Virus record (IMG/VR): IMGVR_UViG_3300036780_000410
Coordinates: 1-26,455 of that record
Length of the DNA stretch: 26,455 nt
Source of the DNA: a virus
Strand: one strand, 5' to 3'
The position numbers and the translations under genes are program-made. The notes under the pieces were generated by a model. The model was given only the letters and a program-made list of their open reading frames with translations. It ran no database searches and was not told the origin of the DNA. This document shows, piece after piece, positions 1 to 26,455 of the stretch (its first letter is position 1; every line of letters starts with the position of its first letter).

Positions 1-1770
1 ATGCCCGACCGTTTTCTCGCGCGCCTCGCGCGCGGCGCCGGCTATGTGCTGACCGGCAGCGCGCCCGCAAAACTGGCAAACCGGGGCGACTGGTTCGGGC
101 CGCAACAGCCGCTGCCGCCGCAAGCGCCGCCCGATGTGGCCGGCCGCGCCTTCGACTATCCCTTCGGCTTCAACCTCGCGGTGACGCCGCGCAGCTGGGA
201 GCGCACCGGCTTCGCCGAGCTGCGCGGCCTCGCCGACAGCTACGATCTGCTGCGCGCGGTGATCGAGACGCGCAAGGACCAGATGGAGCGCCTCACCTGG
301 CGCATCCGGCCGCGGGCGCTGTCGGGAGGCGCGACCGACAACGACCCGCGGCTTGTCCTTCTGACGCAGTTCTTCGCGTCGCCCGACAAGCAGCATGGCT
401 GGGCGACCTGGCTCAGGATGCTGCTCGAAGACCTGCTCGTCATCGACGCGCCGACGCTCTACAAGCGCCGTAGCCGCGGCGGCGCGCTCTATGCGCTCGA
501 AGTGCTCGACGGCGCGACCATCAAGCGGCTGATCGACGATTGGGGCCGGACGCCGGCGCCGCCGGCATCCGCCTATCAGCAGATTTTGAAAGGCATGCCG
601 GCGGTCGACTACAGCGCCGACGAGCTGATCTACGCGCCGCGCAATCCGCGCATCCACAAGGCTTACGGCTTCTCGCCGGTCGAGCAGGTGCAGATGAGCG
701 TCAACATCGCGCTGCGCCGGCAGATCTATCAGCTGCAATACTATACCGAGGGCAACGTACCCGAGGCGCTGATCGGCGTACCCGAAAGTTGGAATCCCGA
801 TCAGATCCGGCAGTTCCAGGCGTATTGGGATTCGCTCAACGCCGGCGATACGGCCGAGCGCCGGCACGCCAAGTTCGTGCCCGGCGGCGTCGCCAAGACC
901 TTCGTGCCGGTGCGCGAGCCGGCAATGAAGGACGCGTTCGACGAATGGCTGGCGCGGGTCGTGTGCTACACCTTCTCGCTGCCGCCGAGCGCCTTCACCG
1001 CGCAGGTCAACCGCGCGACGGCGGAGAATGCGCAGGATGTTTCGCTCGCCGAGGGCCTCGCGCCCTTACAGAATTGGGTGAAGCACCTGATCGATCGCGT
1101 GCTCGCCGCGGAGTTCGGTGCCGCCGATCTCGAATTCGCCTGGGATGCCGATCGCGACGCCGATCCGGCGCAGATGGCGACCATCGCGACCGATTACGTC
1201 AAAGCCGGCATCAAGAGCATCAACGAGGTGCGCGCCGAGCTCGGCTTGCCGCCGGTCGCGGGCGGCGAGCAGCCGAAGATCCAGACCGCGCAGGGCCTGG
1301 TGCCGCTGACGCAGACCGCGAGCGCGGCGCCGGCGGCCGCGCCGGCGAAGACAGCGGCCGTCGGCAAAACCGGCTTCGATCCCAACCAGCCGCGCGACGA
1401 CGACGGCCGATGGTCGAGCGACGGCGAACACGACAGCCAGAGCGATGCTGACTCAAAGCCGCACCAGGTGGCGCAAGAAGAGCCGGATGTTCCCTTCGAG
1501 GAACCACCGGTCCCGGTTCGACCGCCGCTGCCGAATTATCCGACCGATCCGACCAAGCCACCTGGGCCTGGCTACGAATGGAGAGGCACCAATCCGCAGC
1601 CTGGCAGTCCGGAGGGAAGCTGGTACAATGAAAACACCAAGGAGGCGCTGCGTCCCGATATCGATCATCCCGATCCAGAAGGTCCTCATTGGGATTACAA
1701 GGCCCCAGACGGTACTTGGTACCGCTGGTTCCCCGATGGCCGCTTCATTCCGAAATATCCGGTCGCGTGA
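1..1770 (+). CDS. Phage portal protein with C-terminal polymorphic toxin (type 37-like) domain
   Basis: Residues 1 to about 430 look like a phage portal subunit, the ring at the capsid vertex through which DNA passes: an N-terminal segment on induced-fit core residues (LRAVIETRKDQMERLTWRIR, about 84-103), a central YGFSPVEQVQ motif and a C-terminal INEVRAELGLPPV motif typical of portals. A low-complexity Ala/Pro linker follows, then FDPNQPRDDDGRW at residues 459-471, a motif that commonly precedes toxin tips in phage head proteins. The last 70 residues (PGPGYEWRG at 521-529, GSWYN, HPDPEGPHWDY ending at 566, WFPDG) resemble the polymorphic toxin type 37 domain. The start is the first base of the window, so its ribosome site cannot be seen. 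Portal identity is confident; the toxin assignment rests on remembered family motifs and is fairly confident. Toxin activity is inferred only. Confidence 0.9.
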   Translation: MPDRFLARLARGAGYVLTGSAPAKLANRGDWFGPQQPLPPQAPPDVAGRAFDYPFGFNLAVTPRSWERTGFAELRGLADSYDLLRAVIETRKDQMERLTWRIRPRALSGGATDNDPRLVLLTQFFASPDKQHGWATWLRMLLEDLLVIDAPTLYKRRSRGGALYALEVLDGATIKRLIDDWGRTPAPPASAYQQILKGMPAVDYSADELIYAPRNPRIHKAYGFSPVEQVQMSVNIALRRQIYQLQYYTEGNVPEALIGVPESWNPDQIRQFQAYWDSLNAGDTAERRHAKFVPGGVAKTFVPVREPAMKDAFDEWLARVVCYTFSLPPSAFTAQVNRATAENAQDVSLAEGLAPLQNWVKHLIDRVLAAEFGAADLEFAWDADRDADPAQMATIATDYVKAGIKSINEVRAELGLPPVAGGEQPKIQTAQGLVPLTQTASAAPAAAPAKTAAVGKTGFDPNQPRDDDGRWSSDGEHDSQSDADSKPHQVAQEEPDVPFEEPPVPVRPPLPNYPTDPTKPPGPGYEWRGTNPQPGSPEGSWYNENTKEALRPDIDHPDPEGPHWDYKAPDGTWYRWFPDGRFIPKYPVA

Positions 1771-1796
1771 ATCGTTGTCGTACAAAAAGGTGACCC

Positions 1797-2108
1797 ATGA
1801 CCGAAACGACGCAAGCGTTGAAGGCTTCCAATCCTGGCGACCAATGGCGCGTCGATAACGCGCGTCATCTCGCCGGCGCAAAATTGCACAAGTGCCATTA
1901 TAAGCGCTACAGCGACCCGTGGGATCACGATCATTGCGCCGCATGTATGACGAAATTCGCCGAATTCGATGCGCCGGATGTCCAGCACGTCGGCTATGCG
2001 ACAGGCGACGACTACAAATTCGGCGCCAATTACGAGTGGGTCTGCCCGCAATGCTTTGCGGAGCTGAAGCCGGTACTCGGCTGGACCGCGGACGAGGGGG
2101 CGCCGTAA
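1797..2108 (+). CDS. Small four-cysteine (zinc-ribbon-like) protein, probable immunity protein for the portal toxin tip
   Basis: A 103-residue cytosolic protein starting 26 bases after the portal stop, preceded by an AAAAAGG ribosome site. It has a WDHDHCAAC motif (C47, C50) and WVCPQCF (C83, C86), giving two CxxC knuckles able to bind one zinc, around an acidic/aromatic middle (YATGDDYKFGANYEW). Small proteins of this WDHDHC...VCPxCF type are, as I recall, found beside polymorphic toxins. Its position directly behind a toxin-like C-terminus is the classical place for an immunity gene. The pairing is inferred from position and pattern; no structure or activity is shown by the sequence. An alternative is an unrelated phage zinc-ribbon protein. 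Confidence 0.65.
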   Translation: MTETTQALKASNPGDQWRVDNARHLAGAKLHKCHYKRYSDPWDHDHCAACMTKFAEFDAPDVQHVGYATGDDYKFGANYEWVCPQCFAELKPVLGWTADEGAP

Positions 2109-2140
2109 TCGCGGCGTCGAGGGTCCGCGCGTCGAAGGCA

Positions 2141-2505
2141 ATGACGATGAGACGACCCATATACCGCGATGGTTGGAAATTATCAGATAGCAACTCGTGC
2201 GGATCGCCGATCGCAACTTCCAGGAAAAGGCATGGTTCAATCCTGGACCCGGAGGACCCGTATCGTCGCCCACGGAGATGTTATCGACCATGCTCGATAC
2301 TTATCGGTTCGAGAAGGCCAGTCAGGCTTCCTATCTCGATCTCAGTGACGCTCAAAGAGCGAGCTGCTTGCGGTTCGGCAAGATGCTTGAGACGTTCGCC
2401 CGCGGACCTAAGGCCGAACTCAGCGACAAAGAAACCATCGATGATCCCGAATGGGACAAAATTCGGAAAGCCGCCGCCGACCTTCTGAAGATACTTCCGA
2501 CCTGA
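2141..2505 (+). pseudogene. Second immunity-like gene, apparently frameshifted near its 5' end
   Basis: A 102-residue reading frame runs from GTG at 2197 to 2505 (RNFQEKAWF near the start; LDLSDAQRASCLRFGKML; DDPEWDKIRKAAADLL at the end). Immediately upstream in the other frame, from ATG at 2141 or 2147, the sequence reads RRPIYRDGWKLSDSNS and would join smoothly to VRIADRNFQEKAWF if one base were added near 2195-2199. The span 2141-2505 is 365 bases, one short of 122 codons, which fits a single missing base. The joined protein of about 121 residues is acidic and small, like many immunity proteins, but I do not recognise a named family. If no frameshift exists, the short GTG form may be the real product. 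It lies between the putative immunity gene and a duplicated portal fragment. Confidence 0.45.
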
Positions 2506-2510
2506 TCTGA

Positions 2511-2641
2511 TCGCTCGACGCCGGCGACACGGCCGACGGCCTTCGCCGCGCCGGTCAACCGCGCGACGGCGGAGAATGCGCAGGACGTGGCGCTCAGCGA
2601 GGGCCTCGCGCCCTTACAGAATTGGGTGAAGCACCTGATCG
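2511..2641 (+). repeat. Duplicated, internally deleted fragment of the portal gene
   Basis: Two blocks match the portal gene in order. Bases 2511-2536 match 832-857 with 2 mismatches counted by eye, and 2539-2641 match 991-1093 with 7 mismatches over 103 bases. The 133 bases between those blocks in the portal are missing here. The second block keeps the portal reading frame (SEGLAPLQNWVKHLI) but has no toxin or portal C-terminus after it. It is a remnant of a second portal 3' region left behind the toxin/immunity genes, best explained by recombination that brought in a new C-terminal tip. Confidence 0.85.
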
Positions 2642-2681
2642 GCCGGCCGTTCATAGGCAGCGACATCGCTGCCGCTTCACC

Positions 2682-2706
2682 AAAGGCGCCTTCGGCGTCT
2701 TTTTCT
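2682..2706 (+). terminator. Probable intrinsic terminator behind the immunity genes
   Basis: AAAGGCGC at 2682-2689 can pair with GCGTCTTT at 2695-2702 (one G-T pair) around a five-base loop CTTCG, followed by a T-rich run TTTTCTTTT. This would end transcripts from the portal/toxin/immunity unit before the protease. Within the 2506-2867 gap the other contents are the portal fragment and a palindromic element. Confidence 0.65.
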
Positions 2707-2737
2707 TTTCCGCAGAATCCAAACCCGAACCCGCGTA

Positions 2738-2843
2738 GCACAGGCGCTTTTTCGCTCACGCTCGCACCGCCTAGCCAACCTAGCTCGCGTGAGCAGGGTT
2801 GGTGTGGCGGCTGCGAACGCGAGCTCGGAAGATGCCGTCGTGC
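2738..2843 (+). repeat. Bulged-hairpin palindromic element, copy A (expanded)
   Basis: The ends carry the family hallmarks: GCAC-A-GGC at 2738-2745 and GCC-GTC-GTGC at 2834-2843. The centre is expanded: GCTCACGC pairs with GCGTGAGC, and CCGCC...CCAACC pairs with GGTTGG...GGCGG. GGAAGAT at 2827-2833 resembles the loop in reverse. The element ends 24 bases before the protease start codon, with the ribosome site GAAAGGA in between. Confidence 0.7.
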
Positions 2844-2867
2844 GAAGCAAATCTGAAAGGACAACGC

Positions 2868-3746
2868 ATGCAAATCTTTTTGCCGCTCGAGAAATTCGAC
2901 CGCGAGCAGCGCATGGTCTATGGCTATGCCTCGACCAAGGCGCGCGACAGCCAGGGCGAGATCGTCACCCGCGCCGCGATCGAGGCCGCGCTGCCCGGCT
3001 ATATGGAATTCGCCAACATCCGCGAGATGCACCAGCTCTCGGCGGTCGGCGTCGTCAAGAGCGCCGATCTCGACGACAAGGGCCTGCGGCTTTCGGCCAA
3101 GGTGGTCGACGACGACGCCTGGGCCAAGGTGAAGGAGGGCGTCTACAAAGGCCTCTCGATCGGCGGCCGCGTGACGCAGCGCGACGCGGTCAACAAGGCG
3201 ATCATCACCGGCGTCGAGCTGCACGAGATCAGCCTCGTCGACCGCCCCGCCAATCCCGAGGCGCGGATCGAGGCCTTCAAGGCCGTAGGCGCGGAAGACG
3301 TGACCAAGGCCGGCGCGCGCAACTCCAAGGCCGATCTCGAACGCATCCAGGCGATCCACGACACCGCGGCCGCGCTCGGCGCGAACTGCCCGGCCCATGC
3401 AGGCCAGGACGATGGCGCTGACGACGATGCCGACGACGGCGCGGATGACGACAACGACGACGCGATGGCGGCGGTCGCCCATCCAAATCGACAGGGCGCG
3501 CGCGGCGGCATGCTCGCCAAGCTCGCGCGGCTCGGCGCGCGCATCGAGACGCTGACCAAGCGCGTCGAGGAGCAGGCGCAGCTCCTCGAGAAGCTCGCCG
3601 CCGAGCCGGCCGCGCCCAAATACGCGACCGCGCGCGCCATCGAGAAATCCGCCGACGGCGCGCCGGCCGCCGAGGACAAGCCGCAAACCGCGCTCGATGC
3701 GATCAAGTCGTCGCATCGCCATCCCCTCCGCCTCAGCCTCGGCTGA
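2868..3746 (+). CDS. Prohead protease (S78-like) with fused acidic and coiled-coil scaffold-like tail
   Basis: This is a 292-residue capsid maturation protease. The N-terminal half has the HK97-type pattern: a GYAS strand, NIREMH with candidate catalytic His55, KGLSIGG with candidate nucleophile Ser97, and ELHEISLVDRPANP with Glu119. Residues about 181-201 are an Asp-rich stretch and about 215-245 (MLAKLARLGARIETLTKRVE onward) form a heptad-like coiled coil, so a scaffolding segment is probably fused to the protease, as in several phages. The start is set at 2868, with GAAAGGA seven bases upstream; an in-frame ATG at 2799 would add 23 residues encoded by the palindromic element and lacks a good ribosome site. 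It lies just before the capsid gene, the usual order. The protease call is confident, the scaffold role likely. Confidence 0.9.
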   Translation: MQIFLPLEKFDREQRMVYGYASTKARDSQGEIVTRAAIEAALPGYMEFANIREMHQLSAVGVVKSADLDDKGLRLSAKVVDDDAWAKVKEGVYKGLSIGGRVTQRDAVNKAIITGVELHEISLVDRPANPEARIEAFKAVGAEDVTKAGARNSKADLERIQAIHDTAAALGANCPAHAGQDDGADDDADDGADDDNDDAMAAVAHPNRQGARGGMLAKLARLGARIETLTKRVEEQAQLLEKLAAEPAAPKYATARAIEKSADGAPAAEDKPQTALDAIKSSHRHPLRLSLG

Positions 3747-3779
3747 GCGTCTTTTCAGCATTCCCGAAATCCCCGCGTA

Positions 3780-3821
3780 GCACAGGCGAGGCGCGAATCT
3801 TCCAGCGCCGAGCCGTCGTGC
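3780..3821 (+). repeat. Bulged-hairpin palindromic element, copy B (42 bp)
   Basis: Reads GCAC-A-GGC-GA-GGCGC, then loop GAATCTTCCA, then GCGCC-GA-GCC-GTC-GTGC. Every stem segment is complementary, and the GA/GA internal loop and A/GTC bulge are retained. It ends 25 bases before the capsid start; the leader after it (GAAGCACTTC, then AAAAGGAG) is very similar to that after copy A. Confidence 0.8.
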
Positions 3822-3846
3822 GAAGCACTTCTTAAAAGGAGCACTC

Positions 3847-5352
3847 ATGACCACTTCGACCGAACAGACTCTCGGCGCGTTCCGCCAGGCGCAGAAATCG
3901 CCGATCACCGATCCGCTTTTCGCCGCGCTGCTGGCGAAGAGCACCTTCGCCCAGCCGGGCTCGGCGACTTCGGGCCTCAACTTCTACGACCTCGAGCCCG
4001 GCGCGAAGCTGCTCTTCCCGGTGCTGACGCCGCTCCGCAACGACATCCCGCGCGTCTCGGGCAAGGGCGGCATCCAAGCCAACTGGCGCGCCGTCACCGG
4101 CATCAACACCTCGTCGGTGCGCGCCGGGATCTCGGCCGGCAATCGCGGCGGCGTCATCGCGGTGACGACGCAGGATTACGTCGCCGTCTATAAGGGTATC
4201 GGCCTCGAGGCGAATGTCGACTTCGAGGCGGTCTATGCCGGCCAGGGCTTCGACGATCTGCGCGCGGTCGCGGCGCAGACCTTGCTCGAATCGCTGATGC
4301 TGCAGGAAGAGCAGATCATCCTCGGCGGCAATTCCGGCCTCGCCCTCGGCACCACGCCGACTCCGTCACTCACCGCGTCGACGACCGGCGGCTCGCTCGC
4401 GACGCAAACGCTCTCGGTGATCTGCGTCGGGCTGACGCTCGACGGCTTCCTCAATGCGACCGTCGCCGGCGGCATCCCGGCACAGGTCAACCGCACCAAT
4501 GCCGACGGCTCGACCGACAATTTCGGCGGCGGCTCGGCGCGCAAGTCGGCGAACGCGACGGTCGCGGTGACGGGCCCGACCGGCTCGGTCGCGGCGAGCG
4601 TCGCGCAGCCCCGCGGCGCCGTCGCCTATGCCTGGTTCTGGGGCGCGGCGGGATCGGAGGTCCTCGGCGCGATCACCACCATCAACAGCGTTTCGATCGC
4701 GGCGAGCGCGGCCGGGACGCAGACCGCGGCATCGCTGCCGACGGCCGACAACAGCCAGAACGCGCTGGTCTTCGACGGGCTGCTGACCCAGGCCTTCAAC
4801 CCCAGCCTCAACGCCTATTTCGCGGCGCAGCCGACCGGCACGGCGGGGACGGGCACGCCGCTCACCGCCGACAGCGAAGGCGGGATCGTCGAGTTCGACG
4901 CGGCGCTCAAATCCTTCTGGGACAATTACCGCCTGTCGCCGACCGCGATCTACGTGTCGAGCCAGGAGATGCTCAACATCCACAAGAAGATCCTGCAAGG
5001 CGGCACCAACACCGCCGCGCGCTTCGTCTTCTCGGCGGATCAGGGCGCGGTGCTGGGCGGCGTGATGGTCCGCAGCTATCTCAACAAGTTCTCGATGTCG
5101 GGCGCGGTCGAGATCCCGATCAAGCTCCATCCCAACATGCCGGCGGGCACGGTGCTGCTGTTCTCGAAGACCTTGCCCTATCCGCTCTCCAACGTGCCGA
5201 ACACGGTGCAGATCAGGACGCGCAGCGAGTATTACCAGATCGAATGGCCGCTGCGCGCGCGGCGCTACGAATACGGCGTCTATGCCGACGAGGTGCTGCA
5301 GAACTACGCCCCCTTCGCCTTCGGCGCGATCACCAATATCGGCAACGGGTGA
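3847..5352 (+). CDS. Major capsid protein with an inserted Gly/Ala/Thr-rich domain
   Basis: A 501-residue HK97-fold type capsid subunit. AAAAGGAG sits six bases before the ATG. The N-terminal part (FYDLEPGAKLLFPVLTPLRN, TTQDYVAVYKGIGLEANVDF, LQEEQIILGGNSGLALGTTP) and the C-terminal part (FDAALKSFWDNYRLSPTAIYVSSQE, then IEWPLRARRYEYGVYADEVL) match, as I recall them, major capsid proteins of Burkholderia-type siphophages. Between about residues 172 and 300 lies an Ala/Thr/Gly/Ser-rich stretch with paired strands, which probably folds as a surface beta domain. No long N-terminal scaffold region is present, consistent with the scaffold being fused to the protease. Identity is confident. Confidence 0.9.
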   Translation: MTTSTEQTLGAFRQAQKSPITDPLFAALLAKSTFAQPGSATSGLNFYDLEPGAKLLFPVLTPLRNDIPRVSGKGGIQANWRAVTGINTSSVRAGISAGNRGGVIAVTTQDYVAVYKGIGLEANVDFEAVYAGQGFDDLRAVAAQTLLESLMLQEEQIILGGNSGLALGTTPTPSLTASTTGGSLATQTLSVICVGLTLDGFLNATVAGGIPAQVNRTNADGSTDNFGGGSARKSANATVAVTGPTGSVAASVAQPRGAVAYAWFWGAAGSEVLGAITTINSVSIAASAAGTQTAASLPTADNSQNALVFDGLLTQAFNPSLNAYFAAQPTGTAGTGTPLTADSEGGIVEFDAALKSFWDNYRLSPTAIYVSSQEMLNIHKKILQGGTNTAARFVFSADQGAVLGGVMVRSYLNKFSMSGAVEIPIKLHPNMPAGTVLLFSKTLPYPLSNVPNTVQIRTRSEYYQIEWPLRARRYEYGVYADEVLQNYAPFAFGAITNIGNG

Positions 5353-5363
5353 CGCTAAGGGCA

Positions 5364-5394
5364 GAGAGCTGACGGCAGACCGCGGTCAGCTCTC
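5364..5394. terminator. Inverted repeat between convergent genes, possible terminator
   Basis: GAGAGCTGAC at 5364-5373 is perfectly complementary to GTCAGCTCTC at 5385-5394, with an 11-base loop. It lies between the capsid stop and the stop of the convergent - strand gene, where a two-way terminator is expected. No strong T-run follows on either strand, so it may be a simple hairpin or rho-assisted. Confidence 0.5.
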
Positions 5395-5401
5395 GCCTTG
5401 C

Positions 5402-7111
5402 CTATTTGGCGATACGGAAGATGCTGATATCGCCGCCGTTGGCGATCGCCAGCGCTTCGCCGTTTGGCGAGAAGGAGATTCCGGTCACATGCGAGCGAAG
5501 CTGCATGCTTTTCTCGCTGCCGGCGACCGGGTTCCAGAAGCGAATAACGGCGCTCGGATCCACAAATGCGACGAGATTGTCGCGGGGAGACCAGGCAAGG
5601 TGGGGAGAAAAGATATCCATCTTGCCATAGCTCGCGATCTCCGTTCCGTCTGCGAGCGAAAAGATGTGAACAGCGTAGTTTGGAACGTAGGGCAATTTTT
5701 TAACGGCGTCGGGTGGGTCACCCGCCGCCGCAAGTCTTCTTCCGTCTGGGCTAAAGGCAAGTGCGTCATTTGCGGCGGCGACAAAGTCGATGCTTTGTGA
5801 GAGTGAAGCAGTGGCGACGTCGATGATAAAAATATGTAAGCCCGCCACGAGGGCAATTTTCCGGCCGTCGGGTGAAAAGGTCAGAGAGACGAGGAAGGGC
5901 GTGTGCGGTGGAAAGTCGCGCAGAATGTGCACGATCGACCAATCGACGGTGGAATAGAAAACGATTGCCTCTTGGCTGCCGTCCGAAAAAGAGGCGGCGA
6001 GCAGCGTTTCATCCGGCGACTTGGCCATTGATGCTGGTCGCATGCCGACGGGAATGCGTGTTGCCAACGGCGTGGGTTCCTGATGGACGACCTCGCCAGT
6101 GGCGAGCTCGATAACTGAAAAAGCAGCGTCGGACGGAGATGTTTGCGGCGCGCCTGTCATCACGGCGAATTTCCGATCGTGTACGAAGATCGGAGTAAGG
6201 CCGGGGGAAAGCGCCGGTCTCGCTTTGACCTGGTGAATAGGTTGATCGCGCGCGTCGCCCGCGTCGAACCATACGACGTTCGCATTATGCGAGATCAGGC
6301 TCGAACCATCGCGCGACCAAGCGACGCCTTGAGGATCTTGGCCGATACTGATCTCGCGCTCCAGGGCGATCGTCGGCATCCCGCTACCCGAGGAGCCCTC
6401 GATATGAGGCTGCCACCAACGATCGATGCCGATTGCCGCACCGACCACGACCACCGCACTCAATAAGCCATAGACGACGCGGCGCGAAAGAACGCGGCCG
6501 GCGAATGGTACTGAGCGTCTATCGGCTGCTGCCGCAAAAAGGAGAGCAGGCGCGCCCGAATAGGCAAATAGCCAGTAGCACAAGCCACCTGTTGCGCCCG
6601 CAATGCCATATGCGAAATACACGTGCCATCCCGAGCTCAATGTCCGCGCGAGATCGATGGGATAGGCCGGAAGGCTACCCTCGAAATCGAAAGCGTGGGC
6701 CGTGGCGATGCCGAATGGGATATAGAGGATTCCGGAGATCGCGCCCCAGCACAGGCCGCCAATGAAGCGAGAGAGTCCATGGCGGACGGCAATCAATCTG
6801 ATGATCAGGAAAAGTATCAGCGCGAACGGAGCATTTAGTGCTGCCACAAACAATGTCCACGCGACAATTCCTGACAACGCAAAACGCGATGGTAAACCTG
6901 TGTCGCTCAAGGCGAGAAACAGCACAAAAGTGGCAACGGGCAGCGCAAGCAAAAAGCCGATCGCATGAAGGCCGAAGGAAGAACCTGCGACAGGAGACGG
7001 CGTTGGCTGCGTATCTGCGGAGTTCACGGTTCTGAAGAGCGTCCTTCTTGCGGTCGCTGGCTGACTACTCGGCCGCAAGAAAGTTAGCACACCTTCATCT
7101 AGCTCTGCCAT
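5402..7111 (-). CDS. Membrane protein with C-terminal beta-propeller (WD40/YVTN-like) domain, cargo gene
   Basis: The product is about 569 residues. The N-terminal 250 residues contain five to seven hydrophobic spans (for example GFLLALPVATFVLFLALS, GIVAWTLFVAALNAPFALIL, VVYGLLSAVVVVGAAIGI). The rest has repeated blades with WSRDGSSL, FSPDGRKIALV, FSPDGRRLAAAG, WSPRDNLVAFV and FSPNGEALAIA, typical of WD40 or TolB-like propellers. No enzymatic motif is seen. The start is taken as ATG at 7111, with GGGAAG upstream; GTG at 7027 is an alternative. The gene runs against the phage genes, between capsid and connector, and its base composition is less G/C-rich, so it is best read as an acquired cargo (moron) gene. 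Function unknown; a sensor or envelope role is only a guess. Confidence 0.75.
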   Translation of the reverse strand: MAELDEGVLTFLRPSSQPATARRTLFRTVNSADTQPTPSPVAGSSFGLHAIGFLLALPVATFVLFLALSDTGLPSRFALSGIVAWTLFVAALNAPFALILFLIIRLIAVRHGLSRFIGGLCWGAISGILYIPFGIATAHAFDFEGSLPAYPIDLARTLSSGWHVYFAYGIAGATGGLCYWLFAYSGAPALLFAAAADRRSVPFAGRVLSRRVVYGLLSAVVVVGAAIGIDRWWQPHIEGSSGSGMPTIALEREISIGQDPQGVAWSRDGSSLISHNANVVWFDAGDARDQPIHQVKARPALSPGLTPIFVHDRKFAVMTGAPQTSPSDAAFSVIELATGEVVHQEPTPLATRIPVGMRPASMAKSPDETLLAASFSDGSQEAIVFYSTVDWSIVHILRDFPPHTPFLVSLTFSPDGRKIALVAGLHIFIIDVATASLSQSIDFVAAANDALAFSPDGRRLAAAGDPPDAVKKLPYVPNYAVHIFSLADGTEIASYGKMDIFSPHLAWSPRDNLVAFVDPSAVIRFWNPVAGSEKSMQLRSHVTGISFSPNGEALAIANGGDISIFRIAK

Positions 7112-7147
7112 CCGAGGCAGTTCTTCCCGGTAAAGAAGGATCAAATC

Positions 7148-7711
7148 ATGGCGCTCGGCGATCTCACCACCTTGGCCGATGTGAAGGCCTATCTCTCGCC
7201 GCCGCTCGTGACGACGGCGGACGATGCGCTGCTGACGCGGCTCATCACCGCGGCGAGCCAGTTCATCCAGAGCTGGCTCAACCGCGGCATCGCCGCGGCG
7301 AGCTATACCGACACGCGCAACGGCACCGGCGGCACGCGGCTTTTCCTCAAGAACCGGCCGGTGACGGCGGTGGGCGCGGTGACGATCGACGGCGTCGCCA
7401 TCGCGCCGTCCGATCCGCCGCCGCTTTCGGCCGGCTATCTCTTCGACGACAGCACGGTCTATCTCGTCGGGCACTCGTTCACGCGCGGCGCGCAGAACGT
7501 CGTCGTCGAATACACGGCGGGCTATGCGGCGACGCCGCCCGAGATCGCGCAGGCCTGCATCGCCCTCGTCGTGCTGCGCTATAAGGAGCGCGACCGCATC
7601 GGCCAGGCCTCGAAGAATCTCGGCGGCGAGGTGGTGTCCTTCCAGCAGAAGGACATGCCGGCCGATGTCGCGACCGTGCTCGATCAATATCGCAACGTGG
7701 TGCCGCTATGA
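7148..7711 (+). CDS. Head-tail connector (phage gp6-like)
   Basis: A 187-residue protein starting LGDLTTLADVKAYL, with a helical N-terminus (LLTRLITAASQFIQSWLNR) and a C-terminal PEIAQACIALVVLRYKERDRIG segment, the pattern of phage gp6-like/YqbG connectors that form the ring under the portal. AAGGATCAA precedes the ATG. Its stop overlaps the next start (ATGA), so the three genes 7148-8606 form one translationally coupled unit. It is separated from the capsid gene by the inserted - strand cargo gene. Family call confident. Confidence 0.85.
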   Translation: MALGDLTTLADVKAYLSPPLVTTADDALLTRLITAASQFIQSWLNRGIAAASYTDTRNGTGGTRLFLKNRPVTAVGAVTIDGVAIAPSDPPPLSAGYLFDDSTVYLVGHSFTRGAQNVVVEYTAGYAATPPEIAQACIALVVLRYKERDRIGQASKNLGGEVVSFQQKDMPADVATVLDQYRNVVPL

Positions 7712-8184
7712 GCATCGCCGTCACCGTCAATGGCGGCGACGCGCTGATCGCGCGGCTTGCCGGTCTGCCCGACGCGCTGCAGCGCCAACTCGGTGCGGCC
7801 TTCGCGCAAATCGCCGACGCGCTCTACGCCCAGGCGATCGCGAATGTCTCGGGCGCGGTGGTCGCCTCGCGCAGCGGCAAGCTGCAAGCCGCGCTCGTGC
7901 CGCAATCCGACGATGCCTCGGCTTCGGTCGGCATCGACAGCGACGCCGCGCCTTACGCCGCCGCGCTCGAATTCGGCGCCTCGATTCCGGCGCAGCTCAT
8001 CCAAGCCAAGAACGCGAAGGCCCTGGCCTTCGTCGTCGGCGGGAGCCAGGTCTTCGCCAAGCATGTGATGCGCCCGGCCTTTGTGCTCCCGCCGCATTCC
8101 TTCCTGCGCTCGGCTTTCGCCGATCTCGCGTCCGAGATGATGGCGGCGCTCGGCGATGCCGTCGCCGCAACGGTGCAATCATGA
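7708..8184 (+). CDS. HK97 gp10-like head closure / tail completion protein
   Basis: A 158-residue protein with the usual features of this family: a helical start (LIARLAGLPDALQRQLGAAF), the central pattern YAAALEFGAS and a C-terminal RPAFVLPPHSFLRSAFADL segment corresponding to the family's RP...FLRPA.. motif. It acts at the head-tail joint during particle assembly. It begins on the ATGA overlap with the connector gene and ends on an ATGA overlap with the next gene. Confident as a tail-completion/gp10-type protein; the exact role in this phage is inferred from order. Confidence 0.8.
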   Translation: MSIAVTVNGGDALIARLAGLPDALQRQLGAAFAQIADALYAQAIANVSGAVVASRSGKLQAALVPQSDDASASVGIDSDAAPYAAALEFGASIPAQLIQAKNAKALAFVVGGSQVFAKHVMRPAFVLPPHSFLRSAFADLASEMMAALGDAVAATVQS

Positions 8185-8606
8185 TCCGCGAGCCGATCTA
8201 TGCCGCGCTCTTCGCACTGGTCGCGACCGCGGCGGAATTCGTGACCGTCAGCCGGCGCCTCCGCCACTGGACCGATGTCGGCGCCGCCGAGCAGCCGGCG
8301 CTGTTCCAGATCCAGAAGAGCGAGACCGCGGAAGGGCGCCGGCCGCTGCCGGCGAAATGGCGCGCCGCGGTCGATCTCTATCTCTATGCCCAGGCGCCCG
8401 ACGAGATCGCCGCGCCGGCGACGGTGCTGAACCCGCTGATCGACGCGATCGAGGCGGCGCTCGCGCCCGATCCCTTCACCAATGTGCAGAGTCTCGGCGG
8501 CCTGGTCTCGCATTGCTGGATCGCCGGCAAGATCCAGACCGACGAAGGCGTGCTCGGCGGCCAGGCGGTCGCGATCGTGCCGCTCGAGATATTGGTAAGC
8601 GGGTAG
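8181..8606 (+). CDS. Tail terminator / tail completion-like protein
   Basis: A 141-residue protein beginning MIREPIYAALFALVATAAEF and holding RRLRHWTDVGAAEQPALFQIQ, a strand-rich centre (WRAAVDLYLYAQ) and a LNPLIDAIEAAL helix. Gene order (connector, gp10-like, this gene, major tail protein) and the fold pattern fit the DUF3168/gpU-type tail terminators that cap the tail tube at the head side. No catalytic motif is present. Translationally coupled to the preceding gene by ATGA. Role from position plus weak pattern. Confidence 0.65.
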   Translation: MIREPIYAALFALVATAAEFVTVSRRLRHWTDVGAAEQPALFQIQKSETAEGRRPLPAKWRAAVDLYLYAQAPDEIAAPATVLNPLIDAIEAALAPDPFTNVQSLGGLVSHCWIAGKIQTDEGVLGGQAVAIVPLEILVSG

Positions 8607-8608
8607 GA

Positions 8609-9070
8609 TCAGGCGAAGCGTGCGGGACCCGGAAAATCGCCCCGCAGCTCGCTCAGCCGCGCCAGCAAGCGGCGGCTCTGGGCGATGATCGACCCGCTGT
8701 TCAAGAGCGCTTCCTCGGCCTCGACCGCGGCGGCCTGCGCCTTGGCGCGGATCGCGCTCGCGCTGGGGAGGCAATGGAACTTGCTCTGATCGATGTGGCG
8801 CGTGCCTTCCCACAATTCGTAGAGATCGCAGATGTCCGAGCAGGCTTCGTAAATGAGCGACGCCACTGTCAGCGCCGCGATGTCGTCTTGCGCCTCGAAC
8901 TCCTGGCAGCCGCGAATCGCATAACTGTATTTGCGGTCTTCATAGATCATGGTCGGGCAGGACGACTCTCGCTCGCCGGCAAGGACGGCTTGCATTTCGG
9001 CGCGGAGCTCCTCGGCGGAGAGGCATTCGCGCCGTACACGGCTTCGCAGATAAAGACGGTAGGTCGTCAT
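8609..9070 (-). CDS. Small cytosolic protein of unknown function, cargo gene
   Basis: A 153-residue protein (MTTYRLYLRSRVRREC at the start; EFEAQDDIAALTVASLIYEA; CSDICDLYELWEGTRHI; a helical C-terminus). The ATG at 9070 is chosen because GGGGAGAG lies about eight bases upstream; an earlier ATG at 9115 lacks a ribosome site. The YRLYL...FEAxDD...ACSDxCxxYELWxG pattern resembles small orphan proteins common in Bradyrhizobium-like genomes, none with a known function. It runs opposite to the phage genes, only two bases from the terminator-like gene's stop, and is an inserted cargo gene. No toxin or enzyme motif is visible. Confidence 0.7.
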   Translation of the reverse strand: MTTYRLYLRSRVRRECLSAEELRAEMQAVLAGERESSCPTMIYEDRKYSYAIRGCQEFEAQDDIAALTVASLIYEACSDICDLYELWEGTRHIDQSKFHCLPSASAIRAKAQAAAVEAEEALLNSGSIIAQSRRLLARLSELRGDFPGPARFA

Positions 9071-9273
9071 CGGGCGTCTCTCCCCGTGCCTTGGCCACAG
9101 GATGCGCCTCATCACTTTCTCGCACGCGCGGCCAAAATCTCGACTGTCGGCATTTACGAGTGCCGATCACCGGCGACGGTAACACGAGACGCGGCCGCTT
9201 GGCGAGCCGGAAGCGCCCGCATGGATCGCCATCGCGATTGATATTCATTCTCGACTTTAAACGGGAGGTTCTC

Positions 9274-10011
9274 ATGTTTGCTTTCGGCTCGGGCGTGCTC
9301 TTGGGCATGCGCACCGACATCGCCAATGCGACGCCGGTCAATTTCGGCCTGGTGCAAGAGGTGCAGCTCGATCTGCAATTCACCGCCAAGGAACTCTATG
9401 GCCAGTATCAATTCCCGGTCGCGATCGCGCGCGGCCAGGGCAAAGCGACCGGCAAGGCGAAGATGGCGCAGGTGTCGGGCCTCGCCTTCAACAGCCTGTT
9501 CTTCGGCGGCACGCTGACGGGCGGCCAGCTCGCGACGTCCTTCGGCGAAGCCGGCAGCGTGCCGGCGTCCTCGCCTTATACGGTGACGGTCGCCAATTCC
9601 GCGACGTGGCAAGACGATTACGGCGCGGTCTATGCCGCGACCGGCCTGCCGCTCAGCAAGGTCGCGTCCGCGCCGGCGGCGGCGCAGTACAGCGTCGCGG
9701 CGGGCGTCTACACCTTCAATGCGGCGGATGCCGGCAAGGCGGTGCTGATCTCCTACACCTACACGGTCGCGGGCAGCGGCCAGGCGTTGACGCTCGCCAA
9801 TCCGCTCATGGGCACGACCCCGACTTTCCAGGCGCAGCTCTATACGAGCTTCCAGGGCAAGCCCTGCAACGTGAAGCTCTTCAACTGCGTCTCCTCGAAG
9901 CTCAGCTTCGCGACCAAGCTCGAGGACTTCACCATCCCGGAGCTCGACTTCGACATCTTCGCCAACGCCGCCGGCAACGTGCTGCAATGGTCCTTCGCCG
10001 ACGTGTCGTGA
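9274..10011 (+). CDS. Major tail (tube) protein
   Basis: A 245-residue, beta-rich protein with a GGGAGG ribosome site seven bases before the ATG. Features fitting a siphophage tube subunit are an N-terminal strand with ATPVNFGLVQEVQLDLQF, GQYQFPVAIARGQGKATGKAK, an extruding loop rich in Ala/Ser/Gly (about residues 85-160) and the C-terminal FTIPELDFDIFANAAG strand. The SSPYTVTVANSATWQDDYGA segment looks like a small surface-exposed insertion. It is preceded by 158 non-coding bases and followed by a convergent cargo gene. The tube call is supported by position, length and pattern. Confidence 0.75.
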   Translation: MFAFGSGVLLGMRTDIANATPVNFGLVQEVQLDLQFTAKELYGQYQFPVAIARGQGKATGKAKMAQVSGLAFNSLFFGGTLTGGQLATSFGEAGSVPASSPYTVTVANSATWQDDYGAVYAATGLPLSKVASAPAAAQYSVAAGVYTFNAADAGKAVLISYTYTVAGSGQALTLANPLMGTTPTFQAQLYTSFQGKPCNVKLFNCVSSKLSFATKLEDFTIPELDFDIFANAAGNVLQWSFADVS

Positions 10012-10030
10012 GCTTGATCGGCCGTGCGGA

Positions 10031-10912
10031 TTACGGCGAGAGGGCAGGGTTGCCGGCGAACAGATAGTGATAGTCGACAGCCGGCGGCGGCATCAGACAA
10101 AAGAGAGCGCCGAAGTTCGCGGCGTTGCGCATGTAGATGCTGCGCAGGCCATAGCGCTCGCGCACCTGGTCGCAAAACGCTTCGTAAAGCGGCGGTACCG
10201 GCGGATCGGTGAAATACTCGTCGAGATAGATGAACATCTTGTCGGCGACCATCACGTCGATCAGGAAGTCGAAGACGAGCTTGTATGACGCCGGCGTGTT
10301 GACGTCGAGGAACGCGAAGCCGATGCGTTGCCTGGCGGCACGCATCTTGGCCTTGAGTGCCGCGTTCAACGTGTCCTCGAAATAGCCGGGCACCAGGACG
10401 CAGCGATCCTTCAGCTCGCGATAGGTCGCGAGCTTGTCCAGCGGCGCCGCCGCTTCGGACGAAGCGCGCCAATGCTCGAAATAATCGCCGGCACCGGCTG
10501 GCGGTCCGCTGCCGCTGTCGGGGTTGCCGAAAATGTCGAAGGCGTAGAAATGTGTGTCCGGATGATGCTTGCCGAGGGAAAAGATCTGGAAAGCCGCGAG
10601 AAAGCTGCAAAACGTGCAGAGGCCATGCGAGCCGAATTCGAAATAGTCGCCGCCGGGGTAATGCGAGGCGACGTCGAGCGCGATCGCCGCGCGGCTCAGG
10701 TAGTTTTGCCGGCACGCGATAAGCAATCGCTGCTCGGCCGTCAGATGCGAGACGGAGCGCAGCACGCCGTAATCGTCATGAATGAGGGGAACGTCCGGAA
10801 CGCCCGAGCCCAGGCGTCTTTTCATCCGGTCGATCGACTTGATCAACGGCGTGAGCGACCCGTTGCGATTAAGCGCTGAAAGTATCCCGGTTCCCACGAC
10901 ACCGCCCCCCAT
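10031..10912 (-). CDS. SAM-dependent methyltransferase (TylF/MacO-methyltransferase-like), cargo gene
   Basis: A 293-residue protein with a class I methyltransferase layout: motif I DYFEFGSHGLCT at residues 89-100, an acidic end of strand two in HFYAFDIFGNPD (Asp126), LVPGYFEDTL and a strand-four motif IGFAFLDVNTPASYK. The post-I acidic residue and the LDVN...KLVFDFLI pattern resemble TylF/macrocin-type O-methyltransferases that act on sugars or polyketides, so cell-surface glycan modification is possible. The start could also be Met30. It is on the - strand directly behind the major tail gene and diverges from the substrate-binding protein gene. Acceptor unknown. Confidence 0.7.
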   Translation of the reverse strand: MGGGVVGTGILSALNRNGSLTPLIKSIDRMKRRLGSGVPDVPLIHDDYGVLRSVSHLTAEQRLLIACRQNYLSRAAIALDVASHYPGGDYFEFGSHGLCTFCSFLAAFQIFSLGKHHPDTHFYAFDIFGNPDSGSGPPAGAGDYFEHWRASSEAAAPLDKLATYRELKDRCVLVPGYFEDTLNAALKAKMRAARQRIGFAFLDVNTPASYKLVFDFLIDVMVADKMFIYLDEYFTDPPVPPLYEAFCDQVRERYGLRSIYMRNAANFGALFCLMPPPAVDYHYLFAGNPALSP

Positions 10913-10948
10913 CTGTGGCTTGCGCTGCGCCGAAATCCCGTTCGTATC

Positions 10949-10977
10949 TTGAGCGATTTTTTATTGCGCTTTACTCT
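10949..10977 (+). promoter_or_regulatory. Weak promoter-like sequence in the divergent gap
   Basis: The gap 10913-11072 lies between divergent genes and is more A/T-rich than its surroundings. TTGAGC at 10949 with a 17-base spacer leads to TACTCT at 10972, a poor sigma-70-like pair that could serve the substrate-binding protein gene. This is only a weak match. Confidence 0.25.
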
Positions 10978-11072
10978 CGTCCCGCGCAAGCGCCACAATA
11001 AAGCTGGCATAAAATGCGTGCAATCGCGAAAATTGGTTTGGCGATGGCAGAATAAATCGAGGGGAGAGCGCG

Positions 11073-12104
11073 ATGGTTCGGTGGCAAAAAATGGCGGCTG
11101 CGGCTTTGGCGATCGCGGCCCTGCTGATCGTGGTGGGCGCGATGCCGATGGCGGCGCGGGCGCAGGGCAAGCCGATCGACGTCATCATCGCGCTGCCGGC
11201 GCCGACCCTCACCTTCAGCGCGCCATTCCTCGCCGAGGATGCGGGGCTCTACAAGAAAGAGGGACTCAACGTCTCGCATCGCATGCTGGTCGGGGTCGAG
11301 GCGGTCAACGCCGTGATCGCCGGCAGCGCCGATTTCACCGTCAGCACCGGCCCCGTGTTCCTGCGCGCGAACGCCAAGGGCCAGCCGCTGCTCGCGGTCG
11401 CCAATCTCATCGACAGACCGCTGGTCGAGATGGTGTTGCGCACGGACGTCTACGACGCGCTGCATGTCACCGATGGCATGTCACTCAAGGAGCGCGGCGC
11501 GCTGCTTAAAGGCAAGACCATCGCCATCCAGGGCGTCGGCAGCATCATCCATGCCTGGGAGCGGTTCGTCGCGGCGCGCGGCGGGCTCGATCCCGAGAAC
11601 GACGTACGCATCGCGCCGATGGACCCGCCGGCGATGCTCGGCGCGCTGCAGACCAAGGCGGTCGACGGTTTCGCGACCTCGTTGCCCTATACGACCCAGG
11701 CGGTGCTGAACGGCAGCGCCAAGATGTTCGCCAGCGCCCCCGAGGGCATCGCGCCCGACATGATCCCGTTCCCCTACGGCATCATCATGGCGCGGCCGCA
11801 GACCTGCCAGCAAAGCCCGGCGAAATGCCGCGGCGTCGTCCACGCGCTCGCCGCCGCCAACAAGATGATCCATGACGAGCCCGACAAGGCGCTCGAGATC
11901 CTGAGCCAGCGCTTCAAGACGATGGACCCGGCGGTGCTGAAGGCGGCATGGAAGACGGTGGCCGCGGCGCATGCGACCGACCTGCGCGTCAACGCCAAGC
12001 TGCTCGCGACCGGCGACAAGATGAATGTCGAGGCGAAGCTGTTGAAGCCCGAGGACCAGCTCAAATCCTATGACGGGCTCTTCACCGACAAGTATCTGCA
12101 GTGA
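11073..12104 (+). CDS. ABC transporter periplasmic substrate-binding protein (NMT1/SsuA-like), cargo gene
   Basis: A 343-residue protein with a clear signal peptide: basic start, hydrophobic core AAAALAIAALLIVVGAMPMA and a likely cleavage after ARA near residue 31. The mature part has the NMT1/SsuA pattern: ALPAPTLTFSAPFLAEDAGLYKKEGL, AVIAGSADFTVSTGP, LKGKTIAIQGVGSIIH and PPAMLGALQTKAVDGFA. Such proteins bind small organic ligands (pyrimidine precursors, sulfonates, aromatics) for import. No permease or ATPase gene accompanies it, so it is an orphan. GGGGAGA precedes the ATG. It is the only cargo gene before the tail chaperone that points in the phage direction. Ligand unknown; family confident. 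Confidence 0.9.
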   Translation: MVRWQKMAAAALAIAALLIVVGAMPMAARAQGKPIDVIIALPAPTLTFSAPFLAEDAGLYKKEGLNVSHRMLVGVEAVNAVIAGSADFTVSTGPVFLRANAKGQPLLAVANLIDRPLVEMVLRTDVYDALHVTDGMSLKERGALLKGKTIAIQGVGSIIHAWERFVAARGGLDPENDVRIAPMDPPAMLGALQTKAVDGFATSLPYTTQAVLNGSAKMFASAPEGIAPDMIPFPYGIIMARPQTCQQSPAKCRGVVHALAAANKMIHDEPDKALEILSQRFKTMDPAVLKAAWKTVAAAHATDLRVNAKLLATGDKMNVEAKLLKPEDQLKSYDGLFTDKYLQ

Positions 12105-12117
12105 TCATCCCTAAATC

Positions 12118-12238
12118 GTCATTGCGAGGAGCGCGCTAGGCGCGACGAAGCAATCCACGAGTCTATGCGCGGCCTTGGATTGCTTCGGCCTTCGCCTCCC
12201 TCGACTTCGCTCGGGATGGGGGCTCGCCTCGCAATGAC
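12118..12238. repeat. Palindromic genome repeat, GTCATTGCGAGG type, copy 1
   Basis: Starts GTCATTGCGAGG and ends with its exact complement CCTCGCAATGAC. Inner arms GAAGCAATCCA and TGGATTGCTTC also pair. This type of palindrome is widespread in alphaproteobacterial and some other genomes. It also holds CCCTCGACTTCGCTCGGG, another common repeat motif. Confidence 0.8.
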
Positions 12239-12330
12239 AAAGGACGCTAGGGCGCCGCCCTCAATCGGTCTCGACCAGCGAATAGCTGGTGCTGCGGCCG
12301 CCGGCGTCCGCTGGGATATTCCCCGCATCA

Positions 12331-12377
12331 TATGCGGAGAATAAGGCGGCTAATCTCCGCATATTGTGCGGAGATTA
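12331..12377. repeat. Three-copy TGCGGAGAWTA inverted/direct repeat
   Basis: TGCGGAGAATA at 12332 is repeated inverted as TAATCTCCGCA at 12351-12361 and again direct as TGCGGAGATTA at 12367-12377, followed by a partial GCGGAT. The second and third copies form a perfect 11-bp inverted repeat with a five-base loop. It lies between two common palindromes and no gene. A recombinase core or protein-binding site is possible. Confidence 0.6.
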
Positions 12378-12441
12378 GTGCGGATCATCTGAACACCAGC
12401 TAAGTCGCGAAAGATATTCGCTCTTGTAATCTTCCGTCTTT

Positions 12442-12527
12442 GTCATTGCGAGGAGCGTAGCGACGAAGCAATCCAGCTCCGGGGCAACTGGATTGCTTCG
12501 TCGGCCGAACGGCCTCCTCGCAACGAC
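12442..12527. repeat. Palindromic genome repeat, GTCATTGCGAGG type, copy 2
   Basis: GTCATTGCGAGGAGC at the left matches GCCTCCTCGCAACGAC at the right as a near-perfect inverted pair; GACGAAGCAATCCAG pairs with CTGGATTGCTTCGTC inside. Same family as the copy at 12118-12238. Together with the three-copy repeat these fill the 12105-12548 gap, in which I see no gene. Confidence 0.8.
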
Positions 12528-12548
12528 GGTACGGAAAAGCGCCTCGTC

Positions 12549-13606
12549 TCAGCCGAGCCCGGCGATCGTCACCGCGCTGAGGTGGTCTTCGAGGAGTTGG
12601 GGCAGCTGGTCAAGGGGCGTGCGGCCGAAGCCGCAATAGGCGGCAAGGCCGAATGTCGGCAGGAACTTCCGCGCGACGTCGAGCCGGGCTTGGAGCGTCG
12701 GCATCGAATGGATCGCGCCGAGATAGATATCGGCGCCCTTGGCGTCGAGCCCGGCGAGCGGCGCGTAGAAGCTTTCCTCGACGGTGTTCAGCACCGGGAT
12801 ATGCACCCAGTCGATGCGGCGCCCGGCGGCCTCGACCGAAGCGTTGGCGAGATCGACGGTCGGGCCGAGCGTCTTCGGCGCGAAAGCCGGCCAGCCGCCG
12901 AAGGTGCCGAAGCAGAAATGAAAGCCGAGTGCCGCGCTCTCGGGGATATGCCGCGATAGCCGCTTCACCGGCGCGGTATGGTCTCGATGTCGCTTTCGCG
13001 CGGCACGTCCTTGGCGGCACCGGAGACGGCCTGGATCTCCCAGGCCATGTCCCATTGGATCGCGAGATCCTGCGCCGGGATGCGCTGCGCGATGACGTCG
13101 AGCTCGGCGGCGAGCGATTCCTCGAAGCCCGGCCGGATGCGGTCGAGGTCTTTGGGATCGGGGAAATAAAGCGGCCGCACCACGCTGTTGACCATCGGGA
13201 TCGAGATCTGGAAGCGCAGCGCGGCGGGCAGCAGGCCTTTCTCGCGCAGCGTCTTGAAGACGAAATAGGAGGCGACGGCGTCGCGCGCATAGCCGAGCCG
13301 CGTGCCGGGATTGCCGAAGCGCACGCGCTCGACGCCCGGCCGCACGCGGAACTGCCAAGTGTCGGCGCGGGTGCGCGGCAGAAGCTGCTCCAAGCCGTCG
13401 ACCGGCGGCGGCCGCTTCAAGGTCTCGAGATCGGCATGGCCGTTGAAGAGCAGATAGCAGAGGCGGTTGACCCAGGAGCGGCGCTCGCCGATCTCGCCGT
13501 CCGGCAGCGCCGGCAGATAGCGGCCGAGCATGCCGCCGAATTCGAGCATCACCTCTTCGACGGTGTCGCGCGGCACGCTGCCGACGAGCAGGAGTTCCTT
13601 GTTCAT
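12549..13606 (-). pseudogene. Methionine synthase II (MetE C-terminal)-like protein, frameshifted
   Basis: From ATG at 13606 the frame reads MNKELLLVGSVPRDTVEEVM, LPDGEIGERRSWVNRL and RFQISIPMVNSVVRPLYFPD, then stops at 12965 after ESDIETIPRR. The continuation in another frame reads APVKRLSRHIPESAALGFHF, FGTFGGWPAF, DWVHIPVLNTVEESFYAPLA and GLAAYCGFGRT, ending at 12549. The span is 1058 bases, one short of 353 codons, so one missing base near 12965-12970 explains both halves. The UROD/MetE-like TIM-barrel pattern suggests a cobalamin-independent methionine-synthase-like orphan; the full catalytic set cannot be confirmed. It lies on the - strand among cargo genes and could be a true decay or a sequence error. 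Confidence 0.65.
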
Positions 13607-13624
13607 GACACGCTTCCAAATAAT

Positions 13625-14544
13625 TCAATCGAGTGGATTGACGCAGGTTACGACTTTCGCCTCTCGCAGCTCCTCGAAATTTGGGTAAAACATCCCGTCT
13701 GGCGGCGTTGAGAGGGCTCGATCGATGAATTCGGTGCTCACGCCGGCTTTCTGCAGTTGCTCGCGGAACATCCGGCTTGCATCGGCAGCCGCTTCACCGG
13801 CGAACGCAAAACTGTGAAAGCCGAGCCTCGCATATCGGTACATACAGCGCTGAGCGCCCGCCATAAAGAGTACGGCGCAGGCGGAATCGCATTCCTTGCG
13901 AACGACAGTCCGGAGCGATCCTTTTCGGATCATGCGAGCCATCTCGAACGCAGGGCCAGCACGACCGCCGAGACTGGTTAGCGTAATCGTCGCAATTGCC
14001 GGCGAAGCAAGAGCGCCTTCTAATTGTTGGTCACCGATCGGGTAAGGGGACCGTAGACTTCGATCTCATCCCGGCCAATGAGGTTCACACCTCGAGGACC
14101 GTCTCCCGAATCCTCCGTTATGTCTGAAATTGCATCATCGATCTGCGGAAGAGCGAAACCCCAAAGCGTATAGACCATCCGAAGAATGGATAAGCAGATA
14201 ACAATGGTTACGAGCGGCGGCCACGGACTCTTGGGATCGTTGCCAGTGCGATATCGCTTATTCGCGCGCCAAGTTCCCACCCACCACCACAAAGCACCAA
14301 CAAACATCAGGCCGTAGGTGCCGACCAAAACGAGGAAGACCGCTATTGGATTGATCATTCGCGACAGGCCGTAAGCCGCGAGGCGACCCGAAAAATGAGC
14401 GGTTAGATAGACAAATACACCCGCGCCCCAAAAGCTGAATGGAAGCGGGAGCTCGCCGTGCCAGTGCCGCTTTATTCCAGTCAGCCAGAACTGCGGGTGC
14501 ACTGGCGCAAGAACTTGGCGCGCTCGTTGCTCGTCAAAGTGCAT
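13625..14544 (-). pseudogene. Membrane protein with ClpP/SppA-like periplasmic domain, frameshifted
   Basis: The first part (14544 to a TAG at 14020, 174 residues) has three hydrophobic spans (FWGAGVFVYLTAHFSG, INPIAVFLVLVGTYGLMFVG, PPLVTIVICLSILRMVYTLW) and then GVNLIGRDEIEVYGPLT. In a second frame the sequence continues without stop from about 14030: LEGALASPAIATITLTSLGG, FEMARMIRKGSLRTVVRKEC, then DSACAVLFMAG, ARLGFHSF, ending at 13625. This is the GG-strand and SAC motif of ClpP-fold membrane-associated proteins (COG3904 type). The total, 920 bases, is one short of 307 codons. A lone downstream start at 13942 would give only a truncated domain. Either a decayed gene or an assembly error; the joined fold is well supported, its substrate is unknown. 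Confidence 0.65.
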
Positions 14545-14610
14545 CGAATTCGGGCGTCATGTTCGGTGCATGCTATGCCATTTTTATACCAAGACGAAAG
14601 GCCTGATCTC

Positions 14611-15167
14611 ATGTCTATTTCGATCATCTTGGGCGGGCGCGGCTATGCCATCCGCCCCCTCACGCTTGGGCAATTGCGTCGCGTGCTGCCGGCTTTCGCG
14701 CGCGCCGCCGGCCTGGCCGACGAGGCGGCGATCGACGCGGCGATCGACATCGTCGCCGCCGCGCTCGAACGCGATCATCCGGCGCTCGACCGCGCGGCGC
14801 TGCTCGGCATCGAGATGCGGCCGGCGGAGCTGATCGCCGCGGTCGATGCGATCGCGCGGCTGTCGGGTCTCGTCGCCGAGGAGCCGGCGTCCCGGGGGGA
14901 AGGCCCTTTGGACGGGAAGGGGGCGTCGGCTGGGGCGGGCTTTACGGCCTCCTAGCCACGGCTTGCGGCTACGCCTGGCCGCAGATCGACGCGATGACGC
15001 TGCCGCAGGTGCAGGAGTTGCTCGATTACTGGCGCGCGCATCCGCCCGTGCATCTGCTGCTCGCGGCAGCGCTCGGGCTGCACGAGAAGCGCGCGCCGCA
15101 AGAGGATTTCGCCGCGCTGATGGCGCTGGCGCCCGACGGCGTGCTGCACGGAAAAGGAAAACCCTAG
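14611..15167 (+). CDS. Tail assembly chaperones (G and GT type), joined by predicted -1 ribosomal frameshift
   Basis: The short product (14611-14955, 114 residues, MSISIILGGRGYAIRPLTLG) resembles siphophage tail assembly chaperones. AAAGG lies ten bases before the ATG; an earlier ATG at 14574 is less likely. CCCTTTG at 14904-14910 is in the frame C CCT TTG, a canonical X XXY YYZ slippery site. A -1 slip there enters the frame GREGGVGWGGLYGLLATACG and YAWPQIDAMTLPQVQELLDY, ending at TAG 15165-15167, just before the tape measure ATG. The second frame has no good independent start and a typical chaperone-T pattern (PPVHLLLAAALGL). Fused length about 185 residues. The frameshift is predicted, not proven, but this is the expected arrangement before a tape measure gene. 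Confidence 0.7.
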
Positions 15168-16037
15168 ATGGCCGACGACCGGATCCAGGTCCAGATCACC
15201 GCCGACGCCGCGGATTTCGCGGCGGCGATGCAAAGTGCTTGCAGCGCCGCGCAAGCGAGCTTCGCCGCGCTCAAGCAATCGAGCGCGGGCGCCAGCGCCG
15301 GCATTGACGCCGCCGGCAAGAGCGGCAAGACGGCCGGGCAGCAGGGTAAGAAGGCGACCGACGATTGGGCGAACTCCTTTTCCAATCTCGGCGGCGCCTT
15401 CAACAAGTCGATCAACGGCATGATCCTCGGCACCACGACCTGGCAAAAATCGGTGCAGCGCCTCGCTCAGACGGCGCTCTCCGATCTGCTGAACTTCGCG
15501 GAAAAGGGGCTCGTCGGCTGGCTTACGAACGAGACCGCCAAGACCGCGGCGACCGAGGCCGGCGTCGCGGCCCGCACGGCGGCCGAGAGCGCGGGCCAAT
15601 CGACCGGCCTCGCGCAAATGGCGATGAGCGCGCTGAAAGCGATCTCCGGCTCGGCGGCGGAAGCGGCGGCGAATACCTATGCGAGCGTCAGCTCCATTCC
15701 CTATGTCGGCTGGATCCTGGCGCCGGCGGCGGCGGCCGCGGCCTTCGCCGCGGTGCTGGCCTTCGGCGGCAAGGTGCCGGCCGACACGCTGGCGATGGTG
15801 CACAAGCAGGAATCGATCCTGCCCGCCGGCATCGCCCAGCCGATGCGCAATTTCTTCGCCGGCAACGGTCCTGCGGCCGGCGCGGGACAAGCGGGCGATA
15901 GCTATGCGATCACTATCCAGGCGATCGACACGCAATCGGGCGCGCAATTCCTGATGAACAACGCCGGCGCGATCGCGCAGGGCCTGGCGCGCGAGCTGCG
16001 CAATGGGAATTCGAGTTTAAGAAGCGCGATGAAATAG
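15168..16037 (+). CDS. Short tail tape measure protein
   Basis: A 289-residue Ala-rich helical protein that starts immediately after the chaperone stop. It has an N-terminal helical region with DDRIQVQITADAADFAAAM, a hydrophobic middle (IPYVGWILAPAAAAAAFAAV) and a C-terminal KQESILPAGIAQPMRNFFAG followed by ITIQAIDTQSGAQFLMNNAG, typical of the C-terminus of tape measure proteins. It sets tail length during assembly and is injected with the DNA. By the usual rule of about 0.15 nm per residue this predicts a tail near 43 nm, short for a siphophage and comparable to GTA tails. Family call confident from position and C-terminal motifs. Confidence 0.85.
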   Translation: MADDRIQVQITADAADFAAAMQSACSAAQASFAALKQSSAGASAGIDAAGKSGKTAGQQGKKATDDWANSFSNLGGAFNKSINGMILGTTTWQKSVQRLAQTALSDLLNFAEKGLVGWLTNETAKTAATEAGVAARTAAESAGQSTGLAQMAMSALKAISGSAAEAAANTYASVSSIPYVGWILAPAAAAAAFAAVLAFGGKVPADTLAMVHKQESILPAGIAQPMRNFFAGNGPAAGAGQAGDSYAITIQAIDTQSGAQFLMNNAGAIAQGLARELRNGNSSLRSAMK

Positions 16038-16052
16038 CAGCGAACGCCAACG

Positions 16053-16121
16053 CGGCAATGTGCCAGCAAAGCGAGCGGTCGAATCTCGAGACCGCGCGCG
16101 TCTTGCGACGGCACATTGCCG
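16053..16121 (+). repeat. Bulged-hairpin palindromic element, copy G (69 bp, complete)
   Basis: Outer arm CGGCAATGTGCC pairs with GGCACATTGCCG. Inside are A / GAC, GCAA / TTGC, A / GTC, then GCG-A-GCGGTC pairing with GACCGC-G-CGC around loop GAATCTCGA. It fills the gap between the tape measure gene and DUF2460, ending 16 bases before the DUF2460 start codon. Confidence 0.8.
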
Positions 16122-16137
16122 CCAATCGAGAGAAAAC

Positions 16138-16758
16138 ATGAGCACATCGATCTTTCCCACCCTCGCGGGTCTCGGCTGGTCGGTGACGCGCCGCGAGATG
16201 TGGAAGACACGGCTGCAAGAGGCGGTCAGCGGCAAGGAGACGCGCATCGCCGACTGGTCCTATCCGCGTCATCAGTGGACGCTCGGCTTCGACTTCCTGC
16301 GCCAGGGCGCGTTGTCGGGCGCGAGTTACGCCGAGTTCGCGGCGCTCGCCGGCTTCTTCGATCTGCGCCAGGGCAGCTATGATTCCTTTCTCTATGCCGA
16401 TGCCGACGACAATGCCGTCGCCGGCCAGGGTCTCGGGATCGGCGACGGGACGACGACGAGCTTCCAGCTGGTGCGCGGCTTCGGCGGCTTCGTCGAGCCG
16501 ATCCTCGCGCCCAATGCCGTGAGCGCCGTCTATCTCAATGGCGTCGCGCAAAGCCCGGGCGGCTATACCGTCGACGGCTGGGGCGCGAGCGCGCCGGGGA
16601 CGCTGGTCTTTTCGGCCGCGCCCGCGGACGGCGCCACGATCAGCGCCGATATCAGCTTCTCCTTCCCCTGCCGCTTCGCCGCCGACCAGATGGATTTCGA
16701 GAAATTCATGGCGAGCTTGTACAGCGCCAAGAAGGTGACGTTCGTAAGTTTGAAATAG
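16138..16758 (+). CDS. DUF2460 distal tail protein
   Basis: A 206-residue protein of the DUF2460 family: FPTLAGLGWSVTRREMWKTR at the start, RQGSYDSFLYADADDNAVAG in the middle, strand-rich VSAVYLNGVAQSPGGYTVDG and a C-terminal SFPCRFAADQMDFEKFM. In GTAs and related siphophages it forms the distal tail ring that joins the tube to the baseplate, next to DUF2163. GAGAGAAAAC precedes the ATG, which is the only sensible start, directly after the palindromic element G. High confidence from recognised pattern and gene order. Confidence 0.93.
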   Translation: MSTSIFPTLAGLGWSVTRREMWKTRLQEAVSGKETRIADWSYPRHQWTLGFDFLRQGALSGASYAEFAALAGFFDLRQGSYDSFLYADADDNAVAGQGLGIGDGTTTSFQLVRGFGGFVEPILAPNAVSAVYLNGVAQSPGGYTVDGWGASAPGTLVFSAAPADGATISADISFSFPCRFAADQMDFEKFMASLYSAKKVTFVSLK

Positions 16759-16778
16759 GTCGAAACCTAATCCCTTTT

Positions 16779-16857
16779 CGTCATGCCCGGACTTGTTCCG
16801 GGCATCCACGTTCTGAGAACAAGCTCGTGGATGGCCGGGACGAGCCCGGCCATGACG
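16779..16857. repeat. Palindromic genome repeat, CGTCATGCCCGG type
   Basis: CGTCATGCCCGG at 16779 pairs with CCGGCCATGACG near 16846-16857; GGCATCCACG also pairs with CGTGGATGGCC. This is a common dispersed alphaproteobacterial repeat. It occupies the 127-base gap between DUF2460 and DUF2163. Confidence 0.8.
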
Positions 16858-16885
16858 GCAAAAGTTTTTTCCGGGAACTCCTCCC

Positions 16886-17761
16886 ATGAAGCCAGCCTCA
16901 TCCGCGCTCCAAACCCTGCTCGCGAGCCGGCAGTTCTTCGCCGCCGATCTCTATACCTTCACGCTGATCGGCGGCGGCGTGCTGCGCTATTGCGCCGGCG
17001 ATCGCGACATCATCGCGGGCGGGCGGCTCTTCACCAGCCAGGGCCCGCGTCTCGACCGCAAGGACAACAAGGCGAAATGCCATTGGAAGATCGGTGTCGA
17101 TGTCGACACGCTGGTCTTCGACGTGATGCCGCAAGCAAGCGATCTGGTGAACGGCCAGCCTTTCCTCGCCGCCTGCGTGCAAGGCGCCTTCGACGGCGCC
17201 GAGCTGCAGCTGGAGCGCGCCTTCATGGCGACTTATGGCGACACCTCGGTCGGCACGGTGATCATGTTCGCCGGCCGCGTCGCCGAGATCGATCTCGGCC
17301 GCGCGATCGCGACCTTCACCATCAACAGCCATCTCGAGCTGCTCAACCTGCAACTGCCGCGCAACCTCTGGCAGCCGGGTTGCGTCAACAGCCTCGGCGA
17401 CGCGAGTTGCGGCGTGAACCTCGCGAGCTTCGCCTTTCCCGGCGCCGCGCTCGCCGGCTCGCTGCCCAACATGATCCTCGCGAATTTCGGTCTGCTCAGC
17501 GGCTATCTCGATCAGGGCAAGCTCGCCTTCACCAGCGGGGCCAATGCGGGCTTGACGCGCTCGATCAAGGTCTGGGTCGAGGGCGCGCCCGGCGTCATCG
17601 AGCTGCTGGCGCCGTTCCCCAACATGCCGGCCGCGGGCGATGCCTTCATCGCCTATCCCGGCTGCGACAAGACGCTCGGCGCGAACGGCTGCGCGAAGTT
17701 CGCCAACACCGCGCGCTTCAAGGGCTATCCCTTCGTGCCGACGCCCGAGACGGCGGTGTGA
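16886..17761 (+). CDS. DUF2163 baseplate component (with BR0599-type C-terminal region)
   Basis: A 291-residue protein. The N-terminal part (LLASRQFFAADLYTFTLIGG, YTF.L..G...RY type) belongs to DUF2163 and the C-terminal part to the BR0599-like region. Four cysteines fall in two pairs nine residues apart: C166/C175 in WQPGCVNSLGDASCGVN and C260/C269 in YPGCDKTLGANGCAKF, followed by FKGYPFVPTPE. In the GTA these cysteines bind an Fe-S cluster-like metal site, as I recall, in the hub adaptor. It starts after a palindromic repeat with GGGAACTCC upstream and ends on an overlap with the next small gene (GTGTGA). High confidence. Confidence 0.93.
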   Translation: MKPASSALQTLLASRQFFAADLYTFTLIGGGVLRYCAGDRDIIAGGRLFTSQGPRLDRKDNKAKCHWKIGVDVDTLVFDVMPQASDLVNGQPFLAACVQGAFDGAELQLERAFMATYGDTSVGTVIMFAGRVAEIDLGRAIATFTINSHLELLNLQLPRNLWQPGCVNSLGDASCGVNLASFAFPGAALAGSLPNMILANFGLLSGYLDQGKLAFTSGANAGLTRSIKVWVEGAPGVIELLAPFPNMPAAGDAFIAYPGCDKTLGANGCAKFANTARFKGYPFVPTPETAV

Positions 17762-17769
17762 GCGGCGCG

Positions 17770-18054
17770 ATGCGAACGCTTGTGTGCACTCCCGAAGGTA
17801 TCTTCATCTGGCCGGGCGCGGCCTTGGTCGAGCGCCGCCGCGGCACGTTCGTGCGTGCGTCCGAACGCGACATCTGTGATCTTGCCGGACCAGACGTCTG
17901 CAAACTAGGCCTCGAGCCGGGGGCACCGTTTCCTCCGATGGCTGTGTTCGTGATCTTTGCGCCGGGTCCTGGCCATCCATACGATTACGTTCCATTACCT
18001 CCGCCGAAATTTGAAAAGGGTATCCTGGCAACTCGGGCTATAATCCAGCTATAG
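17770..18054 (+). CDS. Small protein of unknown function
   Basis: A 94-residue protein (MRTLVCTPEGIFIWPGAALV, DICDLAGPDVCKLGLEPGAP, then YVPLPPPKFEKGI). It starts at ATG 17770, or at GTG 17758 overlapping the DUF2163 stop. I recognise no family; the proline-rich end and the hydrophobic FPPMAVFVIFAPGPG are the visible features. It lies between DUF2163 and an immunity-like gene, where phages of this type normally go straight to NlpC/P60, so it may belong to the inserted cargo. Another possibility is a remnant of a toxin or tail gene. Confidence 0.45.
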   Translation: MRTLVCTPEGIFIWPGAALVERRRGTFVRASERDICDLAGPDVCKLGLEPGAPFPPMAVFVIFAPGPGHPYDYVPLPPPKFEKGILATRAIIQL

Positions 18055-18095
18055 CTGCGAGGTGCCGTATCGTATCGGATAATTCCGATTCCGGG

Positions 18096-18500
18096 GTGCA
18101 CAAACCGGGCGCAACCATTCTCTTCCTGATGCAGATGCAGGGTGGCTTGGTAAATACAGCGGAGTTGGCGGTGGGAATCGCCGCGCTGCTCTGCGAAGCG
18201 CATTACGGCAAGGAGACGCTCGAGCGGCAGAAGCGCTTGGTTGCAGCGGATAAGGGCAGCTATTGGTGTGTCGAGGGAAGCCTCCATCGCGACGGGAAGG
18301 TCCAGGGACGTGGCCACTTCTTCGCGTCGATCGAAAAATACGACGCACGCGTGACCGACGTTGGTTGCTATGGACGCCTTGGCGCCGAAAGCGACGCCTT
18401 TGTGCAGCGGCTCGTAGCGGCGAAAACGCCCGAAGAGAAAAGCAAGATCTTCGCCGATTATCGTGCGACATTGGAAAATTCCGACGAGAAGAAGACATAA
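18096..18500 (+). CDS. NTF2-fold immunity-like protein (Imm-NTF2-2 type)
   Basis: A protein of up to 134 residues from GTG at 18096; ATG at 18129 or 18135 could be the true start, with no clear ribosome site for any. The core TAELAVGIAALLCEAHYGKE, LERQKRLVAADKGSYWCVEG and SIEKYDARVTDV follows the helix-strand pattern of the NTF2-fold immunity family (YbbC/YhhH-like), which neutralises polymorphic toxins in the cytoplasm. No matching toxin is seen next to it. It lies between DUF2163 and NlpC/P60 and is closed by a strong terminator. It may be an orphan immunity gene, or protect against another toxin of the host or phage. Confidence 0.65.
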   Translation: MHKPGATILFLMQMQGGLVNTAELAVGIAALLCEAHYGKETLERQKRLVAADKGSYWCVEGSLHRDGKVQGRGHFFASIEKYDARVTDVGCYGRLGAESDAFVQRLVAAKTPEEKSKIFADYRATLENSDEKKT

Positions 18501-18525
18501 GCTCTCTTCTCGGTTCTATTTTGTG

Positions 18526-18553
18526 GGCCGCCTGCGGGCGGCCTTTTCATTTT
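18526..18553 (+). terminator. Strong intrinsic terminator
   Basis: GGCCGCC at 18526-18532 pairs perfectly with GGCGGCC at 18537-18543 around TGCG, followed by TTTTCATTTT. It lies 26 bases after the NTF2-like gene stop and ends 19 bases before the NlpC/P60 ATG. It would separate the cargo transcript from the tail transcript unless bypassed. Confidence 0.85.
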
Positions 18554-18571
18554 GCACATCGCGAGGGCGAC

Positions 18572-19306
18572 ATGCCCGATATCGAAACGGAACGCGCGCG
18601 CGGAGCACAGGCGAGCGCCGAATCTTCTAAGCGCGAGCCGTCGTGCGAAGCATCGGAAAGAGCGGCCGTCATCGCCGAGGCACGCGCGTGGCTGGGCACG
18701 CCCTATCATCACATGGGCCGGGTCAAAGGCGCGGGCGTCGATTGCGCGACCTTGCTCGCCGAGGTCTATGCGCGCGCCGGCGTCATTCCGCCGGTGGCGA
18801 TTCCTTATTATCCGCCGGACTGGCATCTCCATCGCGACGCCGAGCGGTATCTGGGATTTGTTCTGGAACATGCGCAGGAGATTCGCGGCGGAGCACAGGC
18901 GGATGCCCCGGACAATCGCTCGTCGCGATTGTCCCCGGAGGGTTCACGCGCGAAGAGCGCGTGGAGCGGGACATCCAAATCTTCCGGGCGCGAGCCGTTG
19001 TGCGAAGCAAAGCCAAAGCCTGCGGATATCGCGCTGTGGAAATTCGGCCGCTGCTTCTCGCACGGCGCGATCGTGCTCGATTGGCCGCTGGTCATCCATG
19101 CCTATGCCGGCAAGGGCTGCGTGCTCGAGGACGCGTCCCGCGCGCGCTGGCTGGCGCAGCGCGGCGAGCGAAGTGAGCGGTCTCCACGCCCCGTGAAGTT
19201 CTTCCGCCTGATGAGATGGGGCGCACCTGCGCTCGAAACGGATTCGAGCGAAGCAACGGCGCGGGCCGAATATGTAGGCCCGCGCCTGCACGCGGAGCGC
19301 AAATAA
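18572..19306 (+). CDS. NlpC/P60 tail peptidoglycan hydrolase carrying embedded palindromic elements
   Basis: A 244-residue NlpC/P60 cysteine peptidase of the tail tip, which would cut cell-wall peptides during DNA entry. Candidate catalytic residues are Cys58 in GVDCATLLAEVY and His164 in CFSHGAIVLDW; AWLGTPYHHMGR is the family start. Residues 12-25, 108-144 and 228-240 are encoded by copies of the bulged hairpin element (AQASAESSKREPSC; GAQADAPDN...SGREPLC). Without them the protein would be a typical size for this family (about 150). The catalytic motifs are intact and the element reading frames are open, so the enzyme is probably made. Start at 18572 has only weak GCGAGGGCG upstream. It is followed at once by the hub gene (TAA-A-ATG). 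Confidence 0.88.
   Translation: MPDIETERARGAQASAESSKREPSCEASERAAVIAEARAWLGTPYHHMGRVKGAGVDCATLLAEVYARAGVIPPVAIPYYPPDWHLHRDAERYLGFVLEHAQEIRGGAQADAPDNRSSRLSPEGSRAKSAWSGTSKSSGREPLCEAKPKPADIALWKFGRCFSHGAIVLDWPLVIHAYAGKGCVLEDASRARWLAQRGERSERSPRPVKFFRLMRWGAPALETDSSEATARAEYVGPRLHAERK
18605..18646 (+). repeat. Bulged-hairpin palindromic element, copy C (in NlpC/P60 N-terminus, 42 bp)
   Basis: GCAC-A-GGC-GA-GCGC, loop CGAATCTTCTAA, GCGC-GA-GCC-GTC-GTGC. It is 42 bases, 14 codons, read as part of the protein. The start of the conserved enzyme (AAVIAEARAWLGTPY) follows nearby, and GGAAAG after it looks like a former ribosome site. Confidence 0.8.
18893..19003 (+). repeat. Bulged-hairpin palindromic element, copy D (inside NlpC/P60, expanded)
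   Basis: Family ends GCAC-A-GGC at 18893 and GCC-GTT-GTGC ending 19003, with loop AAATCTTCC. Two extra hairpins lie in its 5' arm: GGACAATCGC at 18910-18919 with GCGATTGTCC at 18925-18934, and TTCACGCGC with GCGCGTGGA at 18943-18965. The total of 111 bases is 37 codons and keeps the frame. It lies between the Cys and His catalytic motifs. Confidence 0.7.
19253..19289 (+). repeat. Palindromic element-like hairpin, copy H (NlpC/P60 C-terminus)
   Basis: GCAA-C-GGCGCGGGCC, loop GAATATGTA, GGCCCGCGCC-TGC. The left arm and loop match, in reverse orientation, the right arm of copy I (GGCGCGGGCC-GAATCTTCA). It lies in the last codons of the gene and adds a tail with no role in the enzyme. The terminal GTC-KTGC is absent, so this is a truncated copy. 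Confidence 0.55.
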
Positions 19307-19307
19307 A

Positions 19308-22300
19308 ATGGCGTCTGTCTTCGGAAGCAGCAGCAAGGCGCAGGCGCAGCAGCAGCCGGCGATATCGGGGCTGCAGATCCAGACCTCGGCCTATGGCAAG
19401 GTCATACCGCTGGTCTATGGCACGACGCGGATCGCGCCCAATCTCATCTGGTACGGCGATTTCCTCGCGACGCCGCACAGCTCGGGATCGAGCGGCGGCG
19501 GCGGCAAGGGCGGCGTCACCGGCGGTGGCGGCGGGAAAGGCGGCGGCAGCTCGAGCACCACCTATACCTATTCCGCCGCAGTCGCACTCGGCCTCTGCGA
19601 GGGGCCGATCGCCGGCATCGGCGCGGTCTGGGCATCGCAGAGCGAGACCTCGCTCGCGGCGCTGGGCCTCGGCGTCTATATCGGCTCCTATCCCCAGCCG
19701 CCATGGAACTATCTCAGCTCGGTGCATCCCGATCAGGCGCTTGCCTATTGCGGCACCGCTTATGCCGTCGCCCCGGGCTATCAGCTCGACAGCAGTGCGC
19801 AGCTGCCGAATCATAATTTCGAGATCTTCGGCTTCTTCGCGGACACCGCGTCCTTCATGCCCGACGCCGATCCGAGTCAGGTGGTCGGCGATCTCCTGAC
19901 CAATCCCTTTTACGGTGCCGGCTTTCCTGCGGCGCGGCTCGGGAGTCTTGCGACCTATCAGAGCTACACGCTCGCGGCCGGTCTCTGGATCTCGCCCGCC
20001 TATACCGACCAGGCGCAAGTAGCGGCGATGCTCGAGGACATCGCGAGCTACACCAACAGCGAATTCGTCTGGTCGAGCGGCGTGTTGACCATGGTGCCCT
20101 ATGGCGACGCGGCGCTGGCCGCGAACGGCTACGCCTATACGCCGCCTTCGGCGCCGCTCTACGATCTCGGCGACGACGATTTCCTGCCGAACACCGCGAC
20201 CGGCGCCTCGTCGTCGTCGACCGATCCGGTGCTGGTGACGCGACTCAGGCCCGCCGACGCGCTCAACGACGTGAAGATCGAATATCTCGATCGCAACAAC
20301 CAATACAACACCAGCATCGTCGAGGCCTCGGACCAGGCGATGATCGATCTCTATGGGCTCAGGAGCGATCAGGGCAAGCAGGCGCATCTCTTCGCCGACG
20401 TGAACGCGGCGCGGCAATCGGCGCAGCTCATGTTGCAGCGCCAGGCGATCCGCAACACCTATCAGTTCACGCTCGACCAGCGCTATATCCTGCTCGACCC
20501 GATGGACATCGTCACCCTGAGCGATGCGCGGCTCGGTCTCGCGCGGCAATGGGTGCGCATCACCGAGATCACCGAGAACGACGACGGCACGCTGCTCTTC
20601 GCGGCGGAGGACTACCTCGCCGGCACCGGCTCGGCCGCGACCTATTCCTTCGCCAGCGGCAGCGGCTATGCCGCCGATTACAACGCCGATCCCGGCAATG
20701 CGCTGGCGCCGGTGCTGTTCGAGCCGACGGTCGAGCTGACCCAAGGCGGGCCCGAGCTCTGGCTCGCGACGGCGGGCGGCGCGCTTTGGGGCGGCGCCGA
20801 CATTTATGTCTCGAGCGACGGCAACACCTACAAGCTTGCGGCGACGACCGACGGGCCGGCGCGGCTGGGCGTGCTGACCGCGGCGTTTCCCGCCGGCGCC
20901 GATCCCGACACGGTCGACACGCTCGCGGTCGATCTCTCGGCATCGCGCGGCCAGCTCCTCTCGGGTACGCAGAGCGACGCCGATCTCGGCAATACACTGT
21001 CCTGGGTCGATGGCGAGCTGGTCGCATACGAGACCGCGACTTTGACCGGCGCCTATCGCTACGCGCTCGGCACCTATCTGCGCCGCGGCCTCTATAACGG
21101 CGTGATTACGGAACATGCGGCGGGCGCGAGCTTCGTGCGGCTCGACAACGCGATCGTGCGCCTGCCCTACGATGCGAGCCGCATCGGCCAGCGCCTCTAT
21201 ATCAAGCTCGTCAGCTTCAACCTCTGGGGCGGCGGGCAGCAGCAGATCGCCGACGTCATCGCCTATAGCTGCACAATCACCGGCGCAGGGCTGGCGGCGC
21301 CGCTGCCGGCGGTGACCGGTCTGTCCGCGTCCTACATCGCCGGGCTGACGCAGCTCGCCTGGCAGCCGGTCGCCGATCCGCGCAGCGTCGATTACGAGCT
21401 GCGCCAAGGCCAGGCGCCGAGCGGCGCCGCTTTCGTCGGCCGCACGCCGACGACGAATTTCGCGCTGCAGGGCGGCGACGGCACCTATTGGCTGGCGGCG
21501 CATGCGGCGCCGCTGCCCGGGCTCGACGTCTATTCGGAGAGCTGGATCTCGATCGACATCGCCGGCGCGACCTTGGTGCGCAATGTCGTCGCCACGGTCG
21601 ACGAGGCGGCGCGCGGCTGGAACGGCACGGTATCGGGCGGCATCGCCGCGGTCGGCGGCATGGTCGTCACCACCGGCTCAGGCGATATCGCGGCACTGGG
21701 CGATTTCCTCGGGACAAGCGATTTCCTCTTCGAGGGCAGCGCCGCATCGAGCGGCCTCTATGCGTCGGCGGCGATCGTCGATACCGGCCGGCCGGCGCCC
21801 TCCTATGTCGCGCTCTCCTATGTGGCGCAGGGCGTGCCGCGCAGCGCCGACGATCTCGGCAACACCGACTTCCTCGCAACGAGCGATTTCCTCTCTTTCG
21901 CCACCACCGCCAATATCGCCGTGACGCCGGTGCTCGGCTGGTCCGACGACACCGTTGCCTGGACGTGGCAGAATTTCCAGCCCGGGCAATATGCGCATCG
22001 CTATTTCTCGTTCCGCTTCGGCCTCGCCTCGAGCGACGACCAGACGCAGGCGATCTTGTCGGAGTCGGCCTGGACCATCGACATGCCCGATCGCGTCGAC
22101 GTTTATCAGGAGGTCGCAATCCCCGTGGCCGGATTGGCGCTGAGCTTCCAGCCGACCGGCGCCGCGGCGCCGGCGCCGTTCAACGGCGGGCCGGGCGGGA
22201 GCCCGACCGGGCCGGGCTTGCCCGCGGTCAGCGTCACCTGGCTCAACCAGGCCGGCGACACGCTGGCGATCAGCGGCCTGACGCGCGCCGGCTGCACCAT

Positions 22301-22367
22301 CGCGATCCTCAACGGCGGCGCCGGCGTGGCGCGGACGGCGCAGACCATCGTCGCGCAAGGTTATTGA
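19308..22367 (+). CDS. Baseplate hub / tail tip (host specificity) protein
   Basis: A 1019-residue tail protein that starts one base after the NlpC/P60 stop. The first residues (SGLQIQTSAYGKVIPLVYGT, TRIAPNLIWYGDF) are the typical start of the phage tail hub (phage-tail_3, gp13/GTA-like). A glycine/serine-rich loop spans about residues 62-85. Conserved core parts include VALGLCEGPIAGIGAVW and LTMVPYGDAALAANG, and the C-terminal third (GLSASYIAGLTQLAWQPVAD; ALSFQPTGAAAPAPFNGGPG) is fibronectin-like and Pro/Gly-rich. It forms the end of the tail that meets the cell. No TIM-barrel domain of the kind seen in RcGTA is evident. High confidence for family, moderate for details. Confidence 0.9.
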   Translation: MASVFGSSSKAQAQQQPAISGLQIQTSAYGKVIPLVYGTTRIAPNLIWYGDFLATPHSSGSSGGGGKGGVTGGGGGKGGGSSSTTYTYSAAVALGLCEGPIAGIGAVWASQSETSLAALGLGVYIGSYPQPPWNYLSSVHPDQALAYCGTAYAVAPGYQLDSSAQLPNHNFEIFGFFADTASFMPDADPSQVVGDLLTNPFYGAGFPAARLGSLATYQSYTLAAGLWISPAYTDQAQVAAMLEDIASYTNSEFVWSSGVLTMVPYGDAALAANGYAYTPPSAPLYDLGDDDFLPNTATGASSSSTDPVLVTRLRPADALNDVKIEYLDRNNQYNTSIVEASDQAMIDLYGLRSDQGKQAHLFADVNAARQSAQLMLQRQAIRNTYQFTLDQRYILLDPMDIVTLSDARLGLARQWVRITEITENDDGTLLFAAEDYLAGTGSAATYSFASGSGYAADYNADPGNALAPVLFEPTVELTQGGPELWLATAGGALWGGADIYVSSDGNTYKLAATTDGPARLGVLTAAFPAGADPDTVDTLAVDLSASRGQLLSGTQSDADLGNTLSWVDGELVAYETATLTGAYRYALGTYLRRGLYNGVITEHAAGASFVRLDNAIVRLPYDASRIGQRLYIKLVSFNLWGGGQQQIADVIAYSCTITGAGLAAPLPAVTGLSASYIAGLTQLAWQPVADPRSVDYELRQGQAPSGAAFVGRTPTTNFALQGGDGTYWLAAHAAPLPGLDVYSESWISIDIAGATLVRNVVATVDEAARGWNGTVSGGIAAVGGMVVTTGSGDIAALGDFLGTSDFLFEGSAASSGLYASAAIVDTGRPAPSYVALSYVAQGVPRSADDLGNTDFLATSDFLSFATTANIAVTPVLGWSDDTVAWTWQNFQPGQYAHRYFSFRFGLASSDDQTQAILSESAWTIDMPDRVDVYQEVAIPVAGLALSFQPTGAAAPAPFNGGPGGSPTGPGLPAVSVTWLNQAGDTLAISGLTRAGCTIAILNGGAGVARTAQTIVAQGY

Positions 22368-22385
22368 GTAGCGGCGAGCGCGCTC

Positions 22386-22495
22386 GCAAGACGGTCGACC
22401 CGACCGATCGCTCTTCGCGATCGGTCCCTGCGGGTTCACGCGCCGTGAGCGCGTGAACGGAGTCGACGGCCTGAAGATTCGGCCCGCGCCTTTGC
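22386..22495 (-). repeat. Bulged-hairpin palindromic element, copy I (reverse, expanded)
   Basis: Read on the - strand it begins GCAA-A-GGCGCGGGCC with loop GAATCTTCA and ends GTC-TTGC. Two extra hairpins lie between: GACCGATCGC/GCGATCGGTC and TTCACGCGC/GCGCGTGAA, the same pair as in copy D (same order on the + strand). It sits in the gap between hub and tail fibre genes, with a CCCCTGAGCC...AAGGGG repeat after it. Confidence 0.7.
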
Positions 22496-22500
22496 TTACG

Positions 22501-22521
22501 CCCCTGAGCCTGTCGAAGGGG
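22501..22521. repeat. CCCTGAGCCTGTCGAAGGG-type dispersed repeat
   Basis: CCCCT at 22501 and AAGGGG at its end pair around GAGCCTGTCG. This short motif is a very common dispersed repeat in many proteobacterial genomes. It lies between element copies I and E in the 22368-22638 gap, which holds no gene. Confidence 0.7.
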
Positions 22522-22556
22522 CCGCGTTGGCATCTGGATCGACACCACGGTTGAAC

Positions 22557-22624
22557 GTCGCGGCGCCAGCAAAGACTCGCCGCGAATCTTTTAGCGGTGA
22601 GCCGTCTTGCGACGGCGCCGCGAC
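22557..22624 (+). repeat. Bulged-hairpin palindromic element, copy E (68 bp, complete)
   Basis: Outer arm GTCGCGGCGCC pairs exactly with GGCGCCGCGAC. Inside are A / GAC, GCAA / TTGC, A / GTC, then GACTCGCCGC pairing with GCGGTGAGCC (one mismatch and one G-T) around loop GAATCTTTTA. It ends 14 bases before the tail fibre start codon; AAAGGAG, the ribosome site, follows directly. Confidence 0.8.
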
Positions 22625-22638
22625 GCAAAGGAGAAAAT

Positions 22639-23928
22639 ATGTCCGGCACGCTTTCGCTTCCGACCACCGGCACCTTCTCGGGCCTGACCGAGCAGGGCTA
22701 TATCAACGCGGCGCTCGTCGCGCTCGCCAACGCCAATGCCGGCGCGTCGCCGCCAACCGCGGCCTCGACCGGGCTCGCTTCCACCGCGGGACTCCTCTGG
22801 CACGACACCGCCAACAATCTGTTGAAGCTCCGCGACCAGGCCGACATGACTTGGGTCGTCATCGGCTCTTTGAACGAGACGACGAAGCTCTTCACGCCCT
22901 ATTTCGGCGGCGCTCCGCTCGCGGTTCCCTCCGCCGACGGCTTCGTCAACCGGCTGCGAAACAACTCGCTGACGAGCTGGTTCCACGGTAGCTCCGGCAC
23001 GATCACGACGTCCGGCGGATGGGCAGCCGAGGGTGTCTATGTCGTACCGACCGGCGCCAGCATCGCCTGGAGCCAAGCGACGGCCGGCCTGCCGACGGCA
23101 TGCCCGACCGTCAACGGGTTGACGCTGACGGGCGCGAGCGCCATCACCGATCTCAAAATCCGCCTCGTTATCGAGAGCTATGACGCGGCGCAGCTCGCCG
23201 GCCAGGCGTGCACCTTCCAGCTGCCGATCGTCAACAACACCGGCGGCTCGATCACACCAACGATCGCGACCAAATATCCGACGGCGCAGGACAACTGGAC
23301 GAGCTCGACCAACGACCTCGCCGCGGCCAACTTGCAGACGGTCGCCAACGCCGCCACGGGCGTCTTGTCTTCGACGTTCAACGTCGCCGCCGGCGCCGTG
23401 AACGGTTACGAGATCATTGTCGATTTCGGCAACAATTTCGCCAGCAACGCGAAGAGCGTGACGATCGGCGGCGGCTTCGATTTGCGCGCGACACCCGGCG
23501 CGATGACCGGACTCAATTCATCGCCACCGACGCCAGAGGTCCGTGACGTGGTTTCAGATCAGGCATGGAACGCGCGCTTCTACGAGACGACCTACAACAA
23601 TAGGACGGCGCCCGGCGCGGCAACGCCGAATGGGATGGTATTCTTCTACCAGGAGACCTACGTCAATCCCGGATGGGACGCCGGTGGCGGTGCCGTAGGA
23701 TTCAAAGTGAGAAAGCGTGCGGCACCGACCGTGACCTGGTACGACGCTGCAGGAAATGCAAGCAAGCTATCGGCTTACTTCAATACCATTAGAGGCGACA
23801 ATATCAGCATCCCGGGCTCGTCGACGATAGGCGAGTGCGGATTCGAAATTCTCGCAAGCGCAGCCGTCGGTAGCGGAATGCCGCTGCTGGCTCACTATGT
23901 AGCCGACGCAACAATTATCGGAGCATGA
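22639..23928 (+). CDS. Tail fibre / receptor-binding-like protein
   Basis: A 429-residue protein: MSGTLSLPTTGTFSGLTEQG at the start, a HDTANNLLKLRDQADMTWVV motif typical of the N-terminal attachment region of tail fibres, then beta-rich domains with TITTSGGWAAEGVYVVPTGA and IVNNTGGSITPTI of the type found in carbohydrate-binding tail proteins. The start is at 22639, six bases after AAAGGAG. Placed after the hub and before a DUF4376-like gene, it fits the receptor-recognition unit. The receptor cannot be named. From about 23500 onward the base composition falls in G/C, suggesting a recently acquired tip. Confidence 0.7.
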   Translation: MSGTLSLPTTGTFSGLTEQGYINAALVALANANAGASPPTAASTGLASTAGLLWHDTANNLLKLRDQADMTWVVIGSLNETTKLFTPYFGGAPLAVPSADGFVNRLRNNSLTSWFHGSSGTITTSGGWAAEGVYVVPTGASIAWSQATAGLPTACPTVNGLTLTGASAITDLKIRLVIESYDAAQLAGQACTFQLPIVNNTGGSITPTIATKYPTAQDNWTSSTNDLAAANLQTVANAATGVLSSTFNVAAGAVNGYEIIVDFGNNFASNAKSVTIGGGFDLRATPGAMTGLNSSPPTPEVRDVVSDQAWNARFYETTYNNRTAPGAATPNGMVFFYQETYVNPGWDAGGGAVGFKVRKRAAPTVTWYDAAGNASKLSAYFNTIRGDNISIPGSSTIGECGFEILASAAVGSGMPLLAHYVADATIIGA

Positions 23929-23931
23929 CGA

Positions 23932-24405
23932 ATGAGCGATTACGCTTACAACCAATTAGGCGGCGTCATCCGCAAGATCGACGGCGCGATCATACCGGCC
24001 GACCCGCGCAACGCGGACTATCAGACCTTTATCGCCTCCGGCGAGACGCCCAATGCTTATATCGCGCCAGCACCAACGGTGGCGCAGTCCTATATCGCAG
24101 CCATTGTCGCCGGCTGCACGATTGCATCGGCAGGGACGCCGGCACTCAATGGCACCTATGCGATCTGCGGCCCTACGTGGGCAGATATGAAGGACGAAGC
24201 CCAATATATCCAGACCTTTGGAGTTTTTTCTGGCAACCAGACCTCGATTGGCTGGGAACTTCTCGGCAGCGGCGCCATCGCCTTCACGGCCCCGGCGCAA
24301 CTGCTCGCCGTTGTCCGTAGCCTCGGCGATTACCTCACTGCGTTGAAGATCGCTGCGAAACAATTGACCTGGACGGCGCCAGCACAGCCGAAAGCTATTT
24401 CGTAG
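23932..24405 (+). CDS. DUF4376-like tail fibre-associated protein
   Basis: A 157-residue protein. The N-terminal YAYNQLGGVIRKIDGAIIPA, DPRNADYQTFIASGETPNAY and IAPAP patterns are typical of small phage tail-fibre partner proteins (XkdW or DUF4376 like), and GCTIASAGTPALNGTYAICG is the conserved block. GGAGCATGACG and ATGAGC place its start four bases after the fibre stop, so it is probably co-translated. Likely a fibre-assembly or tip protein; the exact function is unknown. Confidence 0.6.
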   Translation: MSDYAYNQLGGVIRKIDGAIIPADPRNADYQTFIASGETPNAYIAPAPTVAQSYIAAIVAGCTIASAGTPALNGTYAICGPTWADMKDEAQYIQTFGVFSGNQTSIGWELLGSGAIAFTAPAQLLAVVRSLGDYLTALKIAAKQLTWTAPAQPKAIS

Positions 24406-24443
24406 GGCACCGTTTCCACCTGCGCAGGCGCTCGTCACTGTCA

Positions 24444-24677
24444 ATGTCGCTGGTGCAGGGCAACCCGCTAGCGCCGGCGGTCTCGACAATGAACGCGATG
24501 GCGGGCAACAACACCGTTCCCGACATCATGGCGCATGGCAGTTGGGGCGCGACGGAAGTGCATCGCGATTTCCCGCCTGGTTATGTCATGCCGTGGCCGG
24601 CACACAAAGACGCGCTGCCAAGCGATCACCTCGATTTTCATTATGGCTGCATTGGCGGCGGCTCACCATCCTGGTAG
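24444..24677 (+). pseudogene. Possible small tail-associated gene remnant
   Basis: A 77-residue frame (MNAMAGNNTVPDIMAHGSWG, RDFPPGYVMPWPAHKDALPS, LDFHYGCIGGGSPSW) ends with TAG, but the same frame continues beyond as YEVDYTPVNPVPPPSRPVSS before a second stop. The text just upstream in another frame (PFPPAQALVTVNVAGAGQPA) looks like part of the same coding unit. A decayed or partial tail gene is therefore possible, but no family is recognised. The rest of the 24406-25011 gap shows nothing I can assign. Confidence 0.3.
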
Positions 24678-25011
24678 TACGAAGTCGATTACACGCCGGT
24701 AAATCCGGTGCCGCCACCCAGCCGCCCGGTTTCGTCGCCGCGACATTGAGGCTGGTCCGCGCGCTGCGGAATTGCGTCCGGCGTATATCCTCGCAAAGGC
24801 CGAAGTCTGGCGTGGGCCGGGTCACGCCGAAGCAAGTCCAATCGCCGACGTAATCCGACCTCCGCTCCTGCGACGAGATCAAGTGTCTTCCAGCCGGGAT
24901 AGCGCTTCCTCGATTCGAGCAGAAGTTGCACGGCAGCCAATCTTAGCGACGTTTTCGCGCCGCCGATCATGGCGATCCGGCGCGCGCGGCATTTTCCTCC
25001 TGGAGTCATGC

Positions 25012-25209
25012 ATGAATCACAAGCTCGATGCCGTCTTCGACGGCACCGCGGCGCTGACCGCGATTGCCGCACCGCTCTGGCTCGCCGATGCCGAGCTCTG
25101 GGGCCGCGCTCTCGTCATCCTCGGCGGCGTGGTGCTGCTCGCTTTGCGCATCGTCATCGCCTGGCGCGCCTTGCGCCGGGCGCGGACGAGCGGCGGCCGC
25201 CATGAGTGA
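25012..25209 (+). CDS. Small one-span membrane protein of the lysis region
   Basis: A 65-residue protein: a short N-terminus, one strong hydrophobic span (LWGRALVILGGVVLLALRIV) and a very basic C-terminus (RALRRARTSGGRH). TGGAG lies a few bases before the ATG. Its stop overlaps the endolysin start by eight bases, so the two are co-translated. By position it may be a holin, antiholin or spanin-like helper of lysis; no family is recognised. A second ATG at 25008 is in another frame. Confidence 0.5.
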   Translation: MNHKLDAVFDGTAALTAIAAPLWLADAELWGRALVILGGVVLLALRIVIAWRALRRARTSGGRHE

Positions 25210-25816
25210 CGCAGCCAACTCCTCGGCGGCGCCAGCACAGGCCGCGAGCGAATCTCCAGCGACGCGGCCGTCGTGCGACGGCGCAGTCGACGCATTCAAA
25301 GCCGCTGTTGCCATCGTGCTCGCGCATGAAGGCGGTTATCAGGCGCTGCCCGACGATGCCGGCAACTGGACCCAAGGCAAGATCGGCGCTGGCGCCTTGA
25401 AGGGCACGAAATACGGCATCAGCGCCGCGCAATATCCGACGCTCGACATCGCCGCGCTGACCGCCGATGACGCCGCCGCGATCTATCGCCGCGATTGGTG
25501 GGATCGCTTCGGCCTCGCACGTCTGCCGCCGCCGCTGGCGGCAAAGCTCTTCGACGCCGCGGTCAATCTCGGCATCGAGGAAGCCGTGCGCGCGCTGCAG
25601 CGCGCACTCCGCGCCGCCGGCCCGCAAAACGCGGCGCCCCTCGCCGAAGACGGCAAGCTCGGCGCGGCGACGCTCGCCGCCGCCGTTGCCATCGCGCCCG
25701 CGACGGTGCTGCCGGCGCTGCGCGAGGCGCTCGCCGGCCATTACCGCCTCATCGCCGCGCGCAGCCCGTCGCAGGCGTCTTTCCTGACGGGCTGGCTCAG
25801 CCGCGCCTATTCGTGA
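25202..25816 (+). CDS. GH108 endolysin (lysozyme) with an element-encoded N-terminus
   Basis: A 204-residue glycoside hydrolase 108 muramidase that cuts peptidoglycan to release particles. VLAHEGGY holds the candidate catalytic Glu43; GTKYGISAAQYPTLDIAALT, YRRDWWDRFG and LPPPLAAKLFDAAVNLG follow the GH108/zliS family, and the C-terminal region from about residue 120 looks like the PG-binding-3 domain. The normal family start (DAFKAAVAIVLAHEGGY) is preceded by about 30 residues, of which residues 8-30 are encoded by palindromic element F, so this N-terminus is acquired. No signal peptide, so release needs a holin. High confidence for the enzyme. Confidence 0.93.
   Translation: MSDAANSSAAPAQAASESPATRPSCDGAVDAFKAAVAIVLAHEGGYQALPDDAGNWTQGKIGAGALKGTKYGISAAQYPTLDIAALTADDAAAIYRRDWWDRFGLARLPPPLAAKLFDAAVNLGIEEAVRALQRALRAAGPQNAAPLAEDGKLGAATLAAAVAIAPATVLPALREALAGHYRLIAARSPSQASFLTGWLSRAYS
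25223..25290 (+). repeat. Bulged-hairpin palindromic element, copy F (68 bp, in the endolysin N-terminus)
   Basis: Outer arm TCGGCGGCGCC pairs with GGCGCAGTCGA (one mismatch, one G-T). Inside are A / GAC, GCAC / GTGC, A / GTC, then GGCCGC-GA-GC pairing with GC-GA-C-GCGGCC around loop GAATCTCCA. Its translation reads SAAPAQAASESPATRPSCDG, similar to that of copy C in NlpC/P60. Confidence 0.8.
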
Positions 25817-25842
25817 TCAACCCACCAACCAAGGAGTTTCCC

Positions 25843-26025
25843 ATGTCGAACATCTCGAACGATGCCAAGCAGACCGTCGCCGATACCAAGGCCGCCGTGA
25901 CCGCCGAGCGCCGCCGTCTTGCCGCGCGGCTCATCGCCTGGCTGCGCGCGCATCCGCATACCATCCTGGTCATCGTCGCGGTGGCGGTGGTGCTGGGCGT
26001 GACCATCGGCGTGCTGCGGGGCTGA
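25843..26025 (+). CDS. Small one-span membrane protein
   Basis: A 60-residue protein with AAGGAG seven bases before the ATG. It has a charged N-terminal helix (DAKQTVADTKAAVTAERRRL) and one hydrophobic span (TILVIVAVAVVLGVTIGVL). It lies between the endolysin and the three-span holin-like gene and ends one base before the next ATG, so it is part of the lysis transcript. A holin partner or spanin-like role is possible, though no family is recognised. Confidence 0.6.
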   Translation: MSNISNDAKQTVADTKAAVTAERRRLAARLIAWLRAHPHTILVIVAVAVVLGVTIGVLRG

Positions 26026-26026
26026 C

Positions 26027-26455
26027 ATGGCCTTCGGCATCGACGACGCGGTCGGCGCGGTCAGCAATCTCGCCACCACCATCATCAACAAGGTCTTCCC
26101 CGATCCGCAAGACGCGGCGAAGGCCAAGGCGCTGCTCCAGGCGGCGGACACGCAAGCGGCGATCCAGCAGACCGCCTCGCAGCTCCAGGCGATCATGGCC
26201 GAGGCGCAATCCACCGATAAATGGACCAGCCGCGCGCGGCCGAGCTTCCTCTATGTCTGCTACGGCATGATCCTGACGGCGATCCCGATGGGCGTGCTCT
26301 ACGCGTTCGATCCGGGTCATGCGCAGAAGATCGCGCTCGGCCTCCAGGCCTGGCTCGCCGCGATTCCCGATCCGGTGTGGCAGCTCTTCACCGTCGGTTA
26401 TCTCGGCTACACCGGCGGAAGATCGTGGGAAAAGATCAAGGGGGCCGCGAAGTAG
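26027..26455 (+). CDS. Holin of the 3TM (GTA-type) family
   Basis: A 142-residue protein starting one base after the preceding stop. An N-terminal amphipathic region (IINKVFPDPQDAAKAKALLQ) is followed by WTSRARPSFLYVCYGMILTA, a second span near IALGLQAWLAAI and a C-terminal VWQLFTVGYLGYTGGRSWEK, the pattern of the phage/GTA three-helix holins. It would permeabilise the inner membrane so the endolysin can reach the wall. It ends at the last base of the window with a complete stop codon. High confidence. Confidence 0.9.
   Translation: MAFGIDDAVGAVSNLATTIINKVFPDPQDAAKAKALLQAADTQAAIQQTASQLQAIMAEAQSTDKWTSRARPSFLYVCYGMILTAIPMGVLYAFDPGHAQKIALGLQAWLAAIPDPVWQLFTVGYLGYTGGRSWEKIKGAAK

Follow-up and report, generated by a model that had tools for sequence, protein, structure and literature searches.

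Probable in-frame copies of a small palindromic repeat in an NlpC/P60 tail gene of an alphaproteobacterial prophage

An NlpC/P60 gene in a prophage of an uncultured alphaproteobacterium contains palindromic DNA that its relatives lack, and we consider it very likely that two of the inserts (C and D), and probably a third (H), are copies of a small, non-autonomous, REP-like repeat family that have been tolerated in frame. The window analysed, i.e., the whole 26,455-bp IMG/VR record, holds nine copies of this family: the short forms B, C, E, F and G, the divergent H, and the long forms A, D and I, with eight of the nine in the + orientation (Table 1). A preliminary description had placed three in-frame palindromes within the gene, which is a tail enzyme; C and D are indeed members of the family, but H is not internal, since it is located in an extension of some 26 residues at the C-terminus, which abuts the next start codon, and its membership is weaker.

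Table 1. The NlpC/P60 gene, its inserts and the other repeat copies of the window.
Feature	Position	Strand	Basis
NlpC/P60 phage tail peptidase gene, GTA-type, 244 aa	18572..19306	+	TIGR02219, phrog_329, AlphaFold model matching NlpC/P60 structures
Net N-terminal insertion C, 22 codons, residues 9-30	18596..18661	+	Missing in 8/8 aligned close relatives
Element copy C, 54-nt short form	18599..18652	+	BLAST to copy B; held-out covariance model
Element copy D, long form, between Cys58 and His164	18887..19009	+	Head and tail shared with other copies; orthologues without D
D inner module, 76 nt, GGATGCCCC..GGGACATCC closing stem with hairpins	18901..18976	+	Homologous modules 22394-22467 and G006 L174 612-686
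H, divergent related hairpin in C-terminal extension, abutting ATG 19308	19247..19294	+	Perfect 10-bp stem, DNA fold z=-6.2
Copy A, long form, intergenic, upstream of protease ATG 2865	2732..2849	+	Head and tail matches
Copy B, intergenic, upstream of capsid-position gene ATG 3847	3774..3827	+	BLAST match to C
Copy F, intergenic, upstream of ATG 16138	16059..16112	+	
Copy I, long form, intergenic	22380..22502	-	Model match 22450-22502 minus, 24.8 bits; inner module 22394-22467
Copy G, intergenic, upstream of ATG 22639	22562..22616	+	
Copy E, in frame in endolysin N-terminus (ATG 25202; GH108)	25228..25282	+	Held-out model 51.2 bits

The product of the gene matches TIGR02219 (phage_NlpC_fam, E=4.2e-13) with 49.9 bits, below the curated cut-off of 81.9 bits; because its relatives, with or without inserts alike, score only 48-56 bits, the whole divergent clade falls below the cut-off, and we refer to the protein as an NlpC/P60-like phage tail peptidase rather than a TIGR02219 equivalog. 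A Pfam search returned no match in the window protein nor in orthologues free of inserts, so that the weak library match is a property of the clade and not an effect of the inserts. The ORF product also matches phrog_329 (minor tail protein), and the adjacent genes match TIGR02217, TIGR02218 and GTA_megatron (GTA-type distal tail/baseplate), all below curated cut-offs. Immediately 5' of the gene, an odd position in a tail cluster, is an ORF matching an NTF2-fold immunity protein (PF15631; 18096-18500).

Comparison with orthologues drawn from viral contigs and bacterial MAGs shows that the inserts are derived, the relatives being without them. The nearest orthologues begin with MIDVDTERAAVV (L009), MIDIDAERQAVV (L010) and MIEIGAERARVV (L011), and the window protein with MPDIETER-[ARGAQASAESSKREPSCEASER]-AAVI, a net gain of 22 codons. 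The preliminary description had quoted the peptides of C and D correctly (e.g., SGREPLCEA) and had underestimated the DNA: C, given as 42 bp, is a 54-nt element within a net insertion of 66 nt, and D, given as 111 bp, is a net gain of 40 codons or 120 nt over L010 (18890-19009), composed of a head, a 76-nt branched module and a tail. Instead of the roughly 64 codons attributed to C, D and H together, the total excess over L010, the shortest close orthologue (156 aa), is 88 residues.

D separates the catalytic Cys58 and His164 motifs and, as had been claimed, leaves the catalytic sequence intact: Cys58, His164 and the second histidine, His176, are invariant in 32 orthologues. The spacing from Cys to His is 64-65 residues in 119 of 136 orthologues and exceeds 90 in just three, i.e., L091 (93), the window (105) and L012 (160), whose insertions all fall at one loop, between HA.E(I/Y) and P.DIALW. 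The extra DNA of L012 (300 nt, fold z=-4.0) and of L091 (99 nt, fold z=-2.0) is also palindromic and differs from D in sequence; since these two share the flanking residues EYVP..ILP, they may go back to a single ancestral event that was later replaced. A GERSERS stretch before the C-terminus was dropped as a further insertion, its length being equal in L009.

Where D stands in the window, G006 (the L009 record) reads EI-SCEAKPKP-SD and G007 (the L010 record) EI-AGDPLP-AD. The G006 sequence TGCGAAGC is the terminal octamer of the element, precisely at the 3' boundary of D, and it occurs once on the + strand of the scanned pieces of that record. On the simplest reading, D would have entered before the window and G006 split, and would later have been deleted from G006 for the most part, in frame. 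The retention of SCEAKPKP, by which D may predate this split, is also what could be cited for the extra residues being ancestral and lost in relatives, the outcome against which the preliminary description had set its reading; but the short spacing common to most orthologues, and the fact that the inserted DNA is a dispersed repeat, leave this with a negligible probability, and for the family as a whole it is already refuted.

That C and D are copies of a dispersed repeat is evident from BLAST, in which C matches the intergenic copy B at 87% over 54 nt (E=4.5e-13) and the 35-nt tail of D matches C at 86% (E=4e-7). A held-out covariance model of eight copies, with C, D, E and H excluded, recovers C (59.5 bits, E=3e-13) and E (51.2 bits, E=4e-11) and finds H weakly (18.9 bits, E=0.005, core positions 12-40); H is probably a related but divergent member, and an H-like copy lies just 5' of an ATG in the relative L089 (8466-8518).

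The short form, of about 41-54 nt, consists of CGCGTAGCACAG, a variable stem (with the loop GAATCTT in many copies) and CGTCGTGCGAAGC. The long form, of about 120 nt, carries an extra branched module of 74-76 nt in place of the left arm of the inner stem. The closing stems of the modules in D, I and L174 (positions in Table 1) are GGATG/CATCC, GTCGA/TCGAC and GGTTG/CAACC, respectively: different, but self-complementary. A tRNA origin of this cloverleaf-like module was rejected, as ARAGORN finds no tRNA.

Across 29 aligned copies, the pairs of a 12-pair hairpin are present in 96.3% of cells, compared with 23-45% once the partner is slid, with 65 two-sided changes and a covariation score of 0.444 versus 0.02-0.08, figures that lean towards structure because this alignment was fitted to the covariance model; in the original MAFFT alignment of 10 copies, two-sided changes were already present at 7 of the 12 pairs. 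Since most single copies of the short form fold with energies no better than those of shuffles, the case for the hairpin is one of covariation, not energy.

Copies C, D, E and H share one reading frame within the element (GCA-NNN-GCN...GAA-TCT), and C, D and E each add a net multiple of three nucleotides. Some other frames of some copies contain stops; given that stops are few in GC-rich DNA, we take the open frame as supporting evidence only. One universal coding frame for the family was rejected, since chromosomal copies at a tlyA-like gene are read in another (+2). The frame also bears on whether the ribosome skips the in-gene hairpins by translational bypassing: a GCA codon stands in frame near both ends of C, D and E, such that take-off and landing there would restore near-ancestral lengths, and, if true, the bypassed palindromes would constitute a family residing in bacterial or phage genes. 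But every in-gene copy has a length divisible by three and no stop in its frame, neither of which bypassing needs, and we consider it extremely improbable.

The codons on both flanks of D are under purifying selection: relative to L009, NG86 dN/dS is 0.046/0.609 before D and 0.119/0.637 after it, and the codon changes on the window branch comprise 13 synonymous and 4 non-synonymous. If D predates the split from G006, all substitutions on this branch postdate D, and the 13:4 ratio would favour a working gene with D in place. A gene that was decaying, or untranslated, through its inserts might show the 88-residue excess and the interruption of its TIGR02219 match, which ends at residue 97, directly before D, and in L009, without D, extends through profile position 120. 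Such decay is very improbable in view of the low dN/dS on either side and the branch ratio, the frame that is open throughout, the invariant catalytic residues, and the lack of any in-frame ATG, GTG or TTG between C and the core. The extended protein is presumably made and active.

Modelling with and without the inserts, which the preliminary description had proposed, yields the same core secondary structure. The AlphaFold model of the window protein (32 sequences) has a mean pLDDT of 77.8, with the core above 90, the N-terminal insert at about 66, D at 44-49 and the C-terminal tail at 50-56; that of L009, without C and D, has a pLDDT of 88.2, its helices and strands following one another in the same order. 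In Foldseek searches against the PDB, the predicted fold matches NlpC/P60 enzymes (e.g., 6b8c, MepS). The core fold is predicted to be kept despite the inserts, which appear as low-confidence loop or tail.

The C-terminal tails of L009 (4430-4507, a TPAKAGVQ-type CGTC dimer) and L014 (4560-4621, an HHGGTESTEKQ repeat) are also repeat-derived, which makes the C-terminus a further tolerant site. Together with the three different palindromic DNAs at one loop, these tails could be taken to mean that the inserts are adaptive, the loop favouring new surface peptide that, e.g., alters contacts with peptidoglycan or the tail. We judge this improbable: the inserted sequences are unrelated, have low confidence in the model and are missing at the loop from about 98% of orthologues, and a tolerated loop is the simpler account of their recurrence. 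The peptides would, on the reading that we prefer, have no function of their own.

In-frame insertion is not confined to one gene, as copy E lies in the endolysin, whose orthologues in G006 (starting MSDATPSDDGFAAAV) and G007 (starting MNDDDGFAAAL) are without it; the window protein has net gains of 21 and 25 codons over these, and its Pfam GH108 domain begins at residue 37.

Related phages carry the family as well. G006 has copies at L172 13337-13389 and, on the minus strand, at L172 4039-4092, with a long form in L174 around 590-720, and further copies occur in L011 and in the prophage of a Rhodospirillales MAG (L089). In G009, a distant phage, four tandem minimal copies (CGTAGCACAGGCCGCAGGCCTTCGTGCGAAGCAGAAAAACA; L177 5925-6083) lie directly upstream of the protease gene, the same junction that copy A occupies in the window.

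The family is also found in chromosomes. Covariance model R1 returned at least 17 matches (E<=2e-4) in G003 (the genome of L091, Alphaproteobacteria REEB257), G047, G048 and G049, and a strict pattern found 10 in these four genomes, none in 39 other genomes of the order, and none when reversed as a control; all such counts are minimum values, as only a limited set of candidates is scored in the genome search. By the same token, the near-absence of the family among the candidates scored in the wider class is a weak negative. Neither the 43 genomes searched for the order nor the 385 for the class gave a BLAST match to the window copies, a plasmid BLAST gave none, and exact pattern scans for the element tail gave none in viral or genome contigs; BLAST is blind to the chromosomal copies on account of stem divergence, and only the covariance model found them. 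Many of them sit in short gaps beside apparent housekeeping genes. Copies lie downstream of a dnaJ-like gene in two genomes and, in four, at the 3' end of a tlyA-like gene, whose C-terminus they provide (both names given by eye from protein starts, not by family search). A chromosomal copy at L183 1501-1579 has a second GTAGCAC..GTGCGAAGC element nested in its loop, which suggests an element inserted into an element.

An alternative is that the element is primarily a functional hairpin, acting in RNA processing, termination or translation control and kept by selection, with the in-gene copies as by-products. Gaps upstream of a start codon contain five of the nine window copies (A, B, F, G and I), G006 and the distant G009 share a copy immediately 3' of the major-tail-gene stop, the window and G009 both have copies before the protease gene, and covariation is strong; the + orientation and the recurrence of sites in distant phages fit a junction function as well as they fit mobility. 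Close relatives nevertheless differ in what these sites hold: the window and G007 have an empty major-tail-gene site, the protease junction is filled by other hairpins in G006 and G007, and the capsid junctions by unrelated repeats. In addition, a mechanism that copies palindromes could also yield covariation, and Rfam 15 gave no match above the gathering score and nothing near threshold. On balance, we think a primarily functional hairpin unlikely.

Under the favoured reading, of a tolerated repeat, the family resides in the chromosomes of one alphaproteobacterial clade and would have spread into its prophages, in a transposition-like manner, its copies landing in gene junctions and, where length and frame allowed, inside genes. 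A 54-nt element is 18 codons, stop-free in the frame GCA-NNN-GC...GAA-TCT, and could be accepted within a gene. In the NlpC/P60 gene, C follows residue 8, D occupies the loop that joins the catalytic Cys helix domain to the His strand, and H probably entered at the C-terminal tail; the inserts would be read through as extra, mostly disordered surface peptide, with the enzyme core intact and selected, and in-frame copies would persist because they fall in loops or termini. As for how copies move, the flanks of C (ACGGAACGCGCG/TCGGAAAGAGCG) match at only 9 of 12 positions, which is unconvincing as a conserved 12-bp target duplication, and a clean target-site duplication would call for a closer empty-site pair than those compared. 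An association with RAYT finds no support in the four copy-bearing MAGs, which are incomplete: PF01797 (Y1_Tnp) is missing in G047, G048 and G049, and G003 has one copy, in whose locus no element was found.

The first description of in-frame palindromic "selfish DNA" in proteins came from Rickettsia; REPs within ORFs have since been catalogued for a number of further species. According to the accounts in PMC2229807 and PMC3733652, Rickettsia palindromic elements (RPE) occur in frame in protein genes (Ogata et al. 2000); PMC2229807 summarises that an RPE-bearing guanylate kinase is still active, and a title that it cites reports in-frame palindromes in Wolbachia. The preliminary comparison with RPE holds for the mode of action: dispersed palindromes of alphaproteobacteria occur both between genes and in frame in genes that stay functional, where they are tolerated as extra peptide, and in the window, too, the repeat stands in genes whose orthologues are without it (C, D and E). 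The repeat family and the host differ. The window repeat has its own conserved ends and stem, a short form of 41-54 nt as opposed to 105-146 bp for RPE (PMC2229807), and a place in prophage genes of a high-GC clade, where enzyme activity would be retained by analogy; the two are set apart by length, composition and host, and not by direct sequence comparison.

GTAG/CGTC REPs, families of which with CGTC are common in alphaproteobacteria, are also found inside ORFs (Di Nocera et al. 2013, PMC3733652), and resemble the window family as small palindromes of intergenic gaps that occur in some ORFs and at C-termini. Unlike them, the window family has neither GTAG nor CGTC as an unpaired terminal tag: its GTAG, which the GCGCCAGCA subtype lacks, overlaps with the paired GCAC arm, and its CGTC is internal, between the stem arms. 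It differs further in the conserved GTAGCACAG/CGTCGTGCGAAGC ends that flank a variable stem, and in having a long form. We do not claim membership of the RPE or GTAG/CGTC REP families. The L009 tail (CGTC-stem-CCA..TGG-stem-GACG) does fit a CGTC head-to-head dimer, and an element between two tail genes of the window (16779-16857; CGTCATGCCCGG..CCGGGCAT-CCA..TGG-ATGGCCGGG..CCCGGCCAT-GACG) resembles a classical one.

Coxiella QMITEs (150-400 bp; PMC5896051) and enterobacterial RU elements (103-168 bp; PMC2759123) are likewise small and non-autonomous, and lengthen or interrupt ORFs in frame; both are larger than the window family, from which they are set apart by description and not by sequence. 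A limited search of open-licence PMC papers found no description of this repeat family or of such inserts in phage tail genes. In phage genes of an uncultured, high-GC alphaproteobacterial clade, a different repeat family appears to do what RPE do in Rickettsia, and three palindromic DNAs in one loop of one enzyme family offer a natural test of how peptide is absorbed and later eroded, for which sequences already exist from relatives whose site is filled, filled differently, scarred or empty.

The record has other features of note. Downstream of the portal gene is a 110-nt fragment (2532-2641) with 92% identity to that gene (984-1093), and G006 and G007 have bigger portal fragments at the corresponding place. 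Probable cargo genes occupy 10031-13940, with an NMT1/THI5-like protein (11073-12104) and several minus-strand ORFs without a Pfam match. An inverted repeat between genes (12317-12377), with 27-nt arms that are 81% complementary across a 7-nt gap, is also present in G006 (L172 15897-15958), at 77% identity.

Follow-up and report, generated by a model that had tools for sequence, protein, structure and literature searches.

How did the endolysin of a phage-like DNA come to begin with a peptide encoded by a palindromic repeat, and did that repeat make the start of the gene or extend a gene that was already there? The question arises in a sequence of 26,455 bases (the window), which is the whole of the IMG/VR virus record IMGVR_UViG_3300036780_000410. 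An earlier note on this DNA had proposed that a palindromic element created the endolysin N-terminus and that a second cell-wall enzyme carried a related peptide. We compared the window with related virus records, among them two syntenic ones designated as G001 (IMGVR_UViG_3300037235_000325) and G002 (IMGVR_UViG_3300036800_000522), whose BLASTN blocks show 74-92% identity.

The gene order in the window fits a tailed phage or a gene-transfer-agent-like (GTA-like) cluster. It runs from the portal, HK97 protease, capsid region (named by position), tape measure and Rcc01695-family distal tail protein to a GTA-type baseplate hub, the NlpC/P60 peptidase and a tail protein, the NCBIfam scores for this part being below the curated cut-offs, and then to the endolysin with a GTA-type holin. 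Three genes matter for what follows.

18572-19306, plus strand: NlpC/P60 phage cell-wall peptidase, 244 aa (TIGR02219, E 4e-13; the 49.9 bits fall short of the curated cut-off, 81.9)
25202-25816, plus strand: GH108 endolysin, 204 aa (Pfam Glyco_hydro_108 at residues 37-124, E 2e-20; PG_binding_3; PHROG endolysin)
26027-26455, plus strand: GTA-type 3TM holin, downstream of the endolysin (Pfam GTA_holin_3TM, E 1.4e-25)

The endolysin ATG overlaps the stop codon of the upstream gene (ATGA). Glu43 is invariant in an alignment of the window with 27 of the 31 usable relatives (28 sequences), which, together with the GH108 and PG_binding_3 domains, identifies the product as a GH108 endolysin. One account of RcGTA proposes that a putative lysozyme and holin, rcc00555 and rcc00556, serve release (PMC3423380).

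Several other features of the record were observed. The window starts exactly at the portal ATG and stops at the holin stop codon, and the records of G002 and G001 end within about 1 base and about 13 bases of the holin stop, respectively, which suggests proviruses trimmed at gene borders, not natural ends. Metabolic-type genes lie among the phage structural genes at 11073-12104 and 12549-13606, namely an NMT1/THI5-like binding protein and a minus-strand methionine-synthase-like gene (family name by eye) that appears to switch frame in the window; the DNA of both stretches is conserved at 82-86% in G001 and G002. Between the capsid-region gene and the next head gene lies a stretch of about 1.8 kb (5355-7147) for which BLASTN at E 1e-8 gave no match in G001 or in the compared part of G002; it contains a minus-strand ORF that by eye encodes membrane segments. 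A 110-nt direct repeat of 92% identity (984-1093 and 2532-2641) places a portion of the portal gene again downstream, and in both G001 and G002 this region likewise has two or more matching places. A different palindromic repeat, which by eye resembles a CGTC-type REP, lies between two tail genes at 16774-16857 and has 82-84% matches elsewhere in G001.

The palindromic element family

Counting from the ATG at 25202, the palindrome at 25223-25290 does encode endolysin residues 8-30, as had been noted, and it belongs to a dispersed family. The copies counted in the window, which include 16051-16112, the 118-nt form at 2732-2849 and the weak sequence at 19247-19299, are listed below.

2732-2849, plus strand: copy A, 118-nt long form, intergenic, ahead of the prohead protease ATG at 2868 (fold -68.5)
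3774-3827, plus strand: copy B, intergenic, ahead of the ATG at 3847 (repeat search and model)
16051-16112, plus strand: copy H, intergenic, ahead of the ATG at 16138 (leave-out model, E 1.7e-6)
18597-18652, plus strand: copy C, in frame in NlpC/P60 after codon 5-8, +22 codons
18884-19009, plus strand: copy D, long form inside NlpC/P60, in frame, +38 to +40 codons (core at 18956-19009; the left edge is approximate)
19247-19299, plus strand: weak element-like copy encoding the NlpC/P60 C-terminus (21 bits, E 0.0074; hairpin -31.0)
22559-22616, plus strand: copy E, intergenic, ahead of the ATG at 22639
25223-25290, plus strand: copy F, endolysin residues 8-30, one imperfect hairpin, found by the leave-out model

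The repeat search placed 25229-25282 in one family with sequences at 3774, 18599, 18956, and 22563, and BLASTN searches started from copies E and B matched copy F at E 5e-7 and 3e-6. A leave-out covariance model (R2), built from five copies without F and D, recovered F at 25228-25282 with 36.4 bits (E 8.5e-7) and scored D weakly (E 0.025). Copy A reached 31.7 bits (E 1.3e-5) with R2 and just 16.3 bits with R1. The core covariance models comprised 56 and 54 positions. No Rfam family was found at gathering score in the window, in G001, or in the part of G002 that was searched.

The element measures about 54-62 nt, with long forms of about 118-130 nt, and combines conserved ends with a variable inner hairpin. 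Copy D and one copy in G001 appear to be long forms, their inner stem broken up by additional hairpins; the ends of copy A are CGCGTAGCACAGGC and GCCGTCGTGCGAAGCA, and those of D are similar. Six of the seven aligned cores adopt one imperfect hairpin with the loop word GAATCT, the exception being D, and copy C folds otherwise when its flanks are included. As RNA, copy F folds at -39.7 kcal/mol (z -3.05; 1 of 200 shuffles equally good), and with DNA parameters it is unexceptional (z -1.0; 31 of 200 shuffles). Its RNA energy ranks 18th among 2639 windows of 68 nt taken every 10 nt along this GC-rich record. Since this energy is only mildly unusual for the genome, the fold alone proves little, and family membership carries the case.

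Covariation was assessed on the seven copies, and the stem does show compensatory changes. Both sides of a pair had changed in 10 cells, against 4.0 in shuffles, and none of 500 shuffles reached either the observed count of double-change cells or the covariation score. Stricter measures were weaker: the observed number of pairs with a double change was reached in 28 of 500 shuffles, and that of further pair types in 71 of 500. The sequence recurs and can fold into a long imperfect palindrome.

The endolysin start in element-free relatives

The endolysin genes of the window, G001, and G002 start alike, with the same ATGA overlap of the upstream stop and common first codons (MSD/MND). The element is missing at this start in both relatives, which thus provide empty sites. 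In the window, MSD is followed by about 26 residues and then DAFKAAVAIVLAHEGGY, where G001 has MSDATPSDDGFAAAVALVLAHEGGF and G002 has MNDDDGFAAALAIVLAHEGGY.

25211-25288, plus strand: inserted stretch relative to the relatives (approximate limits), a net +21 codons against G001 and +25 against G002

The conserved GH108 glutamate moves correspondingly, from residue 22 in G001 and residue 18 in G002 to residue 43 in the window, and the endolysin N-terminus of the next relative, L038, is also short. The survey was then widened to 36 viral GH108 loci, of which five were dropped and 31 had a usable ATG start, set by a crude rule that took the first ATG upstream at a distance of 12 codons or more; at least two locus pairs look identical. 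With starts set in this way, the glutamate lies at residue 22 or earlier in 28 of the 31 relatives. It stands at 33, 41, and 43 in the three exceptions, two of which by eye have a hydrophobic, signal-like N-terminus.

Because the ATG, the ATGA overlap, and the first codons are common to relatives without the element, 21-25 codons were inserted in frame just after an old start. On the same comparison, the idea that the element created the endolysin N-terminus or its start codon finds no support. The companion claim that the element segment was acquired ahead of the family domain stands, since relatives lack the segment and the Pfam GH108 match begins only at residue 37.

Two findings that would speak against an acquired, translated peptide were looked for. 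No homologue with the same N-terminus but without the palindrome occurs among the 36 GH108 loci, and the window gene offers no in-frame ATG, GTG, or TTG between codon 1 and codon 39, which itself falls within the first helix of the structure model. The peptide is therefore translated if the protein is made, and the endolysin is presumably made in vivo. In the structure model, the GH108 domain has pLDDT values of 91-98, and residues 1-25 form a coil with blocks of 63-70.

The NlpC/P60 peptidase as a second case

The endolysin peptide AQAASESPATRPSC resembles the NlpC/P60 peptide AQASAESSKREPSC, as the earlier note had observed, and the latter is likewise an acquired N-terminal addition, of 22 codons relative to relatives. 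A Pfam search of this protein gave no match, and its assignment comes from NCBIfam and from a fold search that matched NlpC/P60 enzymes in the PDB, insert notwithstanding. The protein has 244 aa in the window, compared with 186 in G001 and 156 in G002. Against these two syntenic relatives, copy C accounts for +22 codons near the start and copy D for +38 or +40 in the middle of the gene. The PYHH motif is accordingly found at residue 44 in the window, and all four of the closest relatives have it at residue 22; it lies at residue 28 or earlier in 55 of the 69 scorable loci (80 loci in total). The NCBIfam match spans residues 33-97 in the window and 11-129 in G001, a shortening due to the D insert.

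Cys58, His164, and His176, which we take to be the catalytic residues, are invariant in 31 aligned sequences and lie outside the inserts. In the structure model, the D insert (residues 111-144) mostly has a pLDDT below 50, and the copy C segment is not disordered but belongs to a helix spanning residues 4-18, with pLDDT blocks of 79 and 68. The word GAATCT (AAATCT in D) occupies the same codon phase in all three coding copies. This common element frame is only suggestive, since several frames are open in each of them.

In-frame insertion with empty orthologues was thus found for three insertions in two genes. With the weak copy at its 3′ end, the NlpC/P60 gene seems to accumulate palindromes, having them at its start, at its end and in between. 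In G001, the gene has a different C-terminal extension (VTPAKAGVQ...) where the window has 19247-19299, and this extension is palindrome-like by eye.

Dispersal of the element and competing explanations

At E ≤0.05, the model found six copies in the window, three in G001, two in the record of L064, and none in the record of L065 or anywhere in G002. Site occupancy differs between records. The H site is empty in G001, G002, and L064, the B site is empty in G001 and G002, and the site of a G001 copy after the tail gene is empty in the window, G002, and L064. No site was common to records among C, D, F, B, H, and one G001 copy, the copies covered by the site-by-site comparison.

Wider viral searches of 95 and 37 loci yielded no further convincing copy. 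One viral scan returned G001 again, another gave G001 plus three loci that the model did not match, and further scans gave G001 and 12 other loci; these 12 by eye had no 5′ arm, and the best model score among them was 19.4 bits (E 0.051). Two plasmid queries and one query of named phages gave no element match. An exact pattern searched in a collection of 84,980 genomes hit two loci, neither of them an element by eye; as this pattern fits four of the eight strong copies (B, C, E, and one of G001), the negative is meaningful and incomplete. A looser pattern gave no hit in 299 genomes of the phylum of one Burkholderia genome. The RNA model found nothing in 369 genomes from the class that includes G362 (which has a 58%-identical capsid-region gene), in six genomes with related capsid-region genes, or in the families of G175 (0 of 41) and G362 (0 of 3), and these genome negatives are weak, with 15-150 candidates scored per large genome and small virus records as the only positive control. 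Host assignment through the capsid-region gene or the NMT1-like gene found no host.

The observations are best explained by a dispersed mobile palindromic element, copies of which were inserted in frame into the endolysin (F) and into NlpC/P60 (C and D), a reading to which we give a probability of about 0.8. Against it weigh the lack of a Y1 transposase in the virus records and of a clean target-site duplication, the helix modelled for copy C, the unexceptional DNA fold of F, the modest stricter covariation measures, and the weak leave-out score of D; a mobilising enzyme could, however, be encoded by the host. An element of the kind known as Rickettsia palindromic elements (RPEs) or intragenic REPs, tolerated at permissive positions, is most likely. 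Through mobilisation of the element, one copy would have entered a pre-existing endolysin gene directly behind its third codon. Its length and sequence kept the frame open, so that the enzyme gained 21-25 residues rich in Ala, Ser, and Pro, a probably disordered tail before an unchanged catalytic domain. Separate copies would have done likewise near the NlpC/P60 start (C) and within that gene (D). The added peptide may be near-neutral, surviving because the sites are permissive.

A more specific version, in which a phage-borne mobile palindrome, constant at its ends and variable in its core, spreads among related phages and repeatedly extends cell-wall enzymes, with NlpC/P60 hit at the start, in the middle, and perhaps at the end, is in our judgment unlikely. 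The placement of the copies bears on it. All four intergenic window copies (A, B, H, and E) end 18-25 nt before an ATG, and the two coding copies nearest to a start lie 21 nt (F) and 27 nt (C) past their own ATGs. For the four intergenic copies the product of the placement probabilities is 0.0024, and 419 of 7506 placements in all gaps, which include unannotated genes, were as near to ATGs. The combined Fisher placement test, however, gave p = 0.147 for these four copies and p = 0.448 for eight copies from three records. A preference for start codons was therefore dropped, the closeness fitting uniform placement in short gaps, and this lowers the odds both of the phage-borne version and of an RNA-control role.

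Under the latter, the element would be an RNA control hairpin by the start codon, tuning how the mRNAs of the endolysin and of the genes behind other copies are translated or processed, with the peptide as a by-product. The positions of F and C shortly past their ATGs and the RNA fold of F (z -3.05) agree with such a role, and REPs at the 5′ ends of ORFs have been proposed as post-transcriptional elements in one study of REP-bearing bacteria (PMC3733652). Relatives, however, have the same genes without the element at those sites, copy D lies mid-gene, and the closeness of the intergenic copies to starts is within uniform placement, so that we regard this role as quite improbable.

Selection of the insert for what it adds to the protein, such as a linker or an interaction tail in each of the two cell-wall enzymes, would account for the related peptides on GH108 and NlpC/P60, the shared frame of the three coding copies, and the helix modelled for copy C. 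We hold it to be very unlikely, because the copies between genes are no rarer than the coding ones, several frames are open per coding copy, the F and D inserts are modelled as coil or at low confidence, and relatives do without the inserts. Finally, an ancestral long N-terminus deleted in relatives, or a chance match in a GC-rich genome, would suit a hairpin that alone is unexceptional for this genome, but is largely refuted by the short N-terminus in 28 of 31 relatives, the leave-out E of 8.5e-7, and the covariation score that no shuffle reached, and is barely credible.

The proposed mobile palindromic element can be compared with known systems. Like MITEs and REPINs, it has a non-autonomous size, paired inverted ends, and internal length variants; unlike them, it shows no clean target-site duplication and no transposase-matched terminal repeats, and Y1_Tnp (PF01797; RAYT-type transposase) is absent from all five virus records. 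It also resembles the GTAG and CGTC REP super-families in being a short palindrome found within genes at the N-terminus. REPs of these types have a palindrome of 20-40 bp with an unpaired tag at one end, whereas the present element is longer, with similar ends and a variable centre; GTAG- and CGTC-like words can be seen by eye in some copies. In REP-bearing bacteria, some palindromes are described as lying wholly within ORFs, many at the N-terminus, and CGTC-type REPs as predominating in alphaproteobacteria (PMC3733652).

Palindromes inside genes with the frame intact are reported for Rickettsia and Wolbachia (PMC10969869, PMC3767692). The present element is like these RPE and Wolbachia palindromic elements in being a dispersed in-frame palindrome, the RPE peptide being described as occupying solvent-exposed areas (PMC10969869, PMC3767692). 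It differs from RPEs (100-150 bp) in occurring in virus records, being GC-rich and mostly 54-62 nt, and not being found in the searched genome collections. We therefore place it among the in-frame gene palindromes of the Rickettsia, Wolbachia, or REP type provisionally, on anatomy and not on sequence homology.

No such element in phage genes was described in the literature searched, which comprised titles and abstract openings and covered few subscription journals. The endolysin offers a clean before-and-after case of a protein extended by a palindrome, the two syntenic virus records supplying the empty sites. Since NlpC/P60 took two, perhaps three, insertions, tolerance or function is directly testable on the purified enzymes. 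Phage cell-wall enzymes would show the phenomenon described for Rickettsia, Wolbachia, and REP-bearing bacteria.
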